Below, piece by piece: positions 1-64,000 of a stretch of DNA of 64,000 nucleotides. The stretch spans positions 9,920,001 to 9,984,000 of the forward strand of contig NZ_CP016279.1 of assembly GCF_001542625.1 (NCBI RefSeq), read 5' to 3'. The stretch's first letter is position 1. Every line of letters starts with the position of its first letter. Origin of the DNA: Streptomyces griseochromogenes (lineage in GTDB: Bacteria > Actinomycetota > Actinomycetes > Streptomycetales > Streptomycetaceae). The position numbers were made by a program, and so were the translations under genes. The notes beneath the pieces are model-generated. The model was not told where the DNA came from and did no database searches. It was given only the letters and a program-made list of their open reading frames with translations.

Positions 1-1473
1 GGTGTCACCTCCGGGCTCGGCGCCGCCGCCGGGCTGACCACGGCGGTCGTCGCCGGCGCGCTGGCCGCGCTGTGCGGCGGCAGCGCCCGCCAGGTCAGCG
101 GCCCGACCGGCGCCATGACCGTCGTCCTCGTGCCGATCGTCCACCGCTACGGTGCCGACGGCGTCCTCACCGTCGGTCTGATGGCCGGCGTCGTCCTGCT
201 GGTGCTCGCCTTCGCCCGTGCCGGGGCGGCGATGGCGTACGTGCCCGCGCCCGTGATCGCCGGCTTCACGCTGGGCATCGCCTGTGTGATCGCCCTGCAG
301 CAGGTGCCCGCCGCCCTCGGTGTGCGCACGCCGCCGGGTGAGCAGGTCGCCGTCGTGGCGGCGCGGGCGGCCGAGGAGTTCGGTGGCGCCCCGCGCTGGC
401 CGGCCCTGCTGCTCGCGGCCGGCGCGGCGGCCGTCGTGCTCGGCGGTGCCCGCTGGAAACCGGCCGTGCCCTTCTCCCTGGTGGCCGTCGCCGCCACGAC
501 CGCCGCCGCCGAGGCGCTGCACCTGCCCGTCACCCGTATCGGCTCGCTCCCGGCGTCCCTGCCCGCGCCCTCCCTCTCCTTCCTGGACCTCTCCCGGCTC
601 CCCTCCCTGCTCGCCCCGGCCGCCGCGGTGGCCGCGCTCGCCGCCCTGGAGTCCCTGCTGTCGGCATCCGTCGCCGACGGGATGCGGCCCGGCGAGCGAC
701 ACGACCCGTCGAAGGAGCTGTTCGGGCAGGGCATCGCCAACCTCGCGGCCCCGCTGTTCGGCGGTGTCCCGGCGACCGGCGCCATCGCGCGCACGGCGGT
801 CAACGTGCGCACCGGCGCCGTCTCCCGGCTGGCCGCGCTCTCCCACGCAGTGATCCTCGCCGGGATCGCGGCCCTCGCCGCCCCGCTGGTGGGCCGCGTC
901 CCGCTGGCCGCGCTGGCCGGGGTGCTGCTGGCGACGGCCGTGCGGATGGTGGAGCGGGACGCGGTCCGGGCGATGGCGAAGGCCACCCGTGGCGACGCGC
1001 TGGTGCTGATCCTCACCGCCGGCGCCACGCTCGCCCTGGACCTGGTGCGGGCGGTGCTGATCGGTCTCGGCGTCTCGGTGCTGCTGGCGCTGCGCGCGGC
1101 GGTGCGCGGCACCCGGCTCACCCCGGCCGCCGCCGACGAACTGCCGGGCGAGGCGGGCACGGTGACCTACCGGTTCGACGGCCCGCTGCTGTTCGCCGCC
1201 GCCCACCGCTTCCGGCGCAGCCTGGCCGACCTGCACGACGGCGTCTCGGCGGTCGACCTCAGGCTGTCCGGGCTGACGGCGGTGGACGCGACCGGGGCGC
1301 TCGCGCTGAGGGAGACCGTGGCCGAACTGCGCGGGCAGGGCGTGGAGGTCCGCATCAGCGGGGTCGAGCCCGGTCACCGCCGGGTCCTGGAGTCCTGCGG
1401 GGTCCTCACGCCCGTGGACAGCAGCGCGAAAAGGGGGGTTGTCCCCAGTGCGGCGGGCGTGGGCTCTCCCTAG
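1..1473 (+). CDS. SulP/SLC26-family anion transporter with C-terminal STAS domain (5' partial)
   Basis: The reading frame is open from the first base, so the N-terminus lies outside the window; 490 codons remain. Near the start the frame shows a SulP signature (QVSGPTGAM), followed by a long series of hydrophobic membrane segments rich in Ala, Leu and Val. The last 100 or so residues form a soluble STAS domain, with the typical core LSGLTAVDATGALAL. SulP proteins move sulfate, bicarbonate or other small anions across the inner membrane, and the STAS domain regulates them. The substrate cannot be read from the sequence. The last codons run to within 11 bases of the next start. Confidence 0.88.
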   Translation, partial: GVTSGLGAAAGLTTAVVAGALAALCGGSARQVSGPTGAMTVVLVPIVHRYGADGVLTVGLMAGVVLLVLAFARAGAAMAYVPAPVIAGFTLGIACVIALQQVPAALGVRTPPGEQVAVVAARAAEEFGGAPRWPALLLAAGAAAVVLGGARWKPAVPFSLVAVAATTAAAEALHLPVTRIGSLPASLPAPSLSFLDLSRLPSLLAPAAAVAALAALESLLSASVADGMRPGERHDPSKELFGQGIANLAAPLFGGVPATGAIARTAVNVRTGAVSRLAALSHAVILAGIAALAAPLVGRVPLAALAGVLLATAVRMVERDAVRAMAKATRGDALVLILTAGATLALDLVRAVLIGLGVSVLLALRAAVRGTRLTPAAADELPGEAGTVTYRFDGPLLFAAAHRFRRSLADLHDGVSAVDLRLSGLTAVDATGALALRETVAELRGQGVEVRISGVEPGHRRVLESCGVLTPVDSSAKRGVVPSAAGVGSP

Positions 1474-1483
1474 GGTGGACCGC

Positions 1484-1909
1484 ATGAGCTCACTGGACGC
1501 ACCGCACACCGACCTCAAGAAGGACCTGGACGCCACTGTGCGGGCCCGCAGGGAACTGGGCGAGGAGTACGACTCCGCCCTCGTGGACTCCTTCCTGGAG
1601 AAGGTCGAGCAGCGGATCGACGACGCTGTGGAGCGCCGGATGCGGCGCCACCTGGCCGAGCAGCGGATGTCGGACGCGCGCGGCGCCCGGCGGCCGAAGT
1701 CGGCCGACACCTGGGCCGATCGCTTCGGCTTCGCCATCGTCTCGCTGGTCCTCGCGATCCCGCTGTCCGCGATCGGCGGCGCCCTCGCGGGGATGTCCGG
1801 GACGGTGGCCGCCTGGGTCGGCATCGTCGGTGTCAACGCGGCCCAGGCCGTGCGGCTCAACCCGGAACTGATCACCGGCCGGCGCGACCGGTCCGCCGAG
1901 CAGGACTGA
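1484..1909 (+). CDS. small integral membrane protein of unknown function
   Basis: This encodes 141 residues. The first half is charged and helical, with many Glu, Arg and Asp residues around EKVEQRIDDAVERRMRRHL. The second half has two closely spaced hydrophobic segments (about residues 85-107 and 110-128, rich in Gly and Ala), then a short basic tail. I chose the ATG at 1484 because an AGGGTGG ribosome-binding site lies about 7 bases upstream. An in-frame TTG at 1439 overlaps the transporter gene and is less likely. I recognise no family function. It may be translated together with the upstream transporter. Confidence 0.7.
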   Translation: MSSLDAPHTDLKKDLDATVRARRELGEEYDSALVDSFLEKVEQRIDDAVERRMRRHLAEQRMSDARGARRPKSADTWADRFGFAIVSLVLAIPLSAIGGALAGMSGTVAAWVGIVGVNAAQAVRLNPELITGRRDRSAEQD

Positions 1910-1944
1910 GCGCCCCTGCGCCGGGATCGAGGGCGCGGCCCGGC

Positions 1945-2706
1945 TCAGGCCTGCCGGGTCGGCAGCACCATGATCTGACGCAGGTTGACATGCCGGGGGC
2001 GGCTGCTCGCGTAGGCGACGACGTCCGCGACCTCCGCCGCCGAGAGTCCCCCGATCGCCTCGAACATGCCGTCCAGTTGCCCGGACAGCTCTCCGCTGTC
2101 GACGTGCGCCTTCAGTTCGGTGTCCGTGAGCCCCGGCTCGATGTTGGTGACCCGCACATCACGCGGCCCGAACTCGGTGCGCAGGGACTGCGAGAGATAG
2201 GTGACGGCCGCCTTGGTCGCCCCGTACACCGCGTAGTTGGGGAAGGCGATGTGGGCACCGATGGAGGAGATGTTCACCAGGTCGGCGGTGCGGCCCTCGG
2301 CGGCCGCGGCCAGCAGGTCGGCGGTGAAAGCGCGGATGACCCGCAGCACCCCGGTCACATTGGTGTCGATCATCCGCTGCCACTCGTCGAGGCGCCCGTC
2401 GTCGACGGGGTTCGGCAGCATCACGCCGGCGTTGTTGACGACCAGGTCGACGGGCCCGAAGGCCTCGTGGACCAGGTCGCGGGCGGCCTCGACCGACGCG
2501 TCGTCGGTGACGTCGGCGGCCACCACCAGCGCCTCGCCGCCCTCGGCCCGGATCTTCCCGGCGACGGCCTCCAGCCGGTCCGCGCGCCGGGCGAACAGCG
2601 CCACCCGGGCGCCCTGTGCGGCGAGCCGGAGCGCGACGGCCTCGCCGATGCCGCTGGCGGCTCCGGTGACGACGGCGGTACGGCCGGAGAGGTTCTCGTA
2701 CGACAT
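1945..2706 (-). CDS. short-chain dehydrogenase/reductase (SDR)
   Basis: This is a classical 253-residue SDR oxidoreductase that should use NAD(P)H. The Rossmann signature TGAASGIG is at residues 14-21, the NNAG motif at 91-94, the catalytic Ser at 147/148, and Tyr161 and Lys165 sit in a YxxxK motif. The length is normal for a classical SDR, and the substrate is not predictable. The gene is divergent from the XRE-type regulator that starts at 2854, with 147 bases between them. Such regulator/oxidoreductase pairs are common in Streptomyces, so the regulator may control this gene (inference). Confidence 0.9.
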   Translation of the reverse strand: MSYENLSGRTAVVTGAASGIGEAVALRLAAQGARVALFARRADRLEAVAGKIRAEGGEALVVAADVTDDASVEAARDLVHEAFGPVDLVVNNAGVMLPNPVDDGRLDEWQRMIDTNVTGVLRVIRAFTADLLAAAAEGRTADLVNISSIGAHIAFPNYAVYGATKAAVTYLSQSLRTEFGPRDVRVTNIEPGLTDTELKAHVDSGELSGQLDGMFEAIGGLSAAEVADVVAYASSRPRHVNLRQIMVLPTRQA

Positions 2707-2853
2707 GGGTGGTCCCCCTGGTGCGGTGGCCGGGGCGTCTCCCCGGCGGCTGACACCACCTTCGCCGGGCGCGGCGGTCCTACCCAGGGAACGGCTTTTC
2801 CTGGGTCTGCCAGTACCAGGTTCGGCGGCGATGCCCTCGCCTACGATCGCCCC

Positions 2854-3699
2854 ATGGACGGGGACCGGATCGAAGGAGAAGTGGGCGGCTTCCTGCGCTC
2901 ACGCCGCGCTCGCATACGGCCCGAGGAGGTGGGGCTGCCCGCGTACGGGCGGCGCCGCGTACCGGGCCTGCGCCGCGAGGAGGTGGCCCAGCTCGCGGGG
3001 GTCAGCGTGGACTACTACATCCGCCTCGAACAGGGCCGGGGCACCAGCGTTTCCGATGCCGTCCTGGACGCGATCGCGCGGGTGCTGAGGCTGGACGAGA
3101 CCGAGCACGCGTATCTGCGTACGGTGGCCCGGCCCCGCAGACAGCGCAAGAAGCAACCGAGTGCGCCCCGTGTGCGCCCCGGCATCCAGATACTGCTGGA
3201 CGGCATGGAACGCCACCCGGCCTTCGTGCTGGGCCGCCGGATGGACGTGCTGGCGTGGAACGCGCTCGGCGACGCGGTGAGCGGCTTCAGCCGCCTGGCA
3301 CCGGGTGAGCGGAACATGCCCCGGCAGGTCTTCCTGGACCCGGCGGGCCGTGAGCTGTACCCCGAGTGGGCCGCGGTGGCCGCACAGACGGTGGCGCATC
3401 TTCGGCTGAACGCGGGCCTGTACGCCGACGACCGCGAGCTGTGCGCCCTGGTGGGCGAACTCTCCCTGAAGAGCGAGGACTTCCGCCGCCTGTGGGCGGA
3501 CCACCAGGTCAAGGAGTGCGCCTACGGCGTGAAGAAGGTACGGCACCCGGTGGCGGGCCTGCTGACTCTCCCGTACGAGACCCTGACGGTCCCGGCGGAC
3601 CCGGAGCAGACGATCGTGGTGTACACGCCGGAACCGGGTTCGGAGACGGCGGAACGCCTTGCCCTGCTGGGCAGTTGGGAGACAAGCGCCGCCCGCTGA
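2854..3699 (+). CDS. XRE-family (MmyB-like) helix-turn-helix transcriptional regulator
   Basis: This encodes 281 residues. The N-terminal helix-turn-helix spans roughly residues 10-80 and includes GLRREEVAQLAGVSVDYYIR and a LEQGRG turn. The rest matches the ligand-binding region of MmyB-like regulators, in which a PAS-like domain is thought to bind a small hydrophobic ligand. The frame is open far upstream, but that part is antisense to the SDR gene. The ATG at 2854 fits the family N-terminus and leaves a normal divergent promoter gap. Its likely target is the neighbouring SDR gene. A strong hairpin follows the stop codon. Confidence 0.88.
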   Translation: MDGDRIEGEVGGFLRSRRARIRPEEVGLPAYGRRRVPGLRREEVAQLAGVSVDYYIRLEQGRGTSVSDAVLDAIARVLRLDETEHAYLRTVARPRRQRKKQPSAPRVRPGIQILLDGMERHPAFVLGRRMDVLAWNALGDAVSGFSRLAPGERNMPRQVFLDPAGRELYPEWAAVAAQTVAHLRLNAGLYADDRELCALVGELSLKSEDFRRLWADHQVKECAYGVKKVRHPVAGLLTLPYETLTVPADPEQTIVVYTPEPGSETAERLALLGSWETSAAR

Positions 3700-4024
3700 G
3701 AAGAATTGCGCGGGGACCGCCGCACCCCCGTTGCCGGGGGGCGGGACGACGGCGGTCCCCGCGAGGGACGCGGGCCGGGTCAGGCCGGGCTTGCGCGTCC
3801 GTGGCGTCCATGGAGGTCCGGGAGCCGCTCCGGAGGTCCTTGGCGCCGTTCGCCGCCGGCCTGGGCGGGGAGCCGCTCCCGCCCTGCCGACACCACTAAT
3901 GTGCCGGACCCGTGTTAAGCGGGTGCTGCGCGCACGTGACACGCGCGTACCACTTCCGCGACGGTACGAACGGCCGCGGTCACCGCAAGTTCGCCGCCGA
4001 CACGGGCCGTTCACCGGACGTTCG
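3700..4024. other. intergenic region between regulator and cystathionine beta-synthase
   Basis: The first 65 bases hold a perfect 14-bp inverted repeat, listed separately as a terminator. I see no convincing gene in the rest. Short frames on both strands are Arg/Pro/Gly-rich and lack ribosome-binding sites. The two flanking genes converge here. Confidence 0.6.
3709..3763 (+). terminator. hairpin terminator after the XRE regulator
   Basis: A perfect 14-bp inverted repeat has arms at 3709-3722 and 3750-3763. The loop contains a second smaller C-run/G-run pairing. It starts 10 bases after the stop codon. There is no T-tract, as is usual for Streptomyces terminators. Confidence 0.75.
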
Positions 4025-5416
4025 CTACTGCTTTCCGCCCTTGGCCAGGAAGGCCAGCAGGTCCTGCCGGCTGACCACACCGGTCGGCTTGCCCTCGACC
4101 AGCACGATCGCCGCGTCCGCCGAACCCAGCACCGACATCAGGTCGCCGACCGGCTCGCCGGAGCCGACCTGGGGCAGCGGGGCCGACATGTGCTTCTCCA
4201 GCGGGTCCTCCAGCGAGGCCCGCTTGGAGAACAGGGCGTCCAGCAGCTCCCGTTCCACGACCGAACCGACGACCTCGGCGGCCATCACGTCCGGGTGACC
4301 GGCGCCCGGCTTGACCACCGGCATCTGCGAGACGCCGTACTCGCGCAGCACCTCGATGGCCTGGCCGACGGTCTCCTCCGGGTGCATGTGCACCAGGGAG
4401 GGGATGGCGCCGTGCGCCTTGTCGTTCAGGACGTCGGCGACGCGGGCGCTGGGGCCCTCGTCCTCCAGGAAGCCGTAGTCGGCCATCCACTCGTCGTTGA
4501 AGATCTTGCTGAGGTAACCACGGCCGCTGTCGGGCAGCAGGACGACCACGACGTCGTCCGGGCCGAGCCGCTCGGCGACCCGCAGCGCCGCCACCACGGC
4601 CATGCCGCAGGAGCCGCCCACCAGCAGACCCTCCTCCTTGGCGAGGCGGCGGGTCATCTGGAAGGAGTCCTTGTCGGAGACCGGGACGATCTCGTCGGCG
4701 ACGGTCCGGTCGTAGGCGGTGGGCCAGAAGTCCTCGCCGACGCCCTCGACCAGGTACGGCCGGCCGGAGCCGCCGGAGTAGACGGACCCCTCGGGGTCGG
4801 CGCCGATGACCTTCACCTTGCCGTCGCTGGCGTCCTTCAGATAGCGGCCGGTGCCGGAGATGGTGCCGCCCGTGCCCACGCCCGCCACGAAGTGGGTGAT
4901 CTTCCCCTCGGTCTGCTCCCACAGCTCGGGGCCGGTCGAGTGATAGTGCGAGAGCGGGTTGTTGGGGTTGGAGTACTGGTCGGGCTTCCAGGCGCCGGGG
5001 GTCTCGCGGACGAGCCGGTCGGAGACGTTGTAGTACGAGTCCGGGTGCTCGGGAGCGACCGCCGTCGGGCACACGACCACCTCGGCGCCGTACGCACGCA
5101 GCACGTTGATCTTGTCGGTGCTCACCTTGTCAGGGCAGACGAAGATGCACTTGTAGCCCTTCTGCTGGGCCACGATGGCGAGGCCCACACCCGTGTTGCC
5201 GCTGGTCGGCTCCACGATGGTGCCGCCCGGCTTCAGCTCGCCGCTCTGCTCGGCGGCCTCGATCATGCGCAGGGCGATGCGGTCCTTCACCGAGCCGCCC
5301 GGATTGAAGTACTCCACCTTGGCCAGGACGGTGGCCTGGATGCCTTCGGTCACGCTGTTGAGCCGCACCAGCGGGGTGTTGCCGACGAGGCTGATCATCG
5401 AGTCGTGGAAATGCAC
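4025..5416 (-). CDS. cbs: cystathionine beta-synthase
   Basis: This encodes a 463-residue PLP enzyme that condenses homocysteine with serine to cystathionine in transsulfuration, in the cytoplasm. The catalytic lysine is Lys44 in GGSVKDR, and the phosphate/substrate loop TSGNTG is at residues 71-76. The region after about residue 330 is a pair of CBS domains, including VHMHPEETVGQAIEVLREYG and a final VVSRQDLLAFL. This is the actinobacterial two-domain form without a haem-binding N-terminus. A cysteine synthase alone would lack the CBS pair. It stands alone, facing away from the GDSL gene. Confidence 0.93.
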   Translation of the reverse strand: MHFHDSMISLVGNTPLVRLNSVTEGIQATVLAKVEYFNPGGSVKDRIALRMIEAAEQSGELKPGGTIVEPTSGNTGVGLAIVAQQKGYKCIFVCPDKVSTDKINVLRAYGAEVVVCPTAVAPEHPDSYYNVSDRLVRETPGAWKPDQYSNPNNPLSHYHSTGPELWEQTEGKITHFVAGVGTGGTISGTGRYLKDASDGKVKVIGADPEGSVYSGGSGRPYLVEGVGEDFWPTAYDRTVADEIVPVSDKDSFQMTRRLAKEEGLLVGGSCGMAVVAALRVAERLGPDDVVVVLLPDSGRGYLSKIFNDEWMADYGFLEDEGPSARVADVLNDKAHGAIPSLVHMHPEETVGQAIEVLREYGVSQMPVVKPGAGHPDVMAAEVVGSVVERELLDALFSKRASLEDPLEKHMSAPLPQVGSGEPVGDLMSVLGSADAAIVLVEGKPTGVVSRQDLLAFLAKGGKQ

Positions 5417-5576
5417 CGTTGTCTCCGGTTGCTTGCAAAAACAGTGTTTGTAGTGGTGCCGCCAGCCTAAGGCCCCCGGGTGACACGGGGCGGGCGTTCA
5501 CTCCCCGTTGAGATTGGCGAACGGGCGGTACGGGGCAAGGAGTGGATGTACGGCTACGAGGAGGTGGCGGCGACGC

Positions 5577-6596
5577 ATGACGAGCATGTCGAGGGCGCGA
5601 GTGGCCCGGCGCATCGCGGCCGGCGCGGCGTACGGCGGCGGCGGAGTCGGGCTGGCCGGCGCGGCCGCCGTCGGCCTGGTGCTGGCGGAACTGCAGATGG
5701 CGCGGCGCCATGTGGGCAACGGCAGCAGCGGCCGGGTGCCGGTGGCCGACGGGGTGTACGGCCATGTCTACGACGTCCCCGGTGAACCGCCCCTCAGACT
5801 GACCATGCTCGGCGATTCCACGGCCGCCGGGCAGGGGGTGCACCGTGCGGGCCAGACACCGGGTGCGCTGGTGGCGTCGGGGCTGTCGGCGGTGGCGGAA
5901 CGGCCGGTGGAGCTGCGCAACGTCGCCCTTCCGGGAGCCCAGTCGGACGACCTGGACCGGCAGGTGGCGCAGGTGCTGTCGGGTTCGTTTCCCGTCCCCG
6001 ACATCTGCGTGATCATCATCGGCGCGAACGACGTGACGCACCGGATGCCGCCGACGCGCTCGGTACGGCATCTGTCGGCGGCGGTACGGCGGCTGCGGAC
6101 GGCCGGGGCGGAGGTGGTCGTCGGCACGTGTCCCGATCTCGGCACCATCGAGCCGGTGCAGCAGCCGCTGCGGTGGCTGGCCCGGCGGGCCTCGCGGCAG
6201 CTGGCGGCGGCGCAGACCATCGGGGCGGTCGAGCAGGGCGGGCGCACGGTGTCGCTGGGGGATCTGCTCGGGCCGGAGTTCGAGGCGAATCCGCGGGAGC
6301 TGTTCGGGCCGGACAACTACCACCCTTCGGTGGAGGGGTACGCGACCGCGGCGATGGCGGTGCTGCCGACGGTGTGTGCGGCGCTGGGGCTGTGGCCGGC
6401 GGAGGAGGAGCGGCCGGACGTCTCCCGCCGCGAGGGCTTCCTGCCGGTGGCCCGCGCCGCGGCCGAGGCGGCGTCCGAGGCAGGCACGGAGGTAACGGCG
6501 GCGATGCCGACGGGGCCTCGGGGGCCGTGGGCGTTGCTGAAACGCCGCCGCCGACGCCGCGTCCCGGAAGCCGAGCCGGCGACCCCGTCCCCCTGA
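5577..6596 (+). CDS. SGNH/GDSL-family hydrolase (esterase or lipase), membrane-anchored or exported
   Basis: This encodes 339 residues. After a basic start, an Ala/Gly-rich hydrophobic stretch at about residues 12-38 should act as an uncleaved signal anchor. The SGNH blocks are clear: GDST at 79-82 with nucleophile Ser81, GAND at 149-152, and DNYHP at 246-250 with the Asp246/His249 pair. I chose the ATG at 5577 because of the upstream GAGGTGG; another ATG lies nine bases later. The C-terminal 60 residues are basic and low-complexity. The family hydrolyses esters of lipids or sugars, and the substrate is unknown. A textbook terminator follows. Confidence 0.88.
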   Translation: MTSMSRARVARRIAAGAAYGGGGVGLAGAAAVGLVLAELQMARRHVGNGSSGRVPVADGVYGHVYDVPGEPPLRLTMLGDSTAAGQGVHRAGQTPGALVASGLSAVAERPVELRNVALPGAQSDDLDRQVAQVLSGSFPVPDICVIIIGANDVTHRMPPTRSVRHLSAAVRRLRTAGAEVVVGTCPDLGTIEPVQQPLRWLARRASRQLAAAQTIGAVEQGGRTVSLGDLLGPEFEANPRELFGPDNYHPSVEGYATAAMAVLPTVCAALGLWPAEEERPDVSRREGFLPVARAAAEAASEAGTEVTAAMPTGPRGPWALLKRRRRRRVPEAEPATPSP

Positions 6597-6627
6597 CCTC
6601 TCCCTCCACCCACCCGACTCGCTCGAC

Positions 6628-6665
6628 AAAAGGCGAGGGCCGAGCCATCGGTCCCTCGCCTTTTT
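6628..6665 (+). terminator. rho-independent terminator after the GDSL hydrolase gene
   Basis: A perfect 12-bp stem has arms at 6628-6639 and 6653-6664 and a 13-base loop. The right arm ends in a run of five T residues. It begins 32 bases after the stop codon. Confidence 0.9.
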
Positions 6666-6859
6666 ACGTCCGTGGGCGCGTGCGGGGACCTCTCGGTCTA
6701 CCGAGGCGGGCGGGTGGGTGGGAGAATGGGAGTCGAGCCAAGCAAGCGCTTAGACAATTGCGGTCAGTGTCACACCCCGACACCGATGACCTCGCAGGTA
6801 CGGACGGGTAACTTCCCAACCGGTCCTGCAAACACCCCGTAGATGCCACTGGAGCCGTG

Positions 6860-8080
6860 ATGCCCGAAGCCGTCATCGTCTCGACCGCCCGCTCCCCGAT
6901 CGGCCGCGCCGGCAAGGGTTCCCTCAAGGACCTGCGCCCCGACGACCTGACCGCGACGATCATCCAGGCGGCCCTCGCCAAGGTCCCCGAGCTGGACCCC
7001 AAGGACATCGACGACCTGATGCTCGGCTGTGGCCTCCCGGGCGGCGAGCAGGGCCACAACCTCGGCCGGATCGTCGCCGTACAGATGGGCATGGACCATC
7101 TGCCGGGCTGCACCGTCACCCGTTACTGCTCCTCCTCGCTGCAGACCTCCCGCATGGCCCTGCACGCCATCAAGGCCGGCGAGGGCGACGTCTTCATCTC
7201 GGCCGGCGTCGAGACGGTCTCCCGCTTCGTCAAGGGCAGCTCCGACGGCCTCCCGGACACGCACAACCCCCTCTTCGCCGAGGCCGAGGCCCGCACCGAG
7301 GCCGTCGCCCAGCAGGAGGGCACCACGTGGCACGACCCGCGTGAGGACGGACTGGTCCCCGACGCGTACATCGCGATGGGCCAGACCGCCGAGAACCTGG
7401 CCCGCTGGAAGGGCGTCACCCGCCAGGACATGGACGAGTTCGGCGTCCGCTCGCAGAACCTCGCCGAGGAAGCCATCAAGAACGGCTTCTGGGAGCGCGA
7501 GATCACCCCGGTGACCCTCCCCGACGGCACGGTCGTCAGCAAGGACGACGGCCCGCGTGCCGGCGTCACGATGGAGGGCGTGGCGGGCCTCAAGCCGGTC
7601 TTCCGCCCGGACGGCCTCGTCACCGCCGGCAACTGCTGCCCGCTCAACGACGGCGCCGCCGCCGTCGTCATCATGAGTGACACCAAGGCGCGCGAGCTGG
7701 GCCTGACCCCGCTCGCCCGCATCGTGTCGACCGGTGTCTCCGGCCTCTCCCCGGAGATCATGGGCCTCGGCCCGGTGGAGGCCAGCAAGCAGGCCCTGCG
7801 CCGCGCCGGCCTGACCATCGACGACATCGACCTCGTCGAGATCAACGAGGCCTTCGCCGCCCAGGTGATCCCCTCCTACCGGGACCTCGGCATCGACATC
7901 GACAAGCTGAACGTCAACGGCGGCGCCATCGCCGTCGGCCACCCCTTCGGCATGACCGGCGCCCGTATCACCGGCACCCTCATCAACTCGCTGCAGTGGC
8001 ACGACAAGCAGTTCGGCCTGGAGACGATGTGCGTCGGCGGCGGCCAGGGCATGGCGATGGTCATCGAGCGCCTCAGCTGA
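6860..8080 (+). CDS. acetyl-CoA C-acetyltransferase (thiolase)
   Basis: This encodes 406 residues with thiolase family architecture. The acyl-accepting Cys90 lies in RYCSSSLQ, His361 lies in [10 protein letters not shown], and the second catalytic Cys391 lies in CVGGGQG near the end. The enzyme makes or cleaves 3-ketoacyl-CoA, so it acts in beta-oxidation or acetoacetyl-CoA formation; the sequence does not decide which. GTG at 6857 and ATG at 6860 are adjacent possible starts, and GGAG at 6851-6854 fits either. The upstream gap contains an 8-bp palindrome, AAGCGCTT (6744-6751). No beta-oxidation partner gene sits beside it. Confidence 0.93.
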
Positions 8081-8118
8081 CCCACGCTCGGTAGCGAACC
8101 GGGCACAGCAGGTGGACG

Positions 8119-8161
8119 AACGGCCCAGAACCCGGAAAACCCCCGGGTTCTGGGCCGTTTT
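8119..8161 (+). terminator. rho-independent terminator after the thiolase gene
   Basis: A perfect 17-bp stem has arms at 8119-8135 and 8143-8159 and a 7-base loop. A short T run follows. It starts 39 bases after the stop. Confidence 0.92.
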
Positions 8162-8353
8162 GTGATCCAATCTCCCTCAGGATGTGACCTATCTCCCCGC
8201 GGGAGGCATCTGCGCAGGTCAGTGCCGGGGCCCGGGAGACGCCCGAACCAAAGTCCTGTCCGTTTCGTGATGTTACGCACTGACAGCTGGTTAGTCCGCC
8301 CTTCAAGCTGATGTAGGAAGTCGGGGGTCGACTTTGAACCTGGGAGTACGTCA

Positions 8354-9145
8354 GTGAGCGCCATGCCGATCGCCCTGCTGCTCACCACGGCCGCCACGGG
8401 CGCCGTGGGCGTCGCCGTCCTGCGCACCGTCCTGAAGCTGCGCCGCCAGCTCGCGAACCTTCAGGCCCAGCTCGGCGAGAACCAGGCGGCCGCCATGCGC
8501 GCACTGCTGCCCGCCGCCCGTACGGCCGCCGACACGGACGAGATACGCGCGGCCGTGGCCGAGGCACTCGCCGAGGAACGGGAGCGCGAGCTGGCCGAGG
8601 CCCGTGCGTTCTGGGCGGCCCAGGAGGCCCGCGACGCCTCCGACGCACCGTCGCTGCTCGGCCTCGCCGACGCCGATCCGTTCCTGCCCCGGCAGGCCGA
8701 CTTCGCGGGCCTGGAGCCGCTGGAGCCGGTCACCGAGCCCGCCGCCGAGGCCGACGAGACCACCGGTGAGTCCCCCGAGCTGGCCGCGGCCCGCCGCCGC
8801 CACCCCTCGCACCCCGACTTCGTCCCGGTGCAGTCGCCGGTCGTGAACGACCACGAGCGCACGGTGACCACGCTGGAACAGCTCGCCGCCGACCAGATCG
8901 AACTCTCCGACGTCCGCCCGGGCCCGCTCGGCACCCTCGACGTCTACGTCTTCGCCGACGGCACCACCCTGTGCATGACCCCCGGCCACCGAGAGACGGC
9001 GGAGCGCCTGGCCGCAGCCCTCCGCGAGGGCGAAACCCCGTACCTCCTCGGCGGCTCGGGCATCTCCGGCGCCTACACCCTGACCTTCACCTGCGGCGAG
9101 GACACCGTCTACATCCTGGCGGATCGCGTCATAGCGTCCCTGTAG
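8354..9145 (+). CDS. unknown membrane-anchored acidic protein
   Basis: This encodes 263 residues. One N-terminal hydrophobic segment spans about residues 4-24, followed by a short coiled-coil-like stretch ([18 protein letters not shown]) and a long acidic, Ala/Glu-rich linker. The C-terminal ordered part of about 100 residues includes [20 protein letters not shown] and a final [18 protein letters not shown] recognise no family function. GTG at 8354 has GGGAG about 8 bases upstream; an ATG at 8363 is an alternative. The gene stands alone between two terminators. The topology suggests a cytoplasmic domain tethered to the membrane. Confidence 0.72.
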
Positions 9146-9149
9146 TCAA

Positions 9150-9167
9150 GCGCCCCGAAAGGGGCGC
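9150..9167 (+). terminator. short GC hairpin with a GAAA loop
   Basis: Arms at 9150-9156 and 9161-9167 flank a GNRA-type tetraloop, 4 bases past the stop of the upstream gene. It is convergent with the following minus-strand gene, so it may serve both. Confidence 0.65.
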
Positions 9168-9241
9168 GGGGCCGTATCGAACACACGGCTCCGCCGCGTG
9201 GGCGCGACAAGCCACAACGCACCCGCATCCGTCGGCGACGC

Positions 9242-9553
9242 TCAGACCCCCGCCTTCTTCCGCGCCTCCTCCACCAGCTCCACCGCCTCGGTGACCTGAT
9301 CCTCGCTCTCCAGCAGCAGAGCCAAATCATGCGCGGCCACCAGAATTTGGTCAGCCGCCGCGAACATCCCCGCGTCCGGCATCTCCCGCGGCTCGGCGGC
9401 CGGCTCCTCGATGTTCTGCGTCCACCGGGCCAACTGCCTGGCCAGCGCCAGCGCCTCCGCGGCGGCGCCGCGTTGCAGCCGGCTCTGCGGGGCCGCCCGC
9501 AACCGGTCGGCGAAGTGATCCACTGCTCGGGTCAAGGGCGTCGTATCAACCAC
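9242..9553 (-). CDS. small hypothetical helical protein
   Basis: This encodes 103 residues if it starts at the GTG at 9553. The frame is open further upstream, but that part is antisense to the DUF4287 gene. The protein is almost entirely predicted helix, rich in Ala, Leu and Glu (for example DHFADRLRAAPQSRLQRG and a final AVELVEEARKK). There is no signal peptide, membrane segment or recognisable catalytic motif. The start is divergent from the DUF4287 gene, about 100 bases apart. I do not recognise a function. Confidence 0.62.
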   Translation of the reverse strand: MVDTTPLTRAVDHFADRLRAAPQSRLQRGAAAEALALARQLARWTQNIEEPAAEPREMPDAGMFAAADQILVAAHDLALLLESEDQVTEAVELVEEARKKAGV

Positions 9554-9652
9554 GCGCCGAGCGTAACGCGCCGCACTGTTGCCAATACGCGAACGCTCAG
9601 GCACCGTGACGTGAAGGACCGGCTTACATCCCCTTTGCGTTCGGAGGCGCCG

Positions 9653-9883
9653 ATGTCCCAACTCTTCTCCGAGGAGACCCACCGCAATCTGCTCGCCCGC
9701 ATTCCGCACTGCACCGGTCGTGAAGTCTCCGACTGGTTGCGCACCGTAGAAGAAGGCCCCGCTCTCTTCCGCTTCGAGGAGAAGGTCAGCTGGCTCCGGC
9801 ACGAGTACGACCTCGCGTACGGCCACGCCAAGGCGATCGTTCATGAGTACGACCTGAGGAGGGCGGCCCGGAAGCTGCTCTAA
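9653..9883 (+). CDS. small DUF4287-like protein
   Basis: This encodes 76 residues from an ATG with GGAGG 5 bases upstream. The sequence holds CTGREVSDWLRTVEEG and a closing AYGHAKAIVHEYDLRRA. This resembles the DUF4287 pattern, in which a helix-hairpin region is followed by a conserved GHA motif. No biochemical function is known to me for this group. The gene ends just before a strong terminator and is monocistronic. Confidence 0.78.
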   Translation: MSQLFSEETHRNLLARIPHCTGREVSDWLRTVEEGPALFRFEEKVSWLRHEYDLAYGHAKAIVHEYDLRRAARKLL

Positions 9884-9890
9884 GACGCCG

Positions 9891-9921
9891 AAAGGGCCCC
9901 GGGTCGAACCCGGGGCCCTTT
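9891..9921 (+). terminator. rho-independent terminator after the DUF4287-like gene
   Basis: A perfect 13-bp stem has arms at 9891-9903 and 9909-9921 and a 5-base loop. It starts with AAA and ends with TTT, so it can act in both directions between the convergent genes. Confidence 0.92.
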
Positions 9922-9958
9922 CACACCGCTTCACCGCTTCACGCGACGGGCGTGTCGG

Positions 9959-10819
9959 CTAGTCGTTGTTGCTGAAGATCGCCACCAGCCGCAGCATCTC
10001 CACGTAGATCCACACCAGGGTCATGGTGAGGCCGAACGCGGCGAGCCAGGACTCGCTCCGCGGTGCGCCGTAGGCGATGCCGTCCTCGATCTGCTTGAAG
10101 TCGAGGGTCAGGAAGAACGCGCCGAGCACGATGGCGATGATGCCGACGAGCGCGCCGAGCGGGCCGAAGCTGCGCAGGCCGCCGTTCTCGGCGACGCCGA
10201 ACGCGACCAGCAGCAGGTTGACCGCCATGACGAGGACGAAGGCCATGGCGATGGCCATGCCGATGCGGGCGTAGCGCGCCGTGACGCGGATCCAGCCGGC
10301 CTTGTAGATCAGCAGGGTGGCGGCGGAGACCGCCATGGTGCCGAGCACCGCCTGGAAGGGGGCGCCGCTCCAGCGGCTGTTGTACATCTCGCTGATGACG
10401 CCGAGGAAGACGCCCTCGAAGGCGGCGTACCCCAGGATCAGCGCGGGCGACGGGGTGCGCTTGAAGCTCTGCACCAGCGCCAGGACCATCGCGACGATCG
10501 CGGCGCCGAAGGCCAGCGCGTAGCTGGTCCCCGAGACCGGCAGCAGCGTCCAGGCGAGGACGGCGCCGACGGCGACCGTGCCGAGCGTGAGGGCCGAGCG
10601 CATGACGACGTCGTCCATCGTCATCCGGTCGGTGGTGACCGGGGCCTGCGGCGGGGCGCCGTACCGCACGCCCTGCTGGGCGTAGGGGTTCTGGGCGTAC
10701 GGATTCTGCGCGTAGGGGTTGCCTTGTGCGTACCCGGCCTGCGGTGCGGTGTTGAAGCCGGCGTAGCCGTTGTCGCGGCTGAACCCCCGTCGCGAGAAGA
10801 CCGGGTTACTGCTCCTCAT
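9959..10819 (-). CDS. BAX inhibitor-1/YccA-like integral membrane protein
   Basis: This encodes 286 residues. A soluble N-terminal stretch of about 75 residues has three near-identical NPYAQ repeats rich in Asn, Tyr, Ala and Gln. About seven hydrophobic segments follow, including MVLALVQSFKRTPSP and GALVGIIAIVLGAFFLTLDF. The C-terminal DFKQIEDG and the short hydrophobic end match the BAX-inhibitor-1-like family, membrane proteins linked to ion leak or proteostasis in other bacteria. I chose ATG 10819 over an upstream start because GGAGGAGC precedes it. Confidence 0.85.
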   Translation of the reverse strand: MRSSNPVFSRRGFSRDNGYAGFNTAPQAGYAQGNPYAQNPYAQNPYAQQGVRYGAPPQAPVTTDRMTMDDVVMRSALTLGTVAVGAVLAWTLLPVSGTSYALAFGAAIVAMVLALVQSFKRTPSPALILGYAAFEGVFLGVISEMYNSRWSGAPFQAVLGTMAVSAATLLIYKAGWIRVTARYARIGMAIAMAFVLVMAVNLLLVAFGVAENGGLRSFGPLGALVGIIAIVLGAFFLTLDFKQIEDGIAYGAPRSESWLAAFGLTMTLVWIYVEMLRLVAIFSNND

Positions 10820-10930
10820 TTCGCTCCTCCATGGCTGCCGTGCGCAGCCTTGGCTCAAGAGTAATGGATTGGCAAAGGACCGAGCCTGATACTTGAGGAG
10901 GATCTTTCCCGTGCCGTGCTGCGCAACACG

Positions 10931-12130
10931 CTACGCGGAAGGCTTGTTCCCGGCCACGGTGAGGGGGAAGCCTGTGTAGGCCTCGGCGAGGTCGGTCTCG
11001 GCCGCGCGGGAGGAGGCGATCCGTTCCAGCCGGGCCAGCTGCAGACGGGCGTCGAAGGCGGTGGCGTCCGGGGCGGGGTGGAGCAGGGTCGTCATGTCGT
11101 AGGAGAACCGCTCGGCCTGCCAGATGCGGCGCAGGCAGGTCGCGGAGTAGGCGTCGAGGAGTTCGGGGGAACCGGTCTCCTCGGCGTGGGTGAGCGCGCG
11201 GGCGAAGGTGACGACGTCACCGACGGCCAGATTCAGCCCTTTGGCCCCCGTCGGCGGCACGATGTGAGCGGCATCACCGGCCAGGAAGAGCCGGCCGTGG
11301 CGCATCGGCTCGTGCACGTAGGACCGCATGGGCGTGACCGACTTCTGGGTGAGGGGTCCGCGTTCCAGTGCCCAGGCGTCGTCGGTCTCCAGGCGCCGTT
11401 CCAGTTCGGCCCAGATCGCGTCGTCGGTCCAGTCCTCGGGCCTGGTCTCGGCGGGTACTTGGAGGTAGAGGCGGGAGACGGACGGGGAGCGCATGGACAG
11501 CAGCGCGAAGCCCCGGTCGTGGCGGGCGTAGACCAGCTCGTCGCTGGAGGGGGCGACGTCGGCGAGGATGCCGAGCCAGGCATAGGGGTACGACCGCTCG
11601 AACACCCGGGAGACGGCGGGCGGGAGGGCCTTTCTGGCCACACCCCGGAAGCCGTCGCACCCGACGACGTAGTCGCACTCGAGTACGTCGTCGCACCCTT
11701 GGTACCGGAAGCGCACACGCGGCCGGTCGCCGGTGGCGTCCTCGACGGCCAGGGCCTCCGCCTCGAACAGCAGCGGCCCCCCGTCGGCCAGCTGGAGGGC
11801 GATCAGGTCCTTGCAGACCTCGGTCTGGGCGTAGACCATGACGGACCGTCCGCCGGTGAGCGCGGGGAAGTCGACGCGGTGGCGGCGCCGCCCGAAGCGC
11901 AGCTCGATCCCGTCGTGCCGCAGCCCTTCCCGGTCCATCCGCTCCCCGGCCCCGGCCGCCCGCAGCACGTCGACCGTGCCCTGCTCCAGGATCCCGGCGC
12001 GCTGGCGGTGTTCGACGTAGACACGGTCGCGGCCCTCCAGGACGACCGAGCCGATGCCCGCGCGGTGCAGCAGCCGCGCCAGCAACAGTCCGGCCGGTCC
12101 GGCTCCGATGATCCCCACGGTGGTACGCAT
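10931..12130 (-). CDS. pobA: 4-hydroxybenzoate 3-monooxygenase
   Basis: This encodes a 399-residue FAD-dependent aromatic hydroxylase converting 4-hydroxybenzoate to protocatechuate. The dinucleotide-binding GAGPAG is at residues 9-14. The second FAD motif is GDAAHIVPPTGAKGLNLAV, with the PTGAKG signature of PobA-type hydroxylases. Length and N-terminus fit the family. The ring-cleavage pca genes are not in the window. An 18-bp palindromic site at 12169-12186, 39 bases upstream of the start, is a likely operator. The gene lies directly downstream of the bldA tRNA on the same strand. Confidence 0.9.
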   Translation of the reverse strand: MRTTVGIIGAGPAGLLLARLLHRAGIGSVVLEGRDRVYVEHRQRAGILEQGTVDVLRAAGAGERMDREGLRHDGIELRFGRRRHRVDFPALTGGRSVMVYAQTEVCKDLIALQLADGGPLLFEAEALAVEDATGDRPRVRFRYQGCDDVLECDYVVGCDGFRGVARKALPPAVSRVFERSYPYAWLGILADVAPSSDELVYARHDRGFALLSMRSPSVSRLYLQVPAETRPEDWTDDAIWAELERRLETDDAWALERGPLTQKSVTPMRSYVHEPMRHGRLFLAGDAAHIVPPTGAKGLNLAVGDVVTFARALTHAEETGSPELLDAYSATCLRRIWQAERFSYDMTTLLHPAPDATAFDARLQLARLERIASSRAAETDLAEAYTGFPLTVAGNKPSA

Positions 12131-12168
12131 CGGTCGTTCCCTTCCCTGGAGCCCGCCAGCGTTCGCAT

Positions 12169-12186
12169 GGTGAAGTTTGTTTCACC
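12169..12186 (-). promoter_or_regulatory. palindromic operator candidate upstream of pobA
   Basis: The hexamer GGTGAA at 12169-12174 is mirrored by TTCACC at 12181-12186 with a 6-base spacer. It lies 39 bases upstream of the pobA start. pobA genes are usually controlled by a substrate-responsive regulator (IclR or AraC type), so an operator here is plausible. No such regulator gene is adjacent. Confidence 0.55.
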
Positions 12187-12283
12187 GACTTCCGAGCGCG
12201 AGTCTCCGCCGCGCGGACCGTGCTGTCAACGGTCGCGCAGCCGTTCGAAGGGTGTGTTCAAAGGGTGGGTTCGGAGGCGAAAG

Positions 12284-12367
12284 TGCCCGGAGCCGGACTT
12301 GAACCGGCACGCCCGCGAAGGGGCAGCGAGGTTTAAGCTCGCCGTGTCTGCATTCCACCATCCGGGC
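12284..12367 (-). tRNA. bldA: tRNA-Leu(UAA), the Streptomyces bldA tRNA
   Basis: This folds as a class II leucine tRNA of 84 nt. The 7-bp acceptor stem pairs 12361-12367 with 12285-12291, and discriminator A is at 12284. The anticodon stem GCGAG/CTCGC encloses the loop CTTAAAC, so the anticodon is UAA. A long variable arm and a GGTTCAAGTCC T-arm are present. CCA is not encoded. In Streptomyces this is the only tRNA that reads UUA efficiently. It is bldA, required for aerial growth and many secondary metabolites because TTA codons occur in few genes. Identification rests on the anticodon and the intact fold. Confidence 0.95.
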
Positions 12368-12758
12368 AGGCCATGGGCTCCGCTCTCAAGTTCTGAGCCT
12401 ATCGGGACGCGTCCCCCGAACAGCGGAACGACGGATCGATGTTGTCTTATTTTATTGACTTCTGAGGGTGCATCAGCCCAGTAAACACGCCATACGCACT
12501 TGCCAATAGCGTGGCGTGGCGTGTGCGCGCGCGTACGCGGAATGACGGAATTTCACCTACCGAACGAGGGCGCTCCACCTGTTCTCGACAACGTCGGTCT
12601 CGGGGTCGCCCGTCCTCCCCAGGTATGACACGCACCCGCTCCGTCCGACCGGAGTCGCCCCTCGGAACCGGAACAGCGGCTGACTCCACGGACGTCTTCG
12701 GCCGAGACGATGGATCCGTCCCCATGAACTGACGTCGTCCCGACAGGAGCACCTTCCC
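12368..12758. other. intergenic region between bldA and the ABC transporter genes
   Basis: It carries the bldA promoter near 12396-12415 and an unusually AT-rich stretch at about 12441-12462 containing TTGACT (12455-12460) on the plus strand. The plus-strand part before 12759 should hold the promoter of the ABC operon. I see no supported gene. Confidence 0.55.
12396..12415 (-). promoter_or_regulatory. likely bldA promoter with embedded 12-bp palindrome
   Basis: On the minus strand, TAGGCT (12396-12401) is a good -10 hexamer, placing the start of transcription about 20 bases before the tRNA. The spacer region upstream contains the perfect palindrome GGGACGCGTCCC (12404-12415). I see no strong -35 hexamer at the expected distance, so activator help or palindrome-based repression is possible (inference). 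Confidence 0.5.
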
Positions 12759-13529
12759 GTGACCACCACACCCACCGCCGGCCGGACCACGGCCGTGGCC
12801 GCACGCGCCACGGAGCTGTCGAAGATCTACGGGCAGGGCGAGACCCGGGTGGTCGCCCTGGACCGGGTCTCCGTCGACTTCCGGCAGGCCGAGTTCACCG
12901 CGATCATGGGCCCGTCCGGTTCCGGCAAGTCCACGCTGATGCACTGCGTGGCCGGCCTGGACAGCTTCTCGTCGGGATCCGTGCGGATCGGCGAGACCGA
13001 GCTCGGCTCCCTGAAGGACAAGCAGCTCACCAAGTTGCGCCGGGATAAGATCGGCTTCATCTTCCAGGCCTTCAACCTGCTGCCGACGCTGACCGCGCTG
13101 GAGAACATCACCCTCCCGATGGACATCGCCGGCCGCAAGGCCGACAAGGCGTGGCTGGACCAGGTCATCCAGATGGTCGGCCTGTCCGGACGGCTCAGCC
13201 ACCGGCCCTCCCAGCTCTCCGGCGGTCAGCAGCAGCGCGTCGCCGTGGCCCGCGCGCTCGCCTCCAAGCCCGAGATCATCTTCGGTGACGAGCCGACCGG
13301 AAACCTCGACTCGCGCTCCGGCGCCGAGGTGCTCGGCTTCCTGCGCAACTCCGTGCGCGAGCTGGGCCAGACGGTGGTCATGGTGACCCACGACCCGGTG
13401 GCGGCGGCGTACGCGGACCGCGTGGTCTTCCTCGCGGACGGGCGGATCGTGGACGAGATCTACGCTCCGACGGCCGACGCCGTCCTCGACCTCATGAAGC
13501 AGTTCGACGCGAAGGGCCGGACCAGCTGA
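12759..13529 (+). CDS. ABC transporter ATP-binding protein (MacB/LolD type)
   Basis: This encodes a 256-residue ATPase subunit. Walker A is GPSGSGKST, the signature is LSGGQQQRVAVARAL, and Walker B with the family extension is DEPTGNLD, typical of the MacB/LolD/FtsE clade. Start GTG 12759 follows a CAGGAG ribosome-binding site. Its stop TGA shares its last base with the ATG of the permease gene, so the pair is translationally coupled. The clade drives mechanotransmission or lipid/peptide export rather than classical uptake. It closely resembles the ATPase at 46445-47233. Confidence 0.93.
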   Translation: MTTTPTAGRTTAVAARATELSKIYGQGETRVVALDRVSVDFRQAEFTAIMGPSGSGKSTLMHCVAGLDSFSSGSVRIGETELGSLKDKQLTKLRRDKIGFIFQAFNLLPTLTALENITLPMDIAGRKADKAWLDQVIQMVGLSGRLSHRPSQLSGGQQQRVAVARALASKPEIIFGDEPTGNLDSRSGAEVLGFLRNSVRELGQTVVMVTHDPVAAAYADRVVFLADGRIVDEIYAPTADAVLDLMKQFDAKGRTS

Positions 13530-16057
13530 TGTTCCGCACAGCCCTGCGCAACGTACTCGCGCACAAGGCCCGGCTCCTGATGACCGTGCTCGCCGTCATG
13601 CTCGGCGTGGCGTTCGTGTCCGGGACCCTGGTCTTCACCAACACCATCTCCGACGCCTACCAGAAGAGCTCCGCCAAGGGCTTCGACCACGTCGACGTCG
13701 CCGTCCGGGCCAAGTACCAGGACTCCAAGGGCAACCAGGTCGGCAAGACCCCCGAGCTGACCCAGGCGCTGCTCGACAAGGCCGCGAAGGTCCCGGGCGC
13801 CGCCTCCGCGACCGGTGTCGTCACCGGCTTCACCGCGATCGCCGACAAGGACGGCAAGCTGGTCGGCGGCGACTGGCAGTCCGAGGGCGGCAACTACTCG
13901 GGCACCAAGGACGCCCGCTACCCGCTGACGAGCGGGCACGCCCCGCGCGGCAAGGACGAGGTGCTGATCGACTCCAAGACCGCCGAGCGCGCCGGCTACA
14001 AGGTCGGCGACACGGTGCGCCTGTCCGTCGACGGCCCGGTCCTCACCCCGCGCATCAGCGGCATCTTCACCACCGACGACGGCAACGTGGCCGCCGGTGG
14101 CAGCCTCGCCCTGTTCGACACGCCGACCGCGCAGAAGCTGTTCGGCAAGAAGGGCGCGTACGACGAGATCGACGTCCAGGCGGCGGCGGGAACCAGCCAG
14201 GCCGCGCTCAAGTCCACGCTGGACAAGGCTTTGCCTTCGCACCTGGTGGAGACCACCACCGGCAAGCGGCTCGCCGACGAACAGGCGCAGATGATCTCCG
14301 CCTCGATGAGCGGTCTGAAGCAGGCCCTGCTGGTGTTCGCCGGCATCGCCCTGTTCGTCGGCACGTTCATCATCGCCAACACCTTCACCATGCTGGTCGC
14401 CCAGCGCACCAAGGAACTGGCCCTGCTGCGGGCGGTCGGCGCCTCCCGCCGGCAGGTCACCCGCTCGGTGCTGATCGAGGCGTTCGTGGTCGGCACGGTC
14501 GCCGGTGTGACCGGTCTGGTCGCCGGCATCGGCATCGGCGCGGGGCTGCGGAGCCTGATGGGCTCCTTCGGCGCGGCCATGCCGGACGGACCGCTGGTGA
14601 TCACGCCGGGCACCGTGGTGTCCGCGCTCGCCGTCGGCATCGTCATCACCGTGCTGGCCGCCTGGCTGCCGGGCCGCCGGGCCGCGAAGATCCCGCCGGT
14701 GGCGGCGATGAGCAGCGTGCACGCCAAGGCGACCACCAAGTCGCTGGTGCTGCGCAACACGCTCGGCGCACTGTTCTCGGCGGCCGGCATCGCGGTGGTC
14801 CTCTCGGCCACGACGATGGACACGGACTCCGCCCAGGGCCCCATGGGTCTCGGTGCCGTCCTGCTCATCATCGGCGTGTTCATCCTGACCCCGCTGCTGT
14901 CCCGCCCGCTGATCGCGGCCGCCTCCCCGGTGCTGCGCCTCTTCGGTGTCTCGGGCAAGCTGGCCCGCCAGAACTCGGTGCGCAACCCGCGCCGTACGGC
15001 GGCCACGGCCTCCGCGCTGATGATCGGCCTGACCCTGATCACCGGGATGACGGTGATGGCGGGCAGCCTGCAGACGGCGATCGACAAGATGGCCAGCTCG
15101 GCGGTCCGCGCGGACTACATCGTCTCGATGGCCAACCGCTCGCCGCTCTCCCCCAAGGTGGCACAGCAGATCGCCGCCACCGACGGGGTCACCGCCAGCA
15201 GCCCGCTACGCGACGCGGAGTCCCGCATCGACGGCCGGACCGAGTTCCTGACCGGCGTCAACGGCTCGGTGATCGGCGAGCTGACGGACCTCAAGGTGCA
15301 GGACGGCACGTTCAAGGTCGACGGCACGCACGTCGTCGTGGACAAGGACCGCGCCAAGGACTACGGCTGGCGGGCCGGTTCCCAGTTCACCGCGCACTAC
15401 GCGGACGGCAAGGCGCAGAAGCTGACGGTCGCCGGGATCTACGAGGGCAACGACCTGCTCAACGGGATCATCGTCGACAACAAGGACGTCACCCCGCACC
15501 TGAAGGACCCGGCCGACATGCAGGTCATGGTCAAGACGGCGGACGGCGCCTCCGACGCGGTCAAGACGAAGCTGGAGAAGGCACTCGGTACCAACCCGGC
15601 GATCAAGGTCCAGGACAAGCAGGACATCTCCAACGGCATCGCGAAGATGTTCACGACGATGCTGAACATGCTCTACGGCCTGCTCGGCATGGCGGTGATC
15701 GTCGCGGTCCTCGGCGTCATCAACACCCTGGCCATGTCGGTCTTCGAGCGCTCCCAGGAGATCGGGATGCTCCGTGCGATCGGCCTGGACCGCAAGGCGA
15801 TCAAGCGGATGGTCCGCCTGGAGTCCTTGGTGATCTCCCTGTTCGGCGGCGTGCTCGGCATCGGCCTGGGCGTGTTCTTCGGCTGGGCGGCCGGTGAGCT
15901 GCTGGGGACGAAGATGCCGACGTACGAACTGGTGCTGCCCTGGGGCCGGATGACGGTCTTCCTGCTGCTGGCGGCGGCGGTCGGCGTGCTGGCCGCCCTG
16001 TGGCCGGCCCGGCGCGCGGCCCGGCTGAACATGCTGGCGGCGATCAAGGCCGAGTAG
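13529..16057 (+). CDS. FtsX/MacB-like ABC transporter permease
   Basis: This encodes 842 residues. The layout is one N-terminal membrane helix (about 18-38), a large extracellular MacB-like periplasmic-core domain, and three helices beginning near residue 265 with the FtsX signature QRTKELALLRAVGASRRQV. A second helix group, a second extracellular domain, and a C-terminal FtsX domain with RSQEIGMLRAIGLDRKAIKR follow. This is the duplicated FtsX architecture common in actinobacteria. It forms a complex with the ATPase encoded just before it. The substrate is unknown. A terminator at 16073-16104 ends the operon. Confidence 0.9.
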   Translation: MFRTALRNVLAHKARLLMTVLAVMLGVAFVSGTLVFTNTISDAYQKSSAKGFDHVDVAVRAKYQDSKGNQVGKTPELTQALLDKAAKVPGAASATGVVTGFTAIADKDGKLVGGDWQSEGGNYSGTKDARYPLTSGHAPRGKDEVLIDSKTAERAGYKVGDTVRLSVDGPVLTPRISGIFTTDDGNVAAGGSLALFDTPTAQKLFGKKGAYDEIDVQAAAGTSQAALKSTLDKALPSHLVETTTGKRLADEQAQMISASMSGLKQALLVFAGIALFVGTFIIANTFTMLVAQRTKELALLRAVGASRRQVTRSVLIEAFVVGTVAGVTGLVAGIGIGAGLRSLMGSFGAAMPDGPLVITPGTVVSALAVGIVITVLAAWLPGRRAAKIPPVAAMSSVHAKATTKSLVLRNTLGALFSAAGIAVVLSATTMDTDSAQGPMGLGAVLLIIGVFILTPLLSRPLIAAASPVLRLFGVSGKLARQNSVRNPRRTAATASALMIGLTLITGMTVMAGSLQTAIDKMASSAVRADYIVSMANRSPLSPKVAQQIAATDGVTASSPLRDAESRIDGRTEFLTGVNGSVIGELTDLKVQDGTFKVDGTHVVVDKDRAKDYGWRAGSQFTAHYADGKAQKLTVAGIYEGNDLLNGIIVDNKDVTPHLKDPADMQVMVKTADGASDAVKTKLEKALGTNPAIKVQDKQDISNGIAKMFTTMLNMLYGLLGMAVIVAVLGVINTLAMSVFERSQEIGMLRAIGLDRKAIKRMVRLESLVISLFGGVLGIGLGVFFGWAAGELLGTKMPTYELVLPWGRMTVFLLLAAAVGVLAALWPARRAARLNMLAAIKAE

Positions 16058-16072
16058 CACCACGGCGCCGAG

Positions 16073-16104
16073 GGGCCCCGCTCTGCCGACGCGGAGCGGG
16101 GCCC
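16073..16104 (+). terminator. terminator between convergent ABC permease and CFA-type genes
   Basis: An 11-bp perfect stem has arms at 16073-16083 and 16094-16104 and a 10-base loop. It lies in the 55-base gap between the two stop codons. Confidence 0.82.
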
Positions 16105-16112
16105 TTGCCGTG

Positions 16113-17411
16113 TCAGCCGTGCCAGGTGCGGGTGCGCAGCGGCAGACCGGAGGCGCCGGACTCGGGAGTGCGGACGGCCAGGACCTGGTTGACGCCGATG
16201 CGGTTGCGTTCGAAGGCGAGCGCGCAGGCGGCCATGTACAGGCGCCAGACACGGGCCCGGCCGGGGCTGGACAGGCGGACGGCGCGGTCCCAGCCGGTTT
16301 CCAGGTTGGCGACCCAGTGGCGCAGGGTGCGGGCGTAGTGCTCGCGGATGGACTCCACGTCACGGACCTCGAAGCCGGCCCGCTCCAGCTGGGTGACGGT
16401 GGTGCCGATGGGGGCGAGCTCGCCGTCGGGGAAGACGTACGCGTCGATGAACCGGTCGACCTCGTACGCCCCTTCGTCGCGCTGCGGGCGGCGGGCGATC
16501 TGGTGGTTGAGCAGCCGTCCGCCGGGCTTCAGCAGGGCGTACAGGGCGCTCGTGTACTCGAGGTAGCGCTCGGTGCCGACGTGTTCGGCCATGCCGATGG
16601 AGGAGATCGCGTCGAAGGGGCCGTCCACGACGTCCCGGTAGTCCTGGACCCTGATCTCCACCCGGTCGGTCAGGCCCTCGTCGGCGACGCGCTTGCGGGC
16701 GTAGGCGGCCTGTTCCTGGGAGAGGGTGATACCGACGACGCCGACGCCGTGCTCACGGGCCGCGTGAATGGCCATCGAGCCCCAGCCGCAGCCGACGTCC
16801 AGCAGCCGCCGACCGGGCGTCAGGCCGAGCTTGCGGCAGACCAGTTCGAGCTTGTCGCGCTGGGCCGACACCAGTGTGGCGTCCTCTTCGGCGGGCCCCC
16901 AGTAGGCGCACGAGTACACCATCGACGCGCCGAGGACGATCTCGTAGAAGTCGTTGCCGACGTCGTAGTGGTGGCTGATGGCCCGCTTGTCGCTGTGCCG
17001 GGTGTGCAGATGACGGCGCCTGCGGACCTCCTCGCGCGGCGGGGCCGGCGGGAGCGGCGGTCCGGCGAGTTTCAGCAGCTCGCGGGCCGCGGCCCGTACC
17101 TCCGGATCGCGCATGGCCTGGACGAGGCTGCGGGCGTCGTCCCCGCGCTCCCAGATCAGCCCGGCCATGGCGTCGAGCGCGGCGTACAGGTCGCCCTCGA
17201 TGTCCAGGTCTCCGGCGACCCAGGCGCGGGCCAGGCCCAGCTCGCCCGGTTTGAACAGCAGTCGGCGCAGGGCGCGGCGGTTGCGGATGACGAGGACCGG
17301 TGTAGCCGGCGGGCCGGCTTGGGAACCGTCCCAGGCGCGGATCCGCACCGGGAGGGGGACTCCCAGCAGCTGCTCGGCAACCCTTGTCAGCCGCGACGCG
17401 GCGTCGGCCAT
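16113..17411 (-). CDS. cfa: cyclopropane-fatty-acyl-phospholipid synthase-like methyltransferase
   Basis: This encodes 432 residues. An N-terminal domain of about 130 residues (ending in a basic EEVRRRRHLHTRHS) precedes a SAM-dependent methyltransferase domain with motif I LLDVGCGWGSMAIHAA. The family signature ISHHYDVGNDFYEIVLG and YSCAYW are also present. It should transfer a methylene group to unsaturated acyl chains of membrane phospholipids, or act as a related C-methyltransferase. I chose ATG 17411 because GGAGGTG precedes it; an upstream TTG is weaker. It is monocistronic. Confidence 0.88.
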   Translation of the reverse strand: MADAASRLTRVAEQLLGVPLPVRIRAWDGSQAGPPATPVLVIRNRRALRRLLFKPGELGLARAWVAGDLDIEGDLYAALDAMAGLIWERGDDARSLVQAMRDPEVRAAARELLKLAGPPLPPAPPREEVRRRRHLHTRHSDKRAISHHYDVGNDFYEIVLGASMVYSCAYWGPAEEDATLVSAQRDKLELVCRKLGLTPGRRLLDVGCGWGSMAIHAAREHGVGVVGITLSQEQAAYARKRVADEGLTDRVEIRVQDYRDVVDGPFDAISSIGMAEHVGTERYLEYTSALYALLKPGGRLLNHQIARRPQRDEGAYEVDRFIDAYVFPDGELAPIGTTVTQLERAGFEVRDVESIREHYARTLRHWVANLETGWDRAVRLSSPGRARVWRLYMAACALAFERNRIGVNQVLAVRTPESGASGLPLRTRTWHG

Positions 17412-17622
17412 GGCGCACACCTCCAAGACGACGATCCCGGATGTCCGTTCACCACGTAAACACCTGCGGGGCCCGGCCGCAGTCCCGCAAAGGAGTTACA
17501 GCTGAGCAAAACGCGTGCATGGGCCACGAGTCAACGGGGCACGAGGCCGCTGTCGGTCGTGCCCACATCCTCACCGCCGGGCGTCACCGGTCGGTCTCAG
17601 CGGGAACGCGGCCCCGGACACG

Positions 17623-17666
17623 CCGAAGGGGCCGCCCGCACCACGGATGGCGGGCGGCCCCTTCGG
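17623..17666 (-). terminator. terminator after the NADH dehydrogenase gene
   Basis: A perfect 17-bp stem has arms at 17623-17639 and 17650-17666 and a 10-base loop. It lies 22 bases past the ndh stop, read on the minus strand. It insulates ndh from the downstream CFA-type gene, whose promoter must lie in 17412-17620. Confidence 0.88.
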
Positions 17667-17688
17667 GGTGTGCGTGGATGACCTGGGG

Positions 17689-19071
17689 TCAGGAGGCCTT
17701 GGCCTTCGCCTCGGTCTTGGCCGCGGCGGCGACCGGCGCCGGCTTGGCGGCCTCGTAGAACTCCTCGCGGGGGTTCTCCATGGCGCCGAGCGAGACGACC
17801 TCGCGCTTGAGGAACATGCCGAGCGTCCAGTCGGCGAAGATGCGGATCTTGCGGTTCCAGGTCGGCATCGCCAGACCGTGGTAGCCACGGTGCATGTACC
17901 AGGCGAGGCGGCCCTTGAGCTTGATCTTCATCTTGCCCATGACGATCATCGCGACGCCCTTGTGCAGGCCGAGACCGGCGACCGCACCCTTGTTGGCGTG
18001 GCTGTACTCCTTCTGCGGGAAGCCCCGCATGCCGGAGACCACGTTGTCGCCGAGGACCTTGGCCTGGCGCAGCGCGTGCTGGGCGTTCGGCGGGCACCAG
18101 GCGTTCTCGATGCCGGCCTTGCGGGAGGCGACGTCCGGCACCTGGGCGTTGTCGCCCGCGGCCCAGATGTAGTCCGTGCCCTGGACCTGGAGGGTGGGCG
18201 CGCAGTCGACGTGGCCGCGCGGACCGAGCGGGAGGCCGAAGCGGGCCAGGGCCGGGTTGGGCTTGACGCCGGCCGTCCAGACGATCGTGTTGGAGTCGAC
18301 CTCGAGGCCGTTCTTCAGCACGACGTGGCCGCCGACGCAGGAGTCCATCGAGGTGGAGAGGTAGATCTCCACGCCGCGGCTCTCCAGGTGCTCCTTGCCG
18401 TACTGGCCGAGCTTGGGGCCGACCTCGGGAAGGATCTTGTCGGCGGCGTCGACGAGGATGAAGCGCATGTCCTCACGGGACACGTTCTTGTAGTACTTGG
18501 CCGCGTCGCGGGCCATGTCCTCGACCTCGCCGATGGTCTCCGCACCCGCGAAGCCACCGCCGATGAAGACGAAGGTGAGCGCCTTGCGGCGGAGCTCCTC
18601 GTCGGTCGTGGAGTCGGCCTTGTCCAGCTGCTCGAGGACGTGGTTGCGCAGGCCGATGGACTCCTCGATGCCCTTCATGCCGATGCCCTGCTCGGCGAGG
18701 CCGGGGATCGGGAAGGTGCGGGAGACCGCGCCCATCGCGATGACCAGGTAGTCGAAGGGCAGCTCGTACGCCTCGCCCACCAGCGGGGCGATCGTGGCGA
18801 CCTTGCGGTCCTGGTCGATGGTGGTGACCCGGCCGGTGAGGACCTCCGCCTTCGGCAGCACGCGTCGCAGCGGGACGACGACGTGGCGAGGGGAGATGCT
18901 GCCGGCGGCGGCTTCGGGGAGGAAGGGCTGGTAGGTCATGTACGACCGGGGGTCGACGACCGTGACGGTCGCCTCTCCGTAGCGCATCTTCTTGAGGATG
19001 CGCCGAGCTGCGTACAGGCCTACGTACCCACCGCCTACTACGAGGATCCTGGGACGCTCCGTGGTGCTCAT
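17689..19071 (-). CDS. ndh: type II NADH dehydrogenase (NDH-2)
   Basis: This encodes 460 residues. Two Rossmann folds are visible: the FAD site VVGGGYVGLYAARRI near the N-terminus and the NADH site FVFIGGGFAGAETIGEVEDM near residue 170. The AAGDNAQVPD motif, typical of the flavin-binding end, is present. The C-terminal part is an amphipathic membrane-binding region with a Lys/Ala-rich tail. It oxidises NADH and reduces menaquinone without proton pumping, at the inner face of the membrane. I chose ATG 19071; the upstream open frame is non-coding leader. Rex-like operators lie upstream, consistent with control by the NADH/NAD ratio. Confidence 0.92.
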   Translation of the reverse strand: MSTTERPRILVVGGGYVGLYAARRILKKMRYGEATVTVVDPRSYMTYQPFLPEAAAGSISPRHVVVPLRRVLPKAEVLTGRVTTIDQDRKVATIAPLVGEAYELPFDYLVIAMGAVSRTFPIPGLAEQGIGMKGIEESIGLRNHVLEQLDKADSTTDEELRRKALTFVFIGGGFAGAETIGEVEDMARDAAKYYKNVSREDMRFILVDAADKILPEVGPKLGQYGKEHLESRGVEIYLSTSMDSCVGGHVVLKNGLEVDSNTIVWTAGVKPNPALARFGLPLGPRGHVDCAPTLQVQGTDYIWAAGDNAQVPDVASRKAGIENAWCPPNAQHALRQAKVLGDNVVSGMRGFPQKEYSHANKGAVAGLGLHKGVAMIVMGKMKIKLKGRLAWYMHRGYHGLAMPTWNRKIRIFADWTLGMFLKREVVSLGAMENPREEFYEAAKPAPVAAAAKTEAKAKAS

Positions 19072-19313
19072 GCCATCGAGTATCCACCCGCCTTGGCAGG
19101 GGTGCTCGTGCGCCCCTTCACAAGGTCCGACAGGGCCTGTGCTAAACTCCGCGGCCCGCGTGACGCAGGTCATGACGGCGAGGGGGAACCACTGGGCGGT
19201 CTGACCCGTTGTCAAGGCCGCGTGAGCTGCCTCTCTGGGCACGCGGGGTGCTCGTGAGCATCTCGCGACACCCCCGGAACAACCCCTTCCGGGCCCCCCT
19301 TACACCCACCGTC

Positions 19314-19325
19314 TGAACATGTTCA
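19314..19325 (-). promoter_or_regulatory. second Rex-like palindrome
   Basis: TGAACATGTTCA is a perfect 12-bp palindrome with the TGAAC/GTTCA half-sites of Rex operators but shorter flanking matches. It lies about 66 bases from the stronger site. Confidence 0.4.
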
Positions 19326-19390
19326 AACGGCTCAGCGGCCCCTGGAAGGGCCAACCGGCCCCACTTCGGGGTTCCACGACCCGGAAATCC

Positions 19391-19408
19391 TTGTGAAGAA
19401 CTTCACGA
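19391..19408 (-). promoter_or_regulatory. Rex operator (ROP) candidate upstream of ndh
   Basis: TTGTGAAGAACTTCACGA matches the Rex consensus (TTGTGAA, four variable bases, TTCACAA) at every conserved position except one near the right end. Rex is the redox-sensing repressor first described in Streptomyces coelicolor, and ndh is among its known targets. The site is about 320 bases upstream of the start codon, implying a long leader or a distal promoter. Confidence 0.65.
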
Positions 19409-19515
19409 ACTTTTCCGACCGGCCGTCACCGAGGGGCCCCTGAGGACCCCTCAGCCCCGCTCAGACGTTATCCGACCTGCTCAGCCGACGGCTACTGGCC
19501 AGTAACAAAAGAGAG

Positions 19516-21078
19516 CTACGCCACCGACCACGCGATGCCGTCGAGGATGTCGTGCTCGCTGACGACGACCTCCTCGGCGCCGGTCCGCTCCATGATCGCG
19601 AGCAGCACGAGGGCGCCCGCGCCGATGACGTCGACACGGCCCGGGTGCATGGACGGGATCGCCGCGCGCTCGGCGTGCGTGGAACGCAGCAGCCGTTCGG
19701 TGATCTCGCGGACGCGCTCGCGCGAGATGCGCGAGTGGTGGATGCGCTCGGAGTCGTACTCGGGCAGGTCCTGGGCGATCGCGGACACGGTCGTCACCGA
19801 GCCGGCGAGGCCGACCAGGGTGCGTGCCTCGCGCAGCGGGACCGTCTCCTCGGCGAGGTCCAGGGCGGCCTCGATGTCCGCCCTCATGGCGGCGATCTGC
19901 TCCTCGGTGGGCGGGTCGCTCACCTTGCCGTCGTGCACCAGGTGCCGTTCGGTCATCCGCACGCAGCCGACGTCCACCGACCGCGCGGCCGACACATGGC
20001 CGTCGCCGACGACGAACTCGGTGGAGCCGCCGCCGATGTCCACCACCAGGTACGGCCTGGCCATGTCTTCGCGGCCCTTGAGTTCCTTCGTCGCTCCCGT
20101 GAAGGAGAACTCGGCCTCCTGGCCGCCGCTGATGACCTCGGGTTCGACACCGAGGATGTCGACGACACCGCGCACGAACTCGTCCCGGTTCTCCGCGTCC
20201 CGCGAGGCGGAGGTGGCGACGAACCGCACCGACGCGCCGCCCAGTTCGCGGATGACGTCCGCGTACTCACGGCAGGCCGCGAAGGTCCGCTCCAGCGCCT
20301 CGGGCGCGAGCCGGCCGGTGCGGTCCACGCCCTGGCCGAGCCGCACGATCGTCATGCGCCGGTCCAGCTCCAGCAGCTCGCCGGTGGCCGGGTTGACGTC
20401 GGCGACCAGCAGCCGGATCGAGTTGGTACCGCAGTCGACGGCGGCGACACGGGTGAACCCCTCGGCGACCAGCGGCCGGTGGGCGAAGAAGCCGCTGCGG
20501 ACCTCGGCGGGGTCGAAGACCGCGCCCTGCTCGCCCGGGTGCTCGTCCGCCGGATCGGGCGCCTGGAGCGGCTGCACGCACGGCCCCTTGCGCCACCACT
20601 CGGGCAGCATGGCGATCGCCTCGTCGCCGAGCGGGTTCACGCCCGGGCCCGCGGCCAGCGAATGGGCCACCAGGACGTGCAGGCACTTCACGCGGTCCGG
20701 CATGCCGCCCGCGCTCGGGAAGCCCTCCAGGACCTCGATCTCGTCCCGGCGCCGGATGTAGTCCTCGTGCGCGGCCCGGTAGGCGGCGGCCAGTTCGGGG
20801 TCGCTCCCCAGCCGCTCGGTCATCTCCTTCATGACGCCGTCCGCCTCCAGCGTGCCGATCGCCGAGGCGGCGCGCGGGCACGTCAGGTAGTACGTCGTCG
20901 GGAAGGGCGTGCCGTCCGGCAGCCGCGGGGCCGTCTCCACGACGTCCGGCTGCCCGCACGGGCACCGGTGCGCGATCGCCCGCAGCCCACGCGGCGGACG
21001 CCCGAGCTGCTGCTTGAAGGCCTCGACGTCCGCGTCGGTCGGCTCGGTGCGCGGAGTGGGCGGCGGAGGCGTTTCCAT
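19516..21078 (-). CDS. DUF501 domain fused to Ppx/GppA exopolyphosphatase-family phosphatase
   Basis: This encodes 520 residues. Residues 1 to about 168 look like a DUF501 protein (LGRPPRGLRAIAHRCPCGQP, then YYLTCPRA and a closing LPEWWRKGPC). Residues about 209-520 are a Ppx/GppA phosphatase of the ASKHA fold, with phosphate-1 loop VAAVDCGTNSIRLLVADV, phosphate-2 loop LVVDIGGGSTEFVVG, and GLAGSVTTVSA. The family hydrolyses polyphosphate or pppGpp. The two units usually occur as neighbouring genes. Here there is no stop between them and no good start at the Ppx boundary. It follows divIC by 28 bases in the same operon direction. Confidence 0.88.
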   Translation of the reverse strand: METPPPPTPRTEPTDADVEAFKQQLGRPPRGLRAIAHRCPCGQPDVVETAPRLPDGTPFPTTYYLTCPRAASAIGTLEADGVMKEMTERLGSDPELAAAYRAAHEDYIRRRDEIEVLEGFPSAGGMPDRVKCLHVLVAHSLAAGPGVNPLGDEAIAMLPEWWRKGPCVQPLQAPDPADEHPGEQGAVFDPAEVRSGFFAHRPLVAEGFTRVAAVDCGTNSIRLLVADVNPATGELLELDRRMTIVRLGQGVDRTGRLAPEALERTFAACREYADVIRELGGASVRFVATSASRDAENRDEFVRGVVDILGVEPEVISGGQEAEFSFTGATKELKGREDMARPYLVVDIGGGSTEFVVGDGHVSAARSVDVGCVRMTERHLVHDGKVSDPPTEEQIAAMRADIEAALDLAEETVPLREARTLVGLAGSVTTVSAIAQDLPEYDSERIHHSRISRERVREITERLLRSTHAERAAIPSMHPGRVDVIGAGALVLLAIMERTGAEEVVVSEHDILDGIAWSVA

Positions 21079-21106
21079 GACTGTCTTCAGCTGTCTTTCT
21101 GTCGGT

Positions 21107-21583
21107 TCACTGGTCGGAAGCGTCGGACTTGTCGACGCCGTCCCAGACGTTCGCGTACCAGGGCCGGTGGGCGGCCCCGAGGTCGGCGCGGGACTGCTTG
21201 GCCGCGCCCGGGTCGATCACGATGTACCCGGTCTCACCTGGCATCACATAGTGCAGCCGACGCCGGATCTGCTGCTTGGCGTAGGCGTCGTCCTGCCAGC
21301 GCGCCTTGAGGTCGCGCAGTTGCTCGACGCGTTTGCGGGCCCGCTCCTGCTGCCGTTGCTGGTCGGCGATCTCGGCGCGCTGGGACACGTACTGCCGCAT
21401 CGGGTAGGCGAGCGCGACGATCAGCGTGCACAGCACCAGGGCGAGCAGGGCGGCGCGGCCGGTGAGCCGGGAGCGGCGCGCCTGGCGCTTGGTCTGGGAG
21501 CGGTAGACCCGGGCCGCCGTCTGCTCGCCGAGCAGCCTGAGCCTGGTCGCGGTGGAGAACCGGTCCCGGTCCTTCACGGCCAT
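21107..21583 (-). CDS. divIC: DivIC/FtsB-family septum formation initiator
   Basis: This encodes 158 residues with bitopic topology. A basic cytoplasmic N-terminus of about 45 residues precedes a single membrane helix (ALLALVLCTLIVALAYP), an extracytoplasmic coiled coil (RAEIADQQRQQERARKRVEQ) and a short C-terminal domain with RRRLHYVMPGETGYIV, the conserved DivIC/FtsB block. DivIC works with FtsL and FtsQ in the divisome and is needed for sporulation septation in Streptomyces. I chose ATG 21583 with GGCGGGG upstream. The gene lies directly after eno, an order conserved across actinobacteria. Confidence 0.9.
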   Translation of the reverse strand: MAVKDRDRFSTATRLRLLGEQTAARVYRSQTKRQARRSRLTGRAALLALVLCTLIVALAYPMRQYVSQRAEIADQQRQQERARKRVEQLRDLKARWQDDAYAKQQIRRRLHYVMPGETGYIVIDPGAAKQSRADLGAAHRPWYANVWDGVDKSDASDQ

Positions 21584-21607
21584 GTTCCCCGCCTCCCGTT
21601 CCACGCG

Positions 21608-21652
21608 CGTACGTCCCCGCACACGGTACGGGACCGAGTACGGGGACGTACG
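21608..21652 (-). terminator. inverted repeat between eno and divIC
   Basis: Perfect 12-base arms at 21608-21619 and 21641-21652 flank a 21-base loop. They lie in the 100-base gap after the eno stop. It may terminate or attenuate transcription into divIC. Confidence 0.55.
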
Positions 21653-21683
21653 TACGACTGGCTAGGCCTTACGCCAGGTTGGG

Positions 21684-24190
<2,507 letters not shown>

Positions 24191-24266
24191 CGACGACTGT
24201 TCCCGGGCGATCGCTGGCAGGACTCGGCGTTGCGATGGCCGGGGCTCGTGGTGACGAGCGGCCTCG

Positions 24267-24296
24267 ACCGTAGACATGCGCTCGGCGGAATTTCAA
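24267..24296 (-). promoter_or_regulatory. rpfA promoter candidate
   Basis: On the minus strand, TTGAAA (24291-24296) and TACGGT (24267-24272) are separated by 18 bases. Transcription would start near 24260, giving a leader of about 245 nt that contains the riboswitch. Confidence 0.5.
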
Positions 24297-24375
24297 AGAC
24301 GATCAGGGCTTCTGAGACTCATCCCACACTTTCACCAAACCGGACATTAGCCGTGAAGCAGGGCGTCAACTCCCG

Positions 24376-25419
24376 CTATTTTCCACCGTTTTCCGTACCG
24401 ACATCCAGGGTCTGACCGGGAGCGATCTGGTTCGCGTCGGCGCCGATGGCCTTCTTGTTCTCGGCGTAGAGCGCGCGCCATCCGCCGTCGACGTCAAGGG
24501 AGTCGGCGATGGAGCAGAGGGTGTCTCCCTCGCGGACGGTGTAGGTGCCGGCGTCACGGGAGGCGTGACGGCCGGACGGAGCGGCACTCTGACCGTTCGC
24601 CGCGGTTTCGTCCGCACTGCCACCACGGTGACGTCCGCCACTGCTGAGGGCGCCGGTGTCGACCAGGCTCCAAGAGCCGCCGGTCTGATTGGAATTGTCC
24701 GAGTCTTCCCTTGCGGGGTCCGCGGTGGGGGACTCGCTGCCCTGCTCGCTCCCGGGGTCAGGACGAGAGGATTTGTCGGACTTAGGCGTATCGGCACCCT
24801 TGCGCTTGCCCTCGCCGCTCTCCTTCCCCTTCTCCTTGCCCTTCTCGGAGCCGGTGTCCTTGCTCTCACTCGGGGACGGCTTGACCTTCTCACCCTTGGA
24901 CGAGTCGGACGAAGACGGCGAATCAGGAAGTCCGGACGAGTCGGAATTATCTCCAGATTCTGACGGCCCATCGGCTCCTTGGGAGTCGCCTTCCTGCGAC
25001 GAGCCGGAACCGCCGACGCCCGTGTCGACGTCCACGGAGCCGGAGTTGGAGGTCAGACCGGAGAGGAGGGCACAGGTGGCCCAGGGGGTGGTGCCCTGGT
25101 CGTCGAGGATCTTCTCGGCGACGGCGATCTGCTGCGAACGGCTCGCCTGGTCGGCACTGGAGGCATACGCGGTGCCGCCGTACTTGTCCCAGTCGTCCTG
25201 GGATATCTGCAGGCCGCCGAAGTACCCGTTGCCGGTGTCCGCGCTCCAGGAGCCACCGCTCTCGCACTCGGCCACCTTGTCCCATGTGGTGCCGTCCGCC
25301 GCACTGGCGCTCGCGGCACCGAGCAACGGGATGGCGATGGCGGAGCCGGTCACTCCGGCCGCGACGAGGAGGGCCGGGGCCTGACGGGGGCGACGGTGAC
25401 GGCCGTTCCCGGAGAGCAT
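24376..25419 (-). CDS. rpfC: resuscitation-promoting factor with long acidic linker and LysM domain
   Basis: This encodes 347 residues. A signal peptide covers about residues 1-40 (ending ASASA). The Rpf domain follows with C52 and catalytic Glu53 in AECESGGSW, and GNGYFGGLQIS. A low-complexity linker of about 150 residues, rich in Ser, Asp, Glu, Lys and Gly, is much longer than that of RpfA. A LysM domain ends the protein (YTVREGDTLCSIADSL and IAPGQTLDVG). It is a secreted muralytic enzyme. The symbol follows my recollection that the gene next to rpfA in S. coelicolor is called rpfC. Start ATG 25419. Confidence 0.88.
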   Translation of the reverse strand: MLSGNGRHRRPRQAPALLVAAGVTGSAIAIPLLGAASASAADGTTWDKVAECESGGSWSADTGNGYFGGLQISQDDWDKYGGTAYASSADQASRSQQIAVAEKILDDQGTTPWATCALLSGLTSNSGSVDVDTGVGGSGSSQEGDSQGADGPSESGDNSDSSGLPDSPSSSDSSKGEKVKPSPSESKDTGSEKGKEKGKESGEGKRKGADTPKSDKSSRPDPGSEQGSESPTADPAREDSDNSNQTGGSWSLVDTGALSSGGRHRGGSADETAANGQSAAPSGRHASRDAGTYTVREGDTLCSIADSLDVDGGWRALYAENKKAIGADANQIAPGQTLDVGTENGGK

Positions 25420-25490
25420 GCGGATGCCTTTCGTGCGACAACGGGGACCGCGCGGCGGATGGAACTCGGAGCGCCACGCTGATGGGTGAA

Positions 25491-25520
25491 CGTATAGGCA
25501 GACGATCACTTGTCACAAGT
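25491..25520 (-). promoter_or_regulatory. rpfC promoter overlapped by a 13-bp palindrome
   Basis: On the minus strand, TTGTGA (25513-25518) and TATACG (25491-25496) are spaced by 16 bases and form a good promoter. The -35 hexamer lies inside ACTTGTCACAAGT (25508-25520), a palindrome around a central C, which could be a repressor site. Confidence 0.55.
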
Positions 25521-25587
25521 TAATGCCGCGCAGATCACGTGAAGATCACGGTATTGAACGTCGGACGGTTCGCCTCGGCCGGTGTGT

Positions 25588-26856
25588 TCAGGGGGCGGGC
25601 GTGAACTCCACGGGGAGTGTGCGCAGGCCGCGCATGATGAGCCCGCCACGCCAGCGCAGCTCGGCCGGATCGGCCGCGAGCCGCAGATCGGGGAGCCGGG
25701 TCAGGAGGGTGGCGAGAGCGGCCTGGCCCTCCAGCCGGGCGAGGGGGGCGCCCAGGCAGTAGTGGATGCCGTGGCCGTAGCCGAGGTGCTGGTTGTCCCG
25801 GCGGGACAGGTCCAGCACGTCCGGGTCGGCGAACCGCTCCGGGTCCCGGTCGGCGGCGGCGAGCACGACGAGCACCGGGTCGCCGGCGGCGATGTCCTGC
25901 CCGCCGATGGTGAGCGGCCGGGTGGCGAACCGCCAGGTCGCCAGCTCCACCGGGCCGTCGTAGCGCAGGAGTTCCTCGACTCCGGTCTCCAGGAGGTCCT
26001 TCTCCCCGGCGGCCAGGGAGGTCTGCAGGCGGTGGCGCTGCTCGGGGTGGGTGAGCAGGGCGTAGGTGCCGTTGCCGATGAGGTTGACGGTCGTCTCGAA
26101 GCCGGCGAACAGGAGGATGAAGGCCATGGCGGCGGCTTCGTTCTCGGTGAGGTGCTCGCCGTGGTCGGAGGCGCGGATGAGGCCCGAGATCAGGTCCTCG
26201 CCGGGAGTGGGCTCGGCGGGCAGCGCCTCGCGCTTGCGGTGGATCAGCTCGGCGAGATAGCCCCGCATCTTCTTGACGGACCGCGCGACCCCGCCTCTCG
26301 GCCCTCCCCCGTGCCGGATCATCATGCCCGCCCAGTCCCGGAAGTCGTCCTGGTCCTCGCGCGGGACGCCGAGCAGGTCGCAGATCGCGTAGATGGGCAG
26401 CGGGAAGGCGAACTCGTGGATGAGGTCGGCGGAGCCGGTCTTGGCGAACCCGTCGATGAGGCGGTCGGTCAGCTCCTGCACCCGGGGCGCGAACTCGGCG
26501 ACCCTGCGGGGCGTGAACGCCTTGCTGACCAGCCGGCGCAGCCGAGTGTGGTCCGGCGGGTCGATGTTCAGCAGGTGCGTCATCAGCTCGGCCTTGCGCT
26601 CGCCCGGGATGCCGGTCTTGCCCTTGGCGTGCGCGGGCTCGTCGTGATGCGCGGGGTTCTTGCTCAGCCGCTGGTCGGCGAGGGCCTGCTTGGCGTCGGC
26701 GTACCGCGTGACCAGCCAGGCCTCGACCCCGCTGGGCAGCCGCGTCCGGTGCACGGGGGCGTACTCGCGGAGCCAGGCGTAGGCGGGGTAGGGGTCGGTG
26801 GCGAACTCCCAGGTGAAGAGGTCGGGGGCCGTCGGGGGGTGGAGCTGCTCGGTCAC
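25588..26856 (-). CDS. cytochrome P450 monooxygenase
   Basis: This encodes 422 residues. The heme ligand is Cys367 in GYGHGIHYCLGAPLARLEG, the I-helix oxygen-binding motif is LLFAGFETTVN, and the K-helix ExxR motif is EELLR. The length and motifs match soluble bacterial P450s of CYP105/107 type. The substrate cannot be predicted, and no ferredoxin gene is adjacent. The start GTG 26856 overlaps the stop of the small upstream gene in a GTGA arrangement. The only good ribosome-binding site (AAGGAG) runs into the start codon, so translation is probably coupled to the upstream gene. Confidence 0.92.
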   Translation of the reverse strand: MTEQLHPPTAPDLFTWEFATDPYPAYAWLREYAPVHRTRLPSGVEAWLVTRYADAKQALADQRLSKNPAHHDEPAHAKGKTGIPGERKAELMTHLLNIDPPDHTRLRRLVSKAFTPRRVAEFAPRVQELTDRLIDGFAKTGSADLIHEFAFPLPIYAICDLLGVPREDQDDFRDWAGMMIRHGGGPRGGVARSVKKMRGYLAELIHRKREALPAEPTPGEDLISGLIRASDHGEHLTENEAAAMAFILLFAGFETTVNLIGNGTYALLTHPEQRHRLQTSLAAGEKDLLETGVEELLRYDGPVELATWRFATRPLTIGGQDIAAGDPVLVVLAAADRDPERFADPDVLDLSRRDNQHLGYGHGIHYCLGAPLARLEGQAALATLLTRLPDLRLAADPAELRWRGGLIMRGLRTLPVEFTPAP

Positions 26857-27092
26857 TCCTTGACGGTATCGGGAGCGGACGCGAGGTCCGTCACGGCTCT
26901 CCTGTGGCCGGCGGCGGCAGCCTGGCGGATCCGGTGGCCGGCCCATCGGCGCAGCAGATGACTGAGCACCACCCTGGCCTCGCCGACGCCCACCTCCGCA
27001 CGGGGAGAGACCTCCCGGTGCGCCGCCCGGGCCACGGCGTCGACCGTGGCGGGTCCGTCGTCGGCCGCGGCGCCCATCACCGCGAGCCACAC
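26853..27092 (-). CDS. small unknown protein translationally coupled to the P450 gene
   Basis: This encodes 79 residues from GTG 27092, with normal protein composition (AVMGAAADDGPATVDAVARA and RVVLSHLLRRWAGHRIRQAA). The same frame stays open and coding-like further upstream (about 20 more residues including VEPGAEEYADTSPYV) but has no ATG, GTG or TTG there. The true start is therefore uncertain: GTG 27092, a rare start codon, or a lost start. Its TGA overlaps the P450 GTG. I recognise no family. Confidence 0.55.
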   Translation of the reverse strand: MWLAVMGAAADDGPATVDAVARAAHREVSPRAEVGVGEARVVLSHLLRRWAGHRIRQAAAAGHRRAVTDLASAPDTVKE

Positions 27093-27205
27093 ATACGGTG
27101 ATGTGTCCGCGTACTCCTCGGCGCCCGGCTCAACGGTAGTGAGAGGGCCACTACTTGACGCCCCGTGTGCCCCAAGTCCCCCTGCGGAATTCGTCCTCCG
27201 CCCGA

Positions 27206-28174
27206 TCAGCCCTCCGTCTTCCTGATCGCGTCCCGGTACACCCGCGCCGCCGCCCGCAGTGCCGCCTCCGGATCCACGCCGTCCGCCTCGGCGCGCACCG
27301 CCAGTGCCAGCAGTTCGTAGCCGATGCCCTCGCCCTGGGGCAGGGGCACGTCCAGGTCAGCCGTGCGGGCGCGGGAGGCGAGCTTGGCGGCGAGGGCGAG
27401 GCCGGGCTGACCGAGCGGGACGCCCTCGGTGACCGAGGTACGCCGCTTCTCCTCCGCCTTGGTGCGCAGCCAGTGCTCCTTGACGTCCTCCGGCGTCTCG
27501 GCCGTCTCGTCGCCGAAGACGTGCGGGTGACGGTGGATGAGCTTGGCGACGATGCCGCCGGCCACGTCGTCGATGGAGAACGGCGCGTCCGGGTCCTCCT
27601 CGGCGATGCGGGAGTGGAAGACGACCTGGAGCAGGACGTCGCCCAGCTCTTCCCGCAGCTCCTCGCGGTCGCCGGCCTCGATCGCCTCGACCAGTTCGTA
27701 CGCCTCCTCGATGCCGTACTTCGCGAGACCCAGGTGGGTCTGGCGGGACGACCAGGGGCATTCGGCGCGGATGCGGTCCATGACCTGGACGAGGTCGAGG
27801 AGGCGGGCGCCGGGCAGGTCGTAGGAGGCGGGGAGCAGCTCCAGCTCGGGCATGCGGACGCGGCCGGTGCCGGCCAGGCGGGCCAGGCCGTCGGTGAGGG
27901 CGGGCTCTCCCTCACCCATGGCCACGACCACCACCGTCCGCCCGCCCGCGCAGGCTTCGACCAGCTCCTCGGCGGTGGGGGACGCCTCCGCCACCGATAT
28001 CCCGGCCTCGCGCAGATACGGCAGCTGCGGATGCGCGCCGTCCGCGCACAGCACGGCGTCGGCGGCGCGCAGTACCTGCCATGCCGGCCAGGACAGCAGG
28101 CCGGGCGCCACCCGGTGGCTGGTGGTGAGCAGGACGATGCGGCCGGGTGCGGCTTCGGGGGTGGTTTCGTTCAC
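27206..28174 (-). CDS. mazG: MazG-family nucleoside triphosphate pyrophosphohydrolase
   Basis: This encodes 322 residues. The C-terminal two-thirds is MazG: KYGIEEAYELVEAIEAGD, EELREELGDVLLQVVFHS and DDVAGGIVAKLIHRHPHVF carry the EExxE and ExxD metal-binding pattern. The first 110 residues resemble a shrunken tetrapyrrole-methylase domain, as in YabN-type MazG fusions, but look degenerate. MazG removes non-canonical or excess NTPs. GTG 28174 is preceded by GGAG; another GTG at 28192 is possible. It lies downstream of the SurA-like lipoprotein gene, as in other actinobacteria. Confidence 0.88.
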   Translation of the reverse strand: MNETTPEAAPGRIVLLTTSHRVAPGLLSWPAWQVLRAADAVLCADGAHPQLPYLREAGISVAEASPTAEELVEACAGGRTVVVVAMGEGEPALTDGLARLAGTGRVRMPELELLPASYDLPGARLLDLVQVMDRIRAECPWSSRQTHLGLAKYGIEEAYELVEAIEAGDREELREELGDVLLQVVFHSRIAEEDPDAPFSIDDVAGGIVAKLIHRHPHVFGDETAETPEDVKEHWLRTKAEEKRRTSVTEGVPLGQPGLALAAKLASRARTADLDVPLPQGEGIGYELLALAVRAEADGVDPEAALRAAARVYRDAIRKTEG

Positions 28175-28350
28175 GCTCCGAACGTAACCCACGGCGCGAA
28201 GGCGCGGGCGCGGTTGTCCACAGGGTCGAGCGGGTCATGTGATCGTATGACCGGCATCCCTGCTCAGACCGGCGCCGTCCCTGCTCACCGCCGCCCCGAC
28301 GAGGCCGGCTCGGCGGCAAGCCCCGTCCGCTCGCTCCCGCTTCTGTGCGG

Positions 28351-28998
28351 CTACGCCGGCTGCTGTTGCGTCCCCGTCGTGAGGTCCCGCACCCATGGCG
28401 TCTTCGCGTCCACACGGCTGCTCTTCTGCACGTCCCAGGCGCCGTATCGCGGGTTGAGGTCGACGTGGAGTTCCGCGGACGCCTGGGACAGGGCCTTCCA
28501 GAAGGGGGGCTGGGTGGTGTCGGTACCGAGCTTCGCGGCGAGCTTCTGCGCCTCCAGCTGGAGGCGCAGGTTCTCGTCCAGGCGTGCGGGCGCGATGCCG
28601 TACTTCTGCAGCCAAGCCGTCTCCAGACCCTTGGCGCCGCCGGCTTGCCGCTCCAGGTCCGTGCGCATCTGCACGACCTCCTTGCGGGTGACCGCGATGC
28701 CCTCGTCCTGCGCGGCGCGGTGCAGCACCCGGTCGAGGACCATGTTGTGCAGGGTGTCGCGGGTGAGTCCGGCGGTGGAGGAGAGGACCTGCTGGTACTG
28801 GGTCTCGTCGGGCACCGCGGCCCGCTGAGCCTCACGTACCTCGTTGACCCTGGTCTCCAGCTGGGCGACGGTGATCCGCTGCCCTCCGACGACGGCCGCC
28901 GCGCCCGCGTGCGCGTCGCTTCCACAGGCGGTGAGGAGGGGAGCCGCGGCGGCGATCGCGGCGGAGAGGACGAGCGCGGTGCGACGGCGGCGGTGCAA
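28351..28998 (-). CDS. SurA N-terminal-type lipoprotein
   Basis: This encodes 215 residues. I chose the TTG start at 28998 because AGGAGGT lies 5 bases upstream and the protein then begins with a basic region, a hydrophobic stretch and lipobox LTAC. The mature part has the helical SurA-N/trigger-factor-like chaperone pattern (VVGGQRITVAQLETRVNEV, TLHNMVLDRVLHRAAQDEG). No PPIase domain follows. It should be a membrane-anchored extracytoplasmic folding factor. The C-terminus is Gln/Ala-rich. It is oriented with mazG, 176 bases downstream. Confidence 0.8.
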   Translation of the reverse strand: MHRRRRTALVLSAAIAAAAPLLTACGSDAHAGAAAVVGGQRITVAQLETRVNEVREAQRAAVPDETQYQQVLSSTAGLTRDTLHNMVLDRVLHRAAQDEGIAVTRKEVVQMRTDLERQAGGAKGLETAWLQKYGIAPARLDENLRLQLEAQKLAAKLGTDTTQPPFWKALSQASAELHVDLNPRYGAWDVQKSSRVDAKTPWVRDLTTGTQQQPA

Positions 28999-29146
28999 GG
29001 AGACCTCCTGGGGGAGATTGTGCGACGGTGCACAAAGTCTTGCGGTGATCGATGGTAGGCAGTGGCCAGCCTCCGGCCAACCCATTCGACCAACGATTCG
29101 CACGCGCTTCAGGCACCGCCGCGCCACCCCGTAAGGGGCCGCCGGG

Positions 29147-29974
29147 TCAGCCGGTGATCGCCACCGGCGCGTCCCATGCGTCACGGTCGACGGTGAGCGT
29201 GACGCCGCCGTGCGACTCCTTGCTGTTGACCAGGTACTGGTGGCCCCGGCTGTGGTTCGTGAACCGGGTCGAGCGCCACGGCCAGTCCGCGGTGGTGGTG
29301 TTCTGCTTGTCCCACAGCGCGTACCAGAGGTTGCCCGGCAGGTCCGTCTTGTCGGCGGCGGTGGCGATGGCCTTGGCGCTGGAGCTGCTGAAGCCGTAGT
29401 AGCCGGTGCGGTACGTCTTGGCGTGCAGGCCCTTGCCGAAGGCGCGCACGTACGTCAGTACGGCGTCGTCGCACGCCTTGTTCGTGATGTCGTACGCCTC
29501 CATGTCGAGGTAGACCGGGCTGCCCGCCTTCATCCCGAGGGCGGAGGCCTCGGCCACGGCGTCGGAGGCGTCGGACGCGCCGAGGGAGGCGGCGGCGGAG
29601 GCGGTCAGCTTCTCCGGGTTGGAGCCGGACTGGCAGGGCGGCTGGGCGCCGACGTAGATCGGGATGAGCTTCCAGCCCATGCCGGTGACGGACTTGACCC
29701 AGGCAGAGGTGAGGCTGGGCTGGTTGCAGCCGCGGTTCTTGCCGCCCACGTAGACGGCGGCGGCGCCGTAGAAGCCGGTGTGCCAGGCCTTCATCGCGGA
29801 CCGGGAGGGCGCCGTGCAGGTGTCGAAGGCGCGACCGGTGAAGGTCTGCTGCGCGGGCCAGGCGGTGGCGGCCATGGAGGTCTGCGCGGCAATGCCGGCA
29901 CCGGCGACGACGGCCGCCCCGACCACCGCCCACGTGACATACCTGCGCTTCTTCGACTGCCGATGGCCGGCCAT
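29147..29974 (-). CDS. secreted DUF1906 glycoside hydrolase-like protein
   Basis: This encodes 275 residues. A basic N-terminus and hydrophobic segment (about 15-35) form a signal peptide. The rest has the TIM-barrel-like DUF1906 pattern: GRAFDTCTAPSRSAMKAW, then PIYVGAQPPC, SPVYLDMEAYD (the acidic pair expected at the active site), GYYGFSSSS and LWYALWD. These domains occur in Streptomyces secreted proteins thought to act on the cell wall. Catalysis has not been shown to my knowledge. It stands between the SurA-like gene and the kinase. Confidence 0.8.
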   Translation of the reverse strand: MAGHRQSKKRRYVTWAVVGAAVVAGAGIAAQTSMAATAWPAQQTFTGRAFDTCTAPSRSAMKAWHTGFYGAAAVYVGGKNRGCNQPSLTSAWVKSVTGMGWKLIPIYVGAQPPCQSGSNPEKLTASAAASLGASDASDAVAEASALGMKAGSPVYLDMEAYDITNKACDDAVLTYVRAFGKGLHAKTYRTGYYGFSSSSAKAIATAADKTDLPGNLWYALWDKQNTTTADWPWRSTRFTNHSRGHQYLVNSKESHGGVTLTVDRDAWDAPVAITG

Positions 29975-30098
29975 GAAGTCCCCACCCCTGCTCGTGCGCC
30001 GCCTGGTAAAACGAAGCGCAAGGTACCCGGCGCCGATCATGCTTACGGGAAACCCGAACCCCGGAAGATCACAAAATTCTCCCAGGGAACGGCAAAAC

Positions 30099-31634
30099 CT
30101 AGCCGCGCACCTGCGCCAGCCACTGCAGGGTGCGGCGGATCTCCCCGGAGAGCGGGTGGCCGGGGCCCTGGAAGCGCTCCACGTCCAGCAGCAGCCGCGC
30201 GAGCGTGTCGTGGGCGGCGGGGCGATCGCCGAGGGCGAGCAGCAGGTGGCCGATACGGCGGCGCACGTCGTGGGCGAGCTGCGGGTCGCCGGACACGTAC
30301 TGGTTCTCGTAGTACGGCAGCAGCGCGCGGTACTCGGCGAGCGCCGCCGCCGGTTCGCCGAGCTGCTCCAGGCACTGGGCGGCCTCGTAGCGGAAGCGCA
30401 GGGACTGCGGGTCGGCCTGCCCGGCCTCGGCGGCGCGTTCGTCGGCGAGGCGGCGCAATTCGGGCAACGCGCGCCGGTACTGGCCGTCGTCCATGAGGGT
30501 GGCCGCGTACTGCTTGCGCAGCGTGCGCACGACGGGGGAGTGCTCGCCGTGCTGTTCGGCCGCGGCGGGCAGGATCGCGCCCAGGATGTCCACGGCCTGG
30601 GTGATGCGGCCCACGCCGAGGAGCCGCTTGACCTCGTCGACCGCGGCGGCGACGTCGGGTTTCTCGGTCACCGCCGGTGCGGGCGCGACGGGGGCGGGCC
30701 GGGGCGCGGGCGTCCGGGCGCGGTCCGGCCAGGGGGCGTGCGGGCGCAGGAAAGGACGCGTGGGGTCCAAAGGTGCCTCGGTGGGTGTCCCGCGCGCGGG
30801 CAGGAGCGGCTCCAGGTGCTCGTACACCTCCTGCGCGGAGGCCGGCCGGTGCTCCGGGTCCTTGGCGAGCAGGCGCAGGACGAGCGCTTCGAGCACCTCG
30901 GGGATCTCGGGGCGGATCCGGCGCACCGGCAGCGGGGGCTCGTACAGGTGCCGGTGCAGCACACCGAGCGCCGTGGAACCGGCGAACGGCACGTCACCGC
31001 TGAGGAGTTCGTGCAGCAGCACGCCGAGCGCGTACAGGTCGGTGTACGGGCCGACCGCGCCACCCATCGCCTGCTCGGGCGCCATGTAGGCGGGCGAGCC
31101 GATGGGTGATCCGGTGTGGGTGAGACGGGTGGTGTCGGTGTCCATCACGGCCGCCACACCCAGGTCGAGGACGGTGACCGTACCGTCCTGTTTCACCATC
31201 ACGTTCCGCGGCTTGAGGTCGCGGTGCACGATCGGCACGGCATGCACAGCGCTCAGCACGGCACACAGTTGCGCGGCCACGGCGACCGCCCATTGCCACG
31301 GGTAGGGGTCGTGCTCGGCGAGGTGGTCGGAGAGATCGGCGCCGTCGACGTACTGCATGACGAGGAACAGCTCCTCGCCCTCACTGCCCGCGTCGTGCAC
31401 GGTGACCAGGCCCGGGTGGTCGACCTGCGCCGTCACCCGGCACTCGCGCACGAACCGGCGGCGCAGCTCGTCCGCCTCCTGGCCGGCCACCTTGTCGGGG
31501 CGCAGCAGCTTCACCGCCACACGCCGGTCGAGCCGCTGGTCGTACGCCGTCCAGACCTGGCCCATGCCGCCCTGTCCGATGAGCGTGGACAGCTCGTAGC
31601 GGCCGGCGACGACACGCCCCGTCGCCACGGTCAC
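30099..31634 (-). CDS. Ser/Thr protein kinase with C-terminal TPR-like region
   Basis: This encodes 511 residues. Kinase motifs are present: glycine loop IGQGGMGQVW near residue 19, Lys42 in VAVK, catalytic HRDLKPRN (Asp139), the metal loop as DLG (157-159) in place of DFG, and YMAPEQ. Unlike PknB types there is no membrane helix or PASTA domain. After a Pro/Ala/Arg-rich linker (about 290-330), the last 180 residues look like TPR repeats (AAQCLEQLGEPAAALAEYRA), probably for partner binding. The start GTG overlaps the stop of the membrane protein gene by GTGA, so the two are coupled. Confidence 0.9.
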   Translation of the reverse strand: MTVATGRVVAGRYELSTLIGQGGMGQVWTAYDQRLDRRVAVKLLRPDKVAGQEADELRRRFVRECRVTAQVDHPGLVTVHDAGSEGEELFLVMQYVDGADLSDHLAEHDPYPWQWAVAVAAQLCAVLSAVHAVPIVHRDLKPRNVMVKQDGTVTVLDLGVAAVMDTDTTRLTHTGSPIGSPAYMAPEQAMGGAVGPYTDLYALGVLLHELLSGDVPFAGSTALGVLHRHLYEPPLPVRRIRPEIPEVLEALVLRLLAKDPEHRPASAQEVYEHLEPLLPARGTPTEAPLDPTRPFLRPHAPWPDRARTPAPRPAPVAPAPAVTEKPDVAAAVDEVKRLLGVGRITQAVDILGAILPAAAEQHGEHSPVVRTLRKQYAATLMDDGQYRRALPELRRLADERAAEAGQADPQSLRFRYEAAQCLEQLGEPAAALAEYRALLPYYENQYVSGDPQLAHDVRRRIGHLLLALGDRPAAHDTLARLLLDVERFQGPGHPLSGEIRRTLQWLAQVRG

Positions 31635-32254
31635 CGTCCGCCCTCGTGGCCGCCGCCCCGGCTGCCGTCGTGCTTGCGCAGGTAGTCGCTCAGCTCGTCC
31701 AGCTCGGCACGCACCTGGTCGATGCGGGCGGGCGCCGGGCGCTGGGGCGGCGGGGGGACCACCGGGGACTGCGGCACGGGCGTGTGCGGTATCGGAGGCT
31801 GCACGGGCACGGGGGTCTGCCCCAGGGTCGTCGCGGTGAACGGCGCCGGAGGCTGCGGATAGAGGTACGGGGACGACGAGGACACCGCCGAGCGGCCCTC
31901 GTACGCCTGCCGGAGCTGGTGGAAGTGCCGGCTGTCCGCCACGAGGTAGTACACGACCGTGACGGCCAGCCCGCCGAAGACCAGCGCGATACCCAGGTAA
32001 CCGCCAGCGGTGTGGACGTCGTCGCCGGACTCTGTGCCCAGCAGCACGATGCCGAGGATGTCGGCCGCCAGCACGGCCACGAACAGGCCCCAGTCCAGCG
32101 ACTTGCGCGTGACGACGGCCAGCCGCAGCAGCATCGCCCAGGTCAGGAAACCGCAACTGAAGATCCCGACCGCGACGAACAGCACGCGCAGGAAGACCAG
32201 CCACGAGGGGGGCGGCGGCTGCTTCACCGGCTGTGCGTAGCCGTGGCCTTGCAT
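31631..32254 (-). CDS. integral membrane protein with Pro-rich cytoplasmic tail
   Basis: This encodes 207 residues. Three or four hydrophobic segments lie in the first 115 residues (for example VLFVAVGIFSCGFLTWAM and LGIALVFGGLAVTVVYYLV). A Pro/Gln/Thr-rich tail and a short charged helix (RIDQVRAELDELSDYLRK) follow. It has no recognisable family function. Its stop overlaps the kinase start. The membrane protein may anchor the otherwise soluble kinase or be its substrate (inference from coupling). Confidence 0.8.
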   Translation of the reverse strand: MQGHGYAQPVKQPPPPSWLVFLRVLFVAVGIFSCGFLTWAMLLRLAVVTRKSLDWGLFVAVLAADILGIVLLGTESGDDVHTAGGYLGIALVFGGLAVTVVYYLVADSRHFHQLRQAYEGRSAVSSSSPYLYPQPPAPFTATTLGQTPVPVQPPIPHTPVPQSPVVPPPPQRPAPARIDQVRAELDELSDYLRKHDGSRGGGHEGGR

Positions 32255-32435
32255 GACTGCTCCTGATGCCTGACATGGGCGTACGAACCCGCCCCGGCGT
32301 GCTCGGCCGGGCGAACAACACCGATCGTGCGATGGTCGCTTCGAGCATATGGCCCGGCACGGACAAGCGGCACGGGTTGTACCGAACCGTTGTCCGGGCC
32401 TCGCGGTCGATCAGGCGCGAAGGGTCGATACCGGG

Positions 32436-34616
32436 TCAATCGGGCGCGACGGTACCGTCGGTCAGACCGTCGTACATCCCGCGCACGAGCTGCTCACCCA
32501 GCCGGCTCGCCTGGCGCAGCGCCCGCTCGAACTCGTCCAGTGCGCGAAAACGCGCGCCGTAGCGCCGCTGTTCGTCCAGCGGGAGCCGGGGCAGCTGGAG
32601 GCGGCGCACGTCCAGGCGGGTCGCGGTGGACGCATAGCTGCTGGCCTGGCGGTTGTTGGCGGTTCCCCGCAGAAACCCGGCGAGGAACCAGGGGTCGAGC
32701 GCCGTGGGATCAGGGCGCAGGAGCACGAGACTGCGCCCCAGGGCGGCGCCCTGCGTGACGTCGTCGATCACGCGCGCCACCGAGCCTCCGCCGAGCACCG
32801 GTACGACGATGTCGCCCGGCTCGGTCAGCACGGCCTCCTCGTCGCTCTCGGGAAGCGTCCCGGAGGGTGCCGTTCCGGCGAGCACGTCATGGTCGGTGAG
32901 AACGGGCACGCGCGCGTGGCCGCCGTTTCCGCCCGTGCGCAGCACCAGCGCGCCCCCGCGCGCGAGTTCGCCGACGGTGGTGAGAGGCCAGCGCGCGGGC
33001 GCCACCGGGTCGGCGGGCGGCGGGGTGAGGTCGTCGGTCAGCCGCAGGGTCGCACGGAGGCGCTCGCGCACCGCCGTGAGCTGCTCCGCGCCGTCGGCGA
33101 CGGCCGGCGGCGGCAGATGGCGGGCGGGGGCGATGTCCACGTCGTCGTCGAGCAGCTCGATCACCGGCACCGAACGCGCCAGCCCCGGCCGCTCCTCCAG
33201 CCGTCCGGTGCGGGCGAAGGCGTGCCAGGCGTCGAGAACGGCGTCCCCGACCGCGTGCCAGTCCGGACCGCCGCGTGCCTCGCCCGCGAACCGCCCGGTG
33301 TCGGCGAGCAGCACTTCGGGTGCCGCGGGCGTCCGGCCGGGACGCCGAAGCACCCACACATGCAGCGGGATGTTGTACGGCGGCGCCGCCCCGACCGGCA
33401 GCGCGATCACGGCACGCAGCGCGCCCCGGCGCAGCAGGTCGGCGCGGATCCGGCGCCCGGAGCGGCGGGAGGCCACGGCCGGCGGCATGAGCAGCACGGC
33501 GGTGCCTCCCTCGGCGAGCCGGGCCAGCGCATGCTGCACCCAGGCCAGCTCGGACTCGGTCCGCGCGGGAAAGCCGTACTCCCAGCGCGGGTCGTAGGCG
33601 AGTTCGTCGTGACCCCAGTTGCGCTCGTTGAACGGCGGGTGGCACAGGACGGCGTCGGCACGCAGCTCGGGGTAGGCGTCGCCGCGCAGGGTGTCGCCCA
33701 CGGCGCCGCGCACGGCGGCGCGGGCGCCCAGCGCGAGCCGCAGCGCGGTCAGCGCGGCGAGGTCGGGCGCGCTGTCCTGGGCGTACAGCTCCTGGCCGGG
33801 GTGGGCGTCGACGGCGCGCAGCAGAGCGCCGGTGCCGCAGGCCGGGTCGAGGACGGTACGGGCGGGGCCGGCCAGATCGGCCATGAGGCGGGCGAGGTCT
33901 GCCGGGGTGAGGGTGTACTGGCGCGGGTTGGCGTCCAGGTGCCGCCCCAGCAGGAACTCGAAGGCCTGCCGCGCCCCCAGCTCGGCGGCCAGCTCGGCCG
34001 CGCCGCGCAGGAGAGGAGCGGAGAGGAGGAGCTGGGGGCCGGTGGGGGTGTGGATCACGGGGGTCTGGGGGGTGGCCGGGGCGGGCGTGGTGTTCACAGC
34101 GCCCACAGCTTGCGCGGGGGGCTGTGAGTGTGCCGGAAGCCCCGTGTTCACAGAAGCCGGGGCGTTCACAGATGATGAGCCGCCCGCGGTCAGCCCGGTG
34201 TGAACACTACTGCTGTGCATGGCGCCGAAGCGCGGGATGAGGACCTGGCGCAGCGCGTCCGGCAGCATTGCGGCGAGGTGTTCGTCGGAGCCCGCGCTCA
34301 CGTCGAGCCAGACGGTGGGGCGTTCATGGATGAGCAGCAGGACGCAGCCCGCGTGCACCAGGGCGGTGACCGGCCCCTGGGGATGACCGGCGAGCTGCTG
34401 CCAGACGCGTTCCCGCAGCGGGACCTCGGCGAGTTTGCCCTGCTTGCGCAGCCACGCCTCCACCTCGATGAGAGCGAAGGACGGGCTGGCCTCGGTGCCG
34501 CCGACCGGTCTGGGGAAGTCGGCATGCCGGCGGCGCCAGTTGCTCACCGCGGCACGGCCCACTCCGGCGAGGCGGGCGATACCCGCCGCGGTCACCTCTG
34601 TCGCGTTGTCCTGCAC
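32436..34616 (-). CDS. HTH - N6-adenine DNA methylase - specificity-domain fusion (solitary)
   Basis: This encodes 726 residues. Residues 1-60 form a helix-turn-helix (AAGIARLAGVGRAAVSNWRR). A linker follows with a repeated Ser/Val/Asn/Thr pattern. The methylase domain has motif I DPACGTG (257-263), and its catalytic motif reads HPPF (326-329) where most N6-adenine methylases have NPPF. The last 220 residues look like a type I HsdS target-recognition domain (PLTTVGELARGGALVL, RLQLPRLPLDEQRRYGARF). No restriction subunit is nearby. It may be an orphan methylase or a DNA-binding regulator with weakened catalysis. GTG start at 34616. Confidence 0.82.
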   Translation of the reverse strand: MQDNATEVTAAGIARLAGVGRAAVSNWRRRHADFPRPVGGTEASPSFALIEVEAWLRKQGKLAEVPLRERVWQQLAGHPQGPVTALVHAGCVLLLIHERPTVWLDVSAGSDEHLAAMLPDALRQVLIPRFGAMHSSSVHTGLTAGGSSSVNAPASVNTGLPAHSQPPAQAVGAVNTTPAPATPQTPVIHTPTGPQLLLSAPLLRGAAELAAELGARQAFEFLLGRHLDANPRQYTLTPADLARLMADLAGPARTVLDPACGTGALLRAVDAHPGQELYAQDSAPDLAALTALRLALGARAAVRGAVGDTLRGDAYPELRADAVLCHPPFNERNWGHDELAYDPRWEYGFPARTESELAWVQHALARLAEGGTAVLLMPPAVASRRSGRRIRADLLRRGALRAVIALPVGAAPPYNIPLHVWVLRRPGRTPAAPEVLLADTGRFAGEARGGPDWHAVGDAVLDAWHAFARTGRLEERPGLARSVPVIELLDDDVDIAPARHLPPPAVADGAEQLTAVRERLRATLRLTDDLTPPPADPVAPARWPLTTVGELARGGALVLRTGGNGGHARVPVLTDHDVLAGTAPSGTLPESDEEAVLTEPGDIVVPVLGGGSVARVIDDVTQGAALGRSLVLLRPDPTALDPWFLAGFLRGTANNRQASSYASTATRLDVRRLQLPRLPLDEQRRYGARFRALDEFERALRQASRLGEQLVRGMYDGLTDGTVAPD

Positions 34617-34686
34617 CGGCCCCGCTCCCCTCGTCCCGTGCGTGCACCGAGCATACGGCGCACACAAGATCCATGCATTCACGCTC

Positions 34687-34729
34687 GTGTACACAGATGA
34701 GGATGTGAATCAGGTTGACTCGGTTCACA
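34687..34729 (-). promoter_or_regulatory. palindromic operator candidates upstream of the methylase fusion gene
   Basis: A perfect palindrome GTGTACAC lies at 34687-34694. It is followed by TGTGAA (34704-34709) mirrored by TTCACA (34724-34729) with a 14-base spacer. The region is about 70-115 bases upstream of the GTG start. The encoded protein has an N-terminal helix-turn-helix, so autoregulation is possible. Confidence 0.45.
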
Positions 34730-35099
34730 AGCTCTGGTCTCATTGACCCAGCGAACGAGTGACTGCCGGAAAAGGGGCAGTCGCCGTATCGGGAGGGGGC
34801 CCGTCATGGGCATGAAGGACAAGAGCGCGGCGGTCGCCGTCATCGGTGTCGTGTCCGCGAACGCCGGCGAAGGGCTCGGTGACGCCACAACGGCCCGAGC
34901 ATTCCGGGACGACCGGCTGCGGCGACCGGAGGGAAGCGTGACCCGGCCCGCCCGCCGGCCCCACGCCCACCCCGCATCCTGTCCCCGCGGTCGTCGCAGG
35001 GCTCCCTTCCCTCGATAGGCACAAGTTCTCTGCAGGGCAGGGCAAACCTCTGCATCCCCCACCCGTCCGGTCGTGCCTCATCGGCTCCCGGCCGCGGCC

Positions 35100-35133
35100 C
35101 GGCGTCCGGCGGTGCTCCGGACCCCGGACGCCG
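35100..35133 (+). other. inverted repeat upstream of the lipoprotein gene
   Basis: Perfect 10-base arms at 35100-35109 and 35124-35133 flank a 14-base loop, 65 bases before the start codon. It is a possible leader hairpin; function unknown. Confidence 0.4.
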
Positions 35134-35198
35134 TACGGCATGCCGTGCACACGTTCCGGTTTCACCTCTTCCCTCTTCTCTCTTGTTGAAGGACTGTC

Positions 35199-35915
35199 AT
35201 GCGTCTGCCGTCCCGTGTCGTCACCCTGCTCGCCGTCGCGGCACTCCCCCTGGCCCTGTCCGCCTGCTCGTCGGGTTCCTCCTCCGGCACCGGCGCGAGC
35301 GCCCATCCGGCCAAGGAGAAGAACCCCAACGCCGGTCTGCTCACCGGTACACAGCTCAAGAAGGCGCTGGCGCCCGCGTCTGCCCTCCCGGCTGCATTCA
35401 CCCACGAGGCCGATGGCACCTCGGACAGCGGGAACCAGTTCCTCGCCCCGTCCAGCAGGAACACCGCGAAGCCGGACTGCACCAGGCTGGAGGGCACGTC
35501 CTGGATCCAGGTGAGCGGCTTCAAGGGAGGCGTGTCCTTCGCGCAGGACGACTACGTGAACCAGGACAAGACCGAGGAACTGGCCCAGGAGATCGACCAG
35601 TTCCAGGGCACCACGGCGAAGACGGTGATGAACGAGCTGCGGTCCGCCGCCACCGGGTGCGCCACGTTCACGGACACGGACGCACACGCCAAGGTGAAGG
35701 TCACGGGCCGGTCCACGGCCGGGCTCGGTGACGAGGCGTACACGATGACGCTGACGAGCGGCGCCTGGGAGAACGGCACCACGCTCATCGCGGCCCGTTC
35801 CGGCAACGCCGTGGTCACCGTGCTGTCCACGGCGGGCAGCGACAACGGCGCCGCGACCGCGAAGAAGCTGACCACCGAGGTTCTGGGGTCCTTGAAGGGC
35901 AAGACGGCCGCATGA
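35199..35915 (+). CDS. lipoprotein of unknown function
   Basis: This encodes 238 residues. The signal peptide ends in lipobox LSAC (Cys at about residue 23), followed by a Ser/Gly-rich tether. The mature domain contains two Cys residues (PDCTRLEG and ATGCATFTD), which could form a disulfide, and a beta-rich pattern (FKGGVSFAQDDYV, GNAVVTVLSTAGS). The overall look resembles PknH-type extracellular sensor domains of actinobacteria, but I am not certain. Start ATG 35199 has GAAGGA upstream. A strong hairpin follows the stop, and the gene converges on the HNH nuclease gene. Confidence 0.78.
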   Translation: MRLPSRVVTLLAVAALPLALSACSSGSSSGTGASAHPAKEKNPNAGLLTGTQLKKALAPASALPAAFTHEADGTSDSGNQFLAPSSRNTAKPDCTRLEGTSWIQVSGFKGGVSFAQDDYVNQDKTEELAQEIDQFQGTTAKTVMNELRSAATGCATFTDTDAHAKVKVTGRSTAGLGDEAYTMTLTSGAWENGTTLIAARSGNAVVTVLSTAGSDNGAATAKKLTTEVLGSLKGKTAA

Positions 35916-35925
35916 TCCGCACGGC

Positions 35926-35969
35926 GGGTGCGTCCGCCTGACCCTAGGGTCGGACACACGGACGCACCC
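35926..35969 (+). terminator. terminator after the lipoprotein gene
   Basis: Perfect 11-base arms at 35926-35936 and 35959-35969 flank a loop that holds a second small palindrome (GACCCTAGGGTC). It lies between convergent genes and is probably bidirectional. Confidence 0.8.
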
Positions 35970-36070
35970 TCCGCATCCCTACGTCGGGCGCGACGTGGAC
36001 CGCATGCCCGCGCTCCGGTTCGCAGCGAACCCGACCAGCGCACGCCGTAGTGCGAGTAGTGCGTTGCGGC

Positions 36071-36787
36071 TCACCGCGCCCGGAACCGCTCCGGGGCCTT
36101 CGTCGGGTTACCGCCTGTGGGGAGCTGCTGGTTCGGGCAGGTGGCGAGGACCTTCTTCATCGCGGTCTTCTCCGCAGCGGTGACCCACAGGCCGTACTTC
36201 TTCTTGACGGCCACCTGGGCGGCCACATAGGTGCAGCGGTAGCCCTTGTCGGGCGGGAGCCAGGTGGCCGTGTCGCCGTCTCCCTTGCCGCGGTTGGTGC
36301 TCGCGTCGACCGCCAGGAGGTTGAGGGGGTCGTTGGCCAGGGCTATGCGCTTGCTGGGGTCCCAGTACTTGGCGCCCGTCTGCCAGGCGTCCGAGAGGGC
36401 GACGACGTGGTCGATGTCGACCTGGCTGCGGCCGCGCCGGTAGGTGATGTCCCGGCCGGAGTAGGGGTCCGGCTCCAGCAGGCCGTAGGAGACCTTGCAG
36501 GCTCCGCCGGTGAACTTCACCTCCTTCAGGTCGCGTTTGAGTATGTCGTCACGGGTGTCGCAGGAGTTGGAGTCGGTGTCGGCCCAGGCGGTGCCGAAAC
36601 GAGCACGGGAGTAACCGGTTTTCGGAGCGCGTCCCTTGACGGTCAGCGAGTCGGCGGCCAGGGCCGCTCCCCTGCTTCCCGTCTCCTCGGGGCCGGAGGA
36701 CCCCTTGGTCTGCTCGCTCTTGCAGCCGGCCACGACGGCCGTCATGACGACCACCGCAGTGACCGCCCCGCTCCTCAGACGCGTCAC
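36071..36787 (-). CDS. HNH-family endonuclease lipoprotein (DUF1524-type)
   Basis: This encodes 238 residues from GTG 36787, preceded by AGGGGGG. The signal peptide ends in VVAGC, a lipobox. The nuclease core has the Asp-His of DIDHVVALSDAW and a downstream NLLAVDASTNRGKGD, the expected HNH/DUF1524 spacing of His, Asn and Lys. Two Cys pairs (SCDTRDD, GACKVSYG, YRCTYV, ATCPNQQ) suggest disulfides in an exported protein. It should be an extracellular DNase, useful for nutrient recycling or competition. Confidence 0.88.
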   Translation of the reverse strand: MTRLRSGAVTAVVVMTAVVAGCKSEQTKGSSGPEETGSRGAALAADSLTVKGRAPKTGYSRARFGTAWADTDSNSCDTRDDILKRDLKEVKFTGGACKVSYGLLEPDPYSGRDITYRRGRSQVDIDHVVALSDAWQTGAKYWDPSKRIALANDPLNLLAVDASTNRGKGDGDTATWLPPDKGYRCTYVAAQVAVKKKYGLWVTAAEKTAMKKVLATCPNQQLPTGGNPTKAPERFRAR

Positions 36788-36989
36788 AGTGCGCCCCCCT
36801 TGCTCGCCCTTGTCCGCCCTTGTCGCCCTGGTGTGCGCGTACCGGCGGAATCGTTCCTGTCCCCACGGTAACGGCCCTACGGCTTCCACCAGATGGGCAT
36901 GAAAGCGATGATGTGGGGCAATCAGGGCTCGACTTGAGGCATGACGGCGCCCCGGAGGGGGAGCCCGGCAGATGGGTTCGCGCGCCCGC

Positions 36990-37913
36990 TCACACCTTGC
37001 CTATGCCCAGGGTGGATTCCGAGGGCAGCAGCCCGGAGGACAGGACCGCGACCCAGTAGTCACCGAGGAGGCCGACGAGGCGGTCGGTGGCCTCGCGGCC
37101 GAGCGCCCGCCAAGGGGCCGCAGCAAGGCGGTCGGTGCGCTCCTCCACGTCACGGCGCAGGGCACGGCCCGCCTCCGTGGCCGTACCGTCCGGCTCGACC
37201 AGGCCTCGGGCGGCCAGACGCGCGCGAGCGGACGACCACTGCTCGCCGCTCCAGCCGCGGCTCTCGAAGCGCTCGACGGACGCGGCGCCGATCGCGGCGA
37301 AGGACACCAGGGACTCGACGGGGTCGAGGTCCGCGAGGAGCAGGGCGGCTATGTGGCCGTCGCCGCGGTGTTCGCGCAGGATCGTGGCCGCCTGCCACAG
37401 CTGCAGATGCGGGGCCTCGGGCCAGGACAGTTCGGCGTTGGCCGCGGCGAGCGGGCGGCCCGCCGTGCCGGCCGCCTCGGCCGCGCGCCTGGCGAGGGCT
37501 GCGGCTTCGGCCAGTTCGGGACTTTCGACGCGGTCGCCGAAGAGTGTGCGGTAGGTCCGGTCGATGCCTCGCAGGCGCGCGGCCAGCACCTCGTCCGGGC
37601 TCGCGATGCCCCATCGCGAGTCGATGTGCTCGGCGACCATGCGCGGGTTGAAGCTGTAGAAGGCGGACGCCACCCGTTCCGCACCGACCGCGCCCAACGG
37701 AGCGGCGCGCAGCGGGAAGTAGCTCGGCCAGCGGTCCTTGGTGCCGTATCCGAGCGCGGTCGCCTCCTCGAACACCTCGGGCGCGTAGTAGAGCACCGCG
37801 TGGAGGGGTTCCAGCAGGTGCCAGAGCTGACGGACGCGCGCCGGCTCCACGAGCTCCCCAGGCTCCCCGGGCACCACTTCCTCTTCGACGGCCTTGCCGA
37901 CACGCTCGGACAT
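36990..37913 (-). CDS. SCO6745/SalK-family protein
   Basis: This encodes 307 residues from ATG 37913 with GGAGGG upstream. The N-terminal RQLWHLLEPLHAVLYYAPEV is the hallmark of the SCO6745/SalK group, helical proteins ending in a winged-helix-like domain (WSSARARLAARGLVEPDG). There is no membrane segment. The biochemical role is unknown, and some members sit in polyether or other natural-product clusters. It is divergent from the TetR gene, and three direct repeats occupy the shared promoter region. TetR control is likely. Confidence 0.85.
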   Translation of the reverse strand: MSERVGKAVEEEVVPGEPGELVEPARVRQLWHLLEPLHAVLYYAPEVFEEATALGYGTKDRWPSYFPLRAAPLGAVGAERVASAFYSFNPRMVAEHIDSRWGIASPDEVLAARLRGIDRTYRTLFGDRVESPELAEAAALARRAAEAAGTAGRPLAAANAELSWPEAPHLQLWQAATILREHRGDGHIAALLLADLDPVESLVSFAAIGAASVERFESRGWSGEQWSSARARLAARGLVEPDGTATEAGRALRRDVEERTDRLAAAPWRALGREATDRLVGLLGDYWVAVLSSGLLPSESTLGIGKV

Positions 37914-37956
37914 GACGCAGCCCTCCCCCTCATCCGGCCCACTCGCGATCGAGCAG

Positions 37957-38035
37957 AACTTGACACTGACTAGATTGCCGAAGGCGCCCGAACTTGTCAA
38001 TGCCTAGATCCCGGGAACTTGTCGCTGGCTAGATC
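37957..38035. repeat. three 20-bp direct repeats in the divergent SCO6745-family/TetR promoter
   Basis: Copies lie at 37957-37976, 37991-38010 and 38016-38035. Each starts AACTTG and ends CTAGAT plus one base, with 16 or more of 20 positions shared between neighbours. Start-to-start distances are 34 and 25 bases. The minus-strand reading of the region contains TTGACA and a CAATCT-like -10 toward the SCO6745-family gene. These are probable TetR binding sites. Confidence 0.8.
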
Positions 38036-38053
38036 CGGCGTACGCTGCTGTCC

Positions 38054-38647
38054 ATGAGCCCCGCGAAGTCCACACCCGCACCCCAGCGGCCGTACCACCA
38101 CGGCGATCTGCGCCGCGCCGTCCTCACTGCCGCACTCGACGTCATCGCCGCCGACGGCCCTTCCGCGCTGAGCCTGCGGGACCTGGCGCGCCGGGCCGGG
38201 GTCTCGCACGCGGCTCCCGCGCACCACTTCAAGGACCGCACCGGGCTGCTCACCGCGATCGCGGCCGAGGGGTACGGACTGCTCGCGGAGACGGTCCGGG
38301 ACGCCTGCGACCTGCGCGAGGCAGGCGTGCGCTACGTCCGCTTCGCCCGCGAGCACCCCGCCCACTTCCAGGTGATGTTCACCCCCGGGCTGCTGCGCGC
38401 CGACGACCTCGAACTCACCACCGCCCGCGCCCTGGCCGGGGACGCGCTGCGCACCGCCGTCGCCACGGTGGCCCCGCAGGACCGCGGATCCGACTCCCGC
38501 CTCGCCGGGGTCGCCGCCTGGTCCCTGGCCCACGGCTTCGCCACGCTGCTGCTCGGCCACAACCTCGACGGCCCGGTCGGCGACCAGGATCCGGAGGAGG
38601 TGTTCCGCACGATCGCGGCGATGCTGTTCCACTCGGCGCAGAAGTGA
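38054..38647 (+). CDS. TetR-family transcriptional regulator
   Basis: This encodes 197 residues. The N-terminal helix-turn-helix is LSLRDLARRAGVSHAAPAHH followed by FKDRTGLLTAIAAEG, a TetR N-domain. The rest is an all-helical ligand domain of the WHG type (REHPAHFQVMFTPG). It probably represses itself and the divergent SCO6745-family gene through the three repeats in between. The start ATG is only 19 bases past the last repeat, so binding there would block transcription or give a near-leaderless mRNA. Confidence 0.9.
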   Translation: MSPAKSTPAPQRPYHHGDLRRAVLTAALDVIAADGPSALSLRDLARRAGVSHAAPAHHFKDRTGLLTAIAAEGYGLLAETVRDACDLREAGVRYVRFAREHPAHFQVMFTPGLLRADDLELTTARALAGDALRTAVATVAPQDRGSDSRLAGVAAWSLAHGFATLLLGHNLDGPVGDQDPEEVFRTIAAMLFHSAQK

Positions 38648-38676
38648 CGGGCGGCCCCGGTCCCGGCGGGACTTGA

Positions 38677-38696
38677 CCTTGACATCGGCGTCAGGG
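38677..38696 (+). promoter_or_regulatory. MerR-type operator candidate upstream of the SDR gene
   Basis: CCTTGAC (38677-38683) and GTCAGGG (38690-38696) form an inverted repeat with a 6-base spacer and one mismatch, ending 15 bases before the SDR start. This is typical of sites that MerR regulators bind between a -35 and a -10. A merR gene lies just beyond the SDR gene. Confidence 0.55.
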
Positions 38697-38711
38697 TCCG
38701 ACGATCCCGGC

Positions 38712-39476
38712 ATGAGCGAGAACATCCGCCCCGAGAGCCCCCGTACCGTCATCGTCACCGGCGCCGGCACCGGTATCGGCCGCGCCACCGCGCGCGCGTT
38801 CGCCGCCGAGGGCGCGCAGGTCGTCGCGGTCGGCCGCCGGCCGGGGCCGCTGGCCGAGACCGCCGACGGACACCCGGGGATCATGCCGCTGCCCGCCGAC
38901 ATCACCGCCGAGGACGGGCCCGCCACCGTCGTACGCACCACCATGGAGCGCCACGGCCGTCTCGACGTGCTCGTGCACAACGCGGCGGTCGTCACCGCCG
39001 ACTCCCTGCGCACCTACACCCGCGCGGTCGTGGGGCCGCTGCTGGAGACGAACCTCCTCGCTCCCGTCCTGCTCACCCAGGCCGCGCTCCCGGCACTGGA
39101 GGAGAGCCGGGGGGTCGTGGTGAACGTGACGACGGCCGTCGGCCAGCGCGGCTGGCCCACCGGCAACTCCCTGTACGCGGCGGGGAAGGCCGCTCTCGAA
39201 GTGCTCACCCGCAGCTGGGCGGTCGAGCTGGCGCCGCGCGGGATCCGGGTGGTCGCCGTGGCCCCGGGCGCGATCGAGACGCCGATCGCCGACCACTCCG
39301 CGTACACCCCTGAGCAGCGGGCCGCCATCCGCAAGTGGCAGCTCGACCACACTCCGCTCGGCCGGGTCGGCCGCCCCGAGGAGGTCGCCTGGGCCATCAC
39401 CCAGCTCGCCTCCCCGCAGGCGTCGTTCGTGACCGGTGTGGTGCTGCCGGTGGACGGCGGGGCGGTCGTCTCCTGA
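38712..39476 (+). CDS. short-chain dehydrogenase/reductase (SDR)
   Basis: This encodes 254 residues. The Rossmann motif TGAGTGIG is at 16-23, and Tyr155/Lys159 form the YxxxK motif. The usual NNAG is HNAA (89-92). The position normally held by the catalytic Ser is Thr140/Thr141, a conservative change seen in some SDRs. The C-terminal GVVLPVDGGAVVS is typical. Start ATG 38712 lies so close to the putative operator that the mRNA may be leaderless. The convergent merR gene is the likely regulator. Confidence 0.88.
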   Translation: MSENIRPESPRTVIVTGAGTGIGRATARAFAAEGAQVVAVGRRPGPLAETADGHPGIMPLPADITAEDGPATVVRTTMERHGRLDVLVHNAAVVTADSLRTYTRAVVGPLLETNLLAPVLLTQAALPALEESRGVVVNVTTAVGQRGWPTGNSLYAAGKAALEVLTRSWAVELAPRGIRVVAVAPGAIETPIADHSAYTPEQRAAIRKWQLDHTPLGRVGRPEEVAWAITQLASPQASFVTGVVLPVDGGAVVS

Positions 39477-39533
39477 TCCTGGCCGCGGGCCCGCACGGGC
39501 GGTGAGCGGCCGCCGGAACAGGCGCCGAGGGCC

Positions 39534-39688
39534 GTGAGACCGGCTCACCCGCCTCGCGCAGCGCCGCAGCGCCGCGGTCAAACGGTCTCACCCGCCCCCA
39601 TGGCACCGCAGTCAGATCGTCTCGCCCGCCTCTCGCCCGGCTCCCGTATCGCCGCCGTCAGACCGTCTCGCCCGCCTCCCGCAGCGCC
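39534..39688. repeat. decayed tandem copies of the merR 3' end
   Basis: The last 32 bases of merR (39657-39688) recur downstream of its stop as diverged copies at 39611-39642, 39577-39600 and 39534-39565. Each carries a GTC/GTGAGAC...TCTCGCCCGCC-like core, the complement of the GETV-stop codons. Copy spacing is 34 to 46 bases. The stretch looks like repeated tandem duplication followed by drift. Confidence 0.65.
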
Positions 39689-40014
39689 GCCGCCAGCCGC
39701 TCCCGTACCGCCGTCTGCGCCGCTATCCGTGCGTCCAGGACCGCCAGCCGGTCCCGGGCGATGCGCAGGCCCTTTTCGGGGACGGGAGTGGCGGTGACGT
39801 CGCCGTCCAGGCAGGGCAGGAAGGCCTGTACGTCGTCCAGGGTGAGGCCCGCCTCCAGCAGGTGGCGGATGTTGCGGACGCGGACGGCCGTGCGGGGCTC
39901 GTAGGCGCGGTAGCCGTTGGCGGTGCGTACGGAGGTGATCAGACCCGCCTGTTCGTAGTGCCGCAGGGCGCGCGGTGTCGTCCCGGTCGCCCGCGCCAGT
40001 TCACCGATCCGCAC
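39658..40014 (-). CDS. MerR-family transcriptional regulator
   Basis: This encodes 118 residues. The N-terminal winged helix is clear: MRIGELARATGTTPRALRHY, then YEQAGLI and NGYRAYEP. A short coiled-coil dimerisation helix ends the protein (RDRLAVLDARIAAQTAVRER). There is no Cys metal site, so it is probably not a metal sensor. It is convergent with the SDR gene, whose promoter has a MerR-like operator. It lies 23 bases downstream of the mfd stop, on the same strand's far side. Confidence 0.88.
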   Translation of the reverse strand: MRIGELARATGTTPRALRHYEQAGLITSVRTANGYRAYEPRTAVRVRNIRHLLEAGLTLDDVQAFLPCLDGDVTATPVPEKGLRIARDRLAVLDARIAAQTAVRERLAAALREAGETV

Positions 40015-40037
40015 GCCCCGCGCCCCCCGTCATCGGT

Positions 40038-43571
<3,534 letters not shown>

Positions 43572-43779
43572 GGGGGGCTTTCCATCCAGAGGTGGGCAAC
43601 GCAAGCAGCCCGGCGCGGGTGGCAGCCGGGGGTGTCCAGCGTACGACGCCGTCGCTGTGGGCGTCGGAGGCTGTGGACAACTCGGGTGGTCCTCCCAGGG
43701 AGCTCCGCCCCCTGGGCCCCGGGGCCTGTGCCCGCCCGCCGTCCGACTCGGCCGGCCGAAAGGCCCGAGCGGCAAAAAG

Positions 43780-43818
43780 CCCGGTGCCGGGAAGTCTTCG
43801 AGACTCCCCGGCACCGGG
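43780..43818 (-). terminator. rho-independent terminator after the second ABC operon
   Basis: Perfect 12-base arms at 43780-43791 and 43807-43818 are extended after one mismatch by 5 more pairs around a TCG loop. On the minus strand it is followed by CTTTTTG, a T-tract. It separates the ABC permease gene from mfd. Confidence 0.93.
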
Positions 43819-43865
43819 TCTTCCCCCGCAACCCCCGTATGCGGTGGCTGTCGGCCCTGTGGGCG

Positions 43866-46448
43866 CTAGTCGGTGGCGATGGCGTTCAGAACGTTCATGC
43901 GGCCTGCCCGGAACGCCGGGATCAGGGCGGCGAACAGGCCCACGAAGGCGGAGCCGATGAAGACGCCGGTGATCGTCGGCCAGGGGATGTCCAGGACCTT
44001 CAGACCCTCCAGCGCGAGGAGCTTCTGGGCGGTCGCGCCCCAGCCCATGCCCAGGCCGAGGCCCAGCAGGGCGCCGAAGACGGCGATCACCACGGACTCC
44101 AGGCGGATCATGCGGCGCAGCTGGCGTCGGGAGAGGCCGATGGCCCGCATGAGGCCGATCTCGCGGGTGCGCTCGACCACGGACAGGGCGAGTGTGTTCA
44201 CCACGCCGAGGACGGCGACGATGATCGCGAGCGCCAGGAGGCCGTAGATCATGTTGAGCAGCTGGCCGATCTGGTCCTTCAGCTCCTTCTTGTAGTCGGT
44301 CTGGTCGCGCACGGTGATCTCCGGGTTGCCGTGCAGGGCCGACTTCAGCGCCTTGTAGGCGGCCGCCTGCTGCCCGTCCTTGGCGCCGGCGAACACCATC
44401 CGGTCGAGCGGCATCCGGTCGGCGGGGACGTACCTGGCCGCCGTGGCGATGGAGACGTACATCGAGTCCTTGTCGATGACGGCTTCGTCGCTGGTGATCG
44501 CGCGGACCGTCAGCCTGGCCGTCCTGCCGTCCCTGAAGGCGACCGCGACCGTGGAGCCGACCTTGATGCCGTGCTTCTTGGCGAAGCCCTCGAAGACGGA
44601 CATCGACTCGGGCTTGTAGGCGTCGGCGAGGTTGCCGGCGACGGTCTTGGTGCGCACGTCCTGCGCGTAGGTCGGGTCGGCGGCCTTGACCGTCCGCTTC
44701 TTGGAGACCTCGCCGTCCGGCGTGGTCAGGGAGGCGTCCATGAGCTTGTACTCGGTGACCCTGGACAGGCCCGGCGTGTCCTTGATCGCCCGCACCGCCT
44801 GCGGGGTGATGAGCGTGTCCTCGTTGTCGCCCTGGATGATGAAGTCCGTGCCGACGGTCTTGTCGAGCTGGTCCGTGGCGGAGGCGACCATGGAGGAGCC
44901 GACCACCGACAGGCAGGCCACCAGGGCCAGGCCGATCATCAGCGCGGCGCCGGTGGCGCCGGTGCGGCGCGGGTTGCGCAGCGCGTTGCGCTCGGCCATC
45001 CGGCCGACCGGGCCGAAGATCCGCAGCATGATCACGCCGAGGACGCGGACCAGGCCGCCCGCGAGCAGCGGGCCGATGACGACGAAGCCGATCAGGGTCA
45101 GCACCACACCGAGGCCCAGCGGGGCCGAGCCGTCCTTGGCCTTGTCGGCGGTGGCCGCCGCGTACAGGCTCCAGGCGCCGGCGCCGGTGAGGAGCAGGCC
45201 GATCAGGGCCCGTACGATCCCGGACTTCGCGTCGGCCGGGGCGCCCGCGTCGCGCAGGGCGGCCATCGGGGAGACCTTGCCGGCGCGCCGGGCGGGCAGG
45301 TAGGCGGCGAGGACGGTGACGATCACGCCGAGCAGCAGGCCGACGGTGGGGGTCGTCCAGGCGACGGTCAGGTCGTCGGTGGACAGGTGCATGCCGATGT
45401 TGCCCATGAGCTTCATCAGGCCGACCGCGATGCCGACGCCCGCGCCGACGCCGAGCACGGAGCCGACCACGCCGAGCAGCAGCGCCTCGATGAGCACGGA
45501 CCGGTTCACCTGCTTGCGGGAGGAGCCGATGGCCCGCATCAGGCCGATCTCGCGGGTGCGCTGGGCGACCAACATCGAGAAGGTGTTGATGATCAGGAAG
45601 ATGCCGACGAGGAAGGCGATTCCGGCGAAGCCGAGCATCGCGTACTTCATGACGTCCAGGAAGCTCTTGACGCTCTTCTGGTTGGCGTCGGCGACCTCCT
45701 TGGCGGTCTGCACCCTGTAGCCGTGGCCGAGTGCGGCGATCACGTTCGTCTTCAGCCGTGCGTCGGTGACGCCCTTGGCGGCGGTGACGTTGACGTTGGT
45801 GTACACGCCGGTCCGGCCGACCAGGTTCTGCTGGGCGGTCTTCGTGTCCAGGTAGAAGATCGCCGCGCCGGGGTTGGTGACGGTGAAGGTGGCGATGCCG
45901 GACACGCGCGCGTGGTGCGTGCCGAGGACGTTGATCATGCCGATGTCGTCGCCGAGTTTGATGTGGTGCTTGTCGGCGGTGTCGGCGTCGACCATGACCT
46001 GGCCGGGACCCTTGGGCGCCGTACCCGAGGTGATCTTCATGGTGCGGGCGTCGTTGCTGTTCCAGCTGCCGACGATGGTCGGGGCGCCGCTGCTGGGCGA
46101 GAGCTTGTCGAGGTGGTGGTCGACGACGGTCACCGAGGTCGAGAACACCGTGCCCTCGGCCTTCCGGACGCCCTGGGCCCCGCGGACCTCGCCGAGCACG
46201 GAGGCCGGCATGACCGGCGGCTTGCCCGTGCTGGAGGTGGTCTCGCCGGTGTCGGAGGAGCCCTTGGCGCTGACCGTCACGTTCGACGACGTCGCCTGGA
46301 AGAGCTTGTCGAAGGTGGTGTTCATCGTGTCGGTGAACACCAGGGTGCCGCAGACGAAGGCGACCGACAGCAGCACCGCGACCGCCGACAGGGCCATGCG
46401 GCCCTTGTGCGCGAAGAAGTTGCGCATCGAGGTCTTCAGGACGGTCAT
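43866..46448 (-). CDS. FtsX/MacB-like ABC transporter permease (second system)
   Basis: This encodes 860 residues with the same duplicated FtsX layout as the permease at 13529-16057. An N-terminal helix (MALSAVAVLLSVAFVCGTL) and an extracellular core come first. The first FtsX block contains QRTREIGLMRAIGSSRKQV and the second contains ERTREIGLMRAIGLSRRQL. The ATG 46448 overlaps the stop of the ATPase gene in ATGA. Unlike the first system it lies downstream of its ATPase on the minus strand and ends at a canonical terminator before mfd. Substrate unknown. Confidence 0.92.
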   Translation of the reverse strand: MTVLKTSMRNFFAHKGRMALSAVAVLLSVAFVCGTLVFTDTMNTTFDKLFQATSSNVTVSAKGSSDTGETTSSTGKPPVMPASVLGEVRGAQGVRKAEGTVFSTSVTVVDHHLDKLSPSSGAPTIVGSWNSNDARTMKITSGTAPKGPGQVMVDADTADKHHIKLGDDIGMINVLGTHHARVSGIATFTVTNPGAAIFYLDTKTAQQNLVGRTGVYTNVNVTAAKGVTDARLKTNVIAALGHGYRVQTAKEVADANQKSVKSFLDVMKYAMLGFAGIAFLVGIFLIINTFSMLVAQRTREIGLMRAIGSSRKQVNRSVLIEALLLGVVGSVLGVGAGVGIAVGLMKLMGNIGMHLSTDDLTVAWTTPTVGLLLGVIVTVLAAYLPARRAGKVSPMAALRDAGAPADAKSGIVRALIGLLLTGAGAWSLYAAATADKAKDGSAPLGLGVVLTLIGFVVIGPLLAGGLVRVLGVIMLRIFGPVGRMAERNALRNPRRTGATGAALMIGLALVACLSVVGSSMVASATDQLDKTVGTDFIIQGDNEDTLITPQAVRAIKDTPGLSRVTEYKLMDASLTTPDGEVSKKRTVKAADPTYAQDVRTKTVAGNLADAYKPESMSVFEGFAKKHGIKVGSTVAVAFRDGRTARLTVRAITSDEAVIDKDSMYVSIATAARYVPADRMPLDRMVFAGAKDGQQAAAYKALKSALHGNPEITVRDQTDYKKELKDQIGQLLNMIYGLLALAIIVAVLGVVNTLALSVVERTREIGLMRAIGLSRRQLRRMIRLESVVIAVFGALLGLGLGMGWGATAQKLLALEGLKVLDIPWPTITGVFIGSAFVGLFAALIPAFRAGRMNVLNAIATD

Positions 46449-47233
46449 GACGTACGCCCCCGGGCGTCGAAGTCCTTCATGCGGTCCAGGACCTGATCGG
46501 CCGTCGGCTGGTACATCTCGTCGACGATCCTGCCGTCGGCGAGGTAGAGCACACGGTCCGCGTAGGAGGCGGCCACCGGGTCGTGGGTGACCATCACGAT
46601 GGTCTGGCCCAGCTCGTCCACGGACCGCCGCAGGAAGCCGAGGACTTCCGCTCCGGCCCGCGAGTCGAGGTTTCCGGTCGGCTCGTCGCCGAAGATGATC
46701 TCCGGGCGGGCGGCCAGGGCGCGGGCCACGGCGACGCGCTGCTGCTGGCCGCCGGAGAGCTGGGTGGGCCGGTGCTTGAGCCGTCCGGCGAGCCCGACGG
46801 TCTCCACGACCCGGTCCAGCCACGCCTTGTCCGGCTTGCGCCCCGCGATGTCCATGGGCAGCGTGATGTTCTCTATCGCGTTCAGGGTCGGCAGCAGGTT
46901 GAACGCCTGGAAGATGAAGCCGATGCGGTCCCGGCGCAGCTGGGTGAGCTTCTTGTCCTTCAGGCCGGTGATCTCGGTCTCGTCCAGGTAGATCTGACCA
47001 CCGGTCACGGTGTCGAGCCCGGCGAGGCAGTGCATGAGCGTGGACTTGCCGGACCCCGAGGGGCCCATGATCGCGGTGAACTGGCCGCGGGCGATGTCCA
47101 CGTCGACGTGGTCCAGGGCGACGACACGGGTCTCGCCGGACCCGTACGCCTTCACGACCTGCCGCGCCCGCGCGGCAACGGCCGTACGCCCTCCAGTGCC
47201 CCCATGCCTGGGAATGGTCACAGCCGAAGTCAC
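46445..47233 (-). CDS. ABC transporter ATP-binding protein (MacB/LolD type, second system)
   Basis: This encodes 262 residues from GTG 47233, preceded by AGGAGA. It has Walker A GPSGSGKST, signature LSGGQQQRVAVARALA and DEPTGNLDSRAGAEV. It is highly similar along its length to the ATPase at 12759-13529; for example, both share the DKIGF/DRIGF-FIFQAFNLLPTL block and the TLPMDIAGRK block. The two operons are therefore paralogous. It is divergent from the MFS gene. Confidence 0.94.
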   Translation of the reverse strand: MTSAVTIPRHGGTGGRTAVAARARQVVKAYGSGETRVVALDHVDVDIARGQFTAIMGPSGSGKSTLMHCLAGLDTVTGGQIYLDETEITGLKDKKLTQLRRDRIGFIFQAFNLLPTLNAIENITLPMDIAGRKPDKAWLDRVVETVGLAGRLKHRPTQLSGGQQQRVAVARALAARPEIIFGDEPTGNLDSRAGAEVLGFLRRSVDELGQTIVMVTHDPVAASYADRVLYLADGRIVDEMYQPTADQVLDRMKDFDARGRTS

Positions 47234-47652
47234 GGTATGTCTCCTATGTCGGTCAGCAGATCGATGAATGCGCCCGGGCGGACCGGTACGTGGTTCTGGG
47301 TACATCGGTGAGTCTGGCGTCCGGCGGGTATGCCGCGCACTGGCGCGCGGCCCCCTCTTGTGCGGGGGGATAACCCCACCCCGCCGGTTCGGTCGGCCAC
47401 CCCCCAGCGGCCTAAAGCCAGGTTAAGGACAGCACCGGGTCCGTCTCCTCCTCCAGCGGTACGAACACTCCCCGAGCCGTAGTACGGAGATACCCCTAGG
47501 GGTGGTCCACCGCCGGGTGGAGTCCTTTTCGGGGTCGGCTCCACCCTTCGGCCCAGCAAGCGTCCACCCTCCCGTCGCGTCAGGATCAAGTCGCGGCATG
47601 CGTGGGAAGCTGTCCTCCCGAGTAGGTGCAGGGGGCACGGGAAGGGGATCCG
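47234..47652. other. divergent promoter region between the ABC ATPase and MFS genes
   Basis: I see no gene. It contains a perfect palindrome ACCCCTAGGGGT (47492-47503) in the plus-strand half and two G/C hairpins at about 47330-47375, one with a C5/G5 stem. The promoters for both directions should lie here. Confidence 0.55.
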
Positions 47653-49149
47653 GTGGAGAGGACGACACCCGCGATACGCGACGGCGCGGCTCGGGGCAGG
47701 GGCACCCGCACCAGAGGGGCGGTCGTCGCGGCGCTGATGCTCGCGATGGCGCTGGCCGCGCTGGACGCCACGATCGTCTCCACCGCCGTACCCCAGATCG
47801 TCGGCGACCTCGGCGGGTTCTCGGTCTTCTCCTGGCTGTTCTCCGGCTATCTGCTCGCCGTCACCGTCACCCTGCCCGTCTACGGCAAGCTGTCCGACAC
47901 CTTCGGCCGCAAGCCGGTCCTGGTGGCGGGCGCGGCCGTGTTCCTGCTGGGCTCGCTGCTGTGCGCCGGGGCGTGGAACATGGCGGCGCTGATCGCGTTC
48001 CGGATCGTGCAGGGTCTGGGCGGCGGGGCGTTGCAGGGGACGGTGCAGACACTGGCCGCCGATCTGTACCCGCTGGCCGAGCGCCCGAAGATCCAGGCCA
48101 GGCTGTCCACCGTGTGGGCGGTGTCGGCGGTGGCCGGGCCGGGGCTCGGCGGGGTGCTGGCCGCCTACGCCGACTGGCGCTGGATCTTCCTGGTCAACCT
48201 GCCGATCGGCGCCGCCGCCCTGTGGCTGATCGTCCGTCACCTGCACGAGCCGGAGCGGGAGAAGAGCCCCCGCGCGCGCGTGGACTGGGCCGGGGCGCTC
48301 GCGGTGTTCGCGTGCGGCGGGGTGCTGCTGACCGCGCTGGTGCAGGGCGGGGTGGCCTGGTCGTGGGGGTCGGCGCCCTCGCTCACGCTGCTGGGCGCGG
48401 GGCTCGCCCTGGCCGGTGTGGTGGTGTGGGTCGAGCGGCGGGCGGCGGAGCCGATCATCCCGGGCTGGGTGTGGCGGCGCAGGACGATCGCGGCGGTCAA
48501 TCTGGCGTTCGGCGCGCTGGGGCTGCTGATGGTGGCGCCGTCGGTGTTCCTGCCCACCTACGCCCAGTCGGTGCTCGGCCTCGGCCCGGCGGCCGCCGGT
48601 CTGGTGCTGTGCGTGTGGACGCTGACCTGGTCGTCCTCGGCGGCGCTCAGCCAGCACGTGTACCGGCGCATCGGCTTCCGTGACACCGCGCTGATCGGCA
48701 TCGGAGCGGCCACGCTGGTCCTGCTCGCGTTCCCGTTCCTGCCCTATCCCGGTTCCTGGTGGCAGCCGATGCTCCTGATGCTGGCGCTGGGGGCCGTGCT
48801 GGGGCTGTTCCAGCTGCCGCTGATCATCGGAGTGCAGTCGACGGTGGGCTGGTCGGAGCGGGGCACGACGACCGCCTCGGTGCTGTTCTGCCGGCAGACC
48901 GGGCAGACGCTGGGCGCCTCGCTGTTCGGTGCCGTCGCCAACGGGGTGCTGGCCGCGCGGCTGGGCGGGGCGGGCGATCTGGAGTCCGTCACGCGCGCGT
49001 TGAACTCGGGTACGGCCCCGGAGGCGACGCGGCGGGCGATCGCGGACGCCGTGCACGCGGTGTACCTGGGCGCGGCGGGCGCCGCGGCGCTGGCGTTCCT
49101 GGTGCTGCTGTGGCTGGCGCCACGGCGCTTTCCGGTGCTCACCGAGTAG
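47653..49149 (+). CDS. MFS transporter of the DHA2 (EmrB/QacA) drug-exporter family
   Basis: This encodes 498 residues with about 14 hydrophobic segments. The first carries ALDATIVSTAVPQIVGDLGG, the DHA2 motif D1. Motif A is GKLSDTFGRKPVL, and motif C-like VAGPGLGG follows. Such pumps export toxic compounds by proton antiport. I chose GTG 47653 because AAGGGGA precedes it; GTG 47626 would add nine residues. No regulator gene is adjacent. The palindrome at 47492 may be an operator. Confidence 0.9.
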   Translation: MERTTPAIRDGAARGRGTRTRGAVVAALMLAMALAALDATIVSTAVPQIVGDLGGFSVFSWLFSGYLLAVTVTLPVYGKLSDTFGRKPVLVAGAAVFLLGSLLCAGAWNMAALIAFRIVQGLGGGALQGTVQTLAADLYPLAERPKIQARLSTVWAVSAVAGPGLGGVLAAYADWRWIFLVNLPIGAAALWLIVRHLHEPEREKSPRARVDWAGALAVFACGGVLLTALVQGGVAWSWGSAPSLTLLGAGLALAGVVVWVERRAAEPIIPGWVWRRRTIAAVNLAFGALGLLMVAPSVFLPTYAQSVLGLGPAAAGLVLCVWTLTWSSSAALSQHVYRRIGFRDTALIGIGAATLVLLAFPFLPYPGSWWQPMLLMLALGAVLGLFQLPLIIGVQSTVGWSERGTTTASVLFCRQTGQTLGASLFGAVANGVLAARLGGAGDLESVTRALNSGTAPEATRRAIADAVHAVYLGAAGAAALAFLVLLWLAPRRFPVLTE

Positions 49150-49362
49150 GGCGTCCCGGACCGGCCGCACGACCGCGGGTTAACGCGGGTAACACCCCAG
49201 GTAGGACCCCGTTTTCGCGTAGTAAGCGCATACCGACTGGCCAGTTTGGTGAAAACGCCACGCGGTCCGAACCCCGCGAGTAGCGTGCGTGGCTCCGTTC
49301 GCCCACCCCCCACCTCCCTGCGGTCCGCCGCCACGGACCCGAGCCACGCAAGGAGCCCCGGG

Positions 49363-49773
49363 ATGTTCTACGACCCGCCGCCCCCACCCTCGTATCCCGC
49401 CCGCCCCACCTACCCCTGGCAGCCGCCGGCGCCGCCTCCGCCCCGCCCCCAGCCGGCCCGCGCACCGATCGGGCACCACAGCGACCTCCGCCTGCTGCGC
49501 GGCGCCTACCGCTGGCAGCGGCGCACCGCCACGATCACCGCACTCGGCTACTTCACGCTGTTCCTCGTGCTGTCCGCCTTCGCACCGCACGTCATGACGC
49601 GCACCGTCGCCGACGGCATCCCCGCGGGCCTGCTGCTCGCCCTTCTCCAACTCCCGGTCACCTGGCTCGCGATCGCCCTGTACGAGCACACCGCACGCCG
49701 CCGTGTCGACCCGCTCGCGGACCGCATCCGCAAGGAGGCCGAGCTCGACGCGAGGCGAGGAGCGGCCCGATGA
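49363..49773 (+). CDS. DUF485-family small membrane protein
   Basis: This encodes 136 residues. A Pro-rich N-terminus (about 35 residues) precedes LLRGAYRWQRRTATITALGY, two membrane helices and a charged tail. This matches DUF485 (YjcH-like) proteins that accompany acetate-type symporters. ATG 49363 has AAGGAG upstream. Its stop overlaps the symporter start in ATGA, so the two are co-translated. Confidence 0.87.
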   Translation: MFYDPPPPPSYPARPTYPWQPPAPPPPRPQPARAPIGHHSDLRLLRGAYRWQRRTATITALGYFTLFLVLSAFAPHVMTRTVADGIPAGLLLALLQLPVTWLAIALYEHTARRRVDPLADRIRKEAELDARRGAAR

Positions 49774-51413
49774 CCGGCACCCCGTCCCCGAACCCGGCCG
49801 GCCTCGTCGCGTTCAGCGGCTCGTCCCAGACCATGTCCCTGATCGCCTTCTGCGCCGTCGGCACGCTCACCCTGCTGCTGTGCGTGATGACCGGCCCCGA
49901 CCACGACGACCTCGACGAGTTCTACACCGGCTACGGCTCCCTGTCCCCGCTGCGCAACGGCCTGGCGATCGCCGGTGACTACATCTCCGCGGCCACCGTC
50001 CTCGGCACCGGCGGGGTGATCGCCCTGTGCGGTTACGACGGTGTCGTGCTCGCCCTCAGTACGGCCCTGTCGCTGATGCTGCTGATGTTCCTGCTGGCCG
50101 AACCGCTGCGCAACGCGGGCCGCTTCACCATGGGCGACGCACTGGCCCGCCGGCTGCCGGGCCGCGGCGTGCGGATCACCGCCTGCGCGGTGACGATCGC
50201 CGCGCTGCTGCCGCTGATGCTGGTCCAGCTGGCCGGCACCGGGCAGCTGATGGCGTTCATCCTGGGCTTCTCCAACGAGTCGCTGAAGACCGGCTGCGTC
50301 GTGGGACTCGGCGTGCTGATGATCAGCTACGCGGCCATCGGGGGCATGAAGGGCACCGCGCTCATCCAGATCCTGAAGATCGTGATGCTGGTCGGTTCGG
50401 GCGCCGTGGTCGCCGTACTGATCCTGCGCCACTTCGCCTGGGACCCGGGCGCCCTGTTCGACGCGGCGGCACGGCAGAGCGGGGCCGGGCCGGCCTTCCT
50501 GCACTCCGGGCTCCAGTTCGGCAACCGCCCCGAGGCCCGGCTGGACATGATCACCTCCGAGCTGACGATCGTGCTCGGCGGCGCCTGCCTGCCGCACATC
50601 ACCATGCGCATGTACACCGCCTCCAGCGCCCGGCAGGTGCGCCGCTCGCTGTCCTGGGCGGTGTCGATCGTGGCCCTGTTCGTCCTGGTCATCACGGTGA
50701 TCGGGTTCGGCGCCACGGCCCTGGTCGGCCCCCGGGCGATCACGACGGCCGACCCGCAGGGCAACACGGCCTATCTGCTGGGCTCGCGCGCCGCCTTCGG
50801 CACCGGCGTATCGACGGCAGAAACGTTCCTGTTCACCATGGTCACCACGGCGATCTTCCTCACCCTGCTCGCCTCGGTGGCCGGGATGATCCTCGCCTGC
50901 GCCAACTCCCTCGCCCACGACGTCTTCGCCGCCCGGGTCCGGGAGATGCCGGCCCGCCGGGAGATGGCCCTGGCCCGGCTCTCGGCGCTCGCCATCGGCC
51001 TGCCGACGATCCTGCTGGCCACCCTGGTGCAGCACCACAGCCTGCAGCCCCTGATCACGCTCTCCTTCTGCCTGGGCGCCTCCGCGCTCGCCCCCGCCCT
51101 GGTCTACGGCCTCTTCTGGCGCCGCTACACCCGAAGCGGGCTGATGGGCACGCTGATCGGGGGCTCGCTGAGCGTGCTGCTGCTCATGCCGGGCACCAAC
51201 CTCGTCTCCGGCTCACCCGCCTCGGCCTTCCCGCACGCCGACTTCAACTGGTTCCCGTTCACCACGACCGGCATCGTCTCCATCCCGGCCGGCTTCTTCT
51301 TCGGCTGGCTGGGCACGGTCGTCTCGGGCCGCAGGACCGCGCAGGAACAGCGGCGCCAGTACGAGGCGGTGGAGGGGTGGATCCTGGCGGGCGCCGTACG
51401 CAGAGGGAGGTGA
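49770..51413 (+). CDS. sodium:solute symporter (cation/acetate symporter ActP-like)
   Basis: This encodes 547 residues with about 13 membrane segments. The family blocks include SGDYISAATVLGTGGVIALCG, AAIGGMKGTALIQILKIVML and LPHITMRMYTASSARQVRRS. Paired with a DUF485 gene, it most resembles ActP-type acetate or monocarboxylate symporters, but the substrate is inferred only from this pairing. The start overlaps the DUF485 stop. The gene ends 21 bases before the convergent coiled-coil gene. Confidence 0.9.
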   Translation: MTGTPSPNPAGLVAFSGSSQTMSLIAFCAVGTLTLLLCVMTGPDHDDLDEFYTGYGSLSPLRNGLAIAGDYISAATVLGTGGVIALCGYDGVVLALSTALSLMLLMFLLAEPLRNAGRFTMGDALARRLPGRGVRITACAVTIAALLPLMLVQLAGTGQLMAFILGFSNESLKTGCVVGLGVLMISYAAIGGMKGTALIQILKIVMLVGSGAVVAVLILRHFAWDPGALFDAAARQSGAGPAFLHSGLQFGNRPEARLDMITSELTIVLGGACLPHITMRMYTASSARQVRRSLSWAVSIVALFVLVITVIGFGATALVGPRAITTADPQGNTAYLLGSRAAFGTGVSTAETFLFTMVTTAIFLTLLASVAGMILACANSLAHDVFAARVREMPARREMALARLSALAIGLPTILLATLVQHHSLQPLITLSFCLGASALAPALVYGLFWRRYTRSGLMGTLIGGSLSVLLLMPGTNLVSGSPASAFPHADFNWFPFTTTGIVSIPAGFFFGWLGTVVSGRRTAQEQRRQYEAVEGWILAGAVRRGR

Positions 51414-51434
51414 CGAGGCCGCCGGACGCGACCG

Positions 51435-52328
51435 CTACTCGTATTCCAGCGCCGCCCTGCCCGTCAGCGTGATCAGGCTGTTGCGCACATGGTCCATGTG
51501 CGCCTGAACGTCGTCCCAGGTCTCGCCGTGCTCGCGCAGCATCTCCTCCGTGTCCCGGGCGACGCGCTCCTCGCGCAGGCGGGCCTCGGCGAGGATCTCC
51601 GCCGCACGCGTCTGTGCCTCCTCCTCGCTGCGGCGTGCGGACTCCTCGGCCTCGCCGAGCTCACGCTGCGCCTCGGACAGGGCGGCCTCCGCGCGGGCGA
51701 TCCGCTCGCCATAGCGGGCCTCCAGCTCGGCCACCTGTTCGGCCCCCGCGCGCTCCAGCGCGGCCCACCGCTCGGCGTGGTCCCGGCCCTGCTCGGCGAG
51801 CACACCGGCGGTGCGCTCCCGCGCCTCGCGCAAGGTGGCGAGTGCCTCCGCGCGTTCTTCCTTCACCTCACGCCGGCTGCCGATGCGCAGGTCGTCGACT
51901 TCGGTACGCGCCGAAAGGAGGCACCGGCCGGCGTGTTCCTCGGCCTCCGTGCGCAGCGCGTCGGCGGCTTCCTGCGCCTCCTGACGTACGCCGAGGGCCT
52001 CGGCCTCGGCCTCGCCGACGCGTTGCCGCGCCTCGCTCCGCGCCCCGTCACGGATCTCCGCCGCTTCCTCCAGCACGAGCTGGAACAACCGCTGCGCGCT
52101 CTCCCCGAGCGTCTCGTACATCTGGGGCGGGAGCTGCGCGACGACCTCGCGCATCCGCACCGCCTCCGCGCCCATGTCCTTGGCGAGCACGGTCAGCCGC
52201 GCGGCACGCTCCCAGGCGGCGTCACGGTCCAGCGACAGCGCCTCCACATACGCGTCCACCTGATCGGGGTGGTAGCCACGCCCCCGGACGATCGCGAAGC
52301 AGTACGGCGTCATCGGTGCGCTGCTCAT
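51435..52328 (-). CDS. DivIVA-like coiled-coil protein
   Basis: This encodes 297 residues from ATG 52328. The N-terminal FAIVRGRGYHPDQVDAYVEAL resembles the DivIVA membrane-targeting start. From about residue 85 to 275 it is almost continuous coiled coil rich in Glu, Ala and Arg. It belongs with the Streptomyces cellulose-binding-protein/FilP-like group of cytoskeletal proteins, though shorter. It probably has a structural or polar-growth role. It is convergent with the symporter gene. Confidence 0.8.
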   Translation of the reverse strand: MSSAPMTPYCFAIVRGRGYHPDQVDAYVEALSLDRDAAWERAARLTVLAKDMGAEAVRMREVVAQLPPQMYETLGESAQRLFQLVLEEAAEIRDGARSEARQRVGEAEAEALGVRQEAQEAADALRTEAEEHAGRCLLSARTEVDDLRIGSRREVKEERAEALATLREARERTAGVLAEQGRDHAERWAALERAGAEQVAELEARYGERIARAEAALSEAQRELGEAEESARRSEEEAQTRAAEILAEARLREERVARDTEEMLREHGETWDDVQAHMDHVRNSLITLTGRAALEYE

Positions 52329-52661
52329 CCCCGGGAACCCCTCTCCGCCGGACGTACACGACAGGATAATTTCGCGCACATCTTGATGGATCGGTTGGAA
52401 GCGCGCATAACACGACACTCCGCAGGCATGTCACGGTAGGATGCTCGCCTGATCCGCACTCCGGGCCGCACAAGGCCTTCCGGGCACCGCGCGGGCCCCC
52501 GGAGGACATCCCCCTCCACGGTGACGATCATGCTGCGGACGGAGGCAGGCCGCGTTCGACCGCCCCCAGGTGCCGTTCGGCCGCAGAGATCCACAAAACG
52601 CGTCATGCCCCTTCACGCGCGCGTGAAGGGGCATGACGCCATCAGGCTCCGAGGGCCGCGA
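52329..52661. other. intergenic region between deaminase-SUKH gene and coiled-coil gene
   Basis: It contains the 40-bp terminator palindrome at 52600-52639 that ends the deaminase-SUKH operon. The promoter of the coiled-coil gene should lie around 52350-52450. I see no supported gene. Confidence 0.55.
52600..52639 (-). terminator. 40-bp perfect palindrome acting as terminator
   Basis: Bases 52600-52619 are the exact reverse complement of 52620-52639. On the minus strand it lies 22 bases past the stop of the deaminase-SUKH gene and is followed by GTTTTG. A loopless perfect palindrome of this length is unusual. Confidence 0.85.
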
Positions 52662-55600
52662 CTACAACAGCCCGTCCCACATCTGCTCCAGCAGCACCGA
52701 CCACCAGCTCTCCGGCGAACCGAGCGCCGCCGGGTCGAGGGCGGCCAGCTGGGCCTGGAAGTCGACCGTCCAGCGGCCCGCCTGCTCCTGGTTCAGGCCG
52801 AACCGCAGCCGCCACATCCGGCCCAGCAGCGCAAGGCACCGGGCGAACTCCGGCAGCCCCGTGTTCACGAACTGCGGCGCCACCGGCGCACCGCCCGGCC
52901 CGGCCTCCACCGGCACGGCGACGATGTTCGCCGTCCCGTACTGCACACAGAGCGCCCTGCCGAAGTCGGTACCCATGACGAGGTACGACCCCGCGTCGGA
53001 GGCCGGCTGCACCCCACGCTCGGCCGCCAGCTCCGCCAGCGTCGGCACCGGACGGCCCGGCTGGGCCTGCGCCCAGAAGAACGGGCCCAGGTCCACCGGC
53101 AGCCCCGCCACCACCAGCGTGTGCGCCACGACCGGCGGCACGCCCTGCCGCGACACCGCCTGCTGCTCGAACCGGAAGATCCCCGGCCCGAACACCGTCG
53201 CCAGCTCCTGGGCGATCCCCTCCGGCGGGATCGGCTGCACGGCCTGCACCGGCGGCAGCGGCGCCCGCACCGGCGCCGGCCGCGCGGGACCGTCCGCCAC
53301 CTGGTGCAACTCGCCCTGGTGCGCCAGCAACTGACGCATGCCCTGCTGCCGGCTCGCGTGATCCGTGCCGTACGGCGCGATGCTCGTGATCCGCGCCTGC
53401 GGCCACTGCTCCCGGATCATCCGCGCACAGTACGCACCCGGCAGCTCGCACGACTCCAGCTCCGTGTGCAGCTCCAGCACCTGGTCCGGCGGCACGTTCA
53501 TCGACCGCAGCTCGTGGAAGATCTGCCACTCCGGGTGCGGCGTACCCGGCGCCGAACGCCGGATCAGCTGCTGCTCCGAACCGTCCTGCGCGCGGTAGCG
53601 CAGCACGGCCTGATAGCCCGGACCCACCGTCGGCTGCGCCTGCTGCGGATAGCCGTACGCCGGAGCCTGCCCCGGCAGCGGACCGCCCGGCGGCGGCATC
53701 GCACCCGGCGGCATCGGCTGCGGAGCGCCCGGGGCGCCCGGCGGCATGCCAGGGGCGCCCGGAGCGCCGAGTGCGCCCGGAGCGGGCGGCGGCGGGGGCG
53801 CGCCCGGGCCACCCACGGGAGGAGCGGCCAGCACGGTCTCCGCGTGGTGCACGGCACCGCGCGCACCTCCCGGAGCGCCGGGGCCACCGGCCGCGCCCGG
53901 GGGCTGCGGGGCACCGGGGGGCTGCGGGGCACCGGGGGCGCCCGGAGGCTGAGGCGCGCCGGGAGCCGGAGGCATGCCCGGGGCGCCCGGAACCGCGGGT
54001 GCGCCCGGCGGATACGGCATACCCGGAGCACCCACCGCACCCTGCGCGCCAGGCGCACCCGGAACACCCGGAACACCCGGGGCGCCAGGCGGCTGCGGCG
54101 CGCCCGGAACCTGCGGCGCACCCGCTCCCAACTGGCTCGGGTCGGCCAGCACGGTGGCCGCGTGGTGGACGTTGCCCGGCGGCGTGCCACCAGGAGCACC
54201 CGGCGCACCAGGCGGCTGGGGAGCGCCCGGAACGCCCTGCACCTCAGGCCCCTCGGGCCCGAGCGCGGACACCAGCTGCGTCGGCACGTACCCGCCCGCA
54301 GGCGCACCCGGCACACCGGGCACGGGCGGCGCGGGATGGCCAGGGCGCGCGCCCGGCGCGCCGGGGACGCCCGGCGGAGGCGGCGGCGCACCCGGGCCGC
54401 CACGCCCCTTGCGCGGCGGCGGCGCGGCCTTGCTCGTCGCGGCGTCCGCGATGTCCCCGGCGTTCGGCGCGAGCGGCCGCGCGGAGTCGGCCGGAGGCTG
54501 CGGCGCGTGCGGGGCGCCGTCCGGCGCCTGCGGATAGCCGTATCCGGGAGCGGGCTGCGGACCACCCGGCGCGCCCGGACCCGACGGGTAGCCGTACGAC
54601 TGCGCGCCCAGGGGCAGCGGAGGAGGCGTGCTGCCCTGCGGGGCGCCCGGAGTCCCGGGGGGCGCGGGCGGAGTGCCGGGCACCGGAGAGGGCACCGGCA
54701 CACCCGGCGGGGGCGTACCAGGTGCCGCCGGTGCCTGCGGGTAGCCGTACGACTGCGCGCCCGGGGGCGGCGGAGGAGGCGTGCTGCCCATCGGAACGCC
54801 CGGAGCACCGGGTGCACCAGGAACGACAGGCGCCCCCGGTGCACCACCAGGGACGGGCATGGCGCCCGGCGCTCCCGGCGGCGGGAAGTTCTGCGGCCCC
54901 GGCGCGTTCGAGGCGTCGAGCGCCGGCGCGACCGCCGTGGGCGGCAGCTGGCTGCCGCCCGACATCAACGCCGTCTTCGCGTCCGGCGTCGCCGCCGGCG
55001 GCCGCGGAACCTCGTGGCCCTGCTCGCTCAACGGCGGCGCGAACACCGTCGCGGGCAGCGGCACCGAACGGTCCTCACCGGCATCCGCGTTCGTGTCCGT
55101 ACCGGCCCACGGCGTGGCCCCGGCAGGCACCTCCGGCGCACCCGGCACACCCGGCGCGCTCTGCGGCCCACCGGAGGCCACCGCACCCTGCGCACCACCC
55201 GGACCTGCCGCCGGCCACGAGGCACCGCTTCCGCCGGCCCCACCGGCCGTACCCGCTCCACCGGACCCGGCCGGCACACCCGCAGCCGCAGCACCCGAAC
55301 CCGCACTCGCACTCGCACTCGAAGCGGCGTCATCCGCCGCCGCGGGCACCCCGGCCTGCGTCTCGGCAAGCACCCCGCCCCCGGCGAAACCCCCACCGAC
55401 CGAACCCGCACCAGAGTCAGCCCCAGCCGCAGCCGCAGCGCCCGAGTCCTCCCCCGACCGCCGATCCGGAAGGCCCAGCTTGTCCGCCGCCTCCTGCAAC
55501 CACTCCGGCGGACTCAGCAGGAACGACGTCTGATTCAGATCCACGCGCGCGGGCGGCGGCGCCGGCACCGCGTCCTCGGCCTCCTCGGCACGGCCGTACT

Positions 55601-55847
55601 CCTCCTCGTACCGGCGGATCACCTCACCCACCGGCAGAGCCGGCCACAGCGTCGCCTCGCCGCTGTCCCGGGCGATGACCAGCCGCTGCCCGCCCGCATC
55701 CGAACGCGGGCCCTCCGCACGGTCCTCGCCCCACACCACGAAGCCCAGCTCGAACTCCCGCACCCGCACCTCACGATGCTGGTACGCGGGGACATCCCCG
55801 TTGATCCACTCCTCGGCGCGCTCCTGCGCCTGTGCGAACGTCACCAT
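52662..55847 (-). CDS. YrhB-like domain - collagen-like linker - deaminase - SUKH-4 fusion protein
   Basis: This encodes 1061 residues. Residues 1 to about 90 resemble the YrhB/Imm35 immunity fold (TFAQAQERAEEWING, then ATLWPALPVGEVIRRYEEEY). About 130-740 is Ala/Gly/Ser- and then Pro/Gly-rich, with collagen-like GAPGAPQPPGAPG runs and scattered TVLA-like motifs. About 744-855 looks like a zinc deaminase of polymorphic toxins: HTE at 794-796, then C800 and C807 in CELPGAYC. About 870-1061 matches a SUKH-4 immunity domain (VVAGLPVDLGPFFW, VMGTDFGRALCVQYGTA, FVNTGLPEFARCLALL). There is no signal peptide. It is transcribed 8 bases after the SUKH gene. Confidence 0.8.
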   Translation of the reverse strand: MVTFAQAQERAEEWINGDVPAYQHREVRVREFELGFVVWGEDRAEGPRSDAGGQRLVIARDSGEATLWPALPVGEVIRRYEEEYGRAEEAEDAVPAPPPARVDLNQTSFLLSPPEWLQEAADKLGLPDRRSGEDSGAAAAAGADSGAGSVGGGFAGGGVLAETQAGVPAAADDAASSASASAGSGAAAAGVPAGSGGAGTAGGAGGSGASWPAAGPGGAQGAVASGGPQSAPGVPGAPEVPAGATPWAGTDTNADAGEDRSVPLPATVFAPPLSEQGHEVPRPPAATPDAKTALMSGGSQLPPTAVAPALDASNAPGPQNFPPPGAPGAMPVPGGAPGAPVVPGAPGAPGVPMGSTPPPPPPGAQSYGYPQAPAAPGTPPPGVPVPSPVPGTPPAPPGTPGAPQGSTPPPLPLGAQSYGYPSGPGAPGGPQPAPGYGYPQAPDGAPHAPQPPADSARPLAPNAGDIADAATSKAAPPPRKGRGGPGAPPPPPGVPGAPGARPGHPAPPVPGVPGAPAGGYVPTQLVSALGPEGPEVQGVPGAPQPPGAPGAPGGTPPGNVHHAATVLADPSQLGAGAPQVPGAPQPPGAPGVPGVPGAPGAQGAVGAPGMPYPPGAPAVPGAPGMPPAPGAPQPPGAPGAPQPPGAPQPPGAAGGPGAPGGARGAVHHAETVLAAPPVGGPGAPPPPPAPGALGAPGAPGMPPGAPGAPQPMPPGAMPPPGGPLPGQAPAYGYPQQAQPTVGPGYQAVLRYRAQDGSEQQLIRRSAPGTPHPEWQIFHELRSMNVPPDQVLELHTELESCELPGAYCARMIREQWPQARITSIAPYGTDHASRQQGMRQLLAHQGELHQVADGPARPAPVRAPLPPVQAVQPIPPEGIAQELATVFGPGIFRFEQQAVSRQGVPPVVAHTLVVAGLPVDLGPFFWAQAQPGRPVPTLAELAAERGVQPASDAGSYLVMGTDFGRALCVQYGTANIVAVPVEAGPGGAPVAPQFVNTGLPEFARCLALLGRMWRLRFGLNQEQAGRWTVDFQAQLAALDPAALGSPESWWSVLLEQMWDGLL
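53628..54899 (-). repeat. collagen-like Pro/Gly/Ala repeat region inside the deaminase-SUKH gene
   Basis: About 420 codons encode imperfect repeats of GAPG, QPPGAPG, GYPQAP and related units. Two near-copies of VHHA(A/E)TVLA(D/A) occur at about 53820-53855 and 54141-54171. The repetitive DNA may vary in length between strains. Confidence 0.8.
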
Positions 55848-55855
55848 CGCGAAGC

Positions 55856-56845
55856 TCACTCCCCCGCCGAAGAGACCGGAACGGCACGCGCGAAACCGCC
55901 GTCCACCATCAGGTTCGCCACCGTCTCCAACTCCGGCGGATTGCCCGCGAGCCGCGACAGGAAGGCGTCGAAATCGTCGCCGCACGGCAACAGCAGCCGC
56001 TCCACCCGCTCGGCCGGGGACCACGACGGATCCACGTCCCGCACGTCGTCGTACGCGCAGAACCAGACCGAACCCAGCCGTTCGCCCTTCACCTTCACCG
56101 CGAGCAGACCACCCTGCACAAAACCGACGCCCAGGTAGTCCTTCGTCAGATGGTCGCGCAGGCACTTGTTGACGTAGACCAGGTCATTGACCGCCGCCTC
56201 GTCCCGCACCGTGAAGAACGGCTGGTCCACCAGCAGCCCCAGCTCGGCATCGAGCGCCGCGCCCACCGGCGCACAACCGCCCGCCGCCTTCAGGAACGAG
56301 CGATAGGCACCCGGCAACCGGTAGCCCAGATCCTCCTCGACGCCCTGCACCTGGGACTCCGTCACGGCCACACCCGACTTCGGCAGCCCGAAGTGCACCG
56401 GACGCGTCTCCTGCAACGGCCGCGTCCCACGCTTGCCCTGGTCCACCCGCGCCGTCGCCACCCCACCGTGATGCCGCAACAACGCCTTCACATCGACCGG
56501 AACCAGCTCCAGCCGCCGCGAACCCACCACGTGATGCCACGTCCAGCCGTGCGGTGTCGCCACATCCGGCACCGTGTCCCACAACTCGTGCCCCGACGCC
56601 GCCAACGCCGCGTTCGCCGACACATAGTCCGTCAGCCGCAACTCGTCGACGCCGAAACCCTCCGGCGGATCGGCGATCTCGGCCGCCGCGCGCGCGTACG
56701 CCGAGAAATCGGGGTAACCAAGCTCATCGGCCCGTACCCCTCTCGGGTGACGTGCCGCCCGAACGGGATCCGGGAAGTGCACGACCTGCCCGGCATAGGC
56801 CGCGTTCGGCGGCGCGGCTTGCTGCCCGAGCCGACCTGTCGTCAT
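55856..56845 (-). CDS. SMI1/KNR4-type SUKH-family protein
   Basis: This encodes 329 residues from ATG 56845 with GGGGG upstream. The first 150 residues are of unknown type (VVHFPDPVRAARHPRGVRA). The second half has the SUKH-1 pattern: VTESQVQGVEEDLGYRLPGA followed by YRSFLKAAGGCAPV, then DEAAVNDLVYVNKCLRDHL, GVGFVQGGLLAVKVKGE and GDDFDAFLSRLAGNPP. SUKH proteins are immunity proteins to nuclease and deaminase toxins, or related binding modules. Its stop is 8 bases from the start of the deaminase-SUKH-4 gene, so they form an operon. It is divergent from the YwqJ-type deaminase gene. Confidence 0.85.
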   Translation of the reverse strand: MTTGRLGQQAAPPNAAYAGQVVHFPDPVRAARHPRGVRADELGYPDFSAYARAAAEIADPPEGFGVDELRLTDYVSANAALAASGHELWDTVPDVATPHGWTWHHVVGSRRLELVPVDVKALLRHHGGVATARVDQGKRGTRPLQETRPVHFGLPKSGVAVTESQVQGVEEDLGYRLPGAYRSFLKAAGGCAPVGAALDAELGLLVDQPFFTVRDEAAVNDLVYVNKCLRDHLTKDYLGVGFVQGGLLAVKVKGERLGSVWFCAYDDVRDVDPSWSPAERVERLLLPCGDDFDAFLSRLAGNPPELETVANLMVDGGFARAVPVSSAGE

Positions 56846-57119
56846 GGCGGTTGCCCCCTGCGGCGTTCTCTCTGGCCTGAACGGCGGTGTCGATCGCGGA
56901 TGGCCACAGCCTATGCGGTACACGAACCCCGGTCACCGGCCCACCACATCCACCGGCCCACCCCGGCACCGCCGAACCCCCCACAACCGTGACCAGCCGT
57001 CACCCCGCCGTGACAGCCCGCCCAAACCCGGGCGTGTCGCACCGCCCCAGCTTCCCGACCAGCCACGGGATTTGGCACTCTGTGTCCTTCGGGGGACGCC
57101 CGGGGAGGGGAAGACGATC

Positions 57120-57635
57120 ATGAATACCTTGCAGACCGGAGGTAACGACGTGCGGGCCGGCGACCCTCGCATCGGCTGGAGCGGCACCGAGGCACCTCCC
57201 ACCCCCACCCTCCTCCACCGCCGCGACGGCATCCTGCCCACCATCGCCGCGGCCCTCTCCGTCCGCGGCGCCACCCTCACCGGCACCGCCGCCCGCGGCG
57301 ACCAGCCCCCGCCCCTCCACGCCCTCGTCCAGGACTTCCTCGACACCCTCACCAGCGCCCAACGCGACCGCTTCACCGGCCGCTGCGCCGAGACCATCCT
57401 CATCTCCCGGCACATCGCCGCCGCCGACACCGCCCGCAGCAAACGCGCCGCCCGAAAACCCATGACCAACGGCGAAGCACGCAAAGCCCTCAAACAGGCC
57501 AAACTCACCGCCCGCCGCATACGCGAGGACGGCGACCCCCTCCACGGCAGCTTCGCCGCCCCCTGCCGCGCCTGCACCGCCCTCAGCGCCCACTTCGGCG
57601 TCCGCATCGTCGACCCGACGGCAACCGACGGCTGA
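57120..57635 (+). CDS. YwqJ-type putative nucleic acid deaminase
   Basis: This encodes 171 residues from ATG 57120, preceded by GGGAGGGG. The deaminase zinc motif is intact: Cys89-Ala-Glu91 in RCAETILIS and Cys149/Cys152 in APCRACTAL, with a Lys/Arg-rich helix between (SKRAARKPMTNGEARKALKQ). This is the pattern of YwqJ-type deaminases of the polymorphic toxin system set. There is no signal peptide or pretoxin domain. It is followed 49 bases on by a SUKH-3-type gene on the same strand, the expected immunity partner. Confidence 0.85.
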   Translation: MNTLQTGGNDVRAGDPRIGWSGTEAPPTPTLLHRRDGILPTIAAALSVRGATLTGTAARGDQPPPLHALVQDFLDTLTSAQRDRFTGRCAETILISRHIAAADTARSKRAARKPMTNGEARKALKQAKLTARRIREDGDPLHGSFAAPCRACTALSAHFGVRIVDPTATDG

Positions 57636-57684
57636 ACCCCGCCACCACCGGCCCGACCCAGCACACACGACGATCGAAGGGCAG

Positions 57685-58215
57685 ATGCACGCCGACCGCA
57701 GCTCCTCCCCCAACCTCGGCTTCGCCCGACCCGGGGGACCCCCATCGCGCTTCCCCGTACCCGTCGACGCCGCCCTGCGCACCGCCGGCTGGCAACCCGG
57801 TCGCTGGGACATAAAACAAGCCGAAATCTGGGCCGACACCCTGCGCGACCACACCTCACCCGCGGGACACCGGCACACCGTCTTCCCCGCCGCCGTCGAA
57901 GCCTGGGCCGAATTCGGCGGCCTCCACATCACGCCCACCGGCCCCGGCCGCCAGATCGCCCCCGCCACCCTCCACCTCGACCCCCTGCACGGCCTCCACC
58001 TCGCCCGCACCCTCGGCGACCTCGGCCGCGCCCTCGGCACCGAGGTCTGCCCCCTCGGCGAGGAGACCGACACCGCCGCCCTCCTCGCCATCGACGCCGA
58101 AGGCCGCGTCTACACCCTCGACCACACCGGCGACTGGTACGTCGGCCCCGGCATCGACCACGCCCTGGCCACCCTCGTCTCCGGCCTGGAACCCGCACGC
58201 CTCACCACCGGCTGA
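57685..58215 (+). CDS. SUKH-3-type immunity protein
   Basis: This encodes 176 residues from ATG 57685 with GAAGGG upstream. The order of motifs fits SUKH-3: AALRTAGWQPGRWD, FPAAVEAWAEFGGLHI, LHLDPL, a LGTEVCPLGEE segment, LAIDAEGRVYTLDH, and the closing WYVGPGIDHALATLVSG. It is probably the immunity partner of the preceding deaminase. It ends 42 bases before the convergent histidine kinase gene. Confidence 0.85.
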   Translation: MHADRSSSPNLGFARPGGPPSRFPVPVDAALRTAGWQPGRWDIKQAEIWADTLRDHTSPAGHRHTVFPAAVEAWAEFGGLHITPTGPGRQIAPATLHLDPLHGLHLARTLGDLGRALGTEVCPLGEETDTAALLAIDAEGRVYTLDHTGDWYVGPGIDHALATLVSGLEPARLTTG

Positions 58216-58257
58216 CCCCACCCGAACCACGGCGAGCCACCGACCGCCCCACCCCGC

Positions 58258-59562
58258 CTACACCGCCGGAATCACCGCCGACACCCGGAATCCCCCCGCA
58301 TCCGTCGGCCCCGACACAAACACACCGCCCAGCGCCACGACCCGCTCACGCATCCCCAGCAGGCCATTGCCGCCCGACGGCAACCGCGCCGCCGAGGCCG
58401 ACGCCGGCTCCGGCGGCGGCTCGTTCTCCACCTGCATCGCGATCTCCGCCCCCCGATGGGCCAGCCGCACATACGTCTTCGCGCCCGCCGCATGCTTGTG
58501 GACGTTCGTCAACGCCTCCTGCACCACCCGGTACGCCGTCTGCTCCACCTCCGCCGCATACGGACGCACCTCCCCCTCCACCGACAGATCCACCGCCATC
58601 CCCGCCTCGGCCGACTGCCCCACCAACTCCTCCAGCTCCGACAAGCAGGGACCCTCGGCCTCGTCAGCCGCCCTCGACGCGGCGTCCGCGGCAGCCACCC
58701 CCACCGCCGCCAACGGCTCCGACGCCGCACGCCGCCCCACGTCCTCACCCGCCCGCAGCACCCCGAGCATCTCCCGCAGCTCCGTCAACGCCTGACGCCC
58801 CATGTCCCCCACCAGCGCCGCGTTCCTCACCGCCTTCTCGGGATCCTTACGGGCAACCGCCTGCAACGCCGCCGCGTGCACCACCATCAGACTCACCCGA
58901 TGCGCGACCACGTCATGCATCTCACGAGCGATCCGCGTCCGCTCCTCGTTCCGCGCCCACTCGGCCCGCTCCTCCGCGCGCTCGGCCAGCAACTGAAGCT
59001 CCCGCTCCAGACTGTCCGCCCGCTCCCGCAGACTCTCCATCAGCCGGCGCCGCGCCCCCACGTACAACCCGAGCAGCAACGGCGGCGCCGTCAGACCCAA
59101 CGACGTCGTGATCGAAGCGAACGGAACGAACCAGTCACCGAGCGTCAGATCACCCCGCGCCATGTCCTGCCGCACCCGCACGAGCGTCACGATCATCGTG
59201 CCCAGCAACGACATGCCCGCCAGCGCCACGATGATCCGGCGCGGCAGTTCACACGTGGCCAGCGTGTACAGGCCGACGATGCCCATCAGGAAGCCCATCT
59301 GGGCCGGCGTGATCGCGATCGCGACCAGCACGACCGCGATCGGCCACTTCCTGCGCACCAGCAGCACCGAACCGGCGATCAGCCCGAACACGATCCCGAC
59401 CGACACGGGGATCCCCGCATCCCGGGCGAACGGAATCCCCTCCGCGCCGCACTCCACGGCGGACACCAGCGCGAGACTCCCGTCGAGCACCGCACTGCGC
59501 CACCTGGCCCACCACCACGGGCCGGTCAGGCCCATGGTGCGCTCTTCCCCCGTTGTGGTCAT
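58258..59562 (-). CDS. sensor histidine kinase (NarL/DesK-type, orphan)
   Basis: This encodes 434 residues from ATG 59562 with TGGAGG upstream. About five or six membrane segments span residues 28-168, then a coiled coil (RADSLERELQLLAERAEERA). The HisKA_3 phosphoacceptor His216 lies in REMHDVVAHRVSLM. The ATPase domain has NVHKHA and GGNGLLGMRERV. These kinases normally sit next to a LuxR-type response regulator gene, but none is within reach here: one neighbour is a SUKH gene, the other the TTA gene. The signal is unknown. Confidence 0.92.
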   Translation of the reverse strand: MTTTGEERTMGLTGPWWWARWRSAVLDGSLALVSAVECGAEGIPFARDAGIPVSVGIVFGLIAGSVLLVRRKWPIAVVLVAIAITPAQMGFLMGIVGLYTLATCELPRRIIVALAGMSLLGTMIVTLVRVRQDMARGDLTLGDWFVPFASITTSLGLTAPPLLLGLYVGARRRLMESLRERADSLERELQLLAERAEERAEWARNEERTRIAREMHDVVAHRVSLMVVHAAALQAVARKDPEKAVRNAALVGDMGRQALTELREMLGVLRAGEDVGRRAASEPLAAVGVAAADAASRAADEAEGPCLSELEELVGQSAEAGMAVDLSVEGEVRPYAAEVEQTAYRVVQEALTNVHKHAAGAKTYVRLAHRGAEIAMQVENEPPPEPASASAARLPSGGNGLLGMRERVVALGGVFVSGPTDAGGFRVSAVIPAV

Positions 59563-59728
59563 GCCTCCAGCGTACGGGCGCCGGAGGCGCCTTTTCCGGT
59601 GACTTTCCCCTACTGGCCTGGACCACACACCGTAATCGAATGACCTCGAAACCCGCCGGTATCCCTCGAACTGCTGAACCACACCCGTTCGACACCGGAA
59701 CATCACATTCCGCCCGGACGGTATGCGT

Positions 59729-60598
59729 ATGACACATGCACCCGGCAAGGACGGCAAGTACGGGAACTTCGAGGGGTTGCGGGAGCGAGCGGTGGCGTTA
59801 CGACGGGAGGGCTACAGCCTCCGGCAGATCCGGGACGAGCTGAAGATCTTCAACAACGACATCCTCAACCAGCTGGTGAAGGGGGAGCCGCCACCGGAGT
59901 GGACGAAGCGGCCGAACGCGAAGGACGAGCTGCGGGAGAGGGCGCGGGAGCTGCGGCTGCAGGGGTGGACGTACGACCAGATCCAGGCGGCGTTGGGCTG
60001 CTCCAGGAGTTCGGTGTCGTTATGGGTACGGGACCTGCCCAAGCCCGAACCTCGGTACACGCCAGAAGAGCAGCGGGCACTCATGCAAGAGGGGCTGGCA
60101 AAACGCCGTTCCGCAGAGCACGAGAGGCGCAAGAAGTCCAAGGTCACAGCTCTCCAGGACGTCGGAGAACTGACGGACCGCGAACTCTTCATGGCAGGCG
60201 TCGCGCTCTACTGGGCAGAAGGCTCGAAGAGCAAGCCCTATGACCGACGCGAGCGAGCGGTCTTCGTCAACAGCGACCCCGGCGTGATCCAGACCTACCT
60301 CGCCTGGCTGGACCTGCTCGATGTGGACCGAGAGCGCCTGGCCTTTCGCGTACTCATCCACGAGTCAGCGGACGTCGAGGCAGCCCACCTCTACTGGGCG
60401 GCTGTCGCCGACGTGGACGCGTCAGTCTTCGCCAAGCCGACCCTGAAGAAGCACAACCCCAAAACGGTCCGCAAGAACACCGGCGACGACTACCACGGTT
60501 GTCTGGTCATCAGCGTGTCCAGGAGTGCCCACTTGTACAACCGCATCGAGGGCTGGTGGAGCGGAATCGTGGCCCAAGCGCAGGCACGTCTCGGGTAA
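59729..60598 (+). CDS. HTH protein with LAGLIDADG-like C-terminal domain; contains two TTA codons
   Basis: This encodes 289 residues from ATG 59729; ATG 59723 is an alternative. Two helix-turn-helix-like units occur in tandem (REGYSLRQIRDELKIFNNDI and LQGWTYDQIQAALGCSRSSV). From about residue 150, AGVALYWAEGSK and FVNSDPGVIQTYLAWLDLL resemble LAGLIDADG-type endonuclease cores, but I hold this loosely. Leu codons 24 (59798-59800) and 98 (60020-60022) are TTA, so translation should need the bldA tRNA. Codon use is also less GC-rich than its neighbours. It lies 14 bases before tRNA-Gln. Confidence 0.8.
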   Translation: MTHAPGKDGKYGNFEGLRERAVALRREGYSLRQIRDELKIFNNDILNQLVKGEPPPEWTKRPNAKDELRERARELRLQGWTYDQIQAALGCSRSSVSLWVRDLPKPEPRYTPEEQRALMQEGLAKRRSAEHERRKKSKVTALQDVGELTDRELFMAGVALYWAEGSKSKPYDRRERAVFVNSDPGVIQTYLAWLDLLDVDRERLAFRVLIHESADVEAAHLYWAAVADVDASVFAKPTLKKHNPKTVRKNTGDDYHGCLVISVSRSAHLYNRIEGWWSGIVAQAQARLG

Positions 60599-60612
60599 GG
60601 TCTGTGGCGCTG

Positions 60613-60685
60613 TCCCCCGTGGTGTAACTGGCAGCACACTGGTTTTTGGTACCAGCAGGACAAGGTTCGAATCCTTGCGGGGGAG
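60613..60685 (+). tRNA. tRNA-Gln(UUG)
   Basis: The 73-nt cloverleaf has acceptor stem 60613-60619 paired with 60678-60684, and discriminator G at 60685. The anticodon stem CTGGT/ACCAG encloses the loop TTTTGGT, giving anticodon UUG. The T-arm is AAGGTTCGAATCCTT. CCA is not encoded. A GC hairpin terminator follows. Confidence 0.95.
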
Positions 60686-60708
60686 CCTCAGCACACAAGC
60701 CCTTGGTT

Positions 60709-60736
60709 CGGGCCCTGACCACACAGTCAGGGCCCG
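60709..60736 (+). terminator. terminator after tRNA-Gln
   Basis: A perfect 11-bp stem has arms at 60709-60719 and 60726-60736 and a CACACA loop. It lies 23 bases after the tRNA. Confidence 0.88.
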
Positions 60737-60812
60737 CACTCATATCCCCCCAACCCCACCCCGGTATCCTGCGGCTGTAACCCCCTCCCACCCAGAGCCG
60801 AAGGGCAACCCC

Positions 60813-62261
60813 GTGAGCGCCATTCGCCCGGCAGCCGTCGTCGTTCTCGCAGCGGGTGAGGGCACCCGTATGAAGTCGGCCACACCGAAGGTCCTGCACG
60901 AGATCTGCGGCCGTTCCCTGGTCGGTCATGTGCTGGCCGCCGCCCGTGAGTTGGACCCGGCGAACCTGGTCGTCGTCGTGGGCCACGCCCGTGAGCAGGT
61001 CGCCGCGCACCTCACCGAGATCGACTCGACCGTGCGGACGGCCGTGCAGGAGCAGCAGAACGGGACCGGGCACGCCGTACGGATGGGGCTGGAGGAGCTG
61101 GGCGGGGCCGTGGACGGGACCGTGGTCGTCGTCTGCGGGGACACGCCCCTCCTGACCGGTGAGACGCTCGCGCAGCTCGCCGCCACGCATCACGGCGACG
61201 GCAACGCGGTGACCGTCCTGACCGCCGAGGTCCCCGACGCCACCGGTTACGGCCGTATCGTGCGCGATGAGGCGAGCGGTGCGGTGACCGCGATCGTGGA
61301 GCACAAGGACGCCACGAAGGCCCAGCGCGCGATCCGGGAGATCAACAGCGGGGTCTTCGCCTTCGACGGACAGTTGCTGGCGGACGCGCTGAAGAAGGTG
61401 CGGACGGACAACAGTCAGGGTGAGGAGTACCTGACCGATGTGCTCGGGATCCTTCGGGAGGCCGGGCATCGGGTCGGTGCTTCGGTGGCCGGGGACCACC
61501 GGGAGATCGCCGGGATCAACAATCGTGTGCAGCTCGCCGAGGCCCGCCGCATCCTCAACGACCGGCTGCTGACGCGCGCGATGCTGGACGGGGTGACGGT
61601 CGTGGACCCGGCCACCACCTGGGTGGACGTGACCGTCACCTTCGAGCGGGACGCCCTCGTGCATCCGGGGACGCAGCTCATGGGGTCGACGCACATCGGT
61701 GAGGGCGCCGAGGTCGGGCCGAACAGCCGGCTGAAGGACACTCGGGTCGGCGCGGGGGCGCGGGTGGACAGCACGGTGTCGGACGGTGCGCGGATCGGTG
61801 AGCAGGCGTCCGTGGGGCCGTTCGCGTATCTGCGGCCGGGTACGCGTCTCGGGCGCAAGTCCAAGATCGGCACGTACGTGGAGACGAAGAACGCGTCGAT
61901 CGGCGAGGGCACGAAGGTGCCGCATCTGTCGTACGTGGGTGACGCGACGATCGGTGACTTCACGAACATCGGTGCCGCGAGTGTGTTCGTGAACTACGAC
62001 GGTGAGAGCAAGCACCACACGACCGTCGGGTCGCATTGCAAGACGGGTTCGGACAACATGTTTGTGGCTCCTGTCACGGTCGGGGACGGTGCCTACACCG
62101 CCGCGGGATCCGTGATCACGAAGGATGTGCCGCCCGGTTCGCTGGCCGTGGCCCGTGGTCAGCAGCGGAATATCGAGGGCTGGGTGGCCCGGAAGCGTCC
62201 TGGGAGTGCGGCCGCGAAGGCGGCCGAGGCGGCGTCCCGGCAGAGCGAGACCGAGGACTGA
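60813..62261 (+). CDS. glmU: bifunctional GlmU (glucosamine-1-P acetyltransferase / GlcNAc-1-P uridyltransferase)
   Basis: This encodes 482 residues from GTG 60813 with GAAGGGC upstream. The N-terminal uridyltransferase domain has VVLAAGEGTRMKS with the catalytic Arg and Lys, and QNGTGHA and CGDTPLL further on. After about residue 255 it is a left-handed beta-helix of hexapeptide repeats, with GDFTNIGAASVFVNYDGE in the acetyltransferase active site. It makes UDP-GlcNAc for peptidoglycan. The order glmU-prs-rplY is conserved in actinobacteria. Confidence 0.96.
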   Translation: MSAIRPAAVVVLAAGEGTRMKSATPKVLHEICGRSLVGHVLAAARELDPANLVVVVGHAREQVAAHLTEIDSTVRTAVQEQQNGTGHAVRMGLEELGGAVDGTVVVVCGDTPLLTGETLAQLAATHHGDGNAVTVLTAEVPDATGYGRIVRDEASGAVTAIVEHKDATKAQRAIREINSGVFAFDGQLLADALKKVRTDNSQGEEYLTDVLGILREAGHRVGASVAGDHREIAGINNRVQLAEARRILNDRLLTRAMLDGVTVVDPATTWVDVTVTFERDALVHPGTQLMGSTHIGEGAEVGPNSRLKDTRVGAGARVDSTVSDGARIGEQASVGPFAYLRPGTRLGRKSKIGTYVETKNASIGEGTKVPHLSYVGDATIGDFTNIGAASVFVNYDGESKHHTTVGSHCKTGSDNMFVAPVTVGDGAYTAAGSVITKDVPPGSLAVARGQQRNIEGWVARKRPGSAAAKAAEAASRQSETED

Positions 62262-62415
62262 CCTGAAACGGGTGCGCCAAACACGGCGTACCGTGATAAG
62301 TGCACATCCGCACGAGTGCATACCCGCACCCCTACCAGCTGATACGGCCTCTCACGCCCAGACGGGAGGCCGGTCGAGCAGTCGGCTGGCTGAGAACCTC
62401 TGAGGAGACAGTGCT

Positions 62416-63396
62416 GTGACCGGGATCAAGACGACCGGCGAGAAGAAGTTGATGTTCTTCTCCGGCCGCGCCCACCCCGAGCTTGCCGAGGAGGTCGCCC
62501 AGCAGCTGGGTGTCGGGGTTGTCCCGACGAAGGCCTTCGACTTCGCGAACGGCGAGATCTACGTCCGCTACCAGGAGTCGGCGCGTGGTGCGGACTGCTT
62601 CGTGATCCAGAGCCACACGGCTCCGATCAACCAGTGGATCATGGAGCAGCTGATCATGATCGACGCGCTGAAGCGTGCGTCGGCTCGCTCCATCACGGTG
62701 ATTGTGCCGTTCTACGGTTACGCGCGGCAGGACAAGAAGCACCGGGGCCGTGAACCGATCTCGGCGCGTCTGATCGCGGATCTGATGAAGACCGCGGGTG
62801 CGGACCGGATCCTGACCGTGGATCTGCACACGGACCAGATCCAGGGCTTCTTCGACGGCCCGGTGGACCACCTGTTCGCGCTGCCGCTGCTGGCGGACTA
62901 CGTGGGCGAGAAGGTGGACCGGGCGAAGCTGACGGTGGTGTCGCCGGACGCGGGTCGTGTGCGGGTGGCGGACCGGTGGTGCGACCGGCTGGGGGCGCCG
63001 CTGGCGATCGTGCACAAGCGGCGTGACAAGGACGTGGCGAACCAGGTGACCGTCCACGAGGTCGTGGGTGAGGTCAAGGGCCGGGTGTGTGTGCTGGTCG
63101 ACGACATGATCGACACGGGTGGCACGATCTGCGCCGCCGCGGACGCGCTGTTCGCGCACGGGGCGGAGGACGTCATCGTGACGGCGACGCACGGTGTGCT
63201 GTCGGGTCCGGCCGCGGACCGGTTGAAGAACTCGCGGGTGAGTGAGTTCGTGTTCACGAACACGCTGCCGACGCCGGGTGAGCTGGCGGCGGATCTGGAC
63301 AAGATCAAGGTGCTGTCGATCGCTCCGACGATCGCGAGCGCGGTGCGTGAGGTGTTCGAGGACGGGTCGGTGACCAGCCTCTTCGACGAGCAGTGA
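62416..63396 (+). CDS. prs: ribose-phosphate pyrophosphokinase (PRPP synthetase)
   Basis: This encodes 326 residues from GTG 62416 with GAGGAGA upstream. The class I signatures are present: FDFANGEIYVRYQES, VPFYGYARQDKKHRGREP with the flexible catalytic loop, VDLHTDQIQGFFD, and the PRPP-binding loop VLVDDMIDTGGTI. It makes PRPP for nucleotide, His and Trp synthesis in the cytoplasm. It follows glmU with a gap of about 155 bases and precedes rplY. Confidence 0.96.
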   Translation: MTGIKTTGEKKLMFFSGRAHPELAEEVAQQLGVGVVPTKAFDFANGEIYVRYQESARGADCFVIQSHTAPINQWIMEQLIMIDALKRASARSITVIVPFYGYARQDKKHRGREPISARLIADLMKTAGADRILTVDLHTDQIQGFFDGPVDHLFALPLLADYVGEKVDRAKLTVVSPDAGRVRVADRWCDRLGAPLAIVHKRRDKDVANQVTVHEVVGEVKGRVCVLVDDMIDTGGTICAAADALFAHGAEDVIVTATHGVLSGPAADRLKNSRVSEFVFTNTLPTPGELAADLDKIKVLSIAPTIASAVREVFEDGSVTSLFDEQ

Positions 63397-63448
63397 GGTT
63401 TCTGCGCTAGTGCTCGTCACTAGCGCTCACTGAAGATCCTTTTGGGTG

Positions 63449-63497
63449 CGGCCTCCCCTCCGAGTAGACTGCTGCAGTTGCTCGGCGAGGGAGGCCG
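63449..63497 (+). other. inverted repeat in the prs-rplY gap
   Basis: Perfect 9-base arms CGGCCTCCC (63449-63457) and GGGAGGCCG (63489-63497) enclose a 31-base loop with a TAGACT hexamer. It is either a prs terminator or part of the rplY promoter/leader. Confidence 0.5.
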
Positions 63498-63604
63498 TAC
63501 TCGTGTACGCGATTACGGCGGTCCGTTATCGACGCGCTCTTCGTAGCAGGCCGTTCGTGGCCGGGTGACCACGTCCGTACCTAGTTCTACGAGGAGTGAT
63601 CACT

Positions 63605-64000
63605 ATGTCCGAGGTGAAGATCGCCGCCGAGACCCGCAGCGAGTTCGGCAAGGGTGCCGCGCGCCGCATCCGCCGTGACAGCAAGGTTCCGGGTGTTCTG
63701 TACGGCCACGGTTCCGAGCCGCTGCACCTGACGCTGCCGGGCCACGAGCTGCTGCTGGCGCTGCGTACGCCGAACGTCCTGATCTCCCTGGACATCGACG
63801 GCAAGACCAACGAGCTGGCCATCCCGAAGGCCGTGCAGCGCGACCCGCTGAAGGGCTTCCTGGAGCACGTCGACCTGCTGCTGGTCAAGCGCGGCGAGAA
63901 GGTCACGGTCGAGGTTCCGGTGCAGGCCGAGGGTGAGCTGGCCGCGGGTGGCAACCTGCTGGAGCACGTCCTGAACGCGCTGCCGGTCGAGGCCGAGGCC
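63605..64000 (+). CDS. rplY: 50S ribosomal protein L25/general stress protein Ctc (3' partial)
   Basis: 132 codons lie in the window, and the gene runs off the end. ATG 63605 has GAGGAG about 10 bases upstream. The L25 domain shows KGAARRIRRDSKVPGVLYGH and PLKGFLEHVDLLLVKRGEK. The later VPVQAEGELAAGG begins the TL5/Ctc C-terminal domain, so this is the longer Ctc form that binds 5S rRNA. Confidence 0.93.
   Translation, partial: MSEVKIAAETRSEFGKGAARRIRRDSKVPGVLYGHGSEPLHLTLPGHELLLALRTPNVLISLDIDGKTNELAIPKAVQRDPLKGFLEHVDLLLVKRGEKVTVEVPVQAEGELAAGGNLLEHVLNALPVEAEA

Follow-up and report, generated by a model that had tools for sequence, protein, structure and literature searches.

Four adjacent genes of Streptomyces griseochromogenes, located at 52662-58215 of the window (the entire stretch of 64,000 nucleotides analyzed here), encode in total three enzyme domains of toxin families and three SUKH domains, with two of the proteins carrying an enzyme and a SUKH domain in cis. 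The quartet is best read, tentatively, as a domesticated, vertically inherited module of SUKH-restrained enzymes that would act within its own cell. A preliminary description of this DNA gave the same coordinates and strands, and the same gap of 8 bases between the genes for the 1061- and 329-residue proteins, both on the minus strand. Its count of two deaminases and three SUKH domains is borne out by Pfam, but the enzyme domains number three, a WHH nuclease domain having been overlooked; likewise, the enzyme-SUKH fusion that it recognized in the 1061-residue protein stands, but not as the only one, since the WHH-SUKH1 protein is a second. The 329-residue protein, described as SUKH-1-like, does have a SMI1_KNR4/SUKH-1 domain above the cut-off, with the missed WHH domain ahead of it.

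Architecture of the four genes

52662-55847, minus strand: gene for the 1061-residue protein (N-terminal domain, linker, XOO_2897-type deaminase and SUKH-4 domain)
55563-55847, minus strand: N-terminal domain, residues 1 to about 95, common to the short relatives treated below and matched by no Pfam family
53625-55562, minus strand: Pro/Gly/Ala-rich linker, which the short relatives do not have
53322-53624, minus strand: XOO_2897-type deaminase, residues 742-842, with H794, E796, C800 and C807
52683-53213, minus strand: SUKH-4 domain, residues 879-1055 (Pfam)
52600-52639, minus strand: terminator-like hairpin and then TTTT, after the 1061-residue gene, as read from the sequence
55856-56845, minus strand: WHH-SUKH1 gene, 329 residues, a nuclease-like domain and SUKH-1 in one chain
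56444-56560, minus strand: WHH nuclease core, residues 96-134, with W103, H104, H105, K120, H125 and H126
55955-56365, minus strand: SUKH-1 domain, residues 161-297 (Pfam)
56908-56915, minus strand: -10-like element CATAGGCT, upstream of WHH-SUKH1
56989-57003, no strand: palindrome GTGAC-N5-GTCAC between the divergent pairs, candidate operator of the window's clade
57120-57635, plus strand: YwqJ-type deaminase gene, 171 residues, with the start implied by the residue numbering of the preliminary description
57685-58215, plus strand: SUKH-3 protein gene, 176 residues

Both deaminases and the SUKH-4 and SUKH-3 domains, as originally proposed, are all recovered by Pfam above the curated cut-offs: XOO_2897-deam (PF14440) at residues 742-842 of the 1061-residue protein (E 2.9e-36, 124.1 bits against a cut-off of 27), SUKH-4 at residues 879-1055 of the same protein (2.7e-47, 161.6 bits), YwqJ-deaminase (PF14431) in the 171-residue protein (4.3e-24, 85.7 bits against 25.9) and SUKH-3 (PF14433) in the 176-residue protein (3.5e-60, 202.8 bits). 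The putative zinc-site residues lie where they had been located, and both deaminases keep them: the HECC residues (H794, E796, C800, C807) of the XOO_2897-type enzyme in 95 of 96 core loci, and the CECC residues (CxE and CxxC; C89, E91, C149, C152) of the YwqJ-type enzyme in 101 of 101. While two of the SUKH domains are fused in cis to enzymes, the YwqJ-type deaminase has its immunity-family neighbor in the adjoining SUKH-3 gene. Two features ascribed to the 1061-residue protein were not upheld. Its YrhB-like start finds no Pfam match even at an E-value of 10, although one of four related pieces reaches Imm35 (E 0.16), and its collagen-like linker scores 17.9 bits against the 27.2 that Pfam demands for Collagen, so that the stretch is better called Pro/Gly/Ala-rich.

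In the 329-residue protein, Tox-WHH (PF14414) covers residues 96-134 (1.4e-14, 54.0 bits against a cut-off of 25.1), Colicin-DNase (PF12639) covers residues 40-127 (1.8e-8, above cut-off) and SMI1_KNR4/SUKH-1 covers residues 161-297 (3.1e-11, 44.4 bits, above cut-off). The sections of Zhang et al. 2012 (PMC3482391) drawn on here give the Tox-WHH motif as WHH, L, H and HxG. WHH-SUKH1 has the WHH and HxG parts, but a lysine, K120, takes the place of the central histidine in 106 of 111 loci; in the remaining five, position 120 is H or N, and H104 gives way to A, V or T. Nuclease activity of this protein is uncertain, because K120 stands in for a presumed metal ligand. Against solved structures the WHH-SUKH1 profile matches an Rhs protein (E 8.2e-4, across only 31 positions), and two other queries gave no reliable match; the best hit in PHROGs reached an E-value of only 0.0052, and NCBIfam yielded no match. 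Pfam E-values and conservation over the genus together exclude a chance origin of the domains and motifs of the quartet.

An exact copy of the intergenic palindrome stands in 53 of 61 near loci and in none of 1220 control stretches, but the palindrome occurs within one mismatch in only 7 of 22 diverse loci, and it was accordingly rejected as a genus-wide operator and retained for the window's clade. Its arms, though not its center, are similar to TnAC...GTnA, the half-site pattern of BldD, which regulates development; we treat this as a lead only. The -10-like element is found in 55 of 61 near loci and 17 of 22 diverse ones.

Retention and selection across the family

Within the genus, 190 of 199 genomes carry WHH-SUKH1; so do 290 of 293 in the order, but 3 of 349 in the class outside the genus. 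The counts beyond the genus are lower bounds, because the class-wide searches scored no more than a few top candidates in each genome. The PF14440 deaminase is present in 188 of the 199 genus genomes. A synteny survey across Streptomyces, which the preliminary description had suggested, found the quartet in one order and orientation at all 19 diverse loci. The same arrangement is seen at 68 of 80 named loci, while at the remaining 12 the quartet is cut off by the locus end; these 80 are the best of 466 relatives by WHH-SUKH1 match, a choice that favors the identity of that gene. No cassette exchange appeared at the 19 diverse loci or at the 68 of these best 80 of 466 that are long enough to show it. 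At five of five loci from the order's other family, WHH-SUKH1 divergently adjoins mfd, and mfd lies about 12 kb from the quartet in the window, which argues for vertical descent in place. With four genes kept so strictly, the quartet probably has a steady cellular job rather than serving as a changeable weapon.

The minus-strand pair is under strong purifying selection. Median dN/dS is 0.111 for WHH-SUKH1, 0.141 for the deaminase and 0.148 for SUKH-4, so that both proteins evolve more slowly than the neighboring GlmU (0.204); the plus-strand pair is less constrained (0.350 and 0.435). WHH-SUKH1 is also nearer to the window's copy than GlmU is in 17 of 18 diverse loci, which were picked otherwise than the named 80 and comprise those with a GlmU match, some of them partial (the exception is L077). 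Co-variation lends no support to specific enzyme-SUKH pairing: partial correlations (500 permutations) range from 0.07 to 0.33, with 0.09 for deaminase and SUKH-4, 0.21 for nuclease and SUKH-1 and 0.31 for YwqJ and SUKH-3, and the non-partners SUKH-4 and YwqJ reach 0.33. Nor could structure models show a SUKH domain over the active site.

Proteins of about 440 residues with the N-terminal domain, deaminase and SUKH-4 occur in 20 of 199 genus genomes and in four genomes of another family. They share the three domains of the 1061-residue protein in the same order, but are patchy in distribution, do not have the long linker and have lost the zinc site in all 27 copies read; as catalytically dead relatives, they show that the architecture can be of use without catalysis. 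In two genomes such short relatives lie close to type VII (ESX) secretion genes: in G065 one lies about 3 kb away from EccC, itself next to EccD, and the near neighbors in G229 are the same by sequence. In a third genome, G637, a WHH-SUKH1 protein adjoins a weak WXG100_2 match (under the cut-off), and the region also holds EccB and a WXG100 protein.

Several known systems offer comparisons. The sections of Zhang et al. (PMC3482391) cited above list Tox-WHH, XOO2897 and YwqJ deaminases with Imm-SUKH as a partner, mention occasional fusion of SUKH to toxins, as in Tox-GHH, and name these families as effectors of type VII systems. The polymorphic toxin systems outlined there, in which SUKH confers immunity, use the same enzyme and SUKH families as the quartet. 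The quartet differs in its near-universal presence in the genus, in the absence of a trafficking domain and of cassette exchange, and in that two of its three enzymes carry SUKH in cis. A Ruminococcus phage (PV036417.1) encodes WHH and then a SUKH-like protein in the order of WHH-SUKH1 (joint E 6e-6, 23.7% identity), but as two separate adjacent genes rather than a fusion, and with the canonical central His in place of K120. DddA, APOBEC and cytidine deaminases belong to another family than the deaminases of the quartet, which differ from them by SUKH in cis.

Possible roles of the module

The module comprises three toxin-family domains (WHH nuclease-like, XOO_2897-type and YwqJ-type) that are chromosomally fixed in the Streptomycetaceae, each enzyme being tied to a SUKH domain, two within the same chain and one through the next gene. 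Under the reading that we cautiously prefer, the proteins would stay in the producing cell, where each SUKH domain would restrain its enzyme. A signal that alters the SUKH contact, be it a ligand or partner protein or else cleavage or clustering by way of the long linker, might then free the deaminases, and perhaps the nuclease-like protein, to work on nucleic acids or nucleotides of that same cell. The preliminary description also envisaged an intracellular, self-restrained module, and in part this is supported: SUKH in cis, the lack of a trafficking family in Pfam and the invariant, vertically kept cluster fit such a module better than an exchangeable weapon, but relatives near ESX genes keep secretion in play. 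Development or stress is the likeliest context, because the module marks a mycelial, sporulating family. It is possible, if doubtful, that the quartet is a core physiological module of domesticated enzymes, in which two zinc deaminases and a nuclease-like protein, each locked by SUKH, target DNA, RNA or nucleotides within their own cell at a defined stage of the mycelial life cycle, as in programmed death of the mycelium or regulated base editing.

Secretion has to be weighed, since relatives of the minus-strand genes occur in or near ESX loci in a few genomes (G065, G229 and G637) and the families are listed as effectors of such systems in the cited sections of PMC3482391. The quartet might then encode core ESX effectors, exported to act on neighbors or within the mycelium, with SUKH domains as chaperone or immunity parts. 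We consider this unlikely, as the window neighbors scanned include no ESX genes, Pfam at E up to 1 finds neither a WXG nor an LXG family in the four proteins, their sequences do not vary in the manner usual for antagonistic effectors, and a toxin sent out with its own SUKH would stay restrained in the target. A non-catalytic or regulatory role, in which the domains derived from toxins would bind proteins, nucleic acids or nucleotides and the SUKH domains would act as interaction modules, would accord with K120 in the nuclease domain and with short relatives that keep the architecture after losing the zinc site (27 of 27 read), but seems quite unlikely, since binding alone would not need the zinc ligands and catalytic Glu that the core loci so consistently retain.

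Restrained nucleic-acid enzymes are a frequent design of anti-phage systems, and a fixed abortive-infection module would follow that design. The anti-phage role that had been proposed is nevertheless improbable: PADLOC models give no match to the four proteins at E up to 1, and defense genes are usually patchy, whereas the quartet is a single locus fixed across the genus rather than a variable island. Toxin families of bacterial conflict are usually patchy and fast-evolving. An ordinary polymorphic toxin-immunity locus for kin competition, already disfavored, is highly improbable, although every enzyme and SUKH family here belongs to polymorphic toxin systems (Pfam; cited sections of PMC3482391): cassette exchange is absent at 19 of 19 diverse loci, the minus-strand enzyme domains are among the slowest-evolving parts measured, and the four proteins have no RHS or pretoxin domain, as had been noted for the deaminases, nor any trafficking family, in Pfam at E up to 1.

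Three toxin families are thus frozen among the core genes of a large family of antibiotic producers, with SUKH fused to two of the three, and the strict zinc sites of the core loci contrast with their loss in the patchy short relatives. If the proteins of the quartet do act inside the cell, they would provide a clear bacterial example of the conversion of a weapon to housekeeping, and would be candidate executioners of mycelial death or candidates for regulated nucleic-acid editing.

Composition of the cluster and its neighbours

The preliminary description had placed four adjacent genes at 52662..58215, and we confirmed them there; all of the enzyme and SUKH families that it had named were also found by Pfam, over cut-off, but it had overlooked a WHH nuclease domain in the 329-residue protein (PF14414, 54.0 bits with a cut-off of 25.1), which Colicin-DNase (PF12639, 1.8e-8) also matches. 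On the minus strand this WHH-SUKH-1 fusion (WHH-SUKH1) is followed, after a gap of 8 bases, by a protein of 1061 residues consisting of N-domain, linker, deaminase and SUKH-4, and the plus strand carries a YwqJ-type deaminase gene followed by a SUKH-3 gene. The N-domain, formerly described as a YrhB-like start, is real and common to short relatives of the protein, but in the window protein it gets no YrhB/Imm35 assignment from Pfam.

51435-52418, minus strand, next minus-strand gene, with a DivIVA match below the Pfam cut-off (9.8e-5)
52662-58215, both strands, the quartet of two divergent gene pairs

To one side the scanned neighbours comprise SDR-type dehydrogenase, mfd, FtsX/MacB-type permease, MFS, DUF485 and SSF genes; to the other they comprise histidine kinase, helix-turn-helix protein and GlmU genes. 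The gene at 51435-52418, whose product may be a coiled-coil protein, lies beside the cluster in all 61 full-length loci among the best 80 of 466 relatives ranked by WHH-SUKH1 match. The locus is close to an end of the 10.76-Mb contig and well inside the chromosome in several other single-contig genomes; either the assembly was cut at a different point or a rearrangement took place.

Distribution, conservation and control

Within Streptomyces, PF14440 is present in 188 of 199 genomes, and the 11 from which it is absent are mostly fragmented, the exceptions being G009 (2 contigs, part of the locus reading as N) and G029 (60 contigs). WHH-SUKH1 is present in 190 of the 199, all nine misses being assemblies with at least 240 contigs, and in 290/293 genomes of the order; in the class sample it occurs in at least 47 of 393 genomes, 44 from the genus and at least three outside it (one a partial match), counts outside the genus being a lower bound since the best few candidates were scored per genome. 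All three enzymes are present in five genomes of the family's other genera. The order's other family has WHH-SUKH1 at 41-45% identity, divergently adjoined by mfd in 5/5 loci; among 12 of its genomes none matches the YwqJ-type protein and one matches deaminase-SUKH4, more weakly (4.3e-16). G199, a genome of a third family, has YwqJ relatives at 3.3e-30, and a search of it for WHH-SUKH1 found none. We infer that WHH-SUKH1 is the oldest component at the locus and that possession of the quartet is characteristic of the Streptomycetaceae.

Order and orientation of the quartet are identical in 19/19 genus loci of a diverse set, chosen otherwise than by rank, and the same in 68 of the best 80 of 466, the remaining 12 stopping short of the missing genes. 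Among five loci from other genera, three (L124, L126 and L129) have the full quartet, L127 has its plus-strand pair ~5 kb off, and the sequence of L128 stops short of the deaminase. In G177 (L130) the reading frame of WHH-SUKH1 is split. Across the 61 full-length loci, where ranking by WHH-SUKH1 similarity favours the figures for that protein, the medians for WHH-SUKH1, the deaminase, SUKH-4, YwqJ, SUKH-3 and GlmU are, respectively, 91.7%, 92.7%, 91.9%, 85.0%, 78.4% and 83.9% in identity to the window and 0.111, 0.141, 0.148, 0.350, 0.435 and 0.204 in dN/dS. The minus-strand pair is therefore under tighter constraint than GlmU, and the plus-strand pair under looser constraint.

A -10-like CATAGGCT lies 5' of WHH-SUKH1 in 55 of 61 near loci and 17 of 22 diverse loci. 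Between the divergent pairs sits a palindrome, GTGAC-N5-GTCAC, exact in 53/61 near loci as against 0/1220 control stretches and present with at most one mismatch in 58/61 as against 6/1220, which suggests joint control of the two pairs in the window's clade; at most one mismatch is found in only 7/22 diverse loci, which speaks against genus-wide control. An extra GTGAC half-site stands beside the palindrome, the two together lying within 56989-57016, and upstream columns are conserved in the diverse loci; the candidate operator may therefore comprise three half-sites.

Active sites in core and accessory copies

The XOO_2897-type site reads HECC in 95/96 loci, the sole exception being L127 (genome G390), where Asp replaces the catalytic Glu, and the YwqJ-type site reads CECC in 101/101. 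A partial model supports the deaminase fold, with best matches to APOBEC, to cytidine and blasticidin-S deaminases and to DddA, none reaching E 0.001. Nuclease residues W103, H104, H105, K120, H125 and H126 are kept in 106/111 loci; the five exceptions, all in the order's other family, carry A, V or T in place of H104 and have either H or N at position 120, and His occupies the K120 position in two other WHH proteins and one phage WHH protein. The His that we presume, from its role in HNH enzymes, to be the general base is invariant. Since one presumed metal ligand is altered in each lineage, nuclease activity of the WHH domain is doubtful. In a Ruminococcus phage (PV036417.1, L330) a WHH-ending protein is directly followed by a SUKH-like gene, the two being separate genes, unlike the fusion here; both are annotated merely as hypothetical proteins.

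Short relatives of ~440 residues have the same N-domain, deaminase and SUKH-4 without the long linker, and occur in at least four class genomes of another family and in 20/199 genus genomes (23 listed, less three matching by the core gene alone). The zinc site is lost in 21/21 genus-listed copies read and in six more (L272-L275, L277 and L281), a tally of the copies read, others being present in genomes such as G390, which has two; the copies read retain His, have Asp in place of Glu, and have both Cys replaced. Set against the intact core, these zinc-less relatives indicate that the core copy has been kept catalytic, as judged from its conserved site, and that the same architecture probably persists without catalysis.

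Place of action and alternatives

Because of the surroundings of some relatives, type VII export of the proteins ranks as the main rival explanation. In G065 an EccC-type FtsK/SpoIIIE gene, adjoined by EccD, is found ~3 kb away from a short relative, and near neighbours in G229 match those in G065 by sequence; a region of G637 that holds WXG100 and EccB genes also has a WHH-SUKH1 protein beside one whose WXG100_2 match is below cut-off. A protein of 649-730 residues with a P-loop-like start precedes each short pseudo-deaminase relative in L276, L277 and L281; one of these proteins matches AAA_16 weakly, below cut-off, and the other one scanned shows no match. A scaffold role ranks next, given that there are dead relatives and that the nuclease site is altered, and anti-phage defence is little supported. 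The quartet is not like a polymorphic weapon, because it is fixed and invariant, its minus-strand enzyme domains evolve slowly and its zinc sites are strict. We conclude that it is a domesticated, SUKH-restrained enzyme module, which most likely acts inside its own cell and for which we infer the SUKH restraint, a trigger and a substrate.

The families themselves are already known, and PMC3482391 catalogues the enzyme and SUKH families involved and notes occasional SUKH-toxin fusions. What is added here, as read from the genomes, is the core status of the quartet, the double fusion in cis that includes a nuclease domain, and a predicted catalytic core copy as opposed to apparently dead accessory copies.
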